Positions 1 to 64,000 of a stretch of 64,000 nt of DNA are shown piece by piece. The notes beneath the pieces were generated by a model. It did no database searches, was not told the DNA's origin, and worked only from the letters and a program-made list of their open reading frames with translations. The translations under genes and the position numbers were made by a program. Position 1 is the first letter of the stretch; every line of letters starts with the position of its first letter. The stretch is from Fidelibacterota bacterium (GTDB lineage: Bacteria; Pseudomonadota; Alphaproteobacteria; Rhodospirillales; Rhodospirillaceae): the NCBI GenBank assembly GCA_947475895.1, contig CANJMF010000011.1:1-64000 (forward strand), written 5' to 3'.

Positions 1-1
1 G

Positions 2-115
2 CACTACAACACCAAGCGGCCCCATTCAGCGCTCGGCTATAGGCCACCGGCGCCGGTGGCCTATAGCCCGATTCCAACACCACTCGAACAAAGCCAAAGT
101 CATGCAGTAGACTAA
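2..115 (+). CDS. IS3-family transposase OrfB, C-terminal 37 residues (partial)
   Basis: Reading frame 2 gives a 37-residue tail that begins HYNTKRPHSALGYRPPAP and stops with TAA at 113-115. The HYNTKRPHSALGYRPP motif is the hallmark C-terminus of IS3/IS407-type integrase-core transposases, just after the catalytic DDE domain. No start is present because the gene enters from the left edge. It has no function on its own within the window; its value is to identify the mobile element. Confidence 0.85.
   Translation, partial: HYNTKRPHSALGYRPPAPVAYSPIPTPLEQSQSHAVD
35..68. repeat. 34-bp perfect palindrome inside the transposase coding region
   Basis: Bases 35-68 are identical to their own reverse complement, with centre GGCGCC at 49-54. 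The palindrome covers the codons for the GYRPPAPVAYS part of the transposase tail. Protein-coding sequence of this family is conserved here at residue level (GYRPPAP), but that does not by itself require a perfect 34-bp palindrome. It could form a hairpin in RNA or a cruciform in DNA. Confidence 0.8.
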
Positions 116-159
116 CATCTCGACTGGTACAGAAAATCGGTCAGGTCAGTTGCACATCC

Positions 160-447
160 TCAGCCGCCCCAGCCGTGAAGCTGGCGAATGATATCAAAGG
201 TAGTGGGAGCGTTTGGATCTGGCGGCAGTTGGCTTGACCAATCAGGCATAACGCCATTTTCGCGATTGCCGCACGCAACGCAGACAAGGCGCGATTTAAT
301 ATCATCGAGCGCTGCGGAATCTGGAAATGGGTCCACTGGTATAGTTGCCATGTGTTTGCATTCTTGCCGGTGACAGCTCGCTAGAAGCCGCGAAACCTTT
401 TGGGCTTTGATGTAGGCAATATCAGCTGACCAGCGGGGGCGGTGCAT
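160..447 (-). CDS. Small zinc-ribbon protein, unknown function (copy 1)
   Basis: A 95-residue protein of unknown function. It carries two cysteine knuckles: SCHRQECKH at about residues 24-32 and CVACGNR at about 56-62, a likely zinc ribbon. The same architecture occurs in the gene at 1401-1634: a Y-[IL]-K segment, C-x4-C-x-H, an AT-hydrophobic-D segment, an AL..[IL]K segment, then C-x2-C-G. The two are therefore paralogues. The start is the ATG at 447, preceded by a modest GAGAG. The IS3 end lies just beyond its stop. Similar short Cys-rich proteins are common in Bradyrhizobium-type genomes, without an assigned role. Confidence 0.6.
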   Translation of the reverse strand: MHRPRWSADIAYIKAQKVSRLLASCHRQECKHMATIPVDPFPDSAALDDIKSRLVCVACGNRENGVMPDWSSQLPPDPNAPTTFDIIRQLHGWGG

Positions 448-690
448 TGCGCTCTCGGGAAATCGGCGGAGAAAGCGTCACGGCGGGTTGGGAGCCCTCT
501 TGCCGACCATCCAATCCTACGCACCGGGGGCTACTTGTCGTCACCGTCCGGTGGGTGCGTGACCCAGGTATTATAGCCGGTCGGTATCGTTCTTCCAGGC
601 GAGCAAAAACCTGCATTTCCCGGTAATTTATGAGCTAGTTGAGAAATCTTGCCCGCTCGGTGTGGGTCATCTCACTTATGACGCCCGCGA

Positions 691-918
691 TTAACCCCCA
701 CCCAGTCCTTCCGCTACGTTTCGGATCACTCGTCGTATGCGGTCGCTAGAAGCTTTATTCCGTTCTCCGCCGTAGCCATCGAGGGCGGCCTCCGTTTCCC
801 GCAACCACAACTGCCTACTTCCGACGGGCTGCAGGAGCATGGCGGCGCGAACCATCGCCTCAAGTTCATCGTCAGTGGTCGCTGGAGCGGCTTTCATTAG
901 GTCATGCGCACTCGTCAT
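691..918 (-). CDS. Hypothetical protein, 75 residues
   Basis: I do not recognise this protein. I start it at the ATG at 918 because AAGGAGAAC sits 5-6 bases upstream on the coding strand; a longer reading from 954 lacks such a site. The product is helical-looking and charged, with an acidic middle (TTDDELEAMVRAAMLL) and a basic C-terminal part (SSDRIRRVIRNVAEGLGGG). No signal peptide or membrane segment is visible. It lies alone between the zinc-ribbon gene and the divergent cold-shock gene. The good ribosome-binding site is the main argument that it is real. Confidence 0.5.
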   Translation of the reverse strand: MTSAHDLMKAAPATTDDELEAMVRAAMLLQPVGSRQLWLRETEAALDGYGGERNKASSDRIRRVIRNVAEGLGGG

Positions 919-1078
919 TTTGTTCTCCTTAAGGGGCTGCGACTTTAAGCCCAATCGCTCGGCGGTATCGTCAATTTTGGCAGAAGCCGTCTATTAAAGG
1001 CCCACACACCTGGATTAGGCTCAAACGTCGTCGCTAAAATGCGAGGCGCAGGTTTATACAGATTCAGGGAGACTTTAG

Positions 1079-1282
1079 ATGGCTACCGGAACGGTCAAAT
1101 GGTTCAACGCTCAAAAGGGCTTTGGCTTTATTCAACCCAGCAACGGCGGCAAGGATGTGTTCGTGCACATTAGCGCCGTCGAGCGTGCCGGCTTGAGCGG
1201 CCTCAATGAAGGGCAATCCGTCAGCTACGACGTGGTGAACGAGCGCGGCAAAGACGCAGCGGCTAATTTGAAGGCCGGTTAG
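1079..1282 (+). CDS. cspA: Cold-shock domain protein (CspA family)
   Basis: A 67-residue single cold-shock domain, the full family length. It shows both RNA-binding motifs: RNP1 as [11 protein letters not shown] (about residues 14-24) and RNP2 as VFVHISAV (about 28-35). It starts [14 protein letters not shown], as typical CspA proteins do. Such proteins bind single-stranded RNA and DNA in the cytoplasm and melt RNA structure. The ATG at 1079 follows CAGGGAGAC at 1066-1074. A rho-independent terminator begins 22 bases after the stop, so the gene is monocistronic. The symbol is by family; the paralogue number in this genome is unknown. Confidence 0.93.
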
Positions 1283-1303
1283 CCAGGACATTCCTAATCG
1301 CCG

Positions 1304-1336
1304 ACCCGGCATTCGAAAGGGTGCCGGGTTTTTCTT
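1304..1336 (+). terminator. Rho-independent terminator of the cold-shock gene
   Basis: An 8-bp GC-rich stem (ACCCGGCA at 1304-1311 with TGCCGGGT at 1322-1329) and a 10-base loop are followed by a run rich in T (1329-1336). It lies 22 bases past the cspA stop codon. Confidence 0.85.
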
Positions 1337-1400
1337 TGGGGAACTGACGCCGCCTATTGGGGGCTATTGTCCCTATTGTCTCTGTCCTAATCTTTGGGAA

Positions 1401-1634
1401 ATGACCCCTCGGCCGCCACGCGTATCCCACGTTCCGCCAACCCTCGGCTATCTCAAACAGCGAGGCGTCAAAACCATCCGTGTTTGGTGCAACAGATACC
1501 AGTGCGCCCACCACGCGACGGTGCAGCTCGATGCGGTCGCGCGTCCCGACAACACGGCGCTTCCGTCGCTGAAGTTCCAATGCTCGAAATGCGGTGAACG
1601 CGATACGTCGACGCAAGCCGATTTGCCGGCCTAG
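1401..1634 (+). CDS. Small zinc-ribbon protein, unknown function (copy 2)
   Basis: A 77-residue protein with the same layout as the gene at 160-447: WCNRYQCAHHAT at about residues 29-40 and CSKCGER at about 60-66 form a probable zinc ribbon. The start ATG at 1401 follows GGGAA closely. The two copies face opposite directions and flank the small unknown gene and cspA. No enzymatic motif is visible. The spacing of Cys and His suggests metal binding and perhaps nucleic-acid contact, but that is inference only. Confidence 0.6.
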   Translation: MTPRPPRVSHVPPTLGYLKQRGVKTIRVWCNRYQCAHHATVQLDAVARPDNTALPSLKFQCSKCGERDTSTQADLPA

Positions 1635-1735
1635 GCACCCGACCGGCTCTTCTCGTGATTGCCAGGTGATTGCCAGCGGTCGATAGCGCCCGAGGATGAG
1701 GGCGGGAAAATGCGCGATAAGCCATTGATTTAAAT

Positions 1736-1812
1736 TGGTAGCGAGGGAGGGACTCGAACCCCCGACCCCAGGATTATGATTCCCGTGCTCTAACCAGCTG
1801 AGCTACCCCGCC
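1736..1812 (-). tRNA. tRNA-Met (anticodon CAT, elongator type)
   Basis: The minus strand folds into a full cloverleaf with a 7-bp acceptor stem (GGCGGGG with CCTCGCT), D arm GCTC/GAGC, anticodon stem CGGGA/TCCTG with loop ATCATAA, and T arm GGGGG/CCCTC. The gene-encoded ACCA end is at 1736-1739. The anticodon is CAT. The anticodon stem lacks the GGG/CCC pairs of an initiator tRNA, so it is elongator Met, although tRNA-Ile2 (CAT modified to lysidine) cannot be excluded by eye. Confidence 0.93.
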
Positions 1813-1851
1813 ACAGGGTTCCATCGGTAACGAACTATCGAATGGCGCGTG

Positions 1852-1880
1852 GTTTTAGGTCCCGGGAGGCCAATTGTCAA
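1852..1880 (-). promoter_or_regulatory. Sigma-70-type promoter of tRNA-Met
   Basis: On the minus strand there is a consensus -35 TTGACA (1880-1875), a 17-base spacer, and a -10 TAAAAC (1857-1852). Transcription would start near 1845, about 33 bases before the tRNA 5' end. The promoter sits between the mnmA stop and the tRNA, so the tRNA need not depend on the upstream operon. Confidence 0.65.
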
Positions 1881-1919
1881 ACCGAACCATTCTGCCTGAA
1901 ATCATTCCGACAATCGGGC

Positions 1920-3101
1920 TTATATGCCTGTTGAAATCGCCGCTGTCCGAGGTCCCCGCAAGTTGTGGGGTAGAGCGTATCCAGCCGGCGCGCGGGCGAT
2001 CCAGCCCCCTCCCAGCACACGGTCGCCGTCGTAAAACACGCACGCCTGCCCTGGTGACACTGCTGCCTCGGGCGAATTCAGCACAACGTGCGCGGCGGCT
2101 GCCGTGTCGCCGCCAAACACCGTAGCGACAACCGGCGTGTGGGTGTTGCGTAACTTCACATTCACCTGCACGCCGTCTATGGGCAGCGTGCCCTCGCCCA
2201 GCCAATTGACGCTGTGAAGTGCAAAGCTGTCACGCAGAAGCGCTGCTTTAGGACCGACGACGATGCGTGCGTTGTCGGGATCCACACTCACGACGAACAA
2301 AGGCTCCGCTTCACCGCCGACGCCGAGACCCCGGCGTTGGCCTACTGTGAAGTGCACGACGCCTTCGTGCTTACCGACAACACGACCATCAATGTGAACA
2401 ATGTCGCCGCCGCGCGCCGCTTCGGGACGTAGCTTCTTCACGATGGCGGCGTAATCGCCCGTCGGAACAAAGCAAATGTCCTGGCTATCGGGTTTATCGG
2501 CCACATGCAGCTCGAACTCGGTCGCCAGTGCGCGCGTTTGCGCTTTCGTCAGGCCACCTAGCGGAAAGCGGATGAATGCCAACTGCTCGCGCGTGGTCGC
2601 GTAGAGAAAATAACTTTGATCGCGCGCGATCTCGACCGCACGATGCAGCTGCGATCCAGGCAAGCGCTGCGCATAGTGACCTGTCGCCAGCGCGTCCGCG
2701 CCGAGATCCTTCGCAGCCTTGAAGAGATCGCGAAACTTTACGGTCTGATTACACAACACGCACGGCACCGGCGTTTCGCCGCGCACATAGGAATCCGCGA
2801 AGCGGTCAATCACGTCGTTCTTGAACGTCGTCTCGTAGTCCATGACGTAGTGTGGAATCGCCAAACGCTCGGCCACGCGGCGCGCGTCGTAAATATCTTG
2901 TCCCGCGCAACACGCCTTCGCTTTAGCCGTCGCCGCACCGTGATCATAAAGTTGCATCGTCAAGCCGATGACGTCGTAACCTTCGCGCTTCAACAGCGCC
3001 GCAGTCACGGAGCTATCAACGCCGCCCGACATAGCAACAACCACGCGTGCCTTTTCGCGTGGCTTTTGCAGGTCCATGACGCTGTCCGGTAGCAAATTCA
3101 T
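1920..3101 (-). CDS. mnmA: tRNA-specific 2-thiouridylase MnmA
   Basis: A 393-residue enzyme that puts sulfur on C2 of the wobble uridine in tRNA-Lys, -Glu and -Gln, using ATP and a persulfide. The PP-loop ATP site is [13 protein letters not shown] (about residues 20-32). The two catalytic cysteines lie in [13 protein letters not shown] (about 115) and [13 protein letters not shown] (about 210). The C-terminal beta-barrel contains [10 protein letters not shown]. The start is the ATG at 3101; a second Met eight codons in (MDLQKP) is possible. It follows the ferredoxin and cysteine desulfurase genes, so this operon probably provides its own sulfur donor chain. Length matches the family. Confidence 0.95.
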
Positions 3102-3127
3102 GCGCGCACTATAGGGGCCTCGCCCCG

Positions 3128-3457
3128 CTAATCCATCATATTCCGCGTGTCAGCCGGCAGACGTACCGTCAGCCCGTCAAGCTCGGGCGTAATCGTAATC
3201 TGACAACCAAGCCGTGAAGTCCGCGACACGCCGTACGTCAAATCCAGCATATCCTCTTCCGCTTCAATCGGCTTCGGAAGTTTGGCGTACCAATCATCGG
3301 TAATCATCACATGACACGTCGAACACGCCATAGAACCTTCGCAGGCCCCTTCCATATCGATGTCGTTGGCATGGGCAACTTGCAGCAGGGATTGCTGGCT
3401 GGTCGCCTGCACTTCCTTCCGATTTCCATTGCGTTCAATAAAAATGACTTTGGGCAT
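3128..3457 (-). CDS. [2Fe-2S] ferredoxin, adrenodoxin type
   Basis: A 109-residue electron carrier. The cluster ligands follow the adrenodoxin/Fdx pattern: C39, C45 and C48 in [12 protein letters not shown], and C85 in RLGCQITI. It resembles IscFdx/FdxB proteins, which supply electrons for Fe-S cluster assembly or to monooxygenases. It lies 12 bases downstream of the cysteine desulfurase and 26 bases upstream of mnmA on the same strand, consistent with a job in persulfide or cluster chemistry. The start ATG at 3457 gives the usual short N-terminus ([11 protein letters not shown]). Confidence 0.93.
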
Positions 3458-3469
3458 GGCCGCTATGTA

Positions 3470-4582
3470 TTACGCCGCCGCGCTGGAGGCTAGACCCCGC
3501 CAAACGTCCAGGAATTGGGCCGTTTCGGCAACGGTCGTGTCCCACCCCAAACTGACGCGGATGGCGCACTTGGCCTCGGATTCGGGAACGCCCATGGCAA
3601 GAAGCACATGGGACGGCGTGACCTTTCCTGACGAACAGGCCGAGCCCGCGCTCACGGCAACGCCCGCTAAATCGAGACGCATCAGTTGGATATCGCTGGA
3701 GAGACCCGGCAAACCGACACAGATCGTATTCGCAAGTCGTTCCACGCCTTGAGAAAAAATACGCGCGTGCGGTGCCACACGCACGATGGCGATCTCCAAA
3801 TCATCACGGAGCCGGCGAACAGTCGCCATCGCGCCGTGCAACCGCGCTGTCTGCGCGGCAGCCGCACCGAACGCGACGATTCCCAAAACATTTTCCGTGC
3901 CCGCGCGACGGCGGCGTTCTTGTCCGCCACCCACCTGCAGCGCGGTGATCTCGAGGCCCGAGCGCAACACCAGTGCACCTGCGCCTTTCAAGCCCCCCAG
4001 CTTATGCGCAGACAAACTCAAACTATCGACGTCGAGCGCACCCATATCGACGGCCATCTTTCCCGGTGCCTGCACGGCATCGCAATGAACACGCGCGCCG
4101 TATTTGCGTGCGATCTCGACCACGCGCGCGATCGGTTGCAACGCGCCGGTTTCATTGTTCGCCAACATGACGGCCACCAACGCGGGTGACGGCGCTTTTG
4201 ACAAACGCGCATCCAAAGCCACGAGATCGATTATGCCTGCGCTATCGACCGGAATGAGGTTTTCCGTCGCGACGTGCGCCAAAACCGATGGATGCTCGAC
4301 GGCACTTGCGAAAACGCTGGCGCTGGCAATTCCCTTAAGGGCGAGCGCATTGGATTCTGTGCCGCCCGATGTGAAGACCACTTGCGCCGGCGTCACACCG
4401 ACCATTGCCGCAACCGCATCGCGCGCTTGTTCGACGGCCGCACGCGCGCGACGTCCCGCAGCGTGAACAGATGATGGGTTTCCGTAGATATCGAAACCCG
4501 CTGCCACCGCGGCCGTCACTTCAGGCAGCGGCGGTGTGGTCGCGTTGTAATCGAGGTAAGCAAAGGAATCGCGATCGGCCAT
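3470..4582 (-). CDS. Cysteine desulfurase, NifS/IscS-like (class V aminotransferase)
   Basis: A 370-residue PLP enzyme that takes sulfur from cysteine as a persulfide. The PLP lysine is K194 in SLSAHKLGG and the catalytic cysteine is C316 in SAGSACSSGKVTPSH, a group I (NifS/IscS) loop, unlike the SufS at the other end of the window. FTSGGTESN and HCDAVQAPGK are the usual cofactor motifs. It is 43 bases downstream of the Rrf2 gene and 12 bases upstream of the ferredoxin. In context it most likely feeds MnmA and perhaps general Fe-S assembly. It is shorter than E. coli IscS (404 residues), as is usual for alphaproteobacterial copies beside suf genes. Confidence 0.93.
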   Translation of the reverse strand: MADRDSFAYLDYNATTPPLPEVTAAVAAGFDIYGNPSSVHAAGRRARAAVEQARDAVAAMVGVTPAQVVFTSGGTESNALALKGIASASVFASAVEHPSVLAHVATENLIPVDSAGIIDLVALDARLSKAPSPALVAVMLANNETGALQPIARVVEIARKYGARVHCDAVQAPGKMAVDMGALDVDSLSLSAHKLGGLKGAGALVLRSGLEITALQVGGGQERRRRAGTENVLGIVAFGAAAAQTARLHGAMATVRRLRDDLEIAIVRVAPHARIFSQGVERLANTICVGLPGLSSDIQLMRLDLAGVAVSAGSACSSGKVTPSHVLLAMGVPESEAKCAIRVSLGWDTTVAETAQFLDVWRGLASSAAA

Positions 4583-4625
4583 CGTGCTTTTTTAGCACCG
4601 TGGACCGCGCATGTCCCGCGCGTGA

Positions 4626-5030
4626 CTAGGTTGGTAAAGGTCCAGCGATTTTATCGAGCATGACGTCGTGAACCGTCACGCCTCGCAGAAATTTGACCAC
4701 CTCATGATCCACGGCCCGCCAAAGCGCCGCCGTCTTTCCCGTGCTCGTATCGCCATCGTTATTGGGCGCACCACGGTCGTTCACCGCGGCGTAAATGTCG
4801 GCAATGGTGATCTCCTGGCTGGGCCGCGCCAGCACATAGCCGCCACCGGGGCCACGCACGCTTTTCAAAAGGCCGGCGGCCCGTAATCGCGCAAACAGCT
4901 GCTCGAGGTAGGAAACGGAGATATTTTGGCGCTGGGCAATCGCCGCGAGGGTGGTCGGGCGGGCAGCCGCTTGGCCGGCCAAATCGATCACGGCCGCCGC
5001 CGCGTAGCGTGCTTTGGACGAGTGGCTCAT
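4626..5030 (-). CDS. Rrf2-family transcription regulator without cluster cysteines
   Basis: A 134-residue winged-helix regulator in the position of IscR. The DNA-binding part is clear: LAAIAQRQNISVSYLEQLFARLR (recognition helix about residues 28-50) followed by the wing VRGPGGGYVLAR. IscR proteins normally bind a [2Fe-2S] cluster with three cysteines around residues 92-104; this protein contains no cysteine at all, and the region reads GAPNNDGDTSTGK. It therefore cannot sense Fe-S status through that cluster. It begins the desulfurase-ferredoxin-mnmA operon and is divergent from the hydrolase gene, so it probably controls one or both. Confidence 0.88.
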   Translation of the reverse strand: MSHSSKARYAAAAVIDLAGQAAARPTTLAAIAQRQNISVSYLEQLFARLRAAGLLKSVRGPGGGYVLARPSQEITIADIYAAVNDRGAPNNDGDTSTGKTAALWRAVDHEVVKFLRGVTVHDVMLDKIAGPLPT

Positions 5031-5282
5031 TTTGCCTCAGCTTTCTGCTTCGAGCACGAAGGCTCATTTAAACATTAAAATCAACGACTTACGGCGAAGG
5101 CACTTAGCCTCGCTCTTACATTATACGTATTTTTTGTGGGGTCGGATCAGCGTGCGGTTGTAGCAAGCTCAATCTCATGAAATTGGGCCGATTTTCGGGT
5201 TTGCACCGGGGAGCCGCTTCCCCTAAATAATCGGCCCCTGCCTGGGCGCTGTCTCGCGCCTGCCGGCCTACGAAGGATATGC

Positions 5283-5966
5283 ATGCCCGAAGTTATCTTC
5301 GCCGGCCCTGAAGGCCGCCTGGAAGGCCGCTATCACCATAGCGAAACCCCCCGCGCGCCCATCGCCGTAATTCTCCATCCCCACCCGCAACACGGTGGGA
5401 CCATGAACAATAAGGTCGTCTACAACCTTTATTATGTGTTCGTGAATAAGGGCTTCTCGGTCCTGCGATTCAATTTTCGCGGCGTCGGCCGCTCGCAAGG
5501 CGACTTCGATAACGGTCAGGGTGAATTGTCAGACGCAGCCGCCGCGCTCGATTGGCTGCAATCGGTCAATCCCAATGCCGCGTCATGTTGGGTCGCCGGT
5601 TTCTCGTTCGGTGCGTGGATCGGCATGCAGTTGCTCATGCGCCGCCCCGAGATTGAAGGCTTCATCTCGATTGCGCCGCCAGCGAACATGTACGACTTCT
5701 CGTTCCTCGCTCCCTGCCCCTCGTCGGGCTTGATCGTTCAAGGAACCGAAGACGACGTGGTGCCGGAACCGTCGGTGGAAAAATTGGCGAACAAACTCAA
5801 GATGCAAAAAAACATCTTAATCGATTACCACCTCGTCAAAGGCGCCAATCACTTTTTCAAAGATCACATGGATAACTTGGTGGACGTCTCGACCACGTAT
5901 TTAAACGCGCGCATGGGCCAAGCCGGATCCGGCAACGCCAAGCGCAAAGTCGTCGGCCAGCCCTAA
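5283..5966 (+). CDS. Alpha/beta hydrolase (COG2945-type)
   Basis: A 227-residue serine hydrolase of unknown substrate. The nucleophile elbow is GFSFG with S108, the acid is in VQGTEDDVVP (D157 or D158), and the histidine is H190 in GANHFF. The conserved HPHPQHGGTMNNKVV segment near residue 32 is typical of the small family often found next to Fe-S genes in alphaproteobacteria. No signal peptide is visible, so it is cytoplasmic. The start ATG at 5283 has an upstream GAAGGA. Its stop codon overlaps the stop of the convergent anmK by 3 bases. No substrate is suggested by the sequence. Confidence 0.88.
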   Translation: MPEVIFAGPEGRLEGRYHHSETPRAPIAVILHPHPQHGGTMNNKVVYNLYYVFVNKGFSVLRFNFRGVGRSQGDFDNGQGELSDAAAALDWLQSVNPNAASCWVAGFSFGAWIGMQLLMRRPEIEGFISIAPPANMYDFSFLAPCPSSGLIVQGTEDDVVPEPSVEKLANKLKMQKNILIDYHLVKGANHFFKDHMDNLVDVSTTYLNARMGQAGSGNAKRKVVGQP

Positions 5967-7099
5967 GACTTGGAAGGCCGCGCGATACGTCCGCCGGTCT
6001 GCGGCGCGGGAACGCCTGTCGTTCCGGGAAATGTGATCGGCAATCCGCGTGCGCATCTCACCGCGAGATAAGCAAACGCCTGCGCTTCCAGCGCATCGCC
6101 TTGCCATCCAATCGTGTCGACCGAAGTCACTGTGATCCCCGTGCGCTCGGCCAGCATTTTCATCATGGTCGGGTTGTGACGTCCGCCACCCGTGACGAAC
6201 AAACGCCGCGGCGGTTCGGGACAATGCTTTAAGGCGCGCGCAACGCACGCGGCTGTGAAGGCGGTCAATGTCGCCGCGCCGTCTTCCGGTGTCATATTTG
6301 CCAACGGCTCCAGTGGAAAAGCAAAGCGGTCTAGAGATTTTGGCGGGCGGCGGTCCAGGAATGGCGTTGCTAACATGCGATCCAGCACGCCGCTATCGAC
6401 TTTGCCTTTCGCAGCAATGCTGCCGCCGGCATCCATGGGAAGACCAAGGTGCGAAGTCACCCAGTCGTCGATCAATCCATTTCCGGGTCCCGTATCGAAA
6501 CCGAGCAATGCATTGAATGTCGCATCGTCGTGCGCCTTCGCACCCTTGATCCCGTCGCAATTAATCCAGGTAATGTTCGCGACACCGCCCACATTCAAAA
6601 CGGCAATCGGCGATTCTTCCTGGGGTGCGAGAGCGGCATGGAAGATAGGAAGTAGCGGCGCACCCTGTCCGCCCGCGCGCAAATCATCGGTGCGAAAATC
6701 AAATGCAACGGGAATCCCCAGCCGCCCGGCCAAACGCGCGCCGTCGCCCATTTGCCAAGTTTGGCCTTTTTCCGGCCGATGCCAAATTGTCTGACCATGG
6801 AACCCGACAAAATCGAGTTCGCTGGCCGCCATATTCATTCCCGACAGCAGCCGTTCAACGGCCGCGGCATGCAGGTCTGTTAATTCTTCTTCCAGCCCTC
6901 GCTCGTCGGGCGAGGCTCCCCGGTCGGGGGCTGCGCTGACGAAGCGCTTCAACCGCGTACGAAAATCCTTTTCGAATGGCTCCGTGAGCGCCGCACCCGG
7001 CTTGATCGCGCCCACACCGTCCGTCTCCACATAAGCAGCGTCGACGCCGTCCATGGAGGTTCCGCTCATAAGACCGATGACTCGCAGCGGCTTGTTCAT
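5963..7099 (-). CDS. anmK: Anhydro-N-acetylmuramic acid kinase
   Basis: A 378-residue cytoplasmic sugar kinase that converts 1,6-anhydro-MurNAc from recycled peptidoglycan into MurNAc-6-phosphate with ATP. It has the family start VIGLMSGTSMDGVDAAY, the catalytic-core GFHGQTIWHRP, and the nucleotide-binding LLGFDTGPGNGLIDDW and FVTGGGRHNP motifs. It is divergent from tyrS (86-base gap) and convergent with the hydrolase. The anmK/tyrS divergent pair is common in alphaproteobacteria. Length is normal for the family. Confidence 0.95.
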   Translation of the reverse strand: MNKPLRVIGLMSGTSMDGVDAAYVETDGVGAIKPGAALTEPFEKDFRTRLKRFVSAAPDRGASPDERGLEEELTDLHAAAVERLLSGMNMAASELDFVGFHGQTIWHRPEKGQTWQMGDGARLAGRLGIPVAFDFRTDDLRAGGQGAPLLPIFHAALAPQEESPIAVLNVGGVANITWINCDGIKGAKAHDDATFNALLGFDTGPGNGLIDDWVTSHLGLPMDAGGSIAAKGKVDSGVLDRMLATPFLDRRPPKSLDRFAFPLEPLANMTPEDGAATLTAFTAACVARALKHCPEPPRRLFVTGGGRHNPTMMKMLAERTGITVTSVDTIGWQGDALEAQAFAYLAVRCARGLPITFPGTTGVPAPQTGGRIARPSKS

Positions 7100-7185
7100 G
7101 CCCGTAACATTGTCCGTACGTTGTCCCCCGGACGCGGGTATGGTATCGACCGCGCCCGTCCTGAAGAAGAAATCGGCCCACTCAC

Positions 7186-8436
7186 ATGACCCAGTTTCGC
7201 TCCGAACTGCTGCAGACTTTAACCGCGCGCGGATACTTACACCAGTGCACCGACTTGGCTGCTTTGGACGCGAAAGCGGCGGCTGGTCCTATCACGGGTT
7301 ACATCGGTTTTGACGCAACCGCCGACAGCTTGCATGTAGGCAGCCTCGTGCAGATCATGATGCTGCGTTGGCTCCAAAGGACCGGGCACAAGCCTGTCGC
7401 ACTAATGGGCGGCGGCACGACGAAGGTCGGCGATCCTTCCGGCAGGGATGAAACGCGCAGACTTTTGGATGACGCGGCAATCGCCGCCAACATTGCGTCT
7501 ATTCAGCGCAGCTTTATGCCTTTCTTGACGTTCGGCGACGGCGTCACCGATGCCCGCCTCGTCAACAATGCCGATTGGCTGGATGGGCTGCGCTATATCG
7601 AATTTTTGCGCGACGTCGGCCGCCACTTCACCATCAACCGCATGTTGGCGATGGACAGCGTGAAGATGCGCCTCGAGCGCGAGCAGCCGCTGACCTTCCT
7701 CGAATTCAATTACATGATCCTGCAGGGCTACGATTTCGTTGAACTGCACAAACGCCACAACTGCACACTCCAGCTCGGCGGCTCGGACCAGTGGGGCAAT
7801 ATCGTGCAAGGCGTGGAGTTGGGACGCCGCATGTCGGAAACCGAGTTATTCGGTTTCACTTGCCCGCTGATCACGACCGCGTCGGGCGCCAAGATGGGTA
7901 AGACGGCGGAAGGTGCCGTGTGGCTGAAAGCCGAACGCCTCAGCCCCTACAATTACTATCAATACTGGCGCAATACCGAGGACGCCGACGTCGGGCGTTT
8001 CTTAAAACTGTTCACCGACATGCCGCTCGATGAAATCGCCCGCCTCGAAAAATTGGAGGGCAGCGAAATCAACGAGGCCAAAAAAATATTGGCGCTGGAA
8101 ACGACGACGCTGCTCCATGGACGGGATGCCGCAAACGAAGCGGCAGAGACGGCAAAGCGCACCTTCGAACAAGGCGGCGTTGGCGGTGACTTGCCGACAA
8201 TCCTCATTCCGCCGGCCGAACTCGCGGCGGGCATTAATGTCTGTGCCTTACTGACACGGGCCAAATTGGCCGACAGCAACGGCGAAGCACGCCGTCTGAT
8301 CAGTGGCGGCGGTGCGAAACTGAACGATCAAAAGATCGAGAACGACAAAGTCGTCGTGACGGATCAAGCGCTCGTTGACGGGATTATCAAATTGAGCGCC
8401 GGTAAAAAGCGGCACGCGTTGGTCAAAGTCGGCTAA
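7186..8436 (+). CDS. tyrS: Tyrosyl-tRNA synthetase
   Basis: A 416-residue class I synthetase that charges tRNA-Tyr. The nucleotide-binding HIGH motif appears as LHVGSLV (about residue 46), the tyrosine-binding region as [11 protein letters not shown] and GGSDQWGNI, and the KMSKS loop as KMGKT (about residue 230). The last 65 residues form an S4-like RNA-binding domain ([14 protein letters not shown]). The ATG at 7186 is the family start ([16 protein letters not shown]). The stop overlaps the convergent AsmA-like gene by 4 bases. Confidence 0.96.
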
Positions 8437-11400
8437 TGCGCCGGCGCCGGCTCTAACGCCGCATCAGGCGTCGGCGCAGGTTGCGGCGGCGGAGATTGTT
8501 CAGGCGTCGCTGCCTGTTGCGCGGGCTTGGTGCGGAAAATATCGAAAATATGTCGCAGGAAGCCCGGCGTGAGCACCGCTAGCGGATTTACCGATGGCTG
8601 GGCCGTGGCGGGATTTCCGCGATAAGTATAAGTCGCCGCAAACAGCCCGCCGCCTTTGTCTCCACCGGTGATAAGACTTCCCAGCAGCGGAATCGAATTC
8701 AGGACAGAGTTAACGGCATAGGCAGGAACGAGCGTGCCTTGCATATCCATTTGCGAATCCGCCATGCTGTAGGTGCCTTTCGCTGTTAGGCCGATCGAAT
8801 TGCCGAACATTTCACCGTCGCTGACAGTGACGACAGAATTCGCATATGAGAACGGCACGCGCAGCTGCTTGAAGGAAATGCCCTCGCCGCGCAACTCATC
8901 CAGAATGCCCGTAAGCGCCGCCACGGAAAGCAAGCGCGCGACAACGGGCGCTTGCCGCAATTTAAATTCCTGGATATGAGCGACGCCCTTCAAGGTACCA
9001 TTGGGCGCCAATTCACCCGACACATCCAACTGCCCCCCAACGATATCGCTAAACAGACCCAGCGCGCGGACAACGCTGCCGCCGTCTGCGCTCTCACCCT
9101 TGAATGTGCGCTTACCATCCTCGGTCGTCAGAGAAAATATGACCGGCGTCGCGCCATCGACCATGCTGTTGAAATTGATCGCGCGGAATCCGGTCGTTGC
9201 GCGATCGAGCGTTAGATCAGCTCCCCTAAAATCTCCGCCCGGCGCCGTCCACATGCGGTCAAACCGGGCATGGAGTTTTAAGGGTGTCTGTGGCGCATCT
9301 TGGGCCGCGCGTCCGCGCCCGTCATCGCGATTCAATTCCTTAAAGAAATATGTCGAGTTGAATGCCGATCCGGAGACGTTGATGACATATGCGCCCGCGT
9401 CGTCCCGTGTGAGTTCCCCAGAAAGAGACGTTTCGCCAACAATGCTGGAGCTGAGGTTTATCTGAGTGATTGATAAGTCGTCGCCAAACGACATGGCCCC
9501 GGAGACATCCAATTCCTTCGGCGACGTGACATGGAAGGCGGGCACACTCACAAGATGTCCCTTCGCGAATTTCGCCGTAAGTGTTGCGTCGGCCGGCTCA
9601 CCCGCTTTTTTGTGCCATCCCAATTCCGGGATCGCCATCGTCGGGGTTCTGAGGTCCATTTGCGCGTCAAGCGTCGCAGTCTCATCGCGATAGACGACAT
9701 ATGTGACATGAGCTTTCGCCGCGCCGTCTAGATAGGGCGGCAGAAAAGGTGCGGCAGACATCCCAACCAATGGACGTTGCGCGTTGTTGACCACGGGATC
9801 GAGGACGTATTTGCTCCGAAACTCGCCGCCGCCGAAGTTCTCGCGCCATTTCACCGTGGAGGGAATATCCCCGAGCACGGCATTACCGCCGACATCCATG
9901 CCACTCAAATCTAATTTCATGCTCAGCTTGCCTTGGCTGAGCGGCAACCCAAACGCCACATTCGGCATGGCGCCGTCCGTCACCTGTGCTTGGGCGGTAA
10001 TCGCGATCTGCTCGAGCCTTAAGTCTTTTGCGAGCGGGAAATCGAAACCAAGATCGATATCGGCGGCACCCGTCGCCTTGCTCGCGTCGAGACCCATTTT
10101 GGTGACGTACCCAAGCGGCTCGTGATCGACCAGCCGCATGGCTTCACCGAAATCGCCCAAAATCTTGATCTTGATGTCGGCGCGCTCGCGCATTGTACCG
10201 AGGTCATACATGCGCAACTTGCCGCTGGGCAGACGCAACCCCCGGCCGGAAATGGCGTCGGGAACGAAGCCATTGCTAAGATCGATCACGACCTCTTTTG
10301 CCGTAAGCGTCAACAATCCGTCAGTTCCCTGCACCTTCGGCATGCGATCAAGATAATTGACGGTCACACCGTGCAGTTGACTCGTAAGCAAGACCTGCGA
10401 GGCGTCGAGGTCCTCAAACGTCGCCCCCATTAGAGCGAGTTTTAAATGCGTATCCGTAAGGCCGCCGAGGTTTAGATTCTTTTTAATCCACGCATGGGTG
10501 TTCGGCTTAACGCTGGCTGGCCAATAATCCTTGAGCGCTGCGAGGGAGAGTTCGGGCAAGCGGGCCTCTAGCGTCAGCTCCGGCATGGTATTGAGACCCT
10601 TGCCCTGCGCCGTCATCGTGATCGTCGGACTCTCGCCTTTGCGATCCAGATCAATACGAAATTGCTCAATGGTAATTTGATCGAGATCGGCCGCCGCGGA
10701 ACCCTTTAAAATAAGATTTTTCACCGCATACGCCATATCGAGCGGCGCAGGTAACTTTAAGTATCCGTCCTGCCCTTTCACCTCGAATCGCACATCGGTG
10801 ATGTGCGCGCTATCGGCCGCAAGCATAAACGTTGTCGCGATCGTTCCACTCAAGCGTAAATCAATCATCTCGAGCGGCGCGAGTTGCGGCGCGAGGCCCG
10901 CAATGCGCGACGGACGGAAACCTTCAACGTTGACGTCTAGCTGAAGGCGATCACTGGAACCCGTATAGAGGCCGTGGGCCGTCAAATTCCAACGTTTGCC
11001 ATCTTCGACCACCGGCACGCTTGCGCGTAGATCGAGATCGGCGCCCGCGCGCGTAATCGTCAGTGTCGCATCCGGCGCAATCCATCGCTGCCCGGACTTC
11101 TCGTCCACCAGGACCAGCGTGCTGTTCTCGATGGAGACACGATCCAGGTATTGCGCACGCGTATCATTAGCCGAGGGGCGCGTAAGTGCGGTGATGAAGG
11201 ACTGTGCGACCGCCGTCCCACTGGCGGCGTCAGGAGTAGAAGTCGGCACCGTTGGCGCCGGAACCGCACTCGGCAGAGCGCCCTCGATCCCAAGTCCGAG
11301 ACTGCCGTCGGCGCGGTGGATGAAGCGAATGATGGGGCTCGACAAAATGACGCGGTTCGGCGCGATGATACCGCGCAAAAGAGCTTGGCCACTCAACCGC

Positions 11401-11696
11401 ACGACCATGCTGGGAAGCCCCGCGATGACCCCGCCGGAGGCGTCTTGCACGCGAATGTCATTCATCGTGATTTCCGGACGGCCGTTTAAGGTCATCCAGC
11501 GGAACTCGGCGCGATCGATATGAAACCGCAAAGCCGGATCAAGCTCGCTTAAGGTTTGCGCCACGTAAGGCGCGATGCCGTTGATCGAAATCGGCCCCTG
11601 ACTCAAACGCCACGCGAGTACGGCTCCGCCCAGGAGAACCACCAGGAGGACGGCTTCAATGCTACGCAGCAAAAATCTAACGGCGCCGTGTGACAA
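8433..11696 (-). CDS. Large AsmA/YhdP-like membrane-anchored protein (DUF3971)
   Basis: A 1087-residue protein with one N-terminal membrane segment (about residues 11-30) followed by a very long beta-rich region and a proline-rich tail. It belongs to the AsmA/YhdP/TamB group, whose large members form periplasmic grooves that carry phospholipids between inner and outer membrane. The DUF3971-type middle (about 380-560) and AsmA-like C-terminal region (about 800-1010, ending [18 protein letters not shown]) support this. The start is a TTG at 11696 with a weak GGAG upstream. It is divergent from glnE and convergent with tyrS. The exact substrate is unknown. Confidence 0.85.
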
Positions 11697-11828
11697 AAGC
11701 GGGCTCCAGTCGCGTACCGGTTAATCAACATCGGTATTGGGGGGCGCTCGGCCCGAGCGTGGCCTTGACCACCTCTCCTCTATAACCCACTGTGCCCTGA
11801 AACAACATAAAATCCTGCGAGTCGCACG

Positions 11829-14780
11829 GTGGGCATTACGGAGCGTTCATATTTACCGGCGGTGGTGAACAGCGAGCGCGTCACGCGCTTTATGGCTGAG
11901 TGGCAAAGCCTTCTGGCCAGCCAGCCCGGGGCCTTTTCGGCCGTAAAAGCCGACCCTGCTGCCCATGCCCTTCTTGAGGGAATCTTTTCCGCGAGCCCCT
12001 TTCTCAGCGATTTGTTGCTGAAGCATCCGGCGACGTTGGATGCCTTTTTGACGTTGGGCGCCGACACCGCCTTTGAGCAACTCAAAGCAAACTTCGCGCA
12101 GGCGCACGACGGCAACGTCAAAAACACCATGGAGATGCTGCGCCGAGAAAAACAAAAGGCGGCGCTTTTGATAGCCTTGGCCGATCTTTCCGGGCGCTGG
12201 AATGTTGATCGAGTGACAGCAGCACTGTCCGAGTTCGCTGATTTGTGTGTACAGCGGGCGGTGAGAACGCTTCTGGCCCATGCAGCCGAGCGCGGCGCGA
12301 TCAAGCTCACCGATCCAGCACAGCCGGAACATGAGTCCGGCTACGCCGTACTGGGCCTTGGAAAATTGGGAGGCCTTGAACTCAACTATTCGTCCGATAT
12401 CGACCTATTCGTTTTCTTCGATGAAACACGCGTGAACTACATCGGCACTGCGACATCCAAAGAATGGGCCGTGCAAACAACGCGTGAACTTGTCCGCATG
12501 CTGCAGGAACGCACAGCCGATGGTTACGTCTTCCGGACCGATCTGCGGCTGCGCCCCGATCCTGGTTCGACAGCGGTGGCCGTATCGCGGGAAGCGGCGC
12601 AGATTTACTACGAAAGCCACGGACAGAATTGGGAACGCGCCGCGTTGATCAAAGCGCGGCCTGTCGGCGGAGATTTGAAACTCGGCGCCGATTTCATTCG
12701 CGACTTGCAGGCCTTCATTTGGCGCAAGTCGCTCGACTTCTACGCCATCCAGGACATCCATTCGATCAAGCGCCAGATTTACGCCTACAAAGGCGGCGGC
12801 ACGGTGACTGTGCCCGGACACAACATAAAATTGGGACGCGGCGGCATTCGCGAGATCGAGTTCTTCGTGCAGATTCAGCAACTCATTTGGGGCGGCCGGT
12901 TTCCCGAAGCGCGCACGTCGCAGACGCTCTCCGGCCTTCGCGCGTTATGCAATCTCGGCTTCGCCACGGCCACGGCACGCGACGACCTCACGGCGGCGTA
13001 TCGCTATTTGCGTACGCTGGAGCATCGCCTGCAGATGGTGGCGGATGCGCAAACGCAAACCCTACCCGACACTGATGAGGAGCTGACGCAAATCGCGGCT
13101 TTCATGGGTTGCAGCGAGCTTTCCGCTTTCAGAGCTGAGGTGGAGAGCGTTCTGCGAACGGTTGAGACGCATTACGCCGGATTGTTTGAGGACGCGCCGT
13201 CGCTGGCGGTGGACGGAAACCTGGTCTTCACAGGCACGGAAGACGATCCCGATACCATCGCGACCTTGAAGCGGCTTGGGTATCAGGACGCCACCATGGT
13301 CGCGCAGACAGTGCGCGGATGGCATCACGGGCGATACCGCGCGACGCGCAGCGATCGCGCGCGGCAGCTGTTGACGGAAGTGATGCCGACTTTGCTCAGC
13401 GCGTTCGCCAAAACGACGCAACCCGACGCGGCGCTCATTCGCTTCGACCGCAGCCTCGCCGCCTTATCGGCAGGCGTACCATTGTTATCGGTATTCTACG
13501 CGAACCTCGAATTGCTCGATCTCGTGGCCGAAATTATGGGTGACGCGCCGCGTTTGGCCGAGCACGTGACGCGCAACCCGGCCTTGTTCGATTACGTTTT
13601 GGAACCCGCGTTCTACGGCCGCATCGGCGACGTCGCCGAACTGCGCAAAGATTTGGTGTCCGTCCTCGCTACCGCGGATTCGCTGGAGCCCGCGCTCGAT
13701 GTTTGCCGCCGGTGGGTACACGATCAGCAATTCCGCGTTGGCGTGCAGGCCTTGCGGGCGATGATCACGCCGGTCGAGGCAGCGGCGCATTTGACCGACG
13801 TGGCGGAGACAGTTATCGGCGGCTTGGTCCCTTGGGTTTGCGATGACTTCACGCGCGCGTTTGGGCGCGTACCCGGCGGCGAATTGCTCGTGCTGGCGTA
13901 CGGCAAACTCGCGAGCCACGAACTGACGCCCACCTCGGATCTGGATTTGGTGTTGATCTACGATGCACCGGAGGAGGCTTTTTCCACCGGCGGGAGCAAA
14001 TCGTTTCCAGCGCCGGCGTATTATCTTCGGCTTGCACAGCGGATTATGAGCGCCTTCACCGTGACGACACGTGAAGGCACGCTTTACACGATCGACATGC
14101 GCCTGCGTCCCAATGGCGAGAAAGGCCCGCTGGCTTGCAGCCTAGAGGCCTTCGTCAAATATCAGGCGCAGGATGCGTGGACGTGGGAACACATGGCGCT
14201 GACGCGCACGCGCGTGGTCTTCGGGCCGCAGCGCCTTCGCGATGCGGTTAACAAAACCATCGACGATGTTTTGATGCACCCGCGCGACATGAATACGTTG
14301 GTCGTCGCTGTCGATCAGATGCGGACGCTCATGCGCGGCGAGCAGAAAGACGCGGGGATTTGGGATTTGAAGCGCCATCCCGGCGGGCTCATCGATGCCG
14401 AGTTCATTTTGCAGTACCTGCTATTGAAACACCCTTCCGCGCGGCCCACCGAGCCGCGGCCCGCGACGATCATCGCCAACCTTGTGGCGGCGAAAGCGGT
14501 GTCGTCCGACGACGGCGATGACTTGCTGCGCGCCATCGAGCTATGGACGCGTTTGCAGTTCATGGTGCGCGTCTTGGCGGAGGGCGAATTGCCGGATGAT
14601 TCGACGCCGCTGGGATTGAAGCGGAAGCTGGCGGCCACCGCCGAAATGCCCGATTTCAGCGCGCTCGAGGATTTGATGCGCGAAACGGCGGCGCGAGTCT
14701 CAGTGCTGTTCGCGGAAATTATCACCGAGCCGGCTGCTATCGCACGGAAAGCCCTAGGCCCCGAGGCAGTGGTTCGCTAA
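11829..14780 (+). CDS. glnE: Bifunctional glutamine synthetase adenylyltransferase/deadenylase
   Basis: A 983-residue regulator of nitrogen assimilation that adds or removes AMP on glutamine synthetase under control of PII. Two nucleotidyltransferase domains are visible: the N-terminal deadenylase with GLGKLGGLELNYSSDIDLF (about residues 175-195), and the C-terminal adenylylase with LAYGKLASHELTPTSDLDLV (about 690-710). Both carry the D-x-D metal site. PII-uridylyltransferase-associated helical domains fill the gaps. The start used is GTG at 11829; no strong ribosome site favours any choice. bcp follows 29 bases later. Length matches the family. Confidence 0.95.
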   Translation: MGITERSYLPAVVNSERVTRFMAEWQSLLASQPGAFSAVKADPAAHALLEGIFSASPFLSDLLLKHPATLDAFLTLGADTAFEQLKANFAQAHDGNVKNTMEMLRREKQKAALLIALADLSGRWNVDRVTAALSEFADLCVQRAVRTLLAHAAERGAIKLTDPAQPEHESGYAVLGLGKLGGLELNYSSDIDLFVFFDETRVNYIGTATSKEWAVQTTRELVRMLQERTADGYVFRTDLRLRPDPGSTAVAVSREAAQIYYESHGQNWERAALIKARPVGGDLKLGADFIRDLQAFIWRKSLDFYAIQDIHSIKRQIYAYKGGGTVTVPGHNIKLGRGGIREIEFFVQIQQLIWGGRFPEARTSQTLSGLRALCNLGFATATARDDLTAAYRYLRTLEHRLQMVADAQTQTLPDTDEELTQIAAFMGCSELSAFRAEVESVLRTVETHYAGLFEDAPSLAVDGNLVFTGTEDDPDTIATLKRLGYQDATMVAQTVRGWHHGRYRATRSDRARQLLTEVMPTLLSAFAKTTQPDAALIRFDRSLAALSAGVPLLSVFYANLELLDLVAEIMGDAPRLAEHVTRNPALFDYVLEPAFYGRIGDVAELRKDLVSVLATADSLEPALDVCRRWVHDQQFRVGVQALRAMITPVEAAAHLTDVAETVIGGLVPWVCDDFTRAFGRVPGGELLVLAYGKLASHELTPTSDLDLVLIYDAPEEAFSTGGSKSFPAPAYYLRLAQRIMSAFTVTTREGTLYTIDMRLRPNGEKGPLACSLEAFVKYQAQDAWTWEHMALTRTRVVFGPQRLRDAVNKTIDDVLMHPRDMNTLVVAVDQMRTLMRGEQKDAGIWDLKRHPGGLIDAEFILQYLLLKHPSARPTEPRPATIIANLVAAKAVSSDDGDDLLRAIELWTRLQFMVRVLAEGELPDDSTPLGLKRKLAATAEMPDFSALEDLMRETAARVSVLFAEIITEPAAIARKALGPEAVVR

Positions 14781-14809
14781 AACGGACGCCTGACCTTGAG
14801 GAGAATTCC

Positions 14810-15412
14810 ATGGCTGCCAAGCGCAAGAAAAAAGCTGCAACGAAGGTGAAAGCCCGCGTCAAGAAGCCCGTGAAAAAGGCGGCTAAGAAAGTCGCGAAGA
14901 AGACCGCGAAGAAAGCGATCAAGAAACCGGCGAAGACAAAGAAGTCGCCGATCCTATCGCTGGCCGGAAAGCAGGCGCCGACATTCTCCATGCCCACCGA
15001 CGACGGCAGCACGGTGAACCTGAAGGACCTCGCGGGTCGACGCGTGGTGCTGTATTTCTATCCAAAGGACGATACGCCCGGCTGCACGACGCAAGCGTGT
15101 GCCTTCCGCGATCTTCAGCCGACATTCAAAAACGAAGCGGCCGTCATCATCGGCGTGTCGAAAGACAACGTGGCGAGCCACAAGAAATTCCGGGCCAAAT
15201 ACGGCCTCACCTTTTCGCTCGCGTCCGATACCTCGAGTGTGTGCGAAAAATACGGCGTATGGAAAGAGAAAAATATGTACGGCCGTAAGTACATGGGCGT
15301 GGAACGTTCGACGTTCCTCATCGACGAGAATGGAATCGTCCGCGCCGAATGGCGCAAGGTCAGCGTGCCGGGCCACGCCGATGAAGTGAAGAACGCGCTG
15401 CAAAGCTTGTGA
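14810..15412 (+). CDS. bcp: Bcp/PrxQ peroxiredoxin with lysine-rich histone-H1-like N-terminus
   Basis: A 200-residue thiol peroxidase with an unusual first 45 residues, made almost only of Lys, Ala, Val, Thr and Pro (repeats like VKKAAKKVAKKTAKK). This resembles the C-terminal domain of histone H1 and AlgP-type DNA-binding tails. The catalytic part is standard: FYPKDDTPGCTTQACAFRD holds the peroxidatic and resolving cysteines five residues apart. The start ATG at 14810 follows GAGGAG. It lies behind glnE and overlaps the next gene by 4 bases. The tail may tie the enzyme to DNA or ribosomes, but that is inference. Confidence 0.92.
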   Translation: MAAKRKKKAATKVKARVKKPVKKAAKKVAKKTAKKAIKKPAKTKKSPILSLAGKQAPTFSMPTDDGSTVNLKDLAGRRVVLYFYPKDDTPGCTTQACAFRDLQPTFKNEAAVIIGVSKDNVASHKKFRAKYGLTFSLASDTSSVCEKYGVWKEKNMYGRKYMGVERSTFLIDENGIVRAEWRKVSVPGHADEVKNALQSL

Positions 15413-16203
15413 GCGTAACGACCCTTCGCCAGGCGGCGGTGGATATTCTTCTCACCGCCGATCCGGACACCAAAGTCTCCAAGACCTACGACGTGGCCGC
15501 CGCATGGCGACGCGGTGAATCGGACATCGGCACAGCGACAGCACCGGAGCGGCCTGCCCGGCCAGCGCGGCCTGAGTTGCGCGGACCGGGCGAGATGCCG
15601 AAACGCTCGACCGGGCCCAAGGGGCGCGTGGCACTTGTGCATGCGTTGGCACACATCGAATTGAATGCGGTGGATCTTGCGTGGGATGTCATCGCGCGGT
15701 TTGGCGATGCTGACCTTCCCCGCGCCTTCCTGGATGATTGGGTGGACGTGGCGGAAGAAGAAGCCGAGCACTACGCGGCGTTGGCTGCGCATCTGCCGAC
15801 GCTGGGCATCAACTATGGCGACTTGCCCGCCCATGACGGCTTGTGGCAAGCGGCCATGGCAACGGCGCATGATTTGGCCGCGCGTATGGCGATCATTCCC
15901 ATGACGCTGGAAGCACGCGGGCTTGAGACGACGCCGCCGACGTGCGCGAAGCTGCGCCACGCGGGCGCGGACGATACCGCCGCGATCCTCGATACGATTT
16001 ACACCGATGAGATCAAACATCTGGCCGTGGGCGTACGCTGGTTCGAACACCTGTGTGCGCAGCGTGGTCATGAACCCACCAGCACCTTCGCGGCACTGCT
16101 GAAGGAATGTTTCATTGGACCGGTGAAGCCGCCGTTCAATATGGAAGCCCGCACGCAAGCGGGCATGCGCGCGGCCTATCTGGCGCCCTGGATGCCGGAA
16201 TAG
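15409..16203 (+). CDS. DUF455 ferritin-like protein
   Basis: A 264-residue protein of the DUF455 family, which has a ferritin-like four-helix fold and probably a di-iron site. Likely ligands are in ALAHIELNAVDLAWD (about residues 81-95), EEEAEHYAALAAHLP (about 116-130) and TDEIKHLAVGVRWFEH (about 201-216). The function is not established; the fold is related to the tRNA hydroxylase MiaE. The GTG start at 15409 overlaps the bcp stop (GTGA), so the two are probably translationally coupled. A role together with the peroxiredoxin in oxygen or peroxide chemistry is possible. Confidence 0.88.
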   Translation: MSVTTLRQAAVDILLTADPDTKVSKTYDVAAAWRRGESDIGTATAPERPARPARPELRGPGEMPKRSTGPKGRVALVHALAHIELNAVDLAWDVIARFGDADLPRAFLDDWVDVAEEEAEHYAALAAHLPTLGINYGDLPAHDGLWQAAMATAHDLAARMAIIPMTLEARGLETTPPTCAKLRHAGADDTAAILDTIYTDEIKHLAVGVRWFEHLCAQRGHEPTSTFAALLKECFIGPVKPPFNMEARTQAGMRAAYLAPWMPE

Positions 16204-16213
16204 GGCTCAGTTA

Positions 16214-16363
16214 CAGAAACAACCCCGGCCCATGCCTCACATGCGACAAAAGCCCATTTGATAGGGGTTTCTGAGCTGTTTTATGGCGAACGCTGCGCGA
16301 CCTTTTTTTGAAGTTTCCGCAAGCCCGCCAGACACTTAAGGAAAAGAGAAACAACCCCTATCC
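16214..16363. repeat. Three copies of a short GAAACAACCCC/GGGGTTTC motif
   Basis: In the 280-base gap between the DUF455 gene and prfB, CAGAAACAACCCC occurs at 16214-16226, an inverted form GATAGGGGTTTCTGAG at 16260-16275, and GAGAAACAACCCCTATCC at 16346-16363. The first and second could pair as a hairpin with a 2-base bulge, and the second and third as a larger one. I see no gene in this gap. The repeats may act in termination of the convergent genes or be a minor interspersed repeat. Confidence 0.4.
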
Positions 16364-16483
16364 AGCGCAAACGCGAAATCACGTAAGCGATTCAAGAGAG
16401 TGCGGGTCCTTCACGCGCAACCTAGCGATTTGCGCGCCTATCACACGCCGTTGACGGTTCGGAAAAATGCGAGAGCGCCGCCG

Positions 16484-17606
16484 TTAATCCAACAGCACAT
16501 CGCCGCCGGTTTTGATGCGGGCTGCCAACGATGCGGCCATGAACTTGTCGAGGTCGCCGTTGAGAACGCCCGCTGTGTCGGAGGTTTCGTATTCCGTGCG
16601 CAGGTCCTTCACAAGCTGATAGGGCTGCAACACGTAGGAGCGGATTTGGTGGCCCCAACCGATTTCGGTCTTGGCGGATTCCTGCTGTGCGATTTTCGCT
16701 TCGCGCTTTTCGAGTTCCAGCTCGTACAGCCGCGCGCGCAACATGTCCCAACACTTGGCGCGGTTTTGATGCTGCGAACGCTCTTGCTGACATTGCACGA
16801 CGATGTTGGTCGGAATGTGCGTGATGCGCACGGCGCTGTCTGTCTTGTTGACGTGCTGACCACCCGCACCCGATGAACGGTAGGTGTCGATACGGCAATC
16901 TTTCTCGTCGATATCGATTTCGATGGTGTCGTCGACGACCGGGTAAACCCAGACGGATGAAAAACTTGTGTGCCGGCGCGCATTTGAATCGAACGGCGAG
17001 ATGCGCACAAGGCGGTGCACACCGCTTTCAGTTTTCAGCCAGCCGTAAGCGTTGAGACCGGAGATGCGAAAGGTGACCGATTTGATGCCCGCACCTTCGC
17101 CGGCGCTTTCTTCCAGGTATTCGACCTTATAACCCTTGCTGTCGGCCCAGCGCGTGTACATGCGCGCGATAATCTCGGCCCAATCTTGAGCCTCCGTCCC
17201 GCCTTGGCCCGCGTGAATTTCGAGAAAGCAGTCGTTGGGATCGGCTTCACCCGACAGGAGGCTTTCCAATTCCAACCGCTTGGCGTGGGCAAGGACGCCG
17301 CCGATGAGCTTCAAAGCGTCCTGATAGGTCGCCTCATCGCCTTCTTCGTCGGAGAGCTGCGCCAAGGTGATGGCGTCGTCCACGTCGCGCTCCATTTTAC
17401 GCGCAGTGGAGATAGCCGACTCAAGCTGCGTACGTTCGCGCATAAGCTTTTGCGCGTCGGACGGCTTATTCCAGAGATTGGGGTCTTCAGCCTTGGCGTT
17501 TAATTCATCAAGGCGTAGCAGCGCGCGATCCCAGTCAAAGATGCCTCCGGAGCAAAGCGAGGGAGCGTTTGATTTCGGCAACCTTGGATTCGATTTCTGC
17601 GCGCAT
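16484..17606 (-). CDS. prfB: Peptide chain release factor 2, with programmed +1 frameshift
   Basis: RF2 reads UGA and UAA stops and triggers peptide release. The GGQ loop is [18 protein letters not shown], and the codon-recognition region has [14 protein letters not shown]. The frame ends at 16484, but the true start is the ATG at 17606. Codons 1-23 ([15 protein letters not shown]...RRHL) end in an in-frame TGA at 17537-17535, inside CTTTGAC, preceded by CGGAGG as internal Shine-Dalgarno. This is the classic autoregulatory frameshift site; ribosomes shift +1 and continue as [13 protein letters not shown]. The full product is about 373 residues, normal length. mrcA lies upstream in most relatives; here a PEP-CTERM gene intervenes. 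Confidence 0.95.
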
Positions 17607-17788
17607 GGTTTATTCCATTGATCAAAAAGAACTCGGTGTAGATGTATGTAAAATTCCGCCTGTTCGCAATGCCGAGAAATCCGATTACGTGCATTTAAGA
17701 CCGCTGCCCTCAGTGATACGCGCAGGCGAATCTTACACCCCTTTTCCCCAGCACCTCACAAACCCCTGAAATCCACCAACATCAGCAA

Positions 17789-17805
17789 GTGGCGCGCTTC
17801 TTGCT
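17789..17805 (+). promoter_or_regulatory. Sigma-54 (-24/-12) promoter of the PEP-CTERM gene
   Basis: GTGGCGCGCTTCTTGCT has the invariant GG at 17791-17792 and GC at 17803-17804, exactly 10 bases apart, and matches the TGGCAC-N5-TTGC consensus at all but one of the key bases. Transcription would start near 17816, about 50 bases before the ATG at 17869. PEP-CTERM genes are known to be controlled by RpoN with the PrsK/PrsR two-component system, which makes the match more credible. Confidence 0.7.
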
Positions 17806-17868
17806 ACTAATGGGAGACGGACAAAGTCCCCCAGACAAGATGTCCAAGGATAAGAAGGAAAATTGAGA

Positions 17869-18567
17869 ATGTTTCGGAAATCAATCATGGCGGCGAGCGC
17901 CGTCGTCGCGTTGTGGGGAGCCTCTGCAAGTATTGCGTCGGCGGCCCCGGTTTTGGGCAGCAATGTCGAGTTAGCACTTTTTACAAGCGTCATCGGCAGC
18001 ACCAGCGGCTGGACGTATAGCAACCAAGCGGTATCGGCCTTTAGCCTCAACGGCACCGCGACCCTCGTAAAGCGCGATAGTGGTTTCGCGAACAGCTTTG
18101 GTTACGCGCGCACGAACCACACGGGCCTGACGACGATCTTCAGCAGCAGCGCAGCCGTCGGCAGCACGATGGCCGTGTCGGGTTACAGCCCTTCGTTCGT
18201 CTTCTATGCGTCGGCCGACGCCGGGAGCCCGATATTCGACAACAACACGCAGTTCTCAGACACCACCGTCGGGTTAGGCGGTTTGCTGGGATTCTTCCAG
18301 GGCGATTTAGACATCTTTCACAACGCCGCCACGAACCGTTGGGCGTTCTTTTATGACGACGGCGGCGGAGCCGGCCTGGGTGACGACAATGACTATAACG
18401 ACCTTGTCGTGACATTTAACGAAGCGGTTTCACCGCCCACGTCAACACCAGTCCCGGAACCCGCATCGCTGACTCTTCTGGGAATGGCGCTTGTGACATT
18501 CGCAGTTTTGCGGCGCCGCGTTAGTGGAGCAAAGTCCGTTTCTAACAGAACGAGACCGGCGCTCTGA
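17869..18567 (+). CDS. PEP-CTERM sorting-domain secreted protein with DUF4114-like end
   Basis: A 232-residue exported protein. It has a Sec signal peptide (about residues 1-26, ending ASIASAAP), a Ser/Asn/Gly-rich body, a DUF4114-like acidic motif DDNDYNDLVVTF (about 175-186), and a PEP-CTERM tripartite signal: VPEPASLTLLGM, a hydrophobic stretch, then RRR. Exosortase would recognise this signal. A 15-residue tail after the arginines is longer than usual. I start it at the ATG at 17869, 8-9 bases after AGGAA, rather than the TTG at 17863. No exosortase gene is in the window. PEP-CTERM proteins usually go to the envelope or extracellular matrix. Confidence 0.88.
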   Translation: MFRKSIMAASAVVALWGASASIASAAPVLGSNVELALFTSVIGSTSGWTYSNQAVSAFSLNGTATLVKRDSGFANSFGYARTNHTGLTTIFSSSAAVGSTMAVSGYSPSFVFYASADAGSPIFDNNTQFSDTTVGLGGLLGFFQGDLDIFHNAATNRWAFFYDDGGGAGLGDDNDYNDLVVTFNEAVSPPTSTPVPEPASLTLLGMALVTFAVLRRRVSGAKSVSNRTRPAL

Positions 18568-18623
18568 CCCAAAAGGAGTCGCATCTTCGGACGGAGGTGC
18601 TTTAACGCCAGGCGAACGCAAAG

Positions 18624-18657
18624 AAAACGGCGGCTCCTTTAGAGGGGCCGCCGTTTT
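18624..18657. terminator. Bidirectional rho-independent terminator
   Basis: A 14-bp stem (18624-18637 with 18644-18657, one T-G wobble) with a 6-base loop and A/T runs on both sides (AAAA before, TTTT after). It lies between the PEP-CTERM gene and the convergent mrcA gene, so it can end both transcripts. Confidence 0.9.
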
Positions 18658-18671
18658 CGTTTATGCGAGGA

Positions 18672-21200
18672 CTAGTAGAGTCCGCCGGCGCTGGGTGCGT
18701 TAGGCGTGTTGCCGCCTTCGGACGGATCGGACTGATCCATGATCGTCACTTGCGTATCGGGTGACGTGCCTTCCTTGAAGGCTTCCAGGATCACTTTGGA
18801 ATCCCCCGGCGCGGCGGGGCGGCCGGTGTCGTGATTGACGCGCACGAGGCTGACACCCGGCGGCACGCGGAACGGCGTGGCGGGTTTTCCTTTGAGCGCC
18901 GCGATCATGAAATCGCGAAAGATCGGTGCTGCCACCGTGGCGCCCTGCTCGTGCAGACCAAGTGTGCGCGGCTCGTCGAAGCCCACGAACACGCCGGCCA
19001 CGAGATCGGGCGAGAAGCCCATGAACCACACATCGTTGACGTCGCTGGAGGTTCCGGTTTTGCCGGCGATGGGTTTGCCGACAGCGCGCACGGATACGCC
19101 GGTGCCGCGCTCGACCACGCCCTCCATCATGTGCACGACTTGATAGATGCTGGCGGGATTGGCCAGTTGCTCGCGCGTGTCAGGCAGTTGCGGGGGACCT
19201 TGGCCGTTCCAGGCGTCGGCCTTGCAGGTGTCGCAGGGGCGCGCGTCCTGGCGGAAAATGGTTACGCCGTTACGATCCTGTACGCGGTCGATGAGCGTCG
19301 GTGACAACTTCCGGCCGCCGTTGACGAGTTCCGCGTAGGCCGCTGTGAACCGCATCACGTTGGTGACTTCGGCGCCGAGAGAGTTGGCGAGGTTGGTCGG
19401 CATTTTGTCGACCACACCGAACTTCTCGGCCAGCGCGCCGATCTTATCCATGCCCACCGCTTGCGCGATGCGGACGGTGATGAGGTTGAGCGATTTCTCG
19501 AGCCCGATGCGGACGGTGGTGCGGCCCATGAATTCGCCGGTCTCGTAATTCTTTGGCTTCCACTTGGGGAGGCCCGGACCTTGATCCATGACGAAGGGCG
19601 CATCGAGCACCAGTGTCGACGGCGTGAAGCCGGCTTCCATGGCCGCGAGATAAACGAACGGTTTGAACGCCGAACCCGGTTGGCGCAACGCTTGCGTCGC
19701 GCGATTGAATTGCGATCCGGCGTAAGAGAAGCCGCCGTCCATGGCGAGGATGCGGCCGGTATGCGGATCTAAGGCCACGGCCGCGCCTTGGATCTGCGGG
19801 ATTTGGCGCAGAGCGAACGTGCCCTCGGGGAAGGCAACGCCTTCGCTGTTGGCTTTGAGGGCTTCGACGATGACGACGTCGCCCACGTGCAGCACTTGCG
19901 TGGCGGCCGCGACAGCCGCGCCGACAGCTTGGTCAGGAAGCCATTGGCGCGCCCACTTGAGTTCGCTTAACGAAATGGTGCCGGTGGTGCCGCTGCGCAG
20001 CGTGATGACGGCTTTATCGGCAGCGACCGCTTGCACGGCGGCAAGCTGCCAGGTGTCGAGCAAGCCCGCTGGATTTTGAACCTGCGTAAATTGCGAGGCC
20101 GCATTGGCGCCCGACAATTTGGTGACGGGGCCGCGATACCCATGGCGGCGATCATAAGAAATCAAACCGTCGCGCAAGGCTTTATTGGCGTATTTCTGAA
20201 AGGTCGGGTCGAGGGACGTGCGCACCGACAAGCCGCCTTTATAGAGCGCGGTCTCGCCGAACTTTTGCGCCAACTCGCGGCGGACGTTTTCAGCGAAGTA
20301 ATCGCCTTCGGCCACCACTTCGGTTTCATCGCGATTGCGCACCGTGATCGGCTCGGCGCGCGCGGCTTTGGCTTCAGCGGACGTGATGAGGTTATCGTCC
20401 GCCATGCGGCCGATGACGTAATCGCGGCGGTCGCGGGCTTCTTCCGGACGGCGTGTGGGGTTGTAGTTGTTGGGCGCTTTGGCGAGGCCGGCCAGGAAGG
20501 CAGCTTCGGACACCGTCAGCTCGTTGAGCGACTTGTTGAAGTAATTCATGGACGCGGCGGCGACACCGTAGGCGCCGAAGCCGAGATACTGCTGGTTTAG
20601 ATAAAGTTCGAGAATGTGGTCTTTGGTGAAGGCGCGCTCGATGCGCAAAGACAAGATCGCTTCGCGGATTTTACGATCGATGCTGTATTCGCGCGTACCG
20701 CCCAAAAGGAAGTTCTGCGCCACCTGCTGCGTGATGGTGGAAGCGCCTTTGATGCGCTTGTCGCTGCCGGTGGCTTTCTCGAACACGGCGATGGTGGAGG
20801 CGCGCATGAGGCCGACGACATCGATACCGGGGTGTTCGTAGAAGCGCTGGTCTTCGGACGCGACGAAGGCGTCGATGACGCGCTTGGGGATCGCCTTGAT
20901 GGGAACGAACACGCGCCCTTCGATGGCGTACTCGGTGATCAGGCGTCCGTCGCCGGCGTAGACCCGCGTCATCACCGGCGGATCGTAGGTGGCCAGTTGG
21001 TGATAATCGGGAAGACCGCGACTGAAGTGATAGAAAACGAAAACCAGTCCAGCGCCGCCCAGGAAAACGGCCACCATGACGGCGGCAAAGCCAACCATGA
21101 GCCAGGTCTTCAGCGCATCGCCCCGGATGGATTTGGGCTTAAGCCGCGCCGGCTTCTTGGCCGATGGAGAAATGGGGGGGTTGGCAGCGCTCGGTTCCAT
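18672..21200 (-). CDS. mrcA: Penicillin-binding protein 1A (bifunctional peptidoglycan synthase)
   Basis: An 842-residue class A PBP that polymerises glycan strands and crosslinks peptides in the periplasm. It has a short cytoplasmic N-terminus, one membrane anchor (about residues 32-57), a GT51 transglycosylase domain with FVASEDQRFYEHPG (catalytic Glu, about 110-124), an OB-like insert, and a transpeptidase domain with the SxxK serine in RQPGSAFKPF (about 510) and KTGTSS (about 725). The start ATG at 21200 gives MEPSAANPPIS. It follows the amidase gene by 75 bases on the same strand, a conserved order in alphaproteobacteria. Confidence 0.95.
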   Translation of the reverse strand: MEPSAANPPISPSAKKPARLKPKSIRGDALKTWLMVGFAAVMVAVFLGGAGLVFVFYHFSRGLPDYHQLATYDPPVMTRVYAGDGRLITEYAIEGRVFVPIKAIPKRVIDAFVASEDQRFYEHPGIDVVGLMRASTIAVFEKATGSDKRIKGASTITQQVAQNFLLGGTREYSIDRKIREAILSLRIERAFTKDHILELYLNQQYLGFGAYGVAAASMNYFNKSLNELTVSEAAFLAGLAKAPNNYNPTRRPEEARDRRDYVIGRMADDNLITSAEAKAARAEPITVRNRDETEVVAEGDYFAENVRRELAQKFGETALYKGGLSVRTSLDPTFQKYANKALRDGLISYDRRHGYRGPVTKLSGANAASQFTQVQNPAGLLDTWQLAAVQAVAADKAVITLRSGTTGTISLSELKWARQWLPDQAVGAAVAAATQVLHVGDVVIVEALKANSEGVAFPEGTFALRQIPQIQGAAVALDPHTGRILAMDGGFSYAGSQFNRATQALRQPGSAFKPFVYLAAMEAGFTPSTLVLDAPFVMDQGPGLPKWKPKNYETGEFMGRTTVRIGLEKSLNLITVRIAQAVGMDKIGALAEKFGVVDKMPTNLANSLGAEVTNVMRFTAAYAELVNGGRKLSPTLIDRVQDRNGVTIFRQDARPCDTCKADAWNGQGPPQLPDTREQLANPASIYQVVHMMEGVVERGTGVSVRAVGKPIAGKTGTSSDVNDVWFMGFSPDLVAGVFVGFDEPRTLGLHEQGATVAAPIFRDFMIAALKGKPATPFRVPPGVSLVRVNHDTGRPAAPGDSKVILEAFKEGTSPDTQVTIMDQSDPSEGGNTPNAPSAGGLY

Positions 21201-21275
21201 GGCCGCTCTCTAACATATTCTGGAGATTTTACTCGTCTTTCGTCGCGGAAAATTGCGGCAAAAGTGAGTAGTAGC

Positions 21276-22535
21276 CTAACGCAGCGCGGTGCGGGCTGTT
21301 CCGAGGTGAGTCTCGACGCCCCGCAGCACGGCCGACATCAGCTTGGCCCGATAGGGCTCGAGCTTGAGGGCGGCTTCATCTTCCTTGTTCGACAGGTACC
21401 CCATCTCGATGAGGATCGACGGAATATCAGGGGACTTGAGCACGGCGAAACGGGCGAAGCGGTGGACGTGGCGCAAAAGCGTGGTTTCGCGTTGAAGCTC
21501 GCCGATGAGTTTTCCCGCGAGCTTGGTGGCCAGGTTCATGCTTTCGCGCTGGGCCAGGTCGACCAGGATGTGACGCACTTCCTGGCTTTCACGGCTGAGA
21601 TCGATGCCGATGATGCGGTCGGCGCTGTTTTCCTGCTCGGCCAGGTCCGCGGCCTCTTTGTCGGAGGCGTTGTCGGAGAGCGTGTAAACCGAAAGCCCGC
21701 GAATGGTTTTGTCGGCGATGGCGTCGGCATGCAGCGAAATGAACAAATCGGCTTGAACATTGTGGGCAAGCTCGCGCCGCTCGGCCAAGCCCAGCGACAC
21801 GTCGCGGTCGCGGGTCAGTACGGCCTTGTAGCGCCCGGTCGCCTCGAACTTGGCTTTGAGCTGCTGGGCCGCTGCCAGGGTGATGATTTTCTCGTAAATG
21901 CCGCTGCGCCCGATGGTGCCGGGATCGACGCCGCCATGACCGGGATCGATCATGACGACGATCTTGTTCTTGGGCACCGGCGCGACCGGCTGGCTGACGG
22001 GCTGAATTTGCGTGCTGGCAGTGGCGAAGCGGCCTGTGCCGATGCGGTGCTGGGGCCCGAGCGACGCCATGAAATTGGGGCGCGTGGTGGTTTCGAAATC
22101 CATGACCAGGCGCACGGACTGATCGGCGGACGGCGGTATAACGAAAGCGCTTTTCACAACGGCGGGGCCGTTGAGGTCGATGACCATGCGGCCGTTGCCG
22201 CCTTGGAACAGGCCAAAGTGCACGGCTTTGACGACGCCGACGGGGTTGGCCGTGGTGTCGGGCGCGACGGTCCAATCCAGCTCGGGCAGGTCGACCACGA
22301 CCCGGTAAGGATTGGCCAGGCGGAAAGCGCTGAAATCGAGGCTTTCGGACAGCTCGAGGACCAGGCGGGTATGGGTGCCGTGATCGTGCAGGCGGATCGC
22401 CGACGCGATGCCCATGGCGCGCGCGAGCTGCGGCGCGAACGTGACGGCGGCGCCGGCAGCGAGCACGGTCCGGCGCGAAATTCGGCGGGATTTTTTGTTA
22501 TTTATCAATGTATTAAACGACTCTTCGGAACACAT
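21276..22535 (-). CDS. N-acetylmuramoyl-L-alanine amidase (AmiC-like), Tat-exported
   Basis: A zinc amidase that cuts the bond between MurNAc and the stem peptide, used in cell separation. I start it at the ATG at 22535 (419 residues), so that the twin-arginine signal SRRISRRTVLAAGAAV is near the N-terminus, with cleavage after ARA. A longer reading from 22610 is open but would put 25 extra residues before it. An AMIN domain (about residues 45-150) precedes an Amidase_3 domain with MIDPGHGGVDPGTIG, SLHADAIAD and the catalytic Glu in SILIEMGYLSN. It pairs with mrcA in a cell-wall operon. Confidence 0.92.
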   Translation of the reverse strand: MCSEESFNTLINNKKSRRISRRTVLAAGAAVTFAPQLARAMGIASAIRLHDHGTHTRLVLELSESLDFSAFRLANPYRVVVDLPELDWTVAPDTTANPVGVVKAVHFGLFQGGNGRMVIDLNGPAVVKSAFVIPPSADQSVRLVMDFETTTRPNFMASLGPQHRIGTGRFATASTQIQPVSQPVAPVPKNKIVVMIDPGHGGVDPGTIGRSGIYEKIITLAAAQQLKAKFEATGRYKAVLTRDRDVSLGLAERRELAHNVQADLFISLHADAIADKTIRGLSVYTLSDNASDKEAADLAEQENSADRIIGIDLSRESQEVRHILVDLAQRESMNLATKLAGKLIGELQRETTLLRHVHRFARFAVLKSPDIPSILIEMGYLSNKEDEAALKLEPYRAKLMSAVLRGVETHLGTARTALR

Positions 22536-23074
22536 CTGGACGCTTGCAAACCTACAGGTCCAAGGCGAAATACACCGAAAGGTCGCCCCTAACCCCTTGA
22601 CTCTGAACAAGATACACCACTTTGCCGAGTCGCGTCCAGCCGCTTACACGCTTAACCCTGTGTCACCCTTGGGCGGGGTGGGGAATTAGGCGTTGTCACT
22701 CGGCTCCCTCCACGTCTATGGTGATGGGGTACGGTCGTTCCGGCGCAGCCCCCGGACTCATTGAGTCCTTTGGGTTTTTTGTGCGGATACGGCCCAACGT
22801 CCCTGGCCAAGGTTGGCATTCTGCCAACTACAACCAGACAACCTGTTTCGGGGGCCTGGTGTGCCGACAGCCTCGCTGACATTCCACTCGCCGCATGTGA
22901 ATTGCGTCTGCGCTTATCCGCGCCGGACTCAAGCTCTGCGCGCCGAGCGTCAGCCGGTTCGGTCCTTCGCTCTCATTTTTATTTCACCCACTTCCCGCGG
23001 ACGCGCCTCTTCGGCTTTGCCACTGGCAACGCCTCTGTGCGCGGACACCGCGGCGTCACGGAGTACCGGAGACT
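22536..23074 (+). promoter_or_regulatory. Region between the amidase and rne: probable long rne leader
   Basis: This 540-base stretch has no convincing gene on either strand. It must hold the divergent promoters of the amidase and rne. It contains a hairpin followed by six T (22751-22780): GGACTC/GAGTCC with loop ATT, optionally extended by CCC/GGG. That looks like an attenuator or the end of a short transcript. RNase E genes usually have long structured leaders that the enzyme itself cleaves to limit its synthesis, so a similar role here is plausible. Confidence 0.45.
22751..22780 (+). terminator. Terminator-like hairpin in the rne leader
   Basis: A 6-bp stem (22754-22759 with 22763-22768) is nested in a possible CCC/GGG outer stem (22751-22753 with 22772-22774) and is followed by TTTTTT at 22775-22780. 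It is about 300 bases upstream of the rne start codon. It may be an attenuator or the end of a small RNA. Confidence 0.45.
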
Positions 23075-26000
23075 ATGGTCAAAAGAATGCTTATGGACGC
23101 CACACACCCGGAAGAGACCCGGGTTGTGGTTCTGGATGGAACGCGCCTTGAGGAATTTGATGTAGAGACATCAACTAAGAAGCAGATCAAAGGGAACATC
23201 TATCTGGCCAAAGTGGTCAGAGTTGAACCCTCGCTTCAGGCGGCGTTTGTAGACTACGGCGGAAACCGGCACGGCTTCCTCGCCTTCAGCGAAATCCACC
23301 CGGATTACTATCAGATCCCTGTTGCGGACCGCGAACGCCTGATGGCGGAAGAGGAACGTCAGGAAGAAGACGATCGCCGCCGCGAAGCCAATCGCGAGCG
23401 CAATCGCGGCCGCGGGCGTGGGCAAAGTCCCGACGCGGAACACGGTCACGACGAGCACGCGCCAGAGCACACGCACGAACAGGGCGGCGAAGCGCCGCAC
23501 GACACGCACGCGGCGGACGACCATGCGCATGACCACGATCACACACACGATCACACACACGATCACGGGCATGATCACGACCATCACGATGACCACCATC
23601 ATGACGATGGGCACGGCGAAATTCCGCTGGCGTTCATTCCGCCGGCGATCACGTCGGAAGTTATTCACGACGACCACGATCATGAAGACGATCACAGCCA
23701 CGACACGACCGATGCTGCTTCGCACGAAGGACACAACGTTGAGTCGATCGAGACGCGCGATGTGCCTCCGCCCGAAACCGTCGGCGGCGAACCGTCGCAT
23801 GACGAGCCATCGGCATCGACCGAAGCGCAACATGTCACCGAAAATCATGACGCGGGAGTCCACGACGTGCCCGCTGAGTCAAAAGCCTCGACGGTGGAAA
23901 CCGTGGGCGGCGATGAAGATGAAGACGAAGAAGGTGCCGCCGACGACAATCGTCGCCGTCGTTTCGTGGCCTCGCGTCACTACAAGATTCAGGAAGTCAT
24001 CAAGCGCCGCCAGATCATGCTGATCCAGGTGGTGAAGGAAGAACGCGGCACCAAAGGCGCGGCGCTCACGACCTTCCTATCGTTGGCCGGCCGCTACTGC
24101 GTGCTGATGCCGAACTCGGCCCGTGGCGGCGGGGTTTCGCGCAAGATCACGAGCGCACAAGATCGCCGACGCCTGAAGGCCATTCTGGGCGATCTGGAAT
24201 TGCCCGGAAACATGGCGGTGATTTTGCGCACCGCCGGAGCGGAGCGCAACAAAGCCGAAATCAAGCGCGACTACGAATATCTGCAGCGCACGTGGAATCA
24301 AATCCGCGAAGTGACGATGACCAGCCGCGCGCCGGCTTTGATCCACGAAGAAGCGAGCCTGATCAAACGCGCGATCCGCGACATCTACAGCCGCGACATC
24401 GAAGAAGTGTGGGTTGACGGCGAAGAAGGCTACAAGACCGCCAAAGACTTCATGAAGACGCTGACGCCGAGCCACGCCAAAAAGGTGCAGCGCTACAAGG
24501 ACGACATTATTCCCCTCTTCCACCGCTATCAGGTGGAAACGCAGATGGAATCGATCAACAGCCCGGTTGTGCAATTGCGTTCGGGCGGATCGATCGTGTT
24601 CGGTCAAACGGAAGCGCTTGTCGCCATCGACGTGAACTCGGGCCGCGCAACCAAAGAGCGGCACATCGAAGAGACGGCCTACAAGACCAACATGGAAGCC
24701 GCCGAGGAAATCGCACGCCAATTGCGTCTGCGCGATCTCGCGGGCTTGGTGGTCATCGACTTCATCGACATGGAAGACAACCGCAACAACCACGCGGTTG
24801 AACGTAAACTGAAAGAAGCGCTGAAAGCCGACCGCGCCCGCATCCAAGTGGGACGCATCAGCCACTTTGGTTTGCTGGAACTCTCGCGCCAACGTCTGCG
24901 CCCAAGCCTCATCGAAGCCAACTTCCGTGTGTGCGCCCATTGCACAGGCACGGGCATGGTGCGTTCGACGGAATCCGCCGCCGTCTATTCCTTGCGCATG
25001 CTGGAAGAAGAAGGCGTGCGTCAGCGCTCGAGCGAAATCACAATCACGACGCATCCCGACGTCGCGCTGTATCTGCTGAACTATAAGCGCGAAGCCTTGG
25101 CCGCCGTGGAAAGCCGTTACGGCTTGAAGGTTTACGTGCTGGGCGATCCGTCGCTGGTACCGCCGAACTTGCGCCTCGACCGCGTGAAGGCCGTGCGTGC
25201 TATCGGTGAAGACGGCCATGAAGTGGTGCCGAGCCCACGCGAAGCGTTGCCGCTTCCGGTACCCGTGCACGAGCCGGATGAAGCCGACGAAGCGGAAGAA
25301 GCCGACGAAGCAGAAAATGAGCGTCCGAATGAGGGGCCGCGCCATCATCGCGAAGGCCGCCCGCAACACGACGGCAATCGCGATGGAAATCGCGACGGTA
25401 ACCGTGATGGAAACCGCGACGGAAATCGTGACGGCAACCGCGACGCAAACCGCGATGCCGACGGCGGCCGCAAGCGTCGCCGCCGTCGTAGACGTCGCGG
25501 CGGTGCTGAAAACCCGCGCGATCCGCAGCAAGAGGGACAACACGCCGGAGAAAACGGCGGCGAGCATCATCATGAAGCGCGCGCCGAAGGTGGCGTGGAA
25601 GCTCATGCCGGTCATGCAAACGACGATCAACAACCGCACGACGGGGCTGTGCGCCCTGAAGGCGATAGCAACGGCGACGGACGTCCGCCGCGCGACGGCG
25701 AAGGCCGCAAACGCCGCCGTGGCCGCCGCGGTGGTCGCAGACGCCGCCGTGACGGCGAGCCCGGCTTCCAACGCGCGGAAGGCGATTTGACCGCGCCGCA
25801 TATTGAAACAGTCGACGGTGGCCCGTCGGGCGACAACGTCGATCACCAGATGGATCTGCCGACCGAAGTGGTTTCCGAAATTCGTGTGGCATCGGGTGCG
25901 GATGAATCCGCGCAAGCCGACGCCGCGCCGCGCGGCTTCTTCCGCGCGCTGAAGGAAACCGTGATCGGCCGCCGCACCGAAGTCTCGGAACCGGCACCGC

Positions 26001-26176
26001 AAGCGCCCATCGCGCAAGCGGCTCCGCCACCGCCGCCACCCGCACCGGCTCCTGTACAGGCGGCTCCCGTTCAGGCCGCTCCTGTCCAGGCGCAAGCGCC
26101 ACAGCCGGTCGCGCAAGCTGCGCCGGATGATCCGGCGCAACCGCCCCGCAAGGGCTGGTGGAGCGCACCAGAATAA
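23075..26176 (+). CDS. rne: Ribonuclease E with a histidine-rich S1 insertion
   Basis: A 1033-residue endonuclease, core of the RNA degradosome. The S1 domain is split: it starts at residue 35 (KKQIKGNIYLAKVVRVEPS), breaks at about 90, and resumes at about 300 (RHYKIQEVIKRRQIMLIQ). The roughly 210-residue insert holds a stretch with dozens of His and Asp (about 122-222). The catalytic region has VAIDVNSGRAT (Asp about 517) and VVIDFIDMEDNRN. The zinc-link CAHC is at about 619-622. The C-terminal tail is disordered and Arg-rich, with six NRDG-type repeats (about 767-790). The start ATG at 23075 follows CCGGAG. Confidence 0.95.
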   Translation: MVKRMLMDATHPEETRVVVLDGTRLEEFDVETSTKKQIKGNIYLAKVVRVEPSLQAAFVDYGGNRHGFLAFSEIHPDYYQIPVADRERLMAEEERQEEDDRRREANRERNRGRGRGQSPDAEHGHDEHAPEHTHEQGGEAPHDTHAADDHAHDHDHTHDHTHDHGHDHDHHDDHHHDDGHGEIPLAFIPPAITSEVIHDDHDHEDDHSHDTTDAASHEGHNVESIETRDVPPPETVGGEPSHDEPSASTEAQHVTENHDAGVHDVPAESKASTVETVGGDEDEDEEGAADDNRRRRFVASRHYKIQEVIKRRQIMLIQVVKEERGTKGAALTTFLSLAGRYCVLMPNSARGGGVSRKITSAQDRRRLKAILGDLELPGNMAVILRTAGAERNKAEIKRDYEYLQRTWNQIREVTMTSRAPALIHEEASLIKRAIRDIYSRDIEEVWVDGEEGYKTAKDFMKTLTPSHAKKVQRYKDDIIPLFHRYQVETQMESINSPVVQLRSGGSIVFGQTEALVAIDVNSGRATKERHIEETAYKTNMEAAEEIARQLRLRDLAGLVVIDFIDMEDNRNNHAVERKLKEALKADRARIQVGRISHFGLLELSRQRLRPSLIEANFRVCAHCTGTGMVRSTESAAVYSLRMLEEEGVRQRSSEITITTHPDVALYLLNYKREALAAVESRYGLKVYVLGDPSLVPPNLRLDRVKAVRAIGEDGHEVVPSPREALPLPVPVHEPDEADEAEEADEAENERPNEGPRHHREGRPQHDGNRDGNRDGNRDGNRDGNRDGNRDANRDADGGRKRRRRRRRRGGAENPRDPQQEGQHAGENGGEHHHEARAEGGVEAHAGHANDDQQPHDGAVRPEGDSNGDGRPPRDGEGRKRRRGRRGGRRRRRDGEPGFQRAEGDLTAPHIETVDGGPSGDNVDHQMDLPTEVVSEIRVASGADESAQADAAPRGFFRALKETVIGRRTEVSEPAPQAPIAQAAPPPPPPAPAPVQAAPVQAAPVQAQAPQPVAQAAPDDPAQPPRKGWWSAPE

Positions 26177-26203
26177 AACGTTCGTACTTTGATGAACTCA
26201 TTC

Positions 26204-26234
26204 TCGCCGACGAAGTTTTCCGCTTCGTCGGCGA
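26204..26234. terminator. Hairpin between rne and the convergent aminotransferase
   Basis: A perfect 12-bp stem (26204-26215 with 26223-26234) with a 7-base loop lies 28 bases after the rne stop and 8 bases before the aminotransferase stop. T-runs are weak on both sides (TTTT at 26240-26243 in the plus direction), so termination may depend on the stem and coupling. Confidence 0.65.
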
Positions 26235-26241
26235 AATGCTT

Positions 26242-27387
26242 TTAGCGCCACTTACGTAAGCGCGCGCAGGCTTCTTCCATGTCGGGCGTTGAGCCCGCGA
26301 ACGAGAAGCGGACGAAGTGCCGGCCTTCGAACGGATCGAAGTCAATGCCGGGTGTCGTCGCGATCCCGGCTTCGTTCAGCATGCGTTTGCAGAAGTCTTG
26401 CGCGTCGTCGGTAAGCTTGGCGACATCGGCATAGAGATAGAACGCACCGTCCGCCGGTGCGAGTTTATCGAACCCCAGCGCAGGCAACTGCGCGAGCAGC
26501 ACTTCACGATTGCGGGCGTAGCGCGCGACGTTGGCTTCAAGTTCGTCGCGGCAATCAAAGACCGCGAGCGCCGCGTGCTGCGATACGGTGGGCGGCGAGA
26601 TGAACAGGTTTTGCGCGAGGCATTCCATGCTGCGGCGCAGATCCGGCGGGATTACAAGCCAACCCACGCGCCAGCCGGTCATGCTGAAATACTTGGAGAA
26701 ACTATTCACCACGATGGCATTTTCGCTCAACCCGGCGGCGGTCGTGACTTTCTGGCCGTAGGTGATGCCGTGATAAATTTCGTCGGAGATCAGGCGCACG
26801 CCGTTCTTTTCGCAGAACTCCGCCAGCGCCACGAACTCGTCGTGCAGCATCACGGTGCCGGTGGGATTGGCGGGGCTTGCGATGATAAGGCCATCGGGCA
26901 AACGCGACATTTTCTTCAAATGATCGATGGTGGGCTGATAGCGCGTCGATGCATCCACGGGGATCAACTCGGGATGCACACCGAAACTTTTCAGGATGTG
27001 GCGATAGGCGGGATACCCGGGCGCGGCCAGGGCCACGCGATCACCGGCTTCGAACGCACTCAGAAAAGCCAATACGAAACCGCCCGATGATCCCGTGGTG
27101 ACAAAGATGCTTTCGGCCGAAACGGTGACGCCATACATCTCTTGATAGTGGGCGGCGATGCGCTCGCGCAGCGGCGGAATGCCGTGGGCCAGCGTGTAGC
27201 CCAAGGCATCCCCCTGCAGTGCTTTTTCGATGCGCGCCAACGCCGCGCGGGGAATACCGGTGGAGGGTTGGCCCACTTCAAGGTGAATGATGCTGCGTCC
27301 GGCGCGCTCCAAGGCCGCCGCGTCACCCATGACGTCCATCACCATGAAGGGCGGAACTTGTCCTCGGGTTGCGATCTTGAATGCCAT
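26242..27387 (-). CDS. Class I/II pyridoxal-phosphate aminotransferase
   Basis: A 381-residue aminotransferase of the aspartate-aminotransferase fold; the substrate is not evident. The PLP lysine is in VVNSFSKYFSMTGWRVGW (about residue 230), ASPANPTG binds the cofactor ring region (about 165), and the substrate-carboxylate arginine is in HFVRFSFAGS near the end. The start is the ATG at 27387 (MAFKIATRGQVPPF); its A overlaps the stop of the upstream gene (TAATG), so the two are coupled. The gene is convergent with rne. It could be an alanine- or aromatic-type enzyme. Confidence 0.9.
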   Translation of the reverse strand: MAFKIATRGQVPPFMVMDVMGDAAALERAGRSIIHLEVGQPSTGIPRAALARIEKALQGDALGYTLAHGIPPLRERIAAHYQEMYGVTVSAESIFVTTGSSGGFVLAFLSAFEAGDRVALAAPGYPAYRHILKSFGVHPELIPVDASTRYQPTIDHLKKMSRLPDGLIIASPANPTGTVMLHDEFVALAEFCEKNGVRLISDEIYHGITYGQKVTTAAGLSENAIVVNSFSKYFSMTGWRVGWLVIPPDLRRSMECLAQNLFISPPTVSQHAALAVFDCRDELEANVARYARNREVLLAQLPALGFDKLAPADGAFYLYADVAKLTDDAQDFCKRMLNEAGIATTPGIDFDPFEGRHFVRFSFAGSTPDMEEACARLRKWR

Positions 27388-28391
27388 TATTCGCCCTCTG
27401 AAAGCACCACGGCCAGCCCAGCACCGCGCGCGTCGGCGGTCGCCGTACACAGGGACGTTCCTAGCTCATTCTGCGCCGCGCAATCCATGGTATTCGCATA
27501 GGCTCCCGCCGCGCGGGCCGCCATAACCCGACCCGACGCGCGATCGACGGAAATGGTGGCCGTAAGCGCGGCGGCGCGTACTTGATTGGTGTCGGCTTGA
27601 AGATACCCCTCGCCCGGCTGCATTTTCCCCGCACCGAACAATCGCCCCATCGTGAGAACGCACGCGACAACGGTGCCGTCGCTATCGCCCACCACGAAGC
27701 TTGTAGCCGCGGTTCCCTGTTGCGCGCCACCGAGGGCAAAGACCCGCGACGAGTCTTGATCGGCAAACGGGGCGTCACGCCACTGCGGGACGTCGCCTGA
27801 GGTTTCGCTGACGCCGACGCGGGTCCGCGCAAGCGTCTCGGCTAACGCCGGTTGAAGGAGCGCATCGCCGGCTTGCAAAAGCTGGCGACGCGCGTTCATG
27901 AAAGTGGTCAGGGCGGCGCTGTCATTCAAAGTCGCCGCGCTATTTTTCAAATCTTTCGCCAAGGCTTGCGACACCGGATGGCCAAAGCGCGCCAACCGCT
28001 CGGCCGGTGCAACGACCTGCGACCAGGACAACCGTCCGCTCGTGCTTTGCAGCACGCGCAAGCCCGGAAGGAGTGTGTTCATTCTCAGAACCCGCGTCGT
28101 GCCGGTGGCCTCGTGAACCAAACACTCACCGCCGCCACCGATGCCCGCGACCGAAGGCAACGTCACCGCGAGGCCCAGCGCCAGCGCCGCAGCCGCATCG
28201 GCGGCACTGCCGTGCGACTTCAAAATGCGCTGCGCGATGCCGACGGCTTGCGGGGTGTCGCCCACTGCCAGGCGCGCAAACGGCGCGGGCTGAGGCGCGG
28301 ACCCCACACGCACATGAACCGCCGGCAACTGCGCGCAACCGGCTAGAACAAAGATTGCTGTAACAACCACTAAGTTATTAGGGCGAAACAC
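27387..28391 (-). CDS. Gamma-glutamyltransferase-like lipoprotein, probably inactive
   Basis: A 334-residue protein with a lipoprotein signal (VLAGC lipobox, Cys about residue 19) followed by a short gamma-glutamyltransferase-like fold (GVAQRILKSHGSAADAA, SVAGIGGGGECLV). Full enzymes are about 550 residues and self-cleave before a catalytic Thr in a TTH motif. Here the matching stretch reads GTAATSFVVGDSDGTV, with Ala where the catalytic Thr should be. It is therefore probably not a classic transferase. The GTG start at 28391 has GGAGG 12 bases upstream. It is coupled to the aminotransferase by a TAATG overlap. Confidence 0.7.
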   Translation of the reverse strand: MFRPNNLVVVTAIFVLAGCAQLPAVHVRVGSAPQPAPFARLAVGDTPQAVGIAQRILKSHGSAADAAAALALGLAVTLPSVAGIGGGGECLVHEATGTTRVLRMNTLLPGLRVLQSTSGRLSWSQVVAPAERLARFGHPVSQALAKDLKNSAATLNDSAALTTFMNARRQLLQAGDALLQPALAETLARTRVGVSETSGDVPQWRDAPFADQDSSRVFALGGAQQGTAATSFVVGDSDGTVVACVLTMGRLFGAGKMQPGEGYLQADTNQVRAAALTATISVDRASGRVMAARAAGAYANTMDCAAQNELGTSLCTATADARGAGLAVVLSEGE

Positions 28392-28502
28392 TTTTTACGT
28401 ATTCCTCCGGATGCCGTTGCACGTTAGTTTAGACAACCTGCGTCACCCGGCCTTTTGTGGCGGCCCAGTTGCGGGTTTTTCATTTAAAGAAGCCGTCTGA
28501 AA

Positions 28503-29945
28503 GTGTCATGCTTTCCGACTGCTTTTAACTTCAGCGTGGGACGAACCTTGCCCTTTTACGCACAGTTTAGAGTAGCGGCGACGCGCACCGTCTCCGGCGT
28601 CTGCATCATGGCGCTGATGTCCGGCCTTTGGCAGTCGGCCCAGGCGCAAGACCTGTCGCAGGGCATGTTGCTGTCGGATACCGAAATCGACATGACGTTG
28701 GCGCAGATGGCACGCCCCGTGTTCGAGGCGGGCCACTTGGTTCCCGGCAATATCCGCATTCACATGATCGTTGACGATTCCATCAACGCGTTCGTGAACA
28801 GCAGCACGGACATGTTCGTAAACACAGGGCTGATTCTGAAATCGAAGAACGCTAACGAGATCATCGGCGTGATGGCCCACGAAACCGGTCACATCGTCGG
28901 CGGCCATACGGTAATGGTGTCGAGCGATATGGCGGCGGTGACGTCGATCACACTGCTGTCGACTCTCCTCGGTATCGCGCTGGGCGTAGCGAGCGGCAAC
29001 CCTGAAGTCGGCCTAGCCATCATGATGGGCGGACAGCGCGCCGCGCTTGGCCGTTATTTGAGTTTCAGCCGCAGCCAAGAATCGCGCGCCGACCAGTTCG
29101 CGCTGCAAGCGCTGGATGACAGCCATCAATCAGCGCAGGGGCTCTTTAACTTCTTCGAGCGCATCCAGGGCGAAATGCTGCTGTACACCAGCCATCCCGA
29201 TCCTTATCTGCAAACCCACCCCATTCCTGCCGACCGATTGGAGATGGTGGGTAATTGGCTGACGAAGGCCCACTACACGAAAGAGGTCGACAGCCCCGAG
29301 ATGCATCGTCAGTACGTCCGCATGATCGCGAAGCTGTACGCCTTCTTGAAACCGCAAATCGCGACACTGCAGAAGTATCCCGCAAGCGATAAAAGCGTTG
29401 AAGCCCGCTATGCGCGTGCCATTGCCTATTACCGCCGGAGCCAATTCGATCAAGCACTGCCGCTGGTGGATGGGCTGTTGGTCGATTTGCCGAAAGATCC
29501 GTTCTTCTGGCAGATCAAAGGCGACATGCTGTTGAGCAAGGCGAAGATCGACGACGCCGTCGTGGCTTACCGAGAAGCCATTAAATACCTGCCCAACGCG
29601 CCTGAAATCCTGGTGGCCATGTCGCGCGCCATGAACGAATCTCACAATCCCGAGTACTTCCCCGAAACCGAGACCAACCTAAAACACGCGCTGCAGCTGG
29701 ACCCCGAAAATCCTGATGCCTGGGACCTGCTGGCCGCCTCGTACGCTCAGAACAATAAACTGGGCCTGTCGGCCTATGCCGCCTCGGAGCGCGCCATTAT
29801 CATGGGGCAATTCGGGGATGTGGTGCGCTACACCATGCAAGCGGAGAAGTTACTGGAGAAAGACACGCCTATCTGGTACCGCCTTCAAGACATCAAGATC
29901 CTGGCGCAGAACAACCTCCACGATATGAAGAACCGCCGCCGCTAG
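28503..29945 (+). CDS. M48-family zinc metalloprotease with TPR repeats (BepA-like)
   Basis: A 480-residue exported protease. The N-terminal signal ends at SAQAQD (about residue 48). The zinc site is H126-E-T-G-H130, with the third ligand in ESRADQFA (about 199). After the protease domain, TPR repeats fill the second half (about 300-470). This layout matches BepA/YfgC, which checks outer-membrane protein assembly in the periplasm. The start used is the GTG at 28503; an internal ATG at 28608 would leave too little signal. dsbA-like follows 36 bases later, consistent with an envelope-protein folding cluster. Confidence 0.92.
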   Translation: MSCFPTAFNFSVGRTLPFYAQFRVAATRTVSGVCIMALMSGLWQSAQAQDLSQGMLLSDTEIDMTLAQMARPVFEAGHLVPGNIRIHMIVDDSINAFVNSSTDMFVNTGLILKSKNANEIIGVMAHETGHIVGGHTVMVSSDMAAVTSITLLSTLLGIALGVASGNPEVGLAIMMGGQRAALGRYLSFSRSQESRADQFALQALDDSHQSAQGLFNFFERIQGEMLLYTSHPDPYLQTHPIPADRLEMVGNWLTKAHYTKEVDSPEMHRQYVRMIAKLYAFLKPQIATLQKYPASDKSVEARYARAIAYYRRSQFDQALPLVDGLLVDLPKDPFFWQIKGDMLLSKAKIDDAVVAYREAIKYLPNAPEILVAMSRAMNESHNPEYFPETETNLKHALQLDPENPDAWDLLAASYAQNNKLGLSAYAASERAIIMGQFGDVVRYTMQAEKLLEKDTPIWYRLQDIKILAQNNLHDMKNRRR

Positions 29946-29981
29946 GCCGCGCGGATCTCATCTGAAAAAAGGACGACCTCT

Positions 29982-30731
29982 ATGCGTACGACACCTGTAA
30001 AAGGCATTTTGCACGCCGGCGTGGCGCTGTTGGCCCTGTTGTTCGCGGCGCCTTCAATGGCAGCCGACCCGTTGTCAAACGCGCAGAAGGATGAAGTGCG
30101 CAAGCTGGTGCGCGAGTACATCATGCAGAACCCGGAAATTATCCGCGATGCCGTGACGGCGCTGCAGGAAAAAGAAGAGCGCGCCACGGAAGCCAAACAG
30201 GCCGACGCGCTGAAGAAGAACAAAGATCAAATTTACAGCGCCGCCGACGGAACGATCCTCGGCAACCCCAAGGGCGATGTGACGCTGGTGGAGTTCTTCG
30301 ACTACAACTGCGGCTATTGCAAACAGATGTTCCCGGCGATGCTGGACGCGATCAAGCAGGACGGAAAAGTCCGCCTCATCGTGAAGGAATTTCCGATCCT
30401 GGGACCTATGTCGCTGACCGCCTCGCGCGCCGCGCTGGCGTCACGCAAGCAAGACAAGTATGCCGCCTTTCACACGGCGCTCATGAGCCACAAGAGCGCG
30501 CTATCGGAAGGCGCGATTTTCCAGTTGGCCAAGGACGCAGGCCTCGACACCAAAAAGCTGGAAGCCGACATGAAGGCGCCCGAAGTGGACGCCGTCATCA
30601 AGGCGAATCACGCGCTGGCAGAATCGATGAATATCGAAGGTACCCCGGCGCTGTTTGTCGGCGACACCTTCGTGAACGGCGCCGTCGACAAGGCCAGACT
30701 TGCGGAATTAATCGCGTCGGCGCGAAAATAA
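29982..30731 (+). CDS. DsbA-family periplasmic thioredoxin-fold protein
   Basis: A 249-residue exported disulfide oxidoreductase. It has a signal peptide (about residues 1-27, ending PSMAAD), a helical coiled N-terminal part (about 32-85, the Com1/DsbA_N form) and a thioredoxin domain with the redox motif C110-GYC113. The cis-proline loop is in EGTPALFVGD. It probably makes or repairs disulfides in envelope proteins. The start ATG at 29982 is preceded by AAGGACGACC. It lies behind the M48 protease in the same direction. A role in oxidation versus isomerisation cannot be told from sequence. Confidence 0.92.
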   Translation: MRTTPVKGILHAGVALLALLFAAPSMAADPLSNAQKDEVRKLVREYIMQNPEIIRDAVTALQEKEERATEAKQADALKKNKDQIYSAADGTILGNPKGDVTLVEFFDYNCGYCKQMFPAMLDAIKQDGKVRLIVKEFPILGPMSLTASRAALASRKQDKYAAFHTALMSHKSALSEGAIFQLAKDAGLDTKKLEADMKAPEVDAVIKANHALAESMNIEGTPALFVGDTFVNGAVDKARLAELIASARK

Positions 30732-30764
30732 GCCTTCAAAGATAAAGACCGCGTTTTAGATGTC

Positions 30765-31388
30765 ATGACGGACACAGAATTCACAGCGAAAGAACGCTCG
30801 CGGTTTCGCAAGCTTTTGGAAGTCGCAAACTCAACAACGTTCTCGGGCGAGCGCGAAGCTGCCTTGACGGCCGCGACACGCCTTGCGGCCGCGCACGGGT
30901 TGTCGCTGCGCGAGGCCGCCGGCATGAGCGACATCGACTCTCAGGCCAGCAATCCGGTGCGCTCGCGCCATCGCCCGCGCGCCAGTGCGGCGTACCCCGC
31001 CGACTTCGGTGCGGCCGGTGCCGATGCCATGGGCCGCTGGTGGACACGCCCCGACCGGGCCGCGCCCGCTGGCGACGCAGCCGGTCACCGCACCGAGCAC
31101 GAACGCGTCGCCGCCGAGAAACGCCGGCGCGACGAAGCGTTGGCGGATGCATTGCGACGTGGTTTGGATGCGGACATTCGTGCGGAGGAAGCGCGCCGCG
31201 CGGCGCGGAAGTCGAGCTATGTGCGCCCGGCCAAGCGCGGCTCGTGGCGCTCACGGCCCGAGTTCATCCGCGTGCTGTTAAGCGAAACCGAAATGACGGC
31301 CAAGGAGATTGCCGCCGCGGCGGGAGTCTCCGTCTACGAAGTCTTCAAGGTAAAGCTATTGATGCGCAACGAAGCCAAAGCTTCTTAG
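30765..31388 (+). CDS. DUF2786-like protein with a C-terminal helix-turn-helix-like segment
   Basis: A 207-residue cytoplasmic protein of unknown function. The N-terminal part (about residues 10-55; KLLEVANSTTFSGEREAA, AHGLSLREAAGM) resembles DUF2786, found in small phage and bacterial proteins. A charged, Arg/Ala-rich middle (about 70-160) follows. The last 40 residues (SETEMTAKEIAAAAGVSVYE) look like a helix-turn-helix. It starts 34 bases after the DsbA-like gene and its stop lies 3 bases from the convergent flgE stop. The combination suggests nucleic-acid binding, but no target is visible. Confidence 0.65.
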   Translation: MTDTEFTAKERSRFRKLLEVANSTTFSGEREAALTAATRLAAAHGLSLREAAGMSDIDSQASNPVRSRHRPRASAAYPADFGAAGADAMGRWWTRPDRAAPAGDAAGHRTEHERVAAEKRRRDEALADALRRGLDADIRAEEARRAARKSSYVRPAKRGSWRSRPEFIRVLLSETEMTAKEIAAAAGVSVYEVFKVKLLMRNEAKAS

Positions 31389-31391
31389 CGA

Positions 31392-32669
31392 TTACCGGAT
31401 CAGATCGCGCGCCGCTTGCGTCATTTCGTCGGCGGTCTGAACGACTTTCGCCGAACTTGAATACGCACGCTGCGCGATGATCATTTTCGAGAACTGATCG
31501 GCAAGATCGACGTTGGAGGCTTCCAACGCGCCCACGACGAATTGCGTGGCGCCGGCATTTTTCTGTAGACCCTTAAGATCAAGATCGCCCGCATCGCGGG
31601 TTTGCTCAAAGATGTTGCCCGGCTTGGCGTCGAGATTGTTGTTGGCGTCGAAGGTCGCCACCGGCAGCTTGTAGAGATTGCGCACTTCGCCATTGGAATA
31701 GCTGCCGATCAGGACGCCCTGATCGTTGAAGTACGTATTGTTCAAGCGGCCTTCGAGATAGCCGTCCTGATCGATATTTTGAACCGTAAGGTCGCCGCTC
31801 TCACCCAGTTGCGTCATCTTGCTTAGGTCGAGCGTGACGTATTGCGCGCCGGAATAATCGTTGATGAGCGCGCTGATCTGACCGCCGGCCGGTTCGATAA
31901 GGTTGCCGAGACCGTCGAACGAGACGTTCGGCGGATCGAAATCCACGGTGACGGGATTGTTGGCGCTGTCGATGCTGGACATCTGCAGTGTGAATCCGGG
32001 CGTGCCGTCGGTGTTGCGCGTGAAGCCGACGCTGAGCGTGCGCGTGGCACCCTCTTGATCGACAAACGGCAGGCCGACCGTTTGCAGGCCCTTGCTGCTG
32101 TCCAACGAAAGATTGCCTTGGAGCTTAATGTTGGTGGTGGCTTTCGAAGGCACGACCGAGTTGTTGTTGAACATGATCGGCGTCAACGAGCTGAGCGTGT
32201 TGGTTTCGCTAATTTCTCCGTTTTCGTCCGCGGCCCAACCGTAGACGTAATTGCCGTTGGCGGTGGTCATCAACGTGCCGGAATCATTCACGCCATTACC
32301 GTCGGTGTCGACACCGAGGTCGATGGATTTGCCGAACATGGCGCCATCGCGCGTGTACTGCCAGCGGCTGCTGCCGTCGGTGGCGGAATTGGTGACCATA
32401 AAGCCGCGGCCGTTCAACGCCATATCGAAAGCACGACCGGTGGTCGTGATCTGACCCTGGTTATCGACTTGGCGGAAATCGAAGGTATTGACCGTGAAGA
32501 AATTTTTGGCGGGCGGCGTGATGTGATTGAGCAACGTCTCGAAGTGCGTGTCTTGGCGCTTGTAGGCAGTGGTGTTCACGTTCGCGATGTTCGTCGAGAT
32601 GTTCGACAAAAATTGCGCCTGCGAGTTCATCGCTTGAACCGCGGTGTTGAAAATGCCCTGCAAACTCAT
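31392..32669 (-). CDS. flgE: Flagellar hook protein FlgE (orphan locus)
   Basis: A 425-residue axial protein. The N-terminal rod/hook motif LSNISTNIANVNTTAYKRQD (about residues 22-41) and the C-terminal GALEASNVDLADQFSKMI plus YSSSAKVVQTADEM are diagnostic of FlgE/FlgF/FlgG; the variable middle and total length fit FlgE best. I start it at the ATG at 32669 (MSLQGIFNTAV), because GGAGACG sits just upstream; a longer frame to 32720 is not needed. No other flagellar gene is in the window. A sigma-54 promoter is placed 76-92 bases upstream, as for hook genes in Caulobacter. Confidence 0.88.
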   Translation of the reverse strand: MSLQGIFNTAVQAMNSQAQFLSNISTNIANVNTTAYKRQDTHFETLLNHITPPAKNFFTVNTFDFRQVDNQGQITTTGRAFDMALNGRGFMVTNSATDGSSRWQYTRDGAMFGKSIDLGVDTDGNGVNDSGTLMTTANGNYVYGWAADENGEISETNTLSSLTPIMFNNNSVVPSKATTNIKLQGNLSLDSSKGLQTVGLPFVDQEGATRTLSVGFTRNTDGTPGFTLQMSSIDSANNPVTVDFDPPNVSFDGLGNLIEPAGGQISALINDYSGAQYVTLDLSKMTQLGESGDLTVQNIDQDGYLEGRLNNTYFNDQGVLIGSYSNGEVRNLYKLPVATFDANNNLDAKPGNIFEQTRDAGDLDLKGLQKNAGATQFVVGALEASNVDLADQFSKMIIAQRAYSSSAKVVQTADEMTQAARDLIR

Positions 32670-32744
32670 CGCACGTCTCCACTTCAAGGCCCCTGGAAAC
32701 GCGCACGGATCACCGTGCACGCACTATGGGCGTCAGTGAAGAGT

Positions 32745-32761
32745 TAGCAAGCCTCGTGCCA
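32745..32761 (-). promoter_or_regulatory. Sigma-54 (-24/-12) promoter of flgE
   Basis: The minus strand reads TGGCACGAGGCTTGCTA. This matches the full consensus TGGCACG-N4-TTGCW, with GG at 32760-32759 and GC at 32748-32747, 10 bases apart. Transcription would start near 32735, giving a leader of about 65 bases. Hook genes in several alphaproteobacteria are transcribed from such promoters with the activator FlbD. Confidence 0.85.
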
Positions 32762-32857
32762 CGCACGAACGAAGTGGATTCAAGGACTTAGGAATTGGAG
32801 CGGCGCGTAAGCCCGGAAAATTCGCGCACGCGGCCAGGTTATCCCGGCAAAATGTGC

Positions 32858-33649
32858 CTAGATCAAACCGGCCAAGGGGCTGGACGGATCGGCGTACAGT
32901 TTGCGCGGCATGCGGCCGGCGAGATACGCAAGGCGTCCCGCTTCGACTGCCAACTTCATGGCGCGCGCCATGCGGATGGGATCTTTCGCGGCGGCGATGG
33001 CGGTGTTCATGAGCACGCCGTCGCAGCCAAGTTCCATGGCGATGGCGGCGTCGGACGCGGTGCCTACGCCCGCATCCACCAGCACCGGCACTTTCGATTG
33101 TTCGACGATCAGACGAATGCCGACGGGATTTTGCACGCCAAGACCGGAGCCGATGGGCGCTGCCAAGGGCATGATCGCGCAGCAGCCCAAGTCCTCGAGG
33201 CGCTTGCACATGATCGGATCGTCGGAGCAATAGACCATGACGTCGAAGCCCTCTTTGATCAGGACTTCGGCGGCTTTCAATGTCTCGATCATATTGGGGT
33301 AGAGCGTCTTTTGATCGCCCAGCACTTCGAGCTTCACGAGTTTCCAGCCGCCGGCTTCACGGGCCAAGCGCAGCGTACGCACGGACTCTTCGGCCGTGTA
33401 GCAAAAGGCGGTGTTGGGCAAATAGGTGTATTTTTTGGGGTCGACGTAATCCATCAGCACGGGCTGCGACGGATCGGAAATATTCACGCGCCGCACGGCG
33501 ACCGTGACGATCTCGGCGCCGGATGCCTCGATGGCGCGCGCGGTTTCGGTGAAGTCTTTGTACTTGCCGGTGCCGACGAGTAGGCGCGAGCGGAAACGCT
33601 GTCCCGCTACTTCGAAAAAGTCTTCGGCTAGCTTCTGATCGCCGTCCAT
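32858..33649 (-). CDS. thiG: Thiazole synthase
   Basis: A 263-residue TIM-barrel enzyme that makes the thiazole phosphate of thiamin from deoxyxylulose phosphate, dehydroglycine and ThiS thiocarboxylate. The Schiff-base lysine is K106 in [11 protein letters not shown]. The phosphate-binding end is [15 protein letters not shown] and [18 protein letters not shown]. Its ATG at 33649 shares a base with the thiS stop (TAATG), so the pair is translationally coupled. No ThiO or ThiE gene is adjacent. I see no TPP riboswitch upstream of the pair. Length is normal for the family. Confidence 0.95.
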
Positions 33650-33855
33650 TATCCGCCACCAATAAAGTGCACAATCTCGAGCCGATCGCCCTCGGCCACA
33701 TGGGTGGCGCTAAAGGCGGACTTGGGCACGATCTCAAGGTTGCGCTCGACCGCCACTTTCCGGCCCTCGATGCCGAGTTCCTTTAACAGCCCCTCCACCG
33801 TCAAAGCGGCGGGAAGCGTGCGGCTTTCGCCGTTGATGATGACCGAAACCGACAT
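33649..33855 (-). CDS. thiS: Sulfur carrier protein ThiS
   Basis: A 68-residue ubiquitin-like carrier. It ends in the required Gly-Gly (VHFIGGG), whose terminal carboxylate is adenylated and turned into a thiocarboxylate that gives sulfur to ThiG. The start is the ATG at 33855 ([14 protein letters not shown]). It is the first gene of the thiS-thiG pair and is divergent from aroQ, with a 220-base spacer that should hold both promoters. The sulfur chain may draw on the cysteine desulfurases elsewhere in the window. Confidence 0.93.
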
Positions 33856-34076
33856 CGTGGCAGAGTGAATAACCGCAGCGCGTTTAGCAAATCAAATTCG
33901 AATTCTGACTTGGCTGTAACATGGTGATTTGTAAAGCTTTTTTTCGCGAGCATTGACCCGGGTGGTTGCTCCCTCGCCGGGGCTGGTATAGGACTGTCGG
34001 CTGGCCGTCGAACCCTGGGGCAACAACGGGGAAAATGGCCGTAAAAAGTGACGTCGTGGAAATGCGTGGGGTAGGC

Positions 34077-34538
34077 GTGAGCCGTAGTGTTCTGATCTTG
34101 AACGGTCCGAATCTCAACCTGCTGGGACAGCGGGAGCCGGAGATTTACGGCCGCACGACACTGGACGATATCCGCGCAGCTTCGACGGCGCGCGCGAGTG
34201 GACATGGTTTAACCGCAGACTTCCGCCAAACGAACGACGAAGGCGAATTGGTGTCGTGGGTGCAGAGCGTGCGCACGCAAGGTGCGGCGGGCGCGGCCGG
34301 CATCATCATCAACGCCGCCGCCTACACGCATACATCGGTCGCGATCCTGGACGCCCTGCTCGCGTGCGGCGTTCCGGTCATCGAAGTGCATCTCTCGAAC
34401 ATTTTTAAACGCGAAGAATTTCGGCATCACTCGTTCATCAGTCGCGCGGCCACAGGCGTTATCTGCGGCTTCGGCGCACAAGGCTACGAACTCGCCATCG
34501 ATGCCATGGCGACCCTATTGAAGGCACAAAAGTCGTGA
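34077..34538 (+). CDS. aroQ: 3-dehydroquinate dehydratase, type II
   Basis: A 153-residue enzyme of the shikimate pathway (third step). It has [21 protein letters not shown] with the catalytic Tyr near residue 27, the [12 protein letters not shown] loop, and VIEVHLSN with FRHHSFIS. The start is ambiguous. GTG at 34077 gives the usual family length; ATGs at 34062 and 34035 would add 5 and 14 residues. The stop overlaps the accB start by 4 bases (GTGA). The order aroQ-accB-accC-aat is common in alphaproteobacteria. Confidence 0.93.
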
Positions 34539-35092
34539 AGAAGACCAAAGCAAAACCGGCAGCCAAGGCTGCCGCGAAACCTGTGGCGAAACCGGGCGCA
34601 AAGCCTGCCGCTAAACCCGCCGCAGGTTCGATTGTGAAAGTTGATTCGTCGAGCCAGTTGGACAGCAAGCTGGTGCGCCAATTGGCCGCCGTGTTGAACG
34701 AAACCGGCCTGACCGAAATCGAATACGAAATGGGCGGATTGCGCGTGCGCGTCGCCCGCCATGCGCATCAGGTCGGCAGCTTCGTCCCAGGTCCGGCGCC
34801 CGTGATGGCGCAAGCGGCTGCCGTGGAAGCCCCCAAACCGCTCGACGCCGCATCGCATCCCGGCACCGTGAAGTCGCCCATGGTCGGCGTTGGTTACCTG
34901 TTGCCTGAACCCGGCGCCGCGCCGTTCATCAAGGTGGGCGATACCGTGACCGAAGGCCAAACGCTGTTCCTGATCGAGGCCATGAAGACCTTCAACCCAG
35001 TGAAGGCGCCGCGCGGCGGTAAGGTCACGAAGATCCTGATCGAAAACGGTTCGCCCGTGGAATACGGCGAACCCTTGGTCATCATCGAATAG
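34535..35092 (+). CDS. accB: Biotin carboxyl carrier protein of acetyl-CoA carboxylase
   Basis: A 185-residue carrier for fatty-acid synthesis. The biotinylated lysine is K151 in [12 protein letters not shown]. The first 30 residues are an Ala/Lys/Pro linker (repeats of AKP) not found in E. coli BCCP, followed by the helical TRALLA-like region (about 36-60) and the C-terminal biotinyl domain (about 110-185). The GTG start at 34535 overlaps the aroQ stop. accC follows after 2 bases. Product acts with AccC in the cytoplasm. Confidence 0.95.
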
Positions 35093-35094
35093 AA

Positions 35095-36444
35095 ATGTTC
35101 GAAAAAATTCTCATCGCCAATCGCGGCGAGATCGCCCTGCGCGTGCAGCGTGCCTGCCGTGAGATGGGCATCAAAACCGTGGCCGTGCATTCGACCGCCG
35201 ATTCCGAGGCCATGCACGTGCGCCTCGCGGACGAAGCCGTGTGTATCGGACCGCCGGCCGCGCGGGACAGCTATCTGAACAAGGCCGCCATTATTTCGGC
35301 GGCCACCATTACCGGCGCCGACGCCATTCATCCGGGCTACGGCTTCCTGTCGGAAAACGCAGCCTTTGCGGAAATGGTCGCCGAACATCACCTGACCTTC
35401 ATCGGTCCGGACCCGAAGCACATCCGCAACATGGGCGACAAAGTCGTCGCCAAGCAAACCGCCAAAGAAGCTGGAATCCCCGTGGTTCCGGGCTCCGAAG
35501 GCGCGATCCCGGACGAAAACGCGGCGGTCGAAATCGCGGATAGCATTGGGTACCCGGTGCTGATCAAAGCCTCCGCCGGTGGCGGCGGACGCGGCATGAA
35601 AGTGGCGCAATCGCGCGACGACGTGCGCGAAGCGTTCACGACGGCCGGTACCGAAGCCAAAGCGGCCTTCGGCAACGGCGAAGTGTACATGGAGAAGTAC
35701 CTCGGCCATCCGCGCCACATCGAGATTCAGGTGCTAGGCGACAAGCACGGCAATGTGGTGCACCTGGGCGAGCGCGATTGCTCGTTACAGCGTAAGCACC
35801 AGAAGATTTTCGAGGAAACCCCCTCGCCCGCCCTTAACCGCGCGCAAGCCAACGAAATCGGCGACGTGGTGGTCACGGCCATGAAGAAGATCGGCTACGA
35901 CAACGCGGGCACGGTCGAGTTTTTGTACGAAGACGGCAAATTCTATTTCATCGAAATGAACACCCGCTTGCAGGTGGAGCACCCGGTGACGGAAATGGTC
36001 ACGGGCCTGGATTTGGTGCGCGAGCAGATCCGCGTCGCCGCCGGCCTCGAGCTGGAGTTCAAGCAAGAAGACGTGAAGTTCGAAGGCTACGCCATGGAGT
36101 GCCGCATCAACGCGGAAAACTCCTATACCTTTGCACCTTCTCCGGGAAAGATCCTGGGGTACCACGCGCCCGGCGGGCGCCGGGTGCGAGTCGACTCGGG
36201 CATGTTTGCGGGCTTCAAGATTCCTCCCCATTACGATAGTTTGATTGCTAAGCTGATTGTGCAAGGAAGCACGAGAGAAGAATGCTTGATGCGGATGCGC
36301 CGAGCGCTGCACGAGTACGTGATCGACGGGATCGACACGACCATTCCGTTGCATCAAGCGGTTCTCAACGAACCCACATTCGTCGACGGCAATTACGACA
36401 TTCGCTGGCTGGAAAACTTCGTCGCGTCGCGCAACGCCAAGTAA
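35095..36444 (+). CDS. accC: Biotin carboxylase subunit of acetyl-CoA carboxylase
   Basis: A 449-residue ATP-grasp enzyme that carboxylates biotin on AccB with bicarbonate. It has the N-terminal ILIANRGEIALRV, the glycine-rich ATP lid SAGGGGRGMKVA (about residues 161-172), HPRHIEIQVLGDKHGN, and EMNTRLQVEHPVTE with catalytic Arg and Glu. It begins 2 bases after accB, forming one operon. Length matches the family exactly. Confidence 0.97.
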   Translation: MFEKILIANRGEIALRVQRACREMGIKTVAVHSTADSEAMHVRLADEAVCIGPPAARDSYLNKAAIISAATITGADAIHPGYGFLSENAAFAEMVAEHHLTFIGPDPKHIRNMGDKVVAKQTAKEAGIPVVPGSEGAIPDENAAVEIADSIGYPVLIKASAGGGGRGMKVAQSRDDVREAFTTAGTEAKAAFGNGEVYMEKYLGHPRHIEIQVLGDKHGNVVHLGERDCSLQRKHQKIFEETPSPALNRAQANEIGDVVVTAMKKIGYDNAGTVEFLYEDGKFYFIEMNTRLQVEHPVTEMVTGLDLVREQIRVAAGLELEFKQEDVKFEGYAMECRINAENSYTFAPSPGKILGYHAPGGRRVRVDSGMFAGFKIPPHYDSLIAKLIVQGSTREECLMRMRRALHEYVIDGIDTTIPLHQAVLNEPTFVDGNYDIRWLENFVASRNAK

Positions 36445-36466
36445 CGAACGCAAGGAGCCCTGCTCC

Positions 36467-37123
36467 TTGACCGAAATCACCGCCGACCTCGTTTTAAAAG
36501 CTTATGCCTATGGGGTTTTCCCTATGGCGAAGTCGCGAAACGAGGAAGACATCTTCTGGGTGCAGCCGAAGCTGCGCGGCGTCATTCCCCTCGACGCATT
36601 TCATGTACCTAAGTCGCTGCGCAAAGTTTTGCGGCGCGGGCATTTCGAAGTAACCATCGACCAGGATTTTGTGGGCGTGATGGAAGGCTGCGCCGAAGCC
36701 GGCGAAGGCCGCCCGGATACTTGGATCAACGACCGGATCGTCGGGCTTTTCAACGACCTACATGCAGCCGGATTCGCCCACAGCGTCGAGACCTGGGAAA
36801 ATGGCAAGCTGGTCGGCGGGCTTTATGGTTTGGCCATGGGCTCGGCCTTCTTCGGCGAAAGCATGTTCTGCCGCGCGACCGATGCGTCGAAGGTGGCGCT
36901 TTGCCATCTGGTCGGCGTCATGAAGTACGGTGACTTCACACTGCTGGATACGCAGTTCATCACCGACCACCTCGCGCGGTTCGGGGCCGTGGAGATTACG
37001 CAGAAAGATTATTTGGCGCAGTTGGGTGCGGCGTTGACGCGCCAAGGCCGCTTCGAAGGCCCGTTAAATCAGCGCGAGCTGGAAGCCGCGTTGTTCTCAC
37101 AGCGCAGCACCCAAATATCGTAA
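36467..37123 (+). CDS. aat: Leucyl/phenylalanyl-tRNA--protein transferase
   Basis: A 218-residue enzyme that adds Leu or Phe to N-terminal Lys or Arg, marking proteins for ClpAP (N-end rule). Family motifs are AYAYGVFPMAKS, WVQPKLRGVIPL, ETWENGKLVGGLYGLAMGSAFFGESMF cut here as GGLYGLAMGSAFFGESMF, and LLDTQFITDHLARFGA. The start is a TTG at 36467, placed 11 bases after AAGGAG. Its last 55 bases overlap the convergent DUF2155 gene. It is the last gene of the aroQ-accBC operon. Confidence 0.94.
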   Translation: MTEITADLVLKAYAYGVFPMAKSRNEEDIFWVQPKLRGVIPLDAFHVPKSLRKVLRRGHFEVTIDQDFVGVMEGCAEAGEGRPDTWINDRIVGLFNDLHAAGFAHSVETWENGKLVGGLYGLAMGSAFFGESMFCRATDASKVALCHLVGVMKYGDFTLLDTQFITDHLARFGAVEITQKDYLAQLGAALTRQGRFEGPLNQRELEAALFSQRSTQIS

Positions 37124-37455
37124 ACTGGATGATCGAGCGCCGAGAGGGCCGGGTTGGATCCGAACATCCAACCGGAGAAAACCTTCATGCGCTCTCTGCC
37201 GGGCTGCTGTTCGAACACCTCGATGAACGCTGCATTCTCGGGCGCCTCTTCGGGCGGATGCGTGACACAGGTCTGCGCGATAATTTCCAGCGTTCCAAAC
37301 TTCAATGACGTGCCCACCTTCCCCGCCACGTTTTGAACGCGCGCTGTGACTTTATCGAGACCGCCCAGCACAACGCCGGTCATGGGAATATCGGTGGCCA
37401 TGGCGGGCACAGCGAACAAGCAAAAACCAGTCAGGGCAGCGAGAAGGCACTTCAC
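37069..37455 (-). CDS. DUF2155 exported protein
   Basis: A 128-residue exported protein with a signal peptide (about residues 1-20, MKCLLAALTGFCLFAVPAMA). Conserved DUF2155 motifs are FGTLEIIAQTCVTHPPEEAPE and FSGWMFGSNPALSALDHP near the C-terminus, plus two cysteines that may form a disulfide (TCVTHPP and VLRCE). Function is unknown, but the family is nearly confined to alphaproteobacteria. The GTG start at 37455 overlaps the mlaD stop (GTGA). Its 3' end runs 55 bases into aat on the other strand. Confidence 0.9.
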   Translation of the reverse strand: MKCLLAALTGFCLFAVPAMATDIPMTGVVLGGLDKVTARVQNVAGKVGTSLKFGTLEIIAQTCVTHPPEEAPENAAFIEVFEQQPGRERMKVFSGWMFGSNPALSALDHPVYDIWVLRCENNAASSSR

Positions 37456-37928
37456 TTGGGGGCACTTTCTTCAGTCGGGCCCGAACTGTTCGTGGCGATG
37501 AAAATGATTTGGCCCACCAAGTCCTCGAGCGATTGATAGTCTTTGGTCTTCGCGATGGCGCCGGCGGCGGGAATGCGATCGGTGGAACGTCCTGGCGTCA
37601 GGTTCACGTACTTGGAGCCCAACAAACCATCGCTGACGATGGAGGCCTCGGTGTCCTTGGGCAGCGTGACTTCCGGCGCGATTAATAAAGTCACTTTGGC
37701 CTGAAAGGTCGTTTGATCGAGCAATTGCTCGCTGACGGTGCCGACACGAATGCCGCTGATGCGCACGTCGGAGCCGCGCTCAAGCCCGCCGACCTTTTGA
37801 AAGGTCGCGTTGACGGCATAGCCGGTGACGGCTTTCAAATCCGCTGCCGAATAAGCGAACACAAGAAACATCACGGCGATCAACAGGACGACCGCACCTA
37901 ACACTGTCTCGATAGGATTGCGCTTCAT
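37452..37928 (-). CDS. mlaD: MlaD-like lipid transport protein (copy 2, downstream)
   Basis: A 158-residue MCE-domain protein with one N-terminal membrane segment (about residues 8-28). It belongs to the MlaD group, which forms hexameric rings in the periplasm and moves phospholipids between membranes. Typical is GYAVNATFQKVGGLERGSDV, then IRVGTV and DGLLGSKYVNL. It overlaps the upstream mlaD (ATGA) and the downstream DUF2155 gene (GTGA), so all three are translated as a unit. mlaE/mlaF are not in the window. Confidence 0.9.
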   Translation of the reverse strand: MKRNPIETVLGAVVLLIAVMFLVFAYSAADLKAVTGYAVNATFQKVGGLERGSDVRISGIRVGTVSEQLLDQTTFQAKVTLLIAPEVTLPKDTEASIVSDGLLGSKYVNLTPGRSTDRIPAAGAIAKTKDYQSLEDLVGQIIFIATNSSGPTEESAPK

Positions 37929-38407
37929 TCAGATTTTCCCGACGAGGATGCGGCCCTGCTCTTGGCGCGCGAGACGATCATGGCAATAAGGTCTTCCAAA
38001 ATGACGGAGTCTTGGGTGTAGGGAATGCGCGCGCCCGACGCCAACATCTTGTCGTCGCCACCCGGCCGCAGTTCGATGTACTTGGAGCCGAACAAACCGT
38101 CTGTTTCGATCACCGCCGCCGTATCTTCGGGCAGAGGCACCGGCGTTGTGAACCGCAGCGTCATGACCGCACGGCCGTTTTCGAGGATAGCCTTCGTGAC
38201 TTCGCCGATCTTCATGCCGGCAACGCGCACAGGCGAACCCGTATAAATGCCGTCGGCGCGTGCGAAGTCGGCGGTGAGAACGAAGCGCTGATCGGCGTCG
38301 GCGTCTTGCGCACGCCGGTTGGCAAGCGCGGTCAACAGGAACAGAGCGATGAGAACCATCGCCGTGACAATGCCGACCAGATATTCGCGGCGCTCGACAG
38401 CGGACAT
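37925..38407 (-). CDS. mlaD: MlaD-like lipid transport protein (copy 1, upstream)
   Basis: A 160-residue MCE-domain paralogue of the next gene. It has an N-terminal membrane segment (about residues 10-29), then FVLTADFARADGIYTGSPVR, IGEVTKAI, and DGLFGSKYIEL. The two copies share the DGL[LF]GSKY core and overall plan but are clearly diverged. The start ATG at 38407 lies 22 bases after the NDUFA12 gene. A hetero-hexamer of the two copies is possible. Confidence 0.88.
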   Translation of the reverse strand: MSAVERREYLVGIVTAMVLIALFLLTALANRRAQDADADQRFVLTADFARADGIYTGSPVRVAGMKIGEVTKAILENGRAVMTLRFTTPVPLPEDTAAVIETDGLFGSKYIELRPGGDDKMLASGARIPYTQDSVILEDLIAMIVSRAKSRAASSSGKSE

Positions 38408-38428
38408 GAAAGAAAAATTCCGGAGGAC

Positions 38429-38782
38429 TTATTTCTTATCGGGCGACCAGGCTTGATAGTCGCCGGTCGCTGGCGCACGCACGCCGCCGCGCTGATCGTG
38501 ACCCGGCGGTAAATAGGCCGCATCGGTGCCCGTGAGATTGACTTCGTGGGGCTTGATCCACGCGCGTTTGGGCGCTTCGAGGGGCGCATCGGTGGTGTGA
38601 TGCAGCCAAGCATGCCATTCGGGCGGAACCTTGGAGGCTTCTGGTTCGCCGGTGTAGACCACCCAACGTTCTTCGCGGTTCCCGAAGCGCATGCGGTTCG
38701 ATTTGTAATAGGTGTTGCCGTAGGAATCCTCGCCCACCTTTTGGCCGTGAAGCTTGGTGTGAAGCCAGGTGCCGACACTCAT
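38429..38782 (-). CDS. NDUFA12-family accessory subunit of complex I
   Basis: A 117-residue protein of the NDUFA12 (B17.2) family, a supernumerary subunit of NADH:ubiquinone oxidoreductase kept in alphaproteobacteria and mitochondria. Typical are GEDSYGNTYYKS, RWVVYTGEPEASKVPPEWHA cut here as RWVVYTGEPEASKVPPEW, and LHHTTDAPLEAP. It has no signal or membrane segment and sits on the matrix/cytoplasmic side of the complex. It starts the operon NDUFA12-mlaD-mlaD-DUF2155. Confidence 0.95.
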   Translation of the reverse strand: MSVGTWLHTKLHGQKVGEDSYGNTYYKSNRMRFGNREERWVVYTGEPEASKVPPEWHAWLHHTTDAPLEAPKRAWIKPHEVNLTGTDAAYLPPGHDQRGGVRAPATGDYQAWSPDKK

Positions 38783-39019
38783 GGATAAAAACTCCGTTTA
38801 GGACGCCGTCAAATTGCCAGACGTTCGTAGCGGCAATATGGCGAGTTTCGAATTTCGGGGCAAACAATGCCATGCGCCACACCCTAAGTCATTGGTTTTA
38901 TTGAGCCGTTTGCCATGTTCCCGCCCCAATTTGCGGTCTTTTTTTATGGCTGCGTAACCTCCCGCGCTTTTTGGCGTTATTTCGCCCGAACGCTTCTGCA
39001 GACAAAGGGAGACACCATT

Positions 39020-39523
39020 ATGCGTATCAAATTGATCACTGCTGTCGCCGCCGCTGCCGCGCTGTTTGCCGGCGCCGCTCAGGCTGCCACAGGGTTCACC
39101 GTCAACAAAAACAACATTTACGCGGGCCCGGGAAGAGATTTCCCGCGCATCGAACGCGTGCCGACCAATTCCCGTATTGAAGTGCACGGCTGTATCCGCT
39201 CGTTCGCTTGGTGCGATGTATCGTATCGCGGCGAGCGCGGTTGGATCGACGGCGATGGCCTGGTCTTCCGTGATCGCGGCCGCCGCATTGTTGTGCGCGA
39301 CTACGGCCGCCGTCATGAGCTGCCCATGATCTCATTCAAGTTCGGCAATTACTGGGACGATCACTACCGCACGCACAAATTCTATCGTGACCGTTCGCGC
39401 TTCGAGAACGCCTTCCGCGACGAAGACCACGATAACATCCCCAACGCCGTGGATCGCGACCGCGACGGCGATGGCGTGAGAAACAAAAATGACCGCCGCC
39501 CCGATAATCCGCGCCGGGACTAA
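39020..39523 (+). CDS. Secreted SH3-like protein with a calcium-binding-type tail
   Basis: A 167-residue exported protein. I start it at the ATG at 39020, 9 bases after AAAGGGAGA, which puts the signal peptide first (MRIKLITAVAAAAALFAGAAQA). An SH3b-like domain follows (about residues 22-90: NIYAGPGRDFPRIERVP, GWIDGDGLVF). The C-terminal 30 residues (HDNIPNAVDRDRDGDGVRNK) carry D-x-D-x-DG repeats like thrombospondin type 3 or OmpA-family calcium loops. Function is unknown; it probably acts at the cell wall or outside. Confidence 0.82.
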   Translation: MRIKLITAVAAAAALFAGAAQAATGFTVNKNNIYAGPGRDFPRIERVPTNSRIEVHGCIRSFAWCDVSYRGERGWIDGDGLVFRDRGRRIVVRDYGRRHELPMISFKFGNYWDDHYRTHKFYRDRSRFENAFRDEDHDNIPNAVDRDRDGDGVRNKNDRRPDNPRRD

Positions 39524-39535
39524 GAGCTAGCCTTT

Positions 39536-39555
39536 CGCCCGCCTTCGGGCGGGTG
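39536..39555 (+). terminator. Hairpin after the SH3 gene
   Basis: Stem CCCGCC/GGCGGG with a TTCG tetraloop and a few extra pairs outside. It begins 13 bases after the stop codon. It lacks a T-run, so it may stabilise the 3' end rather than terminate by itself. Confidence 0.5.
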
Positions 39556-39668
39556 GAGGGCCCAGAGATCCACTGACGGGTACGGCCATATTCATCATTG
39601 AACCGCGCCGGTTACCCAAACGCTGGATATTTACGTCACTGATTTGACGTCACGTTTGGTAGGTATCA

Positions 39669-39705
39669 GACCCCGTCTCCAGTCCTGGAGGCGGGGTCGC
39701 CTTTT
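39669..39705 (+). terminator. Terminator-like hairpin upstream of nrdJ
   Basis: A 12-bp stem (39669-39680 with 39687-39698, one T-G wobble) is followed by GCCTTTT. It could end readthrough from the SH3 gene and insulate the nrdJ promoter. Confidence 0.65.
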
Positions 39706-39795
39706 GCGGGGACCGGCACAGACCGGTTATCCACCGCCTTATCCCCAAAAATCGCATTCCGGCAGCAGCTTAGTCTCTTTCCCAAGCGTTCACGT

Positions 39796-39840
39796 TCGCG
39801 TATCTTGTGGTGCGTGAGGTCATCTGCACTAGATGTAGTG
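39796..39840 (+). promoter_or_regulatory. Tandem NrdR-box-like sites upstream of nrdJ
   Basis: The downstream site, CACTAGATGTAGTG at 39827-39840, is a symmetrical match to the NrdR box (CACwATATaTwGTG). The upstream site at 39796-39809 matches mainly in its right half (ATCTTGTG). The two are spaced exactly 31 bases, the three-helical-turn spacing typical of NrdR boxes. NrdR represses ribonucleotide reductase genes when dATP is high, so this placement fits nrdJ. Confidence 0.65.
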
Positions 39841-39948
39841 GCCTTTGAGGGGAAAATGCTTGGGAATCCAAGCCCCTAGCTGGCGTCGGGTGACGCAGCA
39901 AGCGGGCGGATTTTGGCATTCCAGAATGGCAGGCGGGGATTTTTAGTT

Positions 39949-42900
39949 ATGCGTATTACCCGGCGGTTCACGGCTGAGCATAAGTCGCCTTACGAAAAGC
40001 TCGAATTCCGGCTGGCCTTGAGCGAGATCCGCAACCCGGATGGGTCCGTGGTGTTTCGCCAGGACGGCCTGATCGTGCCGGCCGGTTGGTCGCAGGTGGC
40101 GTGCGACATCTTGGCCCAGAAGTATTTCCGCCGCGCCGGTGTGCCGGCCAAGCTTGTGCCCGTGGCCGAAACCGATGTGCCCGACTTCCTGTGGCGCAAA
40201 ACCGCAGCGCATGTCGAACTGAATGAATTGCCCGAAGCCCAACGTTACGGCGGCGAGACCGATGCGCGTCAGGTGTTCGATCGCATGGCCGGCGGCTGGA
40301 CATATTGGGGCTGGAAAGCCGGTTACTTTGACAGCGACCGCGATGCCCGCGCCTACTTCGATGAAATGCGCTACATGCTGGCAGCGCAAATGGCCGCGCC
40401 CAATTCGCCACAGTGGTTCAACACCGGCCTGCATTGGGCTTACGGCATCGACGGCCCGTCGCAAGGCCATTTCTACGTCGATTTCCAAAGCGGCGAGTTG
40501 AAAAAATCCAACAGCGCCTACGAGCGCCCGCAACCGCACGCGTGCTTTATACAAAGCATTCAGGATGATTTGGTGAACGACGGCGGCATTATGGATTTAT
40601 GGGTGCGCGAGGCGCGCCTGTTCAAATACGGCTCAGGCACCGGCACCAACTTCTCGAACCTGCGTGCCGAGGGTGAAAAGCTGTCCGGTGGCGGCACCTC
40701 GTCGGGCCTCATGAGCTGGCTGAAAATCGGCGACCGTGCCGCGGGCGCGATCAAATCGGGCGGCACCACGCGCCGCGCGGCGAAGATGGTGATCCTCAAT
40801 GCCGATCACCCGGACATTGAAACCTTCATCGACTGGAAGGTGCGCGAAGATCAAAAGGTCGCGGCACTTGCGGCCGGATCGCAAGCCATTCGCCGCGCCG
40901 TCGATAACATTCTCCGTGCCGTGCGCGTATGGGACGGCAGCGACGGCGACCGTTTCGATGTGAAAATCAACGCGACCTTGCGCAAGGAAGTGAAAGCCGC
41001 GCGCAAGGCCATGGTGCCGGATGCCGTTGTGGCGCGCGTGCTGCAACTCGCCAAGCAAGGCGAGACGATCGACTTCCCGGAATTCGATCTCGATTGGGAT
41101 TCCGAAGCTTATTCCACCGTCTCGGGCCAGAACTCGAACAACAGCGTGCGCGTGACGGACGAATTCCTGAAGGCCGTGGAAACGGACGCCGAGTGGAATC
41201 TGAAAGCACGCAGCGATGGCCACGTGACCAAGACCATCAAGGCGCGCGACCTGTGGAAGCGCATCGGTAATGCCGCCTGGGCTTGCGCCGATCCCGGCTT
41301 GCAGTTCGACACCACCATCAACGATTGGCACACGTGCCCCACGTCGGGACGCATCAACGCCTCGAACCCGTGTTCGGAATACATGTTCCTGGACAACACG
41401 GCGTGCAATCTGGCGTCGTTAAATTTGTTGCCGTTCAACGGCGAGCGCGGCTTCGACGTGTTTCAGTTCGAGCATGCCGTGCGCCTGTGGACCATCGGTT
41501 TGGAAATTTCGGTGCTGATGGCGCAATTCCCATCGCAGGAAATTGCCGAACGGTCTTATGCATTTCGCACGCTGGGCTTGGGCTACGCGAACCTCGGCGG
41601 CCTGCTGATGGTGCGCGGGCTTTCTTACGACAGTGACGAAGGACGCGCCCTGTGCGGCGCCATCACGGCGCTCATGACCGGCGTTTCTTACGCGACTTCG
41701 GCGGAGATCGCCGAAGAACACGGCGCCTTCCCGCGCTACCCGGAAAACGCCGACGCCATGCTGCGCGTGATGCGCAATCATCGCCGCGCGGCCTATGGCC
41801 ATCAAAGCGGCTATGAAAACGTGGGCATTACGCCGGTGGCGCTCAATGCTGCCGATTGTCCCGACGGCTCGGTTGTGGCTGCGGCGAAAATGGCGTGGGA
41901 TCGCGTCATCGAACTGGGCACTAAACACGGCTTCCGCAATGCGCAGGTGAGTGTGATCGCACCCACCGGCACCATTGGCCTGGTGATGGATTGCGATACC
42001 ACCGGCATCGAGCCCGACTTCGCGCTGGTGAAATTCAAGAAGCTCGCGGGCGGCGGCTATTTCAAGATCGTGAACCGCTTAGTGCCCGATGCGTTGCGTT
42101 CGCTCGGGTATGAACGCGCCGACATCGAGGCGATTGTTCAACATGCCGTCGGTCATGGAACGCTCAAGGGCGCGCCGGCGATCAACGCTGTAACCCTTGC
42201 CGATCGCGGCTTTGACGCGGACTCGCTGAAAGCCATTGAGGCCGGTCTGGCTGATGCCTTCGACATTAAATTCGTTTTCAACAAATACACGCTGGGCGAA
42301 GAGTTTTGTCTTCGCAAGTTGGGCTTCGGTGAAGATCAGCTCAATGATGTGTCGTTCAACATGCTGGAAGCGTTGGGCTTCACGAAAGCCGATATCGAGG
42401 CGACGAATAACCACGTCTGCGGGGCCATGACGCTTGAAGGCGCCCCGGGTTTGAAGCCCGAACATCTGGCGATCTTCGATTGCGCGAGCCCGTGCGGCCG
42501 CACCGGCACGCGCTGCCTGTCCATCAGCAGCCACATCAAGATGATGGCCGCGGCGCAGCCGTTTATCTCGGGCGCCATCTCAAAGACCATCAACATGCCG
42601 GCCAGCGCCAGCGTGAACGATTGCACGCAGGCTTACATGACGTCGTGGAAGCTGGCGTTGAAAGCCAACGCGCTCTATCGCGACGGTTCGAAGTTGTCGC
42701 AACCCCTCGCAGCCCTGGTCGACGATGCGGACGAGGAAGACGACATCGTGGAAGCCGTGATTCAAGCGCCGCCGCAAAGCCGCGCCGAGATCGTGGCCGA
42801 ACGCATCATCGAGCGCGTGATCGAACGTGAACGCCAACGCCTGCCCGATCGCCGCAAAGGCTACACGCAAAAAGCCATCGTCGGCGGACACAAAGTTTAC

Positions 42901-43626
42901 TTGCGTACCGGCGAGTATGACGACGGCAAGCTGGGTGAAATCTTTATCGACATGCACAAGGAAGGCGCTGCCTTCCGCAGCTTGATGAACAACTTCGCCA
43001 TCGCCATTTCCATCGGCCTGCAATACGGCGTGCCCCTGGAAGAATACGTGGACGCGTTCACCTTCACCCGTTTCGATCCGTCGGGCGTGGTGGAAGGCAA
43101 CTCATCCATCAAGATGGCGACGTCGCTGCTGGATTACGTGTTCCGCGAATTGGCCGTGAGCTACCTGGGCCGTCACGACCTCGCCCACGCCGAGCCGCAC
43201 GACGTGCTGCCCGATGCCATGGGCGACGGCGAGCATTCCGAGAAGCTCATGCAGATCGCGGGTAAGACCGTGTCGAAGGGCTTCGTGCGCTCGTCGAACC
43301 TCTACTTCATCAATCCGCAGGGCCGTGGGGCGGCAAACACCAGCACGACAACCACGGCGACCTCCGACACCGTTGTGTCAGTCTCGCCCGCCAGCGGCGG
43401 CGTGAGCGCGCTCGGCGCCGGCATGTCGGGCGCCCTGGCCATGGCCGAAGAAGTGAGTGTCACGCGCGTCACCAAGGTCACGGAATCGCGGCGCAGCGCT
43501 GTCAGCGTTGCGCGTCTGAAGGGCTATGAGGGCGATGCCTGCAGCGATTGCGGCAACTTCACGCTGGTGCGTAACGGCACCTGCATGAAATGCGAAACGT
43601 GCGGAACGACGAGCGGTTGTTCCTAA
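39949..43626 (+). CDS. nrdJ: Adenosylcobalamin-dependent ribonucleotide reductase (class II)
   Basis: A 1225-residue enzyme that makes deoxyribonucleotides using a B12 radical, independent of oxygen. Clear class II features are [16 protein letters not shown] near residue 150, [40 protein letters not shown] with an active-site Cys, and [20 protein letters not shown]. The C-terminus has a zinc-type end, [21 protein letters not shown] cut here as CSDCGNF and CMKCETC. I start it at the ATG at 39949 ([16 protein letters not shown]), not at the TTG 12 codons upstream. The next gene begins 9 bases later. Confidence 0.96.
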
Positions 43627-43635
43627 AACCGCGCA

Positions 43636-44598
43636 ATGCCCCTTCCCGTCACACTTGCGAGGGCAACCTCCGCCGATCCGGTGAAGGTGTCGGGTTTCCC
43701 CGCGCACGCGGAGACGCCGACGATTGGCGCATGCTTCGGTGAGTTTCTGCGCCGCGCTGTACCCAGCCACACGGCTTACAGCGTCGCGCGTGGATTGACC
43801 GTCGACATCATCGCTGCGTTGCGCAGCGAGCTACGCCCCAAAGGCGACGACGCGGTCGACTTCCTGATCGCGGGATCGGTGGGTAAGCGCACCGCAGTCG
43901 CGCCCATCGCCACCGTGGACGTGCTCTATCTCCTGCCGCCTAAGTTAGCAGCGCACAAAACCGGAGACGCGCTGAAGATCGTGTGGGCCGTGCTCAAAAG
44001 CCGGTTCGAGGGCGTGAATATCGCCGAGACTTCGGTGGTCGTGCCGCGCGGATCCGAGTGGGTGAAAGTCATGCCCGGCCGCGAGCACGACGGTGCGTTC
44101 CTGGTGCCCGGCGTGCCCTCGTTGACGCGGGCCACCGGATGGAACGTCACCAATCCCGTGGCGGAAGCGGCCACACTGCGGTTGTCCGACAGCCTTTACG
44201 GCGGACGCCCGCGCCTCCTTCTCACGGCGTTGAAAGCTTGGTGCGCTGCCTGCAACGTGCCCATTGCGTCGTTCGCATTGGAACTGCTGGTGCAAGAATT
44301 CTATGCCGGTGCGCCGCGCCCCTTCGAGTTGGAGCGTGCCATGGTCGACTTCTGGGCGTGGGCGCGCCTGCGCACACCGTGCGACCTGAAACCCGCCGGT
44401 GGGCAAACGCCGCTTGTAGTCGGGCGCGAATGGCACGGAAAAGCCAAAGCGGCCTATTGGCGCGTGACACTCGCTGATCATCATCTGAAGGTCGGTAAAG
44501 TCGTGGAGGCCGCTGTGGAATGGCGTCAGCTGCTGGGACCGATGTTCCCGGTGCCGGGCGAGCGCCCGCTGAAGGCGCTGCCGCTCTTCAAGAAATAG
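43636..44598 (+). CDS. CD-NTase/SMODS-like nucleotidyltransferase fold, metal site degenerate
   Basis: A 320-residue protein with the plan of cGAS/DncV-like nucleotidyltransferases: FLIAGSVGKRTAVAPIATVD (residues 77-95) holds the GS motif and metal-site strand; GWNVTNPVAEAATLRLSD and LLLTALKAWC follow as in the SMODS core. The usual D-x-D here is T93-V-D95, and the third Asp strand reads VKVMPG (K144) instead of VDVMPG. Two of three metal ligands thus appear lost, so catalysis is unlikely. It starts 9 bases after nrdJ and is probably co-transcribed. No CBASS effector or partner is nearby. The function is unknown; a nucleotide-sensing role is inference. Confidence 0.6.
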   Translation: MPLPVTLARATSADPVKVSGFPAHAETPTIGACFGEFLRRAVPSHTAYSVARGLTVDIIAALRSELRPKGDDAVDFLIAGSVGKRTAVAPIATVDVLYLLPPKLAAHKTGDALKIVWAVLKSRFEGVNIAETSVVVPRGSEWVKVMPGREHDGAFLVPGVPSLTRATGWNVTNPVAEAATLRLSDSLYGGRPRLLLTALKAWCAACNVPIASFALELLVQEFYAGAPRPFELERAMVDFWAWARLRTPCDLKPAGGQTPLVVGREWHGKAKAAYWRVTLADHHLKVGKVVEAAVEWRQLLGPMFPVPGERPLKALPLFKK

Positions 44599-44604
44599 CA
44601 GCGC

Positions 44605-46620
44605 TTATTTCTTCTTCTGTTCCGGTGTCGGCGCGACGGTTGGGTTTTTGAGTTTCGTGCTGGTCTCGTCGCGGACTTGTGCGAAGAGCGCGTTGCAGTC
44701 CGCATCCTTTCCGCCCCCCAGTTCAATCAACGGCAACAGGCTGGCGAGCGGCGTCAGCAAGATCCCGAGCACGACCGCGACACCGCCGCGCGTCGCGATG
44801 CTCTTGGCGTCCAACCCAACGGACGGCTTTGCGAATGTGCCCTTCACCAAAAAATTGGTGCGCAAAGACGCCGGGCTAAAATCCTTCGGGTTGGGATCGA
44901 TGGTGATATCGAAAATCTCGCGGCCCATATCGACCGAGCCCTTGCCTTGAAATTGCGTGTCCTTGGTATCGATCACCAAAGTCTTCGCCTCAAGCACGCC
45001 TTTGGTGGCCTCGAAGCCAATGGCGGCGCAACGCAACGGCGTCGGCGCGTCACCGAATAACAGACGCTTCGCACCCTCGGCGATATCGAGATCGAGCAAC
45101 TCGACCATGAGCAGACTGAGGCTTCCGCCTTGCGCGATGAAGCCCGCATTGCCGTTGGCGCCGGCGAGGAATTTATGCGTGCTGTCGCCGACGCCGTGCA
45201 ATTCGATACGCCCGCCCATATAGCCGAAACTGGCCGCTTGTTTGTCGAGAGCCGCGCTGGCTTTGCCGATGGCGCGATGGATGGGGTAATCCTTGATCGA
45301 CGCCACGAGATCAGTCGGCGCATGGGGTGCGCGGGCGTTGATCTTGAGATCGATATCGATGCGGCCTTTTTCGACACCGAACGTCAATGGCGCGAGATGC
45401 AATAGCCCGTCCTGCAGCACAATCTCCACCGACAACGTGTCGAGCGGAAAGCCAGCGATGACGTGATCGGCCGCTACGTGGACCTTCGCGTTCATGCTGT
45501 TCAATTTGTCGTAGTTGATTGGCTTGTCGGGAAAGACCAACTCGGCCGCGACCATGGTTTGCTCGGGCTTCACTTCAGGCACGGCAGCACGCTTCGCACG
45601 CTCGGTTTCTGCGGCTTGCTGGCGAACCACGGTCGGTGTTTTTTTGTCGCCCGGCGCGGCACCGATGAAGCCGCCTAAGTCGGCCAGATCGACCGTATCG
45701 CCGTGGAGTGATCCGTCGAGACGCGGAATGGGATTTGAAATGTCCCATATGAGCGCGCCGTTCAAATCAGTTTTGCCCATTTTCCACGTGATTCCGGACA
45801 GCAGCCACCGCATGTCGTCGCGGTCGAGCTTGCCTTCAATGGTGTACGGCGGTGTCGGCGGCAGCGCGATTCCGGCCACGCGATAAAGATCGGCGCCGTC
45901 AGCGCCTTTGATCGTGAGGGTGATGTTGAGGCCCTTCACCGCCACCGGATCGAGAATAGTGCCCTTCGCCGTAATGGTGGTCGGACCCGACGTCAGCGTG
46001 CCGTCGAATGGATATGGCTTCATGAAGTTCGTGAGGGCGATCACCGAACCACCTTCCATACTCAACGTCGATGGTTGACCCTGATAGGTGCCTTTGCCTT
46101 TGACCACCAATTGCGTTTCGCTGCCGTCGATAAAGTCGCGCGTCGAAAGATCGAGCGCCAAATCGGTCTGCGCACTCGGCTTCACGTAAGCGATCTGCAC
46201 GTTCTTCAGACGCACCGCGCCGATGTCGGGCATGTGCGGGATGGTGTCTGGCGACGACTGCGTATCCCAGTTGGTCCGGCCCTCGGCATCGCGAGTCACA
46301 CGCGCGGTGGCGTCTTCAACAATCAGCCACGGCAGATGGACATCACCTTTGAACAGACGCCAAAACGCCAACTGCCCGTCGATGTGGGCTGCTTGCGCGA
46401 GCGGTGCGTCGAGCGCGTCGGCCACCTTTAAGTCGTCGGCGGTGAAACGCAGCGGAAAGATTCGCACATGCAATGCGCCGATGGTGACAGGATGGCCGAC
46501 AACAGCCGACACACGGCGCTCGACCAGGCCCTTGAAGTCGAAAAGCAAAAGGAAGGCGACGACCGCGACAACGATGACGGCGGCGAGGCTAGCGAGGATA
46601 TGGCGCGGTTGCGTGGGCAT
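44605..46620 (-). CDS. AsmA-family membrane-anchored protein
   Basis: A 671-residue protein with one N-terminal membrane segment (about residues 7-28) and long beta-rich periplasmic body. AsmA N-terminal signs are VERRVSAVVGHPVTIGALHV and PLRFTADDLKVADA. The AsmA C-terminal signature is SLSLLMVELLDLDIAEGAKR and GRIDIDLKINARAP. AsmA proteins help lipid movement and outer-membrane assembly. I start it at the ATG at 46620 (MPTQPRHILASLAAV), which places the membrane segment at the N-terminus. It is convergent with the CD-NTase-like gene (6-base gap). Confidence 0.9.
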   Translation of the reverse strand: MPTQPRHILASLAAVIVVAVVAFLLLFDFKGLVERRVSAVVGHPVTIGALHVRIFPLRFTADDLKVADALDAPLAQAAHIDGQLAFWRLFKGDVHLPWLIVEDATARVTRDAEGRTNWDTQSSPDTIPHMPDIGAVRLKNVQIAYVKPSAQTDLALDLSTRDFIDGSETQLVVKGKGTYQGQPSTLSMEGGSVIALTNFMKPYPFDGTLTSGPTTITAKGTILDPVAVKGLNITLTIKGADGADLYRVAGIALPPTPPYTIEGKLDRDDMRWLLSGITWKMGKTDLNGALIWDISNPIPRLDGSLHGDTVDLADLGGFIGAAPGDKKTPTVVRQQAAETERAKRAAVPEVKPEQTMVAAELVFPDKPINYDKLNSMNAKVHVAADHVIAGFPLDTLSVEIVLQDGLLHLAPLTFGVEKGRIDIDLKINARAPHAPTDLVASIKDYPIHRAIGKASAALDKQAASFGYMGGRIELHGVGDSTHKFLAGANGNAGFIAQGGSLSLLMVELLDLDIAEGAKRLLFGDAPTPLRCAAIGFEATKGVLEAKTLVIDTKDTQFQGKGSVDMGREIFDITIDPNPKDFSPASLRTNFLVKGTFAKPSVGLDAKSIATRGGVAVVLGILLTPLASLLPLIELGGGKDADCNALFAQVRDETSTKLKNPTVAPTPEQKKK

Positions 46621-46663
46621 ACGTAGGCTAACGCCGCTTGGGGCCCACGGTTCCGCTTCCATT

Positions 46664-46746
46664 AAAAGGGTCAGGTTGATACATTGCTTATCAAATCATT
46701 GATTTCATTAACATTTATGAATCAACGATTTTAACCTGGCACCTTA
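46664..46746. repeat. REP/MITE-like element with terminal inverted repeats, overlapping the serA stop
   Basis: An 83-base AT-rich stretch with near-complementary ends: AAAAGGGTCAGGTT at 46664-46677 and, on the other strand, AAGGTGCCAGGTT at 46746-46734. The AT-rich interior (TTGATT, ATTGATTTC) is unlike the surrounding GC-rich genes. The serA stop codon (46744-46746) lies inside the right repeat. Sequences ending in AAGGTGCCAGG are seen as interspersed repeats in several proteobacteria. A RAYT transposase gene is 3 kb away. Confidence 0.55.
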
Positions 46747-47988
46747 TTTCCCCTCGTGCAGGAACCGCGTACGGATGGTGCCGGCAATGTCATGGAGTTC
46801 GCGGCGAACACTGTCGCCGTCGGCGATACGCCCCACCACGTCCGTGACCACATAGCCGATACCGCCATCGGTGCGCAGATATTGTCCCGCGATGTTGATC
46901 TTACGGCGCGAGAACACTTCGGAGATCGCCGCCATGACGCCCGGCGTATCGCCGTGGATGTGCATGAAGCGCGTCGCGTTCGATTGCGCCGGCAAGGCCA
47001 CTTCGGGGAAGTTCACAGCACCCAGCGTGGAGCCGTTGTCGGAATATCGCACCAGTTTCTCGGCCACTTCGGCGCCAATGTTCTCTTGCGCTTCTTCCGT
47101 CGAACCACCGATGTGCGGCGTCAGGATCACGTTGCGCATGCCGCGCAAGGGGCTTTTGAATTCCTCTTCGGGGCCGGCAGGTTCTTTCGGGAACACGTCG
47201 ATGGCAGCACCGCCGATATGTCCGCTTTTCAAAGCTTCGGCCAAGGCCGGGATTTCTACAGTCGTTCCGCGTGCGGCGTTGATGAAGTAAGCGCCTTTCT
47301 TCATTTTCTTAAATCGGGCGGCGGTAATCATGTTCTTGGTTTCGGGCGTCTCGGGAACGTGCAGCGACACCACGTCGGCTTGCGCGAACAACTCATCCAG
47401 AGACCGGCACGGCTGAGCGTTGCCGATGGCGAGCTTCTCCACCACGTCGTAGAAACGCACTTGCATGCCCATGGCTTCCGCCATGACGGAGAGCTGCGAA
47501 CCTATGTGTCCGTAGCCAACAATGCCGAGCACTTTGCCGCGAATTTCGCGGGCGCCCTTTACAGTCTTGTCCCAACCGCCTTCATGAGCACCCCATGAAC
47601 GCTGCGGAATACCGCGAAACAGCATGATGATTTCGGCGATCACCAGTTCGGCGACCGACCGCGTGTTGGAATACGGCGCGTTGAAAACCGGAATGCCGAG
47701 GCGCTTAGCGCAGGTGCTATCGACCTGGTTCGTCCCAATGCAAAAGCATCCGATGGTCAGCAGCTTTTCAGCGGACTGCAGAACTTCCTTGGTAAGCTTG
47801 GTGCGTGAACGAATGCCAAGGATGTGCACGTTCTTGAGCTTGGCCTTCAGCTCTTCGGCGTCCCAGGCTTCCTTGACGCTTTCGATCGCGGTGTAGCCTT
47901 GGCGTTTAAACAGGTCCACGGCGCTTTTGTGGATGTTTTCCAGCAGGAGGACTTTGATTTTACTTTTGGGGAGAGAAAGCTTTTCCAA
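46744..47988 (-). CDS. serA: D-3-phosphoglycerate dehydrogenase
   Basis: A 414-residue enzyme for the first step of serine synthesis. The NAD site is VLGIVGYGHIGSQLSVMAEA (about residues 155-174), and the catalytic loop includes LTPHIGGSTEEAQENIG with the active-site His. The C-terminal ACT domain (about 340-414, HIHGDTPGVMAAISEVF) is the E. coli-type serine feedback domain. The start is a TTG at 47988 (MEKLSLPKSKIKVLLLE), matching the family start. The stop codon lies in the REP-like repeat. It is divergent from the RidA gene. Confidence 0.95.
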   Translation of the reverse strand: MEKLSLPKSKIKVLLLENIHKSAVDLFKRQGYTAIESVKEAWDAEELKAKLKNVHILGIRSRTKLTKEVLQSAEKLLTIGCFCIGTNQVDSTCAKRLGIPVFNAPYSNTRSVAELVIAEIIMLFRGIPQRSWGAHEGGWDKTVKGAREIRGKVLGIVGYGHIGSQLSVMAEAMGMQVRFYDVVEKLAIGNAQPCRSLDELFAQADVVSLHVPETPETKNMITAARFKKMKKGAYFINAARGTTVEIPALAEALKSGHIGGAAIDVFPKEPAGPEEEFKSPLRGMRNVILTPHIGGSTEEAQENIGAEVAEKLVRYSDNGSTLGAVNFPEVALPAQSNATRFMHIHGDTPGVMAAISEVFSRRKINIAGQYLRTDGGIGYVVTDVVGRIADGDSVRRELHDIAGTIRTRFLHEGK

Positions 47989-48059
47989 GGGACCTATATC
48001 CGGGCAATACTGTGGAACGCGGCAGTTAGCATATTTAAAGCGATGGTTGGCAGGTAAAA

Positions 48060-48527
48060 ATGACAGGGAAGGTCGACGCTAGGCTCATAGAGTTGAAATT
48101 GGCGCTTCCGAGCGCTCCGGCAGCGGTTGCGAACTACGTTCCCTATGTGAAATCGGGGAATTTGGTCTTCGTTTCCGGGCAACTGCCTATGCGGGACGCT
48201 ACGTTACATTACCCCGGGATCGTGGGGGCCCAAGTGACGGCGGAGACGGCCTATGAAGCCGCAAAGCTTTGTGCGTTGAACCCCATCGCCCAAGTTAAGG
48301 AAGCCTGTGGCGGAGACTTGGACCGCGTGACTCGGGTGGTGCAATTGAACGGCTTTGTTGCCGGACGCGCCGATTTTACCGACCAGCCCGAAGTCGTGAA
48401 CGGCGCATCCGACCTTATGGTCGCGGTCTTCGGCGACGCCGGAAAACACAGCCGCGCTGCCGTGGGTGTAGCGTCGCTGCCGCGCGGCGCCTCGGTGGAA
48501 GTGGCTGCCGTTTTTGAGATCGCATAA
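48060..48527 (+). CDS. RidA/YjgF-family protein
   Basis: A 155-residue protein of the RidA superfamily, members of which hydrolyse reactive enamine/imine intermediates from PLP enzymes. Family signs are VPYVKSGNLVFVSGQLPM (about residues 29-46), and PRGASVEVAAVFEIA at the end. It belongs to the longer YjgF subgroup (YP_... style C-terminal HSRAAVGVASLPRG with the substrate Arg). The ATG at 48060 is the start. It is divergent from serA, a PLP-related amino-acid pathway, though a link is not shown. The next gene starts 3 bases later. Confidence 0.92.
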   Translation: MTGKVDARLIELKLALPSAPAAVANYVPYVKSGNLVFVSGQLPMRDATLHYPGIVGAQVTAETAYEAAKLCALNPIAQVKEACGGDLDRVTRVVQLNGFVAGRADFTDQPEVVNGASDLMVAVFGDAGKHSRAAVGVASLPRGASVEVAAVFEIA

Positions 48528-48530
48528 TTG

Positions 48531-49718
48531 ATGGACGGCGAAGGCTCCGATCAGGGCTGGACGCTGAAAGTACACACCAGCGTCAACAGCATTCCAAAAG
48601 CGGATTGGGATGCATGCGCCAACATCACAGCGCCCAATTTCAATCCGTTCGTACGCCACGACTTTTTCAGCGCACTCGAAGATTCCGGCTGCGTGACAGC
48701 CGAGACAGGCTGGCTGCCGCAGCATATGACGGTGGAAGACGCCAACGGGCGGATCGTTGCCTGCGCGCCGCTCTATTTAAAAAATCATTCCTACGGCGAA
48801 TACGTATTCGATTGGGGCTGGGCGCAAGCTTATGAGCGGGCCGGCGGCCACTATTACCCGAAACTTCAATGCGCGGTGCCGTTTACGCCGGTGACGGGTC
48901 CACGCTTGATGGTGCGCGCCGAGGTGCCCCCGGTCACGCGCATGGAGCTGCAACACACATTGCTCGCGGGCATGGTCGAATTAGCCCAGCAAACAAAGGC
49001 TTCTTCGGTGCACATCACTTTTTCGACGGAAGAAGAATCCGAGCTTATGGACGAAGGCGGATTCTTGAACCGCATCGGCGAGCAGTATCATTGGAAGAAC
49101 GAAGGCTACACCAGCTTTGAGGAATTTCTGGCGGCCCTCGCGTCGCGCAAGCGCAAAGCCATTCGTCATGAACGCGAGAAGGCGAATAACTGCGGCGTAA
49201 AAATCAGCACGCTGACAGGCAGCGAAATCACATCGCGCCATTGGGACGCTTTCTTTGGCTTTTACATGAACACGTCCGACCGCAAATGGGGTCAGGCGTA
49301 TCTCAACCGCGAATTCTTCGATCTTCTGGCGCAGCGCATGAGCGAAGCGATTGTACTGATCATGGGCGAGGAGAATGGCAAACCGGTGTGCGGGGCACTC
49401 AACCTGCGTGGCGGCAACACCTTGTTCGGCCGCAACTGGGGAACGATCGTCGATTATCCCATGCTGCATTTCGAGGTTTGCTATTACCGCGCCATCGACT
49501 TCGCCATCGCCCATAAACTGGCGTGGGTCGAAGCAGGAGCCCAAGGCGAGCACAAGGTGCAGCGAGGCTATTTACCGCGCGCGACTTACTCGGGTCATTG
49601 GATCGCCGACCGTGGCTTTCGGGGTGCCATCGCGCAGTTCTTGGACCGGGAACGGGCCGCCATTGAGCAAGACATCACCGAGACCACAGACTTGGGCCCA
49701 TTCAAACGCAGCGGCTAA
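48531..49718 (+). CDS. GNAT-superfamily N-acyltransferase (DUF482, FemAB-like)
   Basis: A 395-residue protein of the DUF482 family (COG3146), with a GNAT/FemAB-type fold of unknown acceptor. Conserved parts are FVRHDFFSALEDSGC near residue 38, YVFDWGWAQAYERAGGHYYP, SRKRKAIRHEREKANNCG and GGNTLFGRNWG. The ATG at 48531 is chosen over an adjacent TTG. It follows the RidA gene with a 3-base gap, so they are one transcript. Localisation is cytoplasmic. Members often neighbour peptidoglycan or amino-acid genes. Confidence 0.9.
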   Translation: MDGEGSDQGWTLKVHTSVNSIPKADWDACANITAPNFNPFVRHDFFSALEDSGCVTAETGWLPQHMTVEDANGRIVACAPLYLKNHSYGEYVFDWGWAQAYERAGGHYYPKLQCAVPFTPVTGPRLMVRAEVPPVTRMELQHTLLAGMVELAQQTKASSVHITFSTEEESELMDEGGFLNRIGEQYHWKNEGYTSFEEFLAALASRKRKAIRHEREKANNCGVKISTLTGSEITSRHWDAFFGFYMNTSDRKWGQAYLNREFFDLLAQRMSEAIVLIMGEENGKPVCGALNLRGGNTLFGRNWGTIVDYPMLHFEVCYYRAIDFAIAHKLAWVEAGAQGEHKVQRGYLPRATYSGHWIADRGFRGAIAQFLDRERAAIEQDITETTDLGPFKRSG

Positions 49719-49720
49719 GC

Positions 49721-49746
49721 GGGGTCGGATAAATAGGACCAGGTCT
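49721..49746. repeat. Candidate REP hairpin upstream of the RAYT gene
   Basis: GGGGTCGGATAAATAGGACC (49721-49740) begins 3 bases after the GNAT stop and can pair GGTC with GACC around an AT loop. RAYT genes are usually flanked by REP hairpins that they act on. The GGGTC-G start also resembles the left end of the 46664 element. The match is weak because no second copy is seen downstream. Confidence 0.35.
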
Positions 49747-49852
49747 AATAATTCGGGTTGTAAACCATTGAGTTGTATTCTCTTAGATAACTTATAATTG
49801 TACCATGTACTAACTTCGTGATAATCTTGGCCTCTAACTCTGAGGCTTTACG

Positions 49853-50536
49853 ATGCCGCGCCGACCACGGGTTTTCGTTCCCGGTCATCCCATGCATGTC
49901 ATCCAACGCGGCCATAACCGCGCCCGCATCTTTTTTACGCCTGCCGACGCGAAGCAGTACCTGGAGTGGCTGCAAGAAGCGGCAGCGAACCACGGCCTCG
50001 CTATTCACGCTTACGTGCTGATGATCAACCATGTGCATCTCCTGGCATCGCCGGAGACGTCACAGTCGCTTCCACGCACCATGCGCGACGCCAACCGCCG
50101 CTATGGCCGTTATGTGAATGAATCGCAGAACCGCACCGGCAGCCTGTGGGAGGGCCGTTACCGCGCCAGTGTCGTCGATGCCGACCAATACGTGCTGTCG
50201 TGCTGCCGCTATGTGGAGCTGAACCCCGTGCGTGCCGGGGCCGTGCAAGAACCGGCCGCCTACCGGTGGTCGAGCTATAAAGGCAACGCGGAAGCGCGCC
50301 CCGACCCAATCCTGACACCGCATCCGCTTTACTTGAACTTGGGCGACACACCGGAAGCACGCGCGGCTGTCTATCGCAAAATGTTCGACAACGACCTGCC
50401 CGACGACGATCTCGCGCGTATTCGTGCGGCTGTGAACGGCGACTGGGCTTTGGGCGGCGCACGATTCACCGACTTGGTCAGCCGCCACGCAGGCCAATCC
50501 ATGGCGCCGCGCGGGCGTGGGCGGCCCGGCAAATAA
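49853..50536 (+). CDS. REP-associated tyrosine transposase (RAYT, Transposase_17/Y1 family)
   Basis: A 227-residue Y1 HUH nuclease, solitary type. It begins MPRRPRVFVPGHPMHVIQRG, has the HUH site H60-V-H62 (MINHVHLL) and helix D with Y113 or Y120 as the nucleophile (DADQYVLSCCRYVELNPVRA). RAYTs are single-copy housekept relatives of IS200/IS605 transposases that excise or move REP hairpins. It is flanked by a core GNAT gene and a thioesterase gene, without IS ends. The upstream 130 bases are unusually AT-rich. Confidence 0.92.
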   Translation: MPRRPRVFVPGHPMHVIQRGHNRARIFFTPADAKQYLEWLQEAAANHGLAIHAYVLMINHVHLLASPETSQSLPRTMRDANRRYGRYVNESQNRTGSLWEGRYRASVVDADQYVLSCCRYVELNPVRAGAVQEPAAYRWSSYKGNAEARPDPILTPHPLYLNLGDTPEARAAVYRKMFDNDLPDDDLARIRAAVNGDWALGGARFTDLVSRHAGQSMAPRGRGRPGK

Positions 50537-50545
50537 CCCTGTGCG

Positions 50546-50944
50546 TTATTTCTTGGCGAATTCGATAGGGTTGCTGTCGTTATCGATGGCAACGTAGGTG
50601 AAGCGCCCCTCCGTGACTTTCACGGGATAGGTGTTATGGCGGCGGCGCACCCAGGTTTCGATCAACATGGTGATCGACGTGCGCCCTGTGCGGGCAACCC
50701 GCGTATAGCACGTCACTTCGTCGCCCACATGGACAGGCTTGTGAAATTTCATGGCATCCACGGCCACCGTCACGGTTCGCATGGATGTAAGACTTCCGGC
50801 ATGGATAGCGCCCGCAATGTCCATATGCCCAAGGACCCAGCCGCCGAAAATATGGCCTCCGGGGTTGGTGTCGGCCGGCATGGCCAACACGCGAAGTGAG
50901 ATTTCGCCTTGAGGAGAATCTTGTTGCGGCTCTTCAGTCGTCAT
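50546..50944 (-). CDS. Acyl-CoA thioesterase (YciA-like hotdog fold)
   Basis: A 132-residue hotdog-fold enzyme that hydrolyses acyl-CoA. Typical of the YciA/BFIT group are MPADTNPGGHIFGGWVLGHM (about residues 23-42) with the catalytic Asp/Asn region, and VDAMKFHKPVHVGDEV. The start is placed at the ATG at 50944 (MTTEEPQQ); an open frame upstream to 51064 adds 40 residues that do not look like the family. It is divergent from parE by 76 bases and convergent with the RAYT gene. Confidence 0.92.
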   Translation of the reverse strand: MTTEEPQQDSPQGEISLRVLAMPADTNPGGHIFGGWVLGHMDIAGAIHAGSLTSMRTVTVAVDAMKFHKPVHVGDEVTCYTRVARTGRTSITMLIETWVRRRHNTYPVKVTEGRFTYVAIDNDSNPIEFAKK

Positions 50945-51020
50945 AGGTTCGGCCAAAATTTGTTCAACCAAAGTGTCGCATAAGCGATACAAACATAGAA
51001 TCTCTAATTGCAGGTAGCAG

Positions 51021-53048
51021 ATGGCGGATCTTTTCGGCGACAAACCGGCGCGCGGCGCGAGCAAAAAGCCGGCGAAGGAAAAAAAGCAGGCTGAGACGAA
51101 GCGCGGCGACTATACCGCCAAGGACATCGAAGTTCTGGAAGGCCTGGAGCCCGTCCGGCGTCGGCCGGGCATGTACATCGGTGGCACCGACATCACCGCC
51201 CTGCACCACCTCATCGCCGAAATCCTCGACAACGCCATGGATGAAGCTGTGGCCGGCCACGCCACCACCATCGAAGTAGAACTCCGTGCCGGCGACACGG
51301 TGATCATCCGTGATAACGGCCGCGGCATGCCCATCGATCCGCACCCCAAGTATCCGAAAAAATCGGCGGTCGAAGTCATTATGACCACGCTGCACGCGGG
51401 CGGGAAGTTCTCGGACAAGGTTTACCAAACGTCGGGCGGGCTGCACGGCGTAGGCGCCAGCGTGGTCAACGCGCTTTCAAGCGAATTGACCGTTGAGATC
51501 GCGCGCGACCGCACGCTCTATACCCAAACCTTCAGTCGCGGCCACGCCACCAGCAAGCTCATCAAGGGCGGCAGCGTCAACCGGCGCGGCACGACCGTGA
51601 CCTTCACGCCAGATACGCAGATTTTCGGCAAGGAACTTCATTTCGATCCTGCCACCGCTTACCGCATGGTGCGCTCGAAGGCCTATTTGTTCGAAGGCGT
51701 GCGCGTGCGCTGGGCCTGCGACAAGGAACTGCTCAAGGGTGACAAAGACACGCCCGTCGAAGAAGAACTGCATTTCGAGAACGGGCTGACCGACTATCTC
51801 AATCACGTGCTCACCGGCCGCAAACGTCTGATCGAGCCCCTCTTCTCCGGCAAAGCCGATTTCGCCGGCGGCGAAGGCCGCGTTGAGTGGGCGATCTGCT
51901 GGCCCGACAACGAGGATGGTTTTTTCAATTCCTATTGCAACACGATCCCGACACCCGAGGGCGGCACGCACGAACAAGGCTTTAAGTCCGCCCTGCTGCG
52001 CGGCATCAAAAGCTACGCCGACATGACCAACACGACCAAGGGTATCGGCAACGTCACCGGCGAAGACGTCTGGGGCGGCGCTTGCATGATGCTGTCGGTC
52101 TTCATCAAGGATCCGCAGTTTCAGGGACAGACCAAGGAAAAACTCGTTTCCGTTGCGGCGACAAAACTGGTCGACACCCTGGTGAAGGATCACTTCGACC
52201 ATTGGCTCTCGGGCGACAATGCCAACGCCAAGGTGTTGCTGGAAACGGTCATCACCCGCGCCGCCGAGCGCGCACGCAAGCGCCTCGATCAGGATATGAG
52301 CCGCAAGAGCGCGACCAAAAAGCTTCGCCTGCCGGGCAAGCTGACGGATTGCACCAAAGCAACGCCCGAAGGCACCGAACTATTCATCGTGGAAGGTGAT
52401 TCCGCCGGCGGCTCGGCCAAGCAAGCGCGCAGCCGCGAAACACAAGCTGTGCTTCCTTTGCGCGGTAAGATTCTGAACGTTGCTTCGGCAACCGACGACA
52501 AGCTGCGCGCCAATCAGGAACTCCAGGATCTGATCGAAGCGCTCGGCTGCGGTATTCGCGACAAATACAACGACGCCAAGCTGCGCTACGAAAAAATCAT
52601 CATCATGACGGACGCCGATGTCGACGGCGCGCACATCGCGAGTCTGCTGATGACTTTCTTCTATCGCGAGATGCCGGATCTAATTCAGAACGGGCACCTG
52701 TTTTTGGCCCTACCGCCGCTCTATCGCTTGAGCCAGCGCGGCACGACGGTCTACGCCATGACCGACGCGCACAAAGACCAGTTGATGAAAACCAAGTTCG
52801 ATGGCCGCGGCAAAGTCGAAGTGAGCCGCTTCAAAGGTCTTGGCGAAATGCCGCCGTCACAGTTGAAAGAAACCACCATGGACCCGGCGCGCCGGGTGCT
52901 TTTGAAAATCCAGGTTTTCGGAAACGACGAGAAAAGCGGACAGCGCGCGACGGCCAAATTGGTCGAGCAACTCATGGGCCGCAAACCCGAAGAGCGCTTC
53001 AAGTTCATTCAAGAAAACGCCAAATTCGCTGCCGATCTGGACGTATAA
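51021..53048 (+). CDS. parE: DNA topoisomerase IV subunit B
   Basis: A 675-residue ATPase subunit that works with ParC to decatenate chromosomes. The GHKL ATP site is in EILDNAMDEAVAGHA, IRDNGRGMPIDPHPK and TSGGLHGVGASVVNALS. The TOPRIM part has FIVEGDSAGGSAKQARSRET and IMTDADVDGAHI. A short Lys-rich N-terminus (residues 5-28) is extra. It is ParE rather than GyrB because it lacks the roughly 170-residue GyrB insert and has the ParE spacing. parC is not in the window. Confidence 0.95.
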   Translation: MADLFGDKPARGASKKPAKEKKQAETKRGDYTAKDIEVLEGLEPVRRRPGMYIGGTDITALHHLIAEILDNAMDEAVAGHATTIEVELRAGDTVIIRDNGRGMPIDPHPKYPKKSAVEVIMTTLHAGGKFSDKVYQTSGGLHGVGASVVNALSSELTVEIARDRTLYTQTFSRGHATSKLIKGGSVNRRGTTVTFTPDTQIFGKELHFDPATAYRMVRSKAYLFEGVRVRWACDKELLKGDKDTPVEEELHFENGLTDYLNHVLTGRKRLIEPLFSGKADFAGGEGRVEWAICWPDNEDGFFNSYCNTIPTPEGGTHEQGFKSALLRGIKSYADMTNTTKGIGNVTGEDVWGGACMMLSVFIKDPQFQGQTKEKLVSVAATKLVDTLVKDHFDHWLSGDNANAKVLLETVITRAAERARKRLDQDMSRKSATKKLRLPGKLTDCTKATPEGTELFIVEGDSAGGSAKQARSRETQAVLPLRGKILNVASATDDKLRANQELQDLIEALGCGIRDKYNDAKLRYEKIIIMTDADVDGAHIASLLMTFFYREMPDLIQNGHLFLALPPLYRLSQRGTTVYAMTDAHKDQLMKTKFDGRGKVEVSRFKGLGEMPPSQLKETTMDPARRVLLKIQVFGNDEKSGQRATAKLVEQLMGRKPEERFKFIQENAKFAADLDV

Positions 53049-53105
53049 GGCCTTTGCAAGTCGGCGAGAACCTATGCAAAACTTCCCTTATAACGGGAGA
53101 TGTGC

Positions 53106-53492
53106 ATGGTTCACAAAATGAAGTGGTTCATCGGGATTGCCGTCGTGGCGTGCTGGGCCGGCACGGCTGCTGCGCAAGCCACTGAAAAAATCGAAATCGC
53201 CATCGCGAACAACCGCAATGAGCCGGTAACGATGCAGTTCAAATATGCGTTCCGCGATTATACGTGGAAGCTGATCGAGCACGTGATCGATCAAGACGAC
53301 GATATCCTCTATCGCTTTCCAGCGAACATTCCAGGATGCGAGAAATTGCGCGCGTGGCACATCACCGACGGCGTCCTCTCAATTATGAATGCAAAAGGCC
53401 TTGTGTGCGAAAAGCGCATCAGCCTTTGCGACCGCGTGCACATGAACATGAACGTGCGCCAGGACGCGTGCTTGTGGCACGTGACGCCATAA
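53106..53492 (+). CDS. Small exported protein, unknown function
   Basis: A 128-residue protein with a signal peptide (about residues 1-23, WFIGIAVVACWAGTAAAQA). The mature part has four cysteines (in PGCEKLR, LVCEKR, LCDRV and DACLW) and looks like a small compact periplasmic domain. I start it at the ATG at 53106, 7 bases after GGGAG; an ATG six bases earlier is too close. I do not recognise the family. It stands alone between parE and a convergent unknown gene. Confidence 0.7.
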   Translation: MVHKMKWFIGIAVVACWAGTAAAQATEKIEIAIANNRNEPVTMQFKYAFRDYTWKLIEHVIDQDDDILYRFPANIPGCEKLRAWHITDGVLSIMNAKGLVCEKRISLCDRVHMNMNVRQDACLWHVTP

Positions 53493-53504
53493 CCGCAACG
53501 GCGT

Positions 53505-54098
53505 TTAAGCGTTTACGGGAGCCGTCAAGAAAACCGCGGGCCGATAACTGAAATACACACGCTCGACCTCGCTCGGCTCGCGCCGCACCTGCATCTTGAA
53601 GGCTTCTTCCAAGGTTTCGGTGTTTTCCGTCAAGCGCTGCCAAATTTCCTGGCCTTGTGCGAATAACGCAGGGTCGGCGAGCGCATAGCAGCTCGCGATC
53701 CAGGCCGGCAGTCCACGCGCGACCGACATGCTGATGAGTGCGTTATCGTCTTCGAGGATGTGAAAGAATGCGCGAAGCGCTTCGGCGTAAGTGGTTAAGG
53801 TCGCGCGCCCGGCGTCATCAACGGTCAGCGTGCCGTCGAAGTATTCTTCGGGAAACGGTACGTCGACTTGGCGCGTGGTATCGAGAATTTTCTTGGCTAG
53901 CAGCGCCACAGCAAACAAAGCCGTGACTTGCGTGCGGTACGATTGACGCAGGTCCGTCAGGTATTCGTCGACCTGAGCCGCCGGCGGCTTACGCGCCATG
54001 AAAATCTCGAGCTTGCGCAACAACCGCAGCGCAAAACCCTTAGGTTTGCGCGGCGGCGGCTTTGGCGCGGGGAAAAGCGGCGATGGTTTGCGAAGCAC
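53505..54098 (-). CDS. Conserved-looking hypothetical protein, 197 residues
   Basis: I do not recognise this protein. After a Pro/Lys-rich N-terminus (PAPKPPPRKPKG) it is mostly helical, with a hydrophobic helix at about residues 55-72 (RTQVTALFAVALLAKKIL). The C-terminal half has ILEDDNALISMSVARGLP and AFKMQVRREPSEVERVYF. The start is a GTG at 54098; an internal ATG at 53999 is a second choice. No signal peptide or enzyme motif is visible. It is followed by a 12-base gap and the convergent small exported gene. Confidence 0.65.
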   Translation of the reverse strand: MLRKPSPLFPAPKPPPRKPKGFALRLLRKLEIFMARKPPAAQVDEYLTDLRQSYRTQVTALFAVALLAKKILDTTRQVDVPFPEEYFDGTLTVDDAGRATLTTYAEALRAFFHILEDDNALISMSVARGLPAWIASCYALADPALFAQGQEIWQRLTENTETLEEAFKMQVRREPSEVERVYFSYRPAVFLTAPVNA

Positions 54099-54159
54099 GG
54101 GTTGTGAATCTCGATCTGCGAAAGAAGTATTTATATAGGGATAAAATCGCCAACGGAAA

Positions 54160-54190
54160 ACAAAAGGGGCGACCCTAAGGCCGCCCCTTT
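54160..54190 (-). terminator. Rho-independent terminator of the tandem peroxiredoxin genes
   Basis: On the minus strand AAAGGGGCG (54190-54182 side) pairs over 9 bp with CGCCCCTTT (54171-54163) and is followed by TTTTGTTTT. It lies 28 bases after the stop of the downstream peroxiredoxin gene. A second small hairpin (CCCGAT/ATCGGG, 54198-54212) precedes it. Confidence 0.85.
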
Positions 54191-54217
54191 AAAATTACCC
54201 GATCATTATCGGGATAA

Positions 54218-54802
54218 TTATTTCTTCAAAGCCGCCACGATTTCCAGCGACTTCTCGACGTGCTCAACCGGCGTCACTTTATCGTCGGCCGAAGACAGCG
54301 TCGCGACGATCTTCGAATCAGGCGTGATCACGAAGGTCGTACGCTCGGTCGCGTTATGGTCGATTTCCTCGCCACGGCTGTCCTTCGCACCTTTCGGAAT
54401 ATCGCGATTGGTGAGGCTGAAGGACTTGGCGATCGCGCCCGTGGGATCCGATGCCACCGGGAACTTGCCGGCGCAGTAGGCTGGATCGGACGAGAACGCG
54501 TTCAAGCGCGCGATGCTATCTTGCGACACACCGATAATGGTGGTGTGCGCCGCGTCGAACTTATCTTTGTTCTCGGCGAACGTATGCGCTTCGATATTGC
54601 AGCCGCCGGTAAACGCCGACGGGTAGAAGTACACGACCACCGGACCTTTTTTCAGCGCGTCTTTCAACGAGAACTGAAATTCCTTTCCGGCGAGCGAGGC
54701 CTTCGTTGAGAAATCCGGAGCCTTTTCGCCTTGTTTAAGGGCGGCGACGGCCGGAAGTGCGAGGGCGCTCGACAATAGCGCAGCGACGAGTAAGCGTTTC
54801 AT
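54218..54802 (-). CDS. Exported peroxiredoxin (tandem copy 2, downstream)
   Basis: A 194-residue AhpC/TSA-type thiol peroxidase with a signal peptide (MKRLLVAALLSSALALPAVA). The active-site region is VVYFYPSAFTGGCNIEAHTF, with the peroxidatic Cys in TGGC; a second Cys in AYCAGKFPVAS may resolve it. The start is at the ATG at 54802, behind GGAGAGC. It is a close duplicate of the upstream gene, almost the same along the whole length. It probably removes peroxide in the periplasm. A hairpin (CGTTCCG/CGGAACG) lies between the copies. Confidence 0.9.
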   Translation of the reverse strand: MKRLLVAALLSSALALPAVAALKQGEKAPDFSTKASLAGKEFQFSLKDALKKGPVVVYFYPSAFTGGCNIEAHTFAENKDKFDAAHTTIIGVSQDSIARLNAFSSDPAYCAGKFPVASDPTGAIAKSFSLTNRDIPKGAKDSRGEEIDHNATERTTFVITPDSKIVATLSSADDKVTPVEHVEKSLEIVAALKK

Positions 54803-54851
54803 GTGCTCTCCTTCGATCATTGGGACGATCGTTCCGCGAACGGAACGTGTC

Positions 54852-55439
54852 TTACTTTTTCAGGTGCGAAGCAACTTCGAGCGACTTCTCGGCATGTTCG
54901 GTCGGGGTGACTTTATCGTCGGCCGAAGACAAAGTGGCGACGATCTTTGAGTCCTGTGCGATCACAAAGGTGGTGCGTTCGCTAACTTCAGCGTTCTCAA
55001 CTTCTTCACCCTTTGTGTTTTTAAAGCCGGCCGGCAGCTTGATGTTGTTCAGACCGAAGGACTTGGAGATTTCGCCGGTCGGGTCAGACGCCACCGGGAA
55101 CTTGCCCGCGCAATAGGCCGGATCGGACGAGAACGCGTTCAGGCGCGAAATGCTGTCCTTCGAAACACCGATGATCGTGGTGTGAGCGGCGGCGAACTTG
55201 TCCGCATTCTCGGCGAAGGTGTGCGCCTCGATATTGCAGCCGCCGGTGAAAGCCGCTGGGTAGAAGTACACAACGACGGGGCCTTTTTTCAGGGCGTCCT
55301 TTAGGGAGAAATTGAATTCCTTGCCGGCGAGCGAAGCTTTCGTGGAGAAATCCGGTGCCTTTTCGCCCTGCTTGAGGGCGGCAACAGCGGGAAGTGCAAT
55401 GGCGCTCGACAGCAGCGCGGCGACGATGAGGCGTTTCAC
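54852..55439 (-). CDS. Exported peroxiredoxin (tandem copy 1, upstream)
   Basis: A 195-residue periplasmic peroxiredoxin, the first of a tandem pair. It starts with GTG at 55439 behind GGAGAGAACATC (signal peptide VKRLIVAALLSSAIALPAVA). The catalytic stretch FYPAAFTGGCNIEAHTFAEN and AYCAGKFPVASDPTGEI match the second copy. The two differ mostly in a loop near residues 133-150 (LPAGFKNTKGEEV against IPKGAKDSRGEEI). The pair shares a single terminator, so they form an operon. tRNA-Val lies upstream with its own terminator. Confidence 0.9.
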   Translation of the reverse strand: MKRLIVAALLSSAIALPAVAALKQGEKAPDFSTKASLAGKEFNFSLKDALKKGPVVVYFYPAAFTGGCNIEAHTFAENADKFAAAHTTIIGVSKDSISRLNAFSSDPAYCAGKFPVASDPTGEISKSFGLNNIKLPAGFKNTKGEEVENAEVSERTTFVIAQDSKIVATLSSADDKVTPTEHAEKSLEVASHLKK

Positions 55440-55584
55440 GATGTTCTCTCCTTGGATGATGGGCCCGCTGAAGAGCAGGTTGGACATGAGTATAGTGATC
55501 TTACGGTATCGGAGAAGGCACAGCAGCCGTAGCAATGATCACGCCTGCTTGATGTGCTTTTTTGTAACAGCGACGGGTGGTTAA

Positions 55585-55616
55585 CAACAAAAAAAGCCGC
55601 GGTATTTCGCGGCTTT
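55585..55616 (-). terminator. Rho-independent terminator of tRNA-Val
   Basis: A perfect 9-bp stem (AAAGCCGCG with CGCGGCTTT, 55593-55601 and 55608-55616) with a 6-base loop. On the minus strand it is followed by a T-run (TTTTTTTGTTG). It starts 10 bases beyond the tRNA-Val 3' end. Confidence 0.9.
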
Positions 55617-55626
55617 CTTTAGAGGA

Positions 55627-55701
55627 TGGTGGGCAGTACAGGGATCGAACCTGTGACCTTTCCCATGTCAAGGGAACATTCTACCGCTGAACTAACTGCC
55701 C
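55627..55701 (-). tRNA. tRNA-Val (anticodon GAC)
   Basis: The minus strand folds into a cloverleaf with acceptor GGGCAGT/ACTGCCC, anticodon stem TTCCC/GGGAA around loop TTGACAT (anticodon GAC), T arm ACAGG/CCTGT with TTCGATC, and encoded CCA. It lies alone between two protein genes, with a promoter and terminator of its own. Confidence 0.95.
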
Positions 55702-55715
55702 ATCAGGTCGGCGGT

Positions 55716-55744
55716 TGTTTATCGACTCGGGGGTGGCTTTGCAA
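55716..55744 (-). promoter_or_regulatory. Sigma-70-type promoter of tRNA-Val
   Basis: Minus strand -35 TTGCAA (55744-55739) and -10 TAAACA (55721-55716) with a 17-base spacer; start near 55709, 8 bases before the tRNA. GC-rich sequence follows the -10, typical of stringently controlled stable-RNA promoters. Confidence 0.55.
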
Positions 55745-55847
55745 GGGACTCCGAGGCCCCTCCGGGGTGAATTCCACAGCAAGGCCAATTTTCGCCCCTG
55801 CGTTTTCGCTCTGTTGCGAGATGCGCCTAGGTCTTTAAAATCCCAGT

Positions 55848-56765
55848 ATGGCGTCCCCCCTGGATCAATCCAGTCCCAGCTCAGACCCGATCTCGGCCAC
55901 CGAGGTGTTTGAACCCGCGCGCCTGACATCGCCGCTGGTGTTCGCCTCGCCCCATTCGGGCGCGCACTATCCGCGCGCGTTCGTCGCCGAATCCTGCCTC
56001 GAACTGGCGACGCTGCGCCGCTCGGAAGACTGTTATGTGGACGAACTGTTTTCGGAAGCGCCGAAATTCGGGGCACCGCTTTTACGCGCGCTGTACCCCC
56101 GCGCGTACCTCGACGTCAATCGCGAAGCCTACGAACTCGATCCTGAAATGTTCGATGAGCCGTTGCCGCGCCACGTGAACACCACATCGGTTCGCGTCCT
56201 GGCCGGGCTTGGAACGATTGCACGCATCGTCGCCACGCGCCGCGAAATTTACCGGCGCAAGTTGTCGTTCGCCGAGGCCGAGCAGCGCATCGAAACGGTC
56301 TACAAACCCTACCATCAGGCCTTAAGCAGCTTGATCGGCCGTGCACGGCGGCAATTCGGCTTTTGCATCCTGATTGATTGTCATTCCATGCCGTCGACCG
56401 GCCTTCCCCTCGATTCCCACCTGAAGGATCTGGACATCGTGTTGGGCGATAGACTGGGCTTCTCGTGCAGCCCGCGCGTGACCGAAGCCGCGGAGGGCTT
56501 TCTGGGGCAGGTGAACTATCACGTGGTGCGCAATAACCCTTATGCCGGCGGCTACACCACCCAGCACTATGGCGACCCGGCAAACGGAATTCATGCGCTT
56601 CAGATCGAGATCAATCGAGCACTTTATATGGACGAAGCCAGCCTGGAACGGCGCGCGCGGTTCAAAGCGCTTAAAGCGGATTTGACCACATTCATCGGCC
56701 AAATGGCGGCTTTCGCCGCATTAGAAAGCGACGCTTTGCAGTACACCCGTCTCAGCGCGGAATAG
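55848..56765 (+). CDS. N-formylglutamate amidohydrolase family protein
   Basis: A 305-residue zinc-type hydrolase of the FGase family, which cleaves N-formyl-L-glutamate or related formyl/acyl amino acids. Typical are LVFASPHSGAHYPRAFV (about residues 30-46), CYVDELF, ADVNREAYELDPEM (seen as DVNREAYELDPEMFD), and CILIDCHSMPS with metal ligands. The substrate is not fixed by sequence, since no hut genes are nearby. The ATG at 55848 is the start. The following gene begins about 120 bases later. Confidence 0.92.
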   Translation: MASPLDQSSPSSDPISATEVFEPARLTSPLVFASPHSGAHYPRAFVAESCLELATLRRSEDCYVDELFSEAPKFGAPLLRALYPRAYLDVNREAYELDPEMFDEPLPRHVNTTSVRVLAGLGTIARIVATRREIYRRKLSFAEAEQRIETVYKPYHQALSSLIGRARRQFGFCILIDCHSMPSTGLPLDSHLKDLDIVLGDRLGFSCSPRVTEAAEGFLGQVNYHVVRNNPYAGGYTTQHYGDPANGIHALQIEINRALYMDEASLERRARFKALKADLTTFIGQMAAFAALESDALQYTRLSAE

Positions 56766-56888
56766 CAGGGCCCCCTTACAGTTAATTCAATTTGTGGTTC
56801 TTCGGACATAAAATTATAGTGCCGTCCGGAACGCCCTTGGCGGGCAATCCGAAACCTTTGCGCCTCATTTTGATCGGTTTGAGCGGAC

Positions 56889-57746
56889 ATGGCCGAAATC
56901 AGAACAGTCACTCTTTATCGCGAAAAATCCGTCGTCCATAAGTTCGGCGGCCTTGGGGATGACGACGGCGGCGAGAACATGCCCGTTCTCACCCTGCGCT
57001 CCAACCGCATCACGATTCCGGTCAAAGACAAAATCAATACTCTCATGGTCGTGGTCCGTGGCCAGAACATTCCCGGCACCATGCGCATGGTGTCGGTGGT
57101 GATCGATGAAATTCGCCGCGACCCCCAAGCCTTGCAGGCTCCGCGCGATATCGATTGGGAAACCTTCTGGCGCCGCAAGGTCTCGAAATTCGAAAACGAC
57201 TACAATCCGCAAAACTGGGTATCGTTGCATATCGGCGGCGACATGATCTTCGCAAGCGACGAAAACCGCGCTGCTTTGGAACAGGTGGAGGCCTTCGCCA
57301 ATGGCGCAGAGGTCACCGAAGCCATCATCCAGGAAGCTGCCGCCAACGTGTTAGGCGAGCTAGATGACCTGGTCGTGCAGCACGACAGCCAGACCGCTTT
57401 TGTGTTCACACCGTCGCCGACCTACTTACGTGCAGCCATTCTGGAGCGCCGCGACCGCAAGACCGGCTCTTATTCCATGACGGCGTTTCATCCGGCGCCG
57501 ACGCGTCCCGTGCGACTGTCGCACTTCATCGGTTTTTGCGCGGACATGACGGAAGCGCTGACTCACAAATCATTCCTGGATCGCGTTCAGGAGTTGATCG
57601 CTGAAAATGCGCTGAGCAAAACCAACATCACGCCGGCGTTGACGCAAGCGACACGCAACCGGCGCAAGGATCTGATCGGTCAGATCGAGAGCTTCGAGGA
57701 AGTGAACAAGGTGGTTTACCGCCCCGAACGCCCTAATTTGATGTAG
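56889..57746 (+). CDS. Conserved protein of unknown function, 285 residues
   Basis: I do not recognise the family. The protein is soluble, without signal or membrane segment. Notable parts are KFGGLGDDDGGENMPVLTLR (about residues 18-37), FWRRKVSKFENDYNPQNW (about 97-114), and a helical C-terminal half (SHFIGFCADMTEALTHKSFL). The basic C-terminal end has NRRKDLIGQIE. It runs in the same direction as the amidohydrolase and is convergent with the twin-membrane gene, with a 1-base gap. The sequence looks constrained, so it is likely a real gene. Confidence 0.75.
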   Translation: MAEIRTVTLYREKSVVHKFGGLGDDDGGENMPVLTLRSNRITIPVKDKINTLMVVVRGQNIPGTMRMVSVVIDEIRRDPQALQAPRDIDWETFWRRKVSKFENDYNPQNWVSLHIGGDMIFASDENRAALEQVEAFANGAEVTEAIIQEAAANVLGELDDLVVQHDSQTAFVFTPSPTYLRAAILERRDRKTGSYSMTAFHPAPTRPVRLSHFIGFCADMTEALTHKSFLDRVQELIAENALSKTNITPALTQATRNRRKDLIGQIESFEEVNKVVYRPERPNLM

Positions 57747-57747
57747 C

Positions 57748-57954
57748 TTAGGCGTGTGTCATCTGGCGCAGCACGAGCAGCGCCAAAAGGACCACAAGGG
57801 CGAAAGCCTGGACCGCAACCCGCAATCGCATCAATTTATTTGCGTATTTGCGGTTGAACTCGCCACCTTTCACAAAACTGACTAAACCCGTGGCCAAGAC
57901 CAGCAGTACGGCGATTAACGCCATGCCGAGCAGGATATTCAGCACTGTTTCCAT
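57748..57954 (-). CDS. Twin transmembrane (HIG1-domain-like) small protein
   Basis: A 68-residue membrane protein with two segments (about residues 5-28 and 46-62) joined by a basic loop (KGGEFNRKYANKLMRLRV). The NRKYANKLMRLRV loop is typical of the bacterial HIG1/RIG1-like small proteins, which in mitochondria help cytochrome oxidase assembly. Alphaproteobacterial copies are common, without a proven role. The ATG at 57954 is the start. The stop lies 1 base from the convergent unknown gene. Confidence 0.88.
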   Translation of the reverse strand: METVLNILLGMALIAVLLVLATGLVSFVKGGEFNRKYANKLMRLRVAVQAFALVVLLALLVLRQMTHA

Positions 57955-58126
57955 CTAAAACCTGCTCCCGCGCCTAATAATCCGCATTTTTACGCCTTAT
58001 GGGGCGCCGGCTCAAGACAACCGATGCGCGTGTATTGCCTAGGTGCATATCGCGGCACCGTTGCAGCGGGCTATACGGAGGCCTACTTTATAGGCGGGTA
58101 GGCTTTGGGGCTAATTGGGGGCTTCC

Positions 58127-58519
58127 ATGTTGGGGCGCGTTCTCGTTGTGGACGACAATGTGATGGTGCGGGAGTCCTACACGGAGCTCCTAAAGCGTCG
58201 GGGATATGATGTGCTGCAAGCCGGCGACGGCGAGGAGGCGCTCGACGTCGTGCGCGATCACTCAATCGATCTGGCCATCGTCGATGTGATGATGCCCGTT
58301 ATGGGCGGGCTAGAGTTCCGCCAGCGCTTGCAAGATACAGCACCCAGCGTCGCGACGATCCTCGTGACCGGCCAGCCTGACCGCGTGGAAGATTTAGTGG
58401 AAGACGACCCCGACTTCCAAACCGGTCGGGTGAGCATCCTCTACAAGCCGGTGCATCCGGTGACGCTGTTGGCCGAAGTCGACAAGCGTCTCGTGAAGGT
58501 TGTCGGCCTTAGCCGCTAA
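58127..58519 (+). CDS. Single-domain response regulator
   Basis: A 130-residue receiver-only protein. The phosphoacceptor is D53 (LAIVDVMMPVMGG), with acidic pocket D9-D10 (VVDDN), T81 (LVTGQP) and K107 (LYKPVHP). No output domain follows. Such proteins act through protein contacts or as phosphate sinks. I start it at the ATG at 58127 behind GGGGG, rather than the TTG 12 bases before. No histidine kinase is adjacent, so the partner is unknown. It is convergent with sufA. Confidence 0.92.
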   Translation: MLGRVLVVDDNVMVRESYTELLKRRGYDVLQAGDGEEALDVVRDHSIDLAIVDVMMPVMGGLEFRQRLQDTAPSVATILVTGQPDRVEDLVEDDPDFQTGRVSILYKPVHPVTLLAEVDKRLVKVVGLSR

Positions 58520-58522
58520 CGG

Positions 58523-58549
58523 TTAAGCCGAAAAGCTCTCGCCGCAGCC
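58523..58549 (-). repeat. Duplicated sufA 3' tail (relic)
   Basis: On the minus strand, 58549-58523 encodes GCGESFSA and a stop, the same eight residues that end SufA at 58601-58624; the DNA differs at one base over about 25. The bases before it would read GAT, as in ErpA-like proteins. This is 50 bases downstream of the real sufA stop. It is a leftover of a second A-type carrier gene end or a small duplication; no start or remaining gene body is present. Confidence 0.65.
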
Positions 58550-58598
58550 CGTCGCGCCGAAGGCGCGCCATCATTAAAAGTGCGGCTGCAGGCGCTCG

Positions 58599-58973
58599 CT
58601 AAGCGGAAAAGCTCTCGCCGCAGCCGCAGCGGCCTTTTTCGTTTGGGTTATTGAACACGAACCCGCTTTCCATTTTGCTTTCGCGGTAATCGAGTTCGCT
58701 GCCGAGCAACACCATCACCGCTTTCGGATCGACGAATACGCGGGCACCATTGTGCTCGACCACATCTTCGAACTTACGCGGTTCTTCGGCATATTCGACG
58801 ACGTACTTATTGCCCGAGCAGCCTTTGGCCGAGACGCTGACACGTACCCCAACCACCGGCTTCGTAGCGCTGGCGACGATGTCGTTGATGCGTTTGGCAG
58901 CCGCATCCGAGATACGAATGACGGCAGCGCGCGGCGGGCGCTTAGAGACGGTCGATTGATCGGTTGTGGTCAT
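58599..58973 (-). CDS. sufA: A-type iron-sulfur carrier protein
   Basis: A 124-residue Fe-S carrier that takes clusters from SufBCD to target proteins. The three ligand cysteines are C52 (SAKGCSGNKY) and C116/C118 (GRCGCGESF). It is the last gene of the suf operon, 28 bases after sufT. The start ATG at 58973 gives a 20-residue polar leader before the conserved VIRISDAAAKRI. Length is slightly above the E. coli proteins because of that leader. Confidence 0.94.
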   Translation of the reverse strand: MTTTDQSTVSKRPPRAAVIRISDAAAKRINDIVASATKPVVGVRVSVSAKGCSGNKYVVEYAEEPRKFEDVVEHNGARVFVDPKAVMVLLGSELDYRESKMESGFVFNNPNEKGRCGCGESFSA

Positions 58974-59001
58974 TGGTTGAACCTCAAAGCTCGATATAGG
59001 A

Positions 59002-59400
59002 TCAAAACATATCCAGCGCCACTTTGGCGACTTCCGACATATTCGCCTGGGTCCAGGGTGGATCCCACGTAATGGTCACATCCACCTCGCCCACGCCTTC
59101 CACATTGGCGACGACGTCGGCGACCTCTTTCGGCAGCGAGCCCGCCACGGGGCACGCTGGGGCCGTCAGGGTCATGGTGATACCCACATGGCCATCTTCG
59201 GCGATCTTCAGATCGTAGATCAGCCCGAGGTCATAAATATTGACCGGAATTTCGGGGTCGTAGACGCCGCGCATGGCGTTCACAACCGCTTCTTCGTCGG
59301 CCGTGGGAATAGCAGGGTCCTTAGGTGAACCCGAGCGGATGAGTTCGCCTTCTTTCGGCGGCTCGCCGTCACCGGCGGGCATATCATAGGGAGGCATCAT
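59002..59400 (-). CDS. sufT: SufT (DUF59/MIP18-type Fe-S maturation protein)
   Basis: A 132-residue protein of the DUF59 group, which helps mature Fe-S proteins under high demand. It has the core DPEIPVNIYDLGLIYDLKI (about residues 52-70), TAPACPVAG with its Cys (about 83-91), and ends ITWDPPWTQANMSEVAKVAL. I start it at the ATG at 59400, which overlaps the sufU stop (ATGA). The longer reading from 59472 is within sufU and unlikely. It lies between sufU and sufA in the suf operon. Confidence 0.93.
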   Translation of the reverse strand: MMPPYDMPAGDGEPPKEGELIRSGSPKDPAIPTADEEAVVNAMRGVYDPEIPVNIYDLGLIYDLKIAEDGHVGITMTLTAPACPVAGSLPKEVADVVANVEGVGEVDVTITWDPPWTQANMSEVAKVALDMF

Positions 59401-59897
59401 GGCTTTTCCGTTGTGGTTTCGCCGTTGCCCTGAAGACACGACATCAGTGCGTGCCAAGGCAAGGTGGCGCATTTAACGCGGACGGGGAATTGGCTCACGC
59501 CTGAGAGCGAGGCGAGACGTTCGACCGTCGTTTCGAAATCCGCGCCGAAGCGCGTCTTGATTTGGGTAGCGTCGGACTTTCCGGTGCAAAGTTCTTGCAC
59601 CGCCGCGAACAATTTCTCGGCCGTCTCCAAAGACTGGCCCTTCAGAGCATCGGTCATCATAGACGCCGAGGCGATCGAGATTGCACACCCCTTCCCTTCA
59701 AAGCCGATGTCTTGCACCTGATCTTGCGCAACCTTCGCCGTCACGGTGACGCGGTCGCCGCACATGGGGTTATTCCCCTGGGCCTTGCACGTATGCTCGG
59801 CAATGAGATGCGCGTTGCGCGGGTTTTTACCGTGATCGAGGATGATTTCCTGATACAGCGTGCGCAGATCGTCGCTCATAGGCGCGGCGGCGTTCAC
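59397..59897 (-). CDS. sufU: SufU Fe-S scaffold/sulfur-relay protein
   Basis: A 166-residue IscU-like protein that takes the persulfide from SufS with the help of a zinc ion. The ligands are C46 (PMCGDRV, with D48), C71 (GKGCAIS) and C143 (VKCATLPW). I start it at a GTG at 59897 that overlaps the sufS stop (GTGA) and has AGAGG upstream; an ATG at 59879 (MSDDLRTLYQEI) is the other choice. It is the SufU rather than the SufE type, so SufS here works with SufU. Confidence 0.94.
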   Translation of the reverse strand: MNAAAPMSDDLRTLYQEIILDHGKNPRNAHLIAEHTCKAQGNNPMCGDRVTVTAKVAQDQVQDIGFEGKGCAISIASASMMTDALKGQSLETAEKLFAAVQELCTGKSDATQIKTRFGADFETTVERLASLSGVSQFPVRVKCATLPWHALMSCLQGNGETTTEKP

Positions 59898-61141
59898 AGC
59901 AGCACCTCTTGCGCGCGGCGTAACGCCGTCACCAACGCGTCGACTTCGTCCATGGTGTTGTAGATCGCAAACGACGCGCGCGTCGTAGCGCTCACACCGA
60001 GAATTTCCATCAACGGCTGAGCGCAGTGATGGCCTGCACGAACGCACACGCCGGAGCGGTCCAGAACGGTTGCCAGATCGTGTGGGTGCGCGCCTTCCAT
60101 CACGAAGGACTGAACCGCCGCCTTATGACGGGCAGTACCGATGAGCTTCATACCGGGGATTTGCGCGAGGCTTGTCATTGCATACCGCAACAACGTGTCC
60201 TCGTGCGCAGCGGCTGCGGCGCGATCGATGCTGTTGAGATAGTCGATAGCCGCACCCAGGCCGATCGCTTGCACAATAGGCGGCGTACCCGCTTCAAACT
60301 TGGCCGGCGCCGGAGCCCAGGTCGTTTTGGCAAAAGTGACGCTATCGATCATATCGCCGCCGCCCTGATACGGCGGCATGGCGTCGAGCAGTTCGGCCCG
60401 CGCCCACAGCACACCGATACCGGTGGGACCGTAAAGCTTGTGACCGGAGAAAACATAGAAATCGCAGCCCAGCGCCTGCACATCCACATGCTGGTGAACG
60501 ATGCCCTGGCAGCCGTCGAGAATGATTTTAGCGCCTGCCGCATGGGCCAGATCGGCGATCTCGCGCACAGGCAAAACCGTGCCGAGCACGTTGGATACAT
60601 GAGCGATGGCGACGAGCTTGGTCCGCGGTCCAATGACCTTGGCGAACTCAGCCACATCGATACTGCCGTCGAGATTAACCGGCACGATCTTCAATTCGCA
60701 CCCGACTGCATCGCGCAGCAGTTGCCACGGCACGATGTTGGAATGATGTTCGACGGCGGTCAGGACGATTTCGTCGCCCGCTTTCAGAAACTTGCGGCCA
60801 TAGGTCGCGGCCACCAAGTTGATGGCCTCGGTCGCGCCCTTCGTGAACACAACTTCCGAAAGCGACTTCGCATTGATGAACGCGCGCACCTTCTCGCGGG
60901 CGGCCTCGTAAGCCGCTGTCGACGTTTCACTGAGATAGTAAGCACCACGATGAACGTTGGCATAATCCTGCGTATAGGCGCGCGTGATGGCGTCGATGAC
61001 GGCTTGCGGTTTTTGCGCCGACGCCGCGCTGTCGAGATAGACGAGCGGCTTGCCGTGGACCGTGCGCGACAGGATCGGAAAATCCGTACGGATTTTCGCA
61101 ACGTCGAAGGCCGGCGTTTTGGTTTTGGCGAGCGCGGTCAC
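59894..61141 (-). CDS. sufS: Cysteine desulfurase SufS
   Basis: A 415-residue group II desulfurase. The PLP lysine is K235 (FSGHKLYGP) and the catalytic cysteine is C373 (RAGHHCAQP), in the short SufS loop. It differs from the group I enzyme at 3470-4582. ILDGCQGIVHQ contains the PLP-binding Asp (the usual motif has Ala where this has Cys). The start is a GTG at 61141 overlapping the sufD stop (GTGA), followed by a matching GTGA overlap into sufU. Confidence 0.95.
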   Translation of the reverse strand: MTALAKTKTPAFDVAKIRTDFPILSRTVHGKPLVYLDSAASAQKPQAVIDAITRAYTQDYANVHRGAYYLSETSTAAYEAAREKVRAFINAKSLSEVVFTKGATEAINLVAATYGRKFLKAGDEIVLTAVEHHSNIVPWQLLRDAVGCELKIVPVNLDGSIDVAEFAKVIGPRTKLVAIAHVSNVLGTVLPVREIADLAHAAGAKIILDGCQGIVHQHVDVQALGCDFYVFSGHKLYGPTGIGVLWARAELLDAMPPYQGGGDMIDSVTFAKTTWAPAPAKFEAGTPPIVQAIGLGAAIDYLNSIDRAAAAAHEDTLLRYAMTSLAQIPGMKLIGTARHKAAVQSFVMEGAHPHDLATVLDRSGVCVRAGHHCAQPLMEILGVSATTRASFAIYNTMDEVDALVTALRRAQEVLL

Positions 61142-62442
61142 GACTGCACGCCTCTTTTCTTGAGCCAGCCTGCGATCTGACCAACAAACACGTCACGCAC
61201 CGTCTCGTCGGAGATCTCGTTCACCGCATCGGCGAGGAAGCCTTCGACCAAAAGATTGCGCGCGCGCTCCGGGTCGATACCGCGGCTGAGGAGATAGAAC
61301 AGGTGGTCCGGATCGATCTCGCCCGTGGCTGCGCCGTGGGCGCATTGGACATCGTCCGCATAGATTTCGAGTTCCGGCTTGCAATCGACCTTGGGGCCGC
61401 GATTGAGGAACAGCGCCTTGTGCAATTGCCGGGCGTCGGTCTTTTGCGCGTCACGCGCCACATGAATACGGCCCTGATAAACGCCGTGCGCATCGTCGGC
61501 CACGACACCTTTGAAAATCTGGTTCGATTTGCATGACGGTACGTGATGGTCGATCACCGTCGTGAAGTCGTGATGGCTTTTACCCGACAGGGCATAGGCG
61601 CCGTGGAGTTTCACCGTTGCATCGGTTCCCGCAAACGCCACATGCGTTTCCTGGCGCACCAATGCGCCGCCCAGACCCAAATGGAAGGCTTCGAACGTCG
61701 CGTTCTCCGCAACGGCAACCGCCGTGGTCGCCAAATGGAATGCGTCCGCATCCTCGGCGACTTCCACATACCGCCGCACAGCCGCGCCCGATCCCAGGAC
61801 AATTTCCGTGACGGGATTGGAGAAGTACGGCTGACCCGGCAATCCGACGTGCGTTTCAATCAACGTCAGTGAACTGTTCGCTTCGGCGACGATCAAGACG
61901 CGCGGATGGAAAGCGGCTGGCTCCGCGCCAGAAGCGCCGATGGAAACCAAATGAATAGGTTTCGCTGCGCCATGCACATGCAGTGCAATTCCTTCTGCCA
62001 TATACGCCGTGTTGAGCGCGACCAAAGGGGCTGCTGACGGTGTCGCCAGGTGTCCTAACAACTCGCGTCCGTCTACGTTCTTAGTCGACAACGGCGAAAC
62101 CGACACGCCGCTGAAATCCTGATCGGATAAATCGGGGCGATAGACGCCATTAACCAATACAATGCGTGCGGCACCGGCAATCTTGGGCACAGACAGCGGA
62201 ACATCACTCACTTCGATGTCTTCTGCGCTGGCCGCCGGAATGAAGGGAATTTTTGCAAGGCCCCGCAGCGGCGTGAAGCGCCACTCTTCCAGCTTCGGTC
62301 CCGGCAGACCATCGGTTCCCAGCGTCACGCGCGCGCGCTGGCGCAAAGCATCGAGCGCCGTCGTGGCCGCGCCCGGAAGGCCGCCAAGACGTTTCGCATA
62401 GGCCGCGCCGAAGGCGTGATCGAGGATGCCGGGGCTTTTCAT
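61138..62442 (-). CDS. sufD: SufD, Fe-S scaffold complex subunit
   Basis: A 434-residue subunit that, with SufB and SufC, forms the SufBC2D scaffold. It has the right-handed beta-helix and the C-terminal HGAATGEIDPDHLFYLLSRG with KVDCKPELEIYADDVQCAHG cut here as CKPELEIYADDVQCAHG, and ends EISDETVRDVFVGQIAGW. I start it at the ATG at 62442 (MKSPGILDHAFG), 1 base after the sufC stop; a longer reading to 62550 lies within sufC. Length matches SufD. Confidence 0.94.
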   Translation of the reverse strand: MKSPGILDHAFGAAYAKRLGGLPGAATTALDALRQRARVTLGTDGLPGPKLEEWRFTPLRGLAKIPFIPAASAEDIEVSDVPLSVPKIAGAARIVLVNGVYRPDLSDQDFSGVSVSPLSTKNVDGRELLGHLATPSAAPLVALNTAYMAEGIALHVHGAAKPIHLVSIGASGAEPAAFHPRVLIVAEANSSLTLIETHVGLPGQPYFSNPVTEIVLGSGAAVRRYVEVAEDADAFHLATTAVAVAENATFEAFHLGLGGALVRQETHVAFAGTDATVKLHGAYALSGKSHHDFTTVIDHHVPSCKSNQIFKGVVADDAHGVYQGRIHVARDAQKTDARQLHKALFLNRGPKVDCKPELEIYADDVQCAHGAATGEIDPDHLFYLLSRGIDPERARNLLVEGFLADAVNEISDETVRDVFVGQIAGWLKKRGVQS

Positions 62443-62443
62443 C

Positions 62444-63199
62444 TTAGGCCGCCGCACCTTGGTATTTGGCGTAACCGGTCGCTTCGAGTTCTTTCGCGAG
62501 TTCCTTGCCGCCGCTGGCAACGACTTTGCCGCCCGCGAGCACATGCACAAAATCCGGCACGATATAATCGAGCAAACGCTGATAGTGCGTGATCACCAAG
62601 AAGCCACGTGTTGGTGCGCGCAAGGCATTCACGCCCTCGGACACGATCTTGAGCGCGTCGATATCGAGGCCGGAATCGGTCTCGTCGAGGATCGCCAGCT
62701 TCGGCTCCAGCAAGGTCATCTGCAAAACTTCGGCGCGCTTCTTTTCGCCGCCCGAGAAACCCACATTCAACATGCGCTTGATCATGTCGTCGGCCATGCC
62801 CAGGGCTTTGGTCTTGGCCTTCACCAGCTTCAGGAATTCCATGGCGTCGATTTCGGTTTTGCCTTCCGCGCGGCGCTTGGCATTGATCGCTGTCTTCAAG
62901 AAAGCCGACGTTGTCACACCCGGAATTTCGACAGGATATTGAAACGCGAGAAAGATACCCGCGCGCGCCCGTTCGTCGGCGGCCATCGCGAACACATCCT
63001 TGCCGTCGAAGGTCACCGAACCTTGCGTAACTTCGTAGCCCTCGCGGCCCGCGATCACGTTGGACAGCGTGCTCTTGCCGGTCCCGTTAGGGCCCATGAT
63101 GGCGTGCACTTCGCCCGCGTTAATGGTCAGGTCGACCCCTTTCAGGATCTCCTTGCCGACCACGGAGACGTGCAGATTTTTAATCTCAAGTAACGACAT
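62444..63199 (-). CDS. sufC: SufC, ATPase of the Suf scaffold
   Basis: A 251-residue ABC-type ATPase that drives SufBCD. Walker A is GPNGTGKST, the signature is [11 protein letters not shown], Walker B plus switch is [14 protein letters not shown]. It starts at the ATG at 63199 ([19 protein letters not shown]), 2 bases after the sufB stop; an open extension to 63349 is within sufB. Length matches the family. Confidence 0.97.
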
Positions 63200-63201
63200 A
63201 A

Positions 63202-64000
63202 CTAACCGACGCTGCCTTCCAGACTGATGCCCACCAATTTTTGCGCTTCGACCGCGAATTCCATCGGCAACGTTTGCAGGACTTCCCTGCAAAAACCGTT
63301 GACGATGAGCGACACCGCTTCTTCTTTTGTCATGCCGCGCTGCAGACAATAGAAGAGCTGGTCTTCGCTGATCTTCGACGTGGTCGCCTCGTGCTCGGTC
63401 TGAGCGGTGGGATTATGGGTTTCGATATAGGGCACGGTGTGCGCGCCGCACGTGGAGCCGATCAACAGCGAGTCACACTGCGTATAGTTACGCGCGTCGT
63501 CGGCTTTTGCGCCGACGCGCACGAGCCCGCGATAGGTATTGTTCGCGTGCCCGGCCGAGATGCCCTTCGAGATGATCTTCGAGCGCGTGTTCTTGCCCAA
63601 GTGAATCATCTTGGTGCCGGTGTCGGCCTGTTGGTAATTATTGGTAATCGCTACGGAATAAAATTCACCTGACGAGCCATCGCCCTGCAGAATGCAGCTG
63701 GGGTATTTCCAGGTGATGGCCGAACCGGTTTCCACCTGAGTCCACATCACTTTGGAGTTCTTGCCGCGGCACGCTGCGCGCTTGGTGACGAAGTTATAGA
63801 TACCGCCCTTGCCTTGCGCGTCGCCCGGATACCAGTTTTGCACGGTCGAATATTTGATCTCGGCGTTGTCGAGCGTGATCAGTTCCACCACGGCAGCATG
63901 CAATTGGTTCTCGTCGCGCTGGGGCGCCGTGCAGCCTTCGAGGTAGCTTACATAAGCGCCTTCGTCGGCGATGATCAGCGTGCGCTCGAACTGGCCGGTG
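63202..64000 (-). CDS. sufB: SufB, Fe-S scaffold subunit (partial, N-terminus off the window)
   Basis: The last 265 or so residues of SufB, the subunit that builds the cluster. The reading frame is open to the edge, beginning (T)[20 protein letters not shown], so the gene continues beyond 64000; full SufB is about 470-490 residues. Conserved parts are [33 protein letters not shown], and [16 protein letters not shown] with the catalytic Cys, then [24 protein letters not shown] codon at 63903 is internal, not a start. It is the first visible gene of the suf operon. Confidence 0.96.

Follow-up and report, generated by a model that had tools for sequence, protein, structure and literature searches.

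A PEP-CTERM gene with a sigma-54 promoter between mrcA and prfB, in a genome with PrsK and PrsR and no exosortase match

Why does a single PEP-CTERM gene with its own promoter lie between mrcA and prfB, and what becomes of its product in a genome where no exosortase was found? The window, the whole stretch of DNA analysed here, spans 64,000 bases (bases 1-64000 of contig 11). The source genome has 3,299,865 bases in 36 contigs and is rated 100% complete with 0.12% contamination. An earlier note on this DNA had placed a PEP-CTERM gene with a promoter and a terminator between the two conserved genes, and this core claim is confirmed. The gene, its parts and its neighbours are as follows.

16484..17606, minus strand: prfB (release factor 2), conserved neighbour (TIGR00020, 508.7 bits)
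17869..18567, plus strand: PEP-CTERM protein gene, open reading frame from ATG 17869 to the stop at 18567, 232 aa
17869..17946, plus strand: predicted signal peptide, residues 1-26, recognized by eye (basic start, hydrophobic stretch, ASAA)
18448..18519, plus strand: PEP-CTERM sorting tag, residues 194-217, over the cut-off of both PF07589 and TIGR02595
18623..18658, no strand assigned: bidirectional terminator hairpin between the PEP-CTERM gene and mrcA (-34.5 kcal/mol, z -7.25)
18672..21200, minus strand: mrcA (PBP1A family), conserved neighbour (TIGR02074, 584.1 bits)

The 232-aa protein has the features of the tag: a C-terminal PEP motif, a hydrophobic helix and a basic cluster. It scores 23.5 bits with PF07589 (cut-off 20.7) and 19.2 with TIGR02595 (cut-off 16), and its identity as a PEP-CTERM protein is thus upheld. 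A TTG at 17863 is a possible alternative start. In an AlphaFold2 model, a helix is predicted at residues 9-18, within the predicted signal peptide. The terminator had been called strong and bidirectional, which agrees with a stem of 16 pairs (one G-U) flanked by T-rich stretches on both strands; it can end transcription from both sides. A pattern-based terminator scan did not list 18623-18658 under its own rule. As for the gene order proposed around the site, prfB, mrcA and the amidase are identified by profile models, and rne by eye from its open reading frame. Within prfB (17534-17606, minus strand), ATG 17606 is followed by 23 codons and then an in-frame TGA in the context CGGAGGCATCTTTGAC, a programmed +1 frameshift of the kind usual for this release factor. 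Elsewhere in the window, at 54218-55535 (minus strand), are two adjacent open reading frames with near-identical starts, by eye secreted thioredoxin-fold proteins.

The insertion site was compared among relatives using the end of mrcA as the query. It matched 60 of 61 genomes, and the best 30 of these were made into loci. The mrcA end was read in 29 genomes other than that of the window; prfB is on the same stretch in 22 and not in reach in seven. A match to the PEP-CTERM gene was found in none of these 22 readable mrcA-prfB links, and the claim of an insertion into a conserved gene order therefore stands. prfB follows mrcA by ~95-185 bp in 16 of the 22 genomes, and the gap is wider in six, of which the three examined (G011, G013 and G020) contain other genes. 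Unrelated genes fill the mrcA-prfB gap in three relatives (loci L131, L140 and L141), and the gap is perhaps a recurrent insertion spot. The PEP-CTERM gene thus reads as an insertion specific to this lineage, in a gap that is mostly tight and now and then taken up by other genes.

Relatives of the protein that carry both tag and promoter were found in two genomes, G012 and G005. The G012 protein is 53% identical to that of the window, and its gene, located where a short contig ends, has a gene of LysR type (by eye) as its neighbour and is away from mrcA. The same protein as in G005, a congener of the window genome, is encoded by a record titled Candidatus Marinimicrobia (CAMDOZ010000011.1, L182), which is probably a mislabelled MAG.

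Two upstream elements could control the window gene.

17790..17805, plus strand: -24/-12 sigma-54 promoter TGGCGCgcttcTTGCT (TGGCGC-N5-TTGCT), 63 bp before the ATG
17721..17737, plus strand: PrsR-type box CGCAGGCGAATCTTACA, corresponding to motif 1 of Haft 2006; 52 bp separate it from the -24 element downstream

The promoter TGGCGCgcttcTTGCT agrees with the consensus at 10 of 11 positions, a match with p 0.005 when 200 randomized copies of the upstream region serve as the control. The pattern TGGCRC-N5-TTGCW is not enriched genome-wide, with 13 exact sites against 14 for a reversed control. PF07589 gives six tags over the cut-off in the source genome and two weaker matches (E 0.054 and E 0.97). 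The six and the E 0.054 match are counted here as seven PEP-CTERM genes, and the E 0.97 match is left out. A site matching at least 10 of 11 positions within 200 bp of the start is found at 6/7 of these genes (five of the six over the Pfam cut-off, and the weak one); the exception lies on contig 5. Other genes have such a site in 5/229 cases in the examined stretches (Fisher p 1.4e-8). As a class, the -24/-12 promoter is real. The sigma-54 promoter of the window gene and the existence of further PEP-CTERM genes with -24/-12 sites, both put forward in the earlier note, are borne out by this comparison.

The box was defined by a free motif search over 40 regions upstream of -24/-12 sites in the source genome and its relatives. 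A palindromic PrsR box (TGTAAA-N5-TTTACA) had fitted few sites, and the free motif was preferred. This motif, TGTCGGaAttcTTTACA, has a log-likelihood ratio of 227, against 48-51 in five shuffled sets. It is in agreement with Haft 2006, whose motif 1 is 17 nt long with TTTACA at its end, lies 32-92 nt before the -24/-12 element and was proposed as an activator site (PMC1569441). The window box CGCAGGCGAATCTTACA is weak, scoring 9.3 of 25.6, the lowest of six PEP-CTERM boxes, with a matrix built without CGCAGGCGAATCTTACA to which the other five had contributed.

For specificity, 288 kb were scanned, made up of the window, contigs 21 and 23, and the surroundings of rpoN and of the remaining PEP-CTERM genes. 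These hold 19 sites matching at least 10 of 11 positions. The box score is at least 9 at seven of them, and the next is 3.6. Six of the seven precede PEP-CTERM genes, including the window gene, and one lies in an island remnant on contig 23. As the 288 kb were chosen around PEP-CTERM genes, this shows specificity and is no genome-wide count. The contig 23 site (L256:2217-2232, minus strand) has a box score of 9.4 and an 11/11 promoter, and is the sole such site without a PEP-CTERM gene in the 288 kb. It precedes an open reading frame that by eye resembles an ATPase of histidine-kinase type and that gave no convincing Pfam match. A perfect 11/11 -24/-12 site in the window, at 32746-32761 (minus strand), precedes a gene at 31392-32720 that is by eye a flagellar hook/basal-body protein; its box score is just 2.9, so another sigma-54 activator is likely there.

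Distances from box to promoter cluster near 41, 52, 63, 74, 85 and 95 bp. The period is 10.85 bp with a mean vector of 0.81 for 34 of the 40 regions (six without a convincing box omitted) and 0.68 for all 40; 0/2000 smooth random sets were as strongly periodic, whether 34 or 40 regions were used. Steps of 10.85 bp would fit an activator bound to one face of the helix and support the boxes as candidate activator sites. On this periodicity, the parts of the open-licence literature covered by a search gave nothing nearer than Haft 2006.

The regulators of such a system are present. The gene for RpoN is on contig 18. Contig 21 has, in order, a PEP-CTERM gene (plus strand), the TIGR03013 XrtA/PEP-CTERM glycosyltransferase (502 bits), PrsK (601 bits, cut-off 300), PrsR (635 bits, cut-off 502.6) and the start of PrsT. 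All three regulators invoked in the earlier note, RpoN, PrsK and PrsR, are therefore found in the source genome. The congener G012, deposited as the MAG Rhodospirillaceae bacterium SJ625, has the same gene order with a full PrsT. PrsK is over its cut-off in 15 genomes, all of which have an exosortase except two, the source genome and G020. PrsR is over its cut-off in 10 of 21 tagged genomes, searched at E <=1e-150.

An exosortase had also been predicted, and this part of the prediction failed in the assembly. PF09721 gave no match in the 3.30 Mb. TIGR02602, run over 99 genomes (98 relatives and the source genome), gave 18 over the cut-off and none in the source genome. TIGR04178, the core model shared with archaeosortases, gave none there at E <=10 among 14 genomes. 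As for the predicted exopolysaccharide cluster, the TIGR03013 glycosyltransferase is the sole part found; the XrtA-type FemAB, deacetylase and ATPase were not found, using a joined query of XrtA-island proteins from G012. The FemAB and ATPase matches in the source genome are 33-34% paralogues of a kind also present in other genomes, and the same query gives 51-67% in G030, G047 and G051. The absence of these three partners alone is not decisive, as G010 and G055 have an exosortase and also lack all three. The earlier note had tied its reading to an exosortase or rpoN gene; the exosortase is the half that was not found, and rpoN is present. The promoter claim is independent of the presence of an exosortase.

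Tags are found at E <=0.001 in 21 of 99 genomes, 10 with an exosortase over the cut-off and 11 without, the source genome included. Nine of the negative genomes remain besides the source genome and G020, six of them in more than 200 contigs, and no conclusion on exosortase loss is drawn from these nine. In a tree of mrcA (22 rows), G010 and G012, which both have an exosortase, are placed in separate clades, and G002, a close sister of G012 that is 90% complete, has no tag at E <=0.001; the PEP-CTERM system is thus patchy in the genus. A promoter site matching at least 10 of 11 positions precedes 28/46 testable genes in exosortase-negative genomes (the source genome included) and 12/15 in positive ones, for which 17 of 73 genes were examined. 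Promoters are somewhat rarer in the negative genomes, which would fit slow decay and is no test of it. The genome G024 (L039, L058, L072, L073 and L076), rated 99% complete, has 12 PEP-CTERM matches, -24/-12 sites at 7/12 of these genes and clear PrsR boxes; no exosortase, PrsK or PrsR was found there over the cut-off.

The operon on contig 21 carries what appears to be a deletion scar. prsT of the source genome covers just model positions 13-304 of 899 (38 of the 70 candidates were scored). It is not intact: contig 21 begins in an insertion element, by eye of the IS3 type, which interrupts prsT near residue 340 (numbered as in G012). The rest of prsT is absent from all 72 ends of the 36 contigs. 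Contigs end in the main type of this element with 10 left and 10 right ends, and in a close variant with one left and three right. As left and right ends are unequal, some flanks are missing from the data, which slightly weakens the case for exosortase loss; all 13 right-hand ends that were seen, of the element and the variant together, are without prsT. The window itself starts (bases 1-148, the start of contig 11) with the right end of the same element.

The flanks on contigs 21 and 23 share the 4-bp duplication CGCA, as a single insertion would leave. Of the ten left flanks, three have a duplication partner among the ten right ones, and ~0.4 would be expected by chance (an estimate). When the element is removed in silico, PrsT continues in an open frame into the C-terminal portion of a glycosyltransferase, which has weak matches to TIGR04063 and EpsE. 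The next gene is YdcF/ElyC-like, followed by an open reading frame, a regulator and sulfate-assimilation genes (by eye). In the congener G010 (L081), a similar YdcF/ElyC gene lies ~1.3 kb before xrtA; both are below the ElyC cut-off. The simplest order of events would be a deletion joining prsT to the glycosyltransferase, followed by insertion of the element.

A similar join is seen in G020, which belongs to another genus. From residue 424, ahead of the DNA-binding end, its PrsR no longer follows the related proteins and runs into a glycosyltransferase end that is 50% identical over 72 aa to that of the source genome. The join lies within one 721-kb contig, and G020 is also without an exosortase and without a PrsT over the cut-off. 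Tags with promoters are kept in both genomes, 6/7 in the source genome and 4/5 testable ones in G020. In G044, a similar glycosyltransferase is ~2.7 kb from prsR and the exosortase is ~20 kb beyond; given this spacing, xrtA may have lain outside the stretch that was deleted between prsT and the glycosyltransferase.

The part of the protein before the tag may have a sugar-binding fold.

18022..18435, plus strand: predicted beta-sandwich, LecB/PA-IIL-like (AlphaFold2 model, low confidence, pLDDT 60.4)

The model was computed from the window protein and four relatives (alignment A2, five rows). Top rows in Foldseek are LecB-type lectins, with a best E of 1.1e-3 and none <=0.001. VIA-align places 14 LecB-type rows at Z 7.2-8.0, three thrombocorticin rows at 6.3-6.5 and the next row at 4.8, where a Z below 8 can reflect a common arrangement. 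The predicted sandwich includes a DDNDYND loop at residues 172-178, in which D172, D173, D175, Y176 and D178 are invariant in all five A2 sequences; this loop may correspond to the calcium loop of LecB. The drop in Z after these rows and the conservation of the acidic loop tentatively favour a LecB-type calcium lectin fold. Alignment A2 compared with PDB sequences gave weak antibody matches only (E >=0.63). DUF4114, a domain found in LecB-type lectins and linked to exopolysaccharide binding (PMC9109919), was considered and set aside: it has no match in the window protein and E 0.42-0.69 in the G012 relative.

Taken together, the window gene probably belongs to an RpoN/PrsKR PEP-CTERM regulon of the ordinary kind, left stranded when the exosortase island was lost. 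The DNA itself shows the gene with its tag, promoter and box, the regulators, the junction of the fusion and the absence of the enzyme from the assembly, and the mechanism built on them would be as follows. The gene, inserted singly between mrcA and prfB and separated from mrcA by the hairpin at 18623-18658, would be transcribed by RpoN polymerase when PrsK/PrsR is active: PrsR would bind the box at 17721-17737, loop to polymerase at 17790-17805 and open the promoter. The product would be a Sec-exported, PEP-CTERM-tagged protein with a probably LecB-like, calcium-dependent sandwich that would stick to exopolysaccharide. A deletion would have joined prsT to the sequence for the C-terminal end of an EPS glycosyltransferase, with the IS3-type element now in the fusion, and the exosortase may have been lost in this deletion or a related one. 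With the tag still made and the enzyme missing, the C-terminal helix would keep the product in the inner membrane, or a different protease would trim it. That the PEP-CTERM frames are open in all seven genes would be unexpected long after exosortase loss and counts against this reading unless the stranding is recent. The weak box of the window gene and the low confidence of the structural model also count against it. If confirmed, the genome would be a natural knock-out that could show where PEP-CTERM proteins end up in the absence of an exosortase and whether the tag has a second handler.

The system may instead be complete, with its exosortase island merely unassembled or unbinned. This is somewhat unlikely, and it would account for the seven open tagged frames and for promoters intact at 6/7 of them. 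Other assemblies have the island in pieces: xrtA of G010 is on a 3.9-kb contig and FemAB, deacetylase and ATPase are absent from that genome, G081 has FemAB and no xrt, and G055 has an exosortase over the cut-off and none of the three partners in XrtA form. Further, 11 of 21 PEP-CTERM genomes lack an exosortase match, and 6/10 of those besides the source genome are in more than 200 contigs. The smallest contig of the source assembly has 3007 bases, so shorter ones may have been left out, and the genome may be a MAG. However, it is rated complete in its 36 contigs, no contig end carries the rest of prsT, the CGCA duplication matches, prsT and the glycosyltransferase join in frame, and the like join in G020 lies inside one contig.

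Two further accounts concern how the tag is handled. In the first, which is unlikely, lectin-like PEP-CTERM surface proteins of this family are useful without an exosortase and the sigma-54/PrsR regulon outlives repeated island loss; the tag would then simply anchor the protein in the membrane, or a different protease would cut it. In the second, the exosortase is too divergent for the models or has been replaced by an unrelated tag-processing protease. The persistence of tags and promoters in exosortase-negative genomes and the 12 PEP-CTERM matches of G024 agree with this; however, TIGR04178 at E <=10 is empty in 10 of 11 negative genomes, with one match at 0.75 in the other, and this second account is quite improbable. 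That the PEP-CTERM match and promoter arose by chance is extremely improbable, despite the weak box and a promoter pattern as common genome-wide as its reversed control, given a tag over two curated cut-offs, the relatives with tag and promoter in G012 and G005, and the contrast between PEP-CTERM and other genes, which rules out a chance promoter.

The closest known system is PEP-CTERM/EpsH (XrtA) with PrsK-PrsR-PrsT and RpoN (Haft 2006, PMC1569441). It shares with the source genome the tag on a single gene, the 17-bp box ending in TTTACA or nearly so, followed by a spacer and the -24/-12 element, and PrsK, PrsR and the TIGR03013 glycosyltransferase. Unlike that system, the source genome has a broken and fused prsT, its exosortase was not found, and the XrtA-type FemAB, deacetylase and ATPase are absent. 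Cases of incomplete systems have been described: according to Haft 2006, Chlorobium tepidum has two PEP-CTERM sequences and no EpsH (PMC1569441), and a paper on Ferrovum suggests that the entire PEP-CTERM system was possibly lost in two strains. Among the titles and opening lines of abstracts listed by searches of the open-licence literature, none describes a genome that has tags and regulators and is without an exosortase.

In floc-forming Aquincola and Zoogloea, pepA is described as a PEP-CTERM gene under RpoN and probably PrsK-PrsR, as here, with a product thought to hold exopolysaccharide (PMC9850573, PMC9012009). These strains have the PEP-CTERM/exosortase system according to PMC9850573, whereas no exosortase was found here, and the window protein scores 20.4 bits on the PepA model against a cut-off of 80. 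With LecB/PA-IIL lectins and DUF4114 the window protein would share the top fold matches of its model and the conserved DDNDYND loop; unlike these lectins, it has no sequence match over the cut-off and carries a PEP-CTERM tag. Tag, promoter and regulators place the window gene in a known class, of which it is a typical case. The unusual part is its setting: the sorting enzyme and its polysaccharide genes were not found, regulators and tags are kept, and a deletion scar marks the break in the operon.
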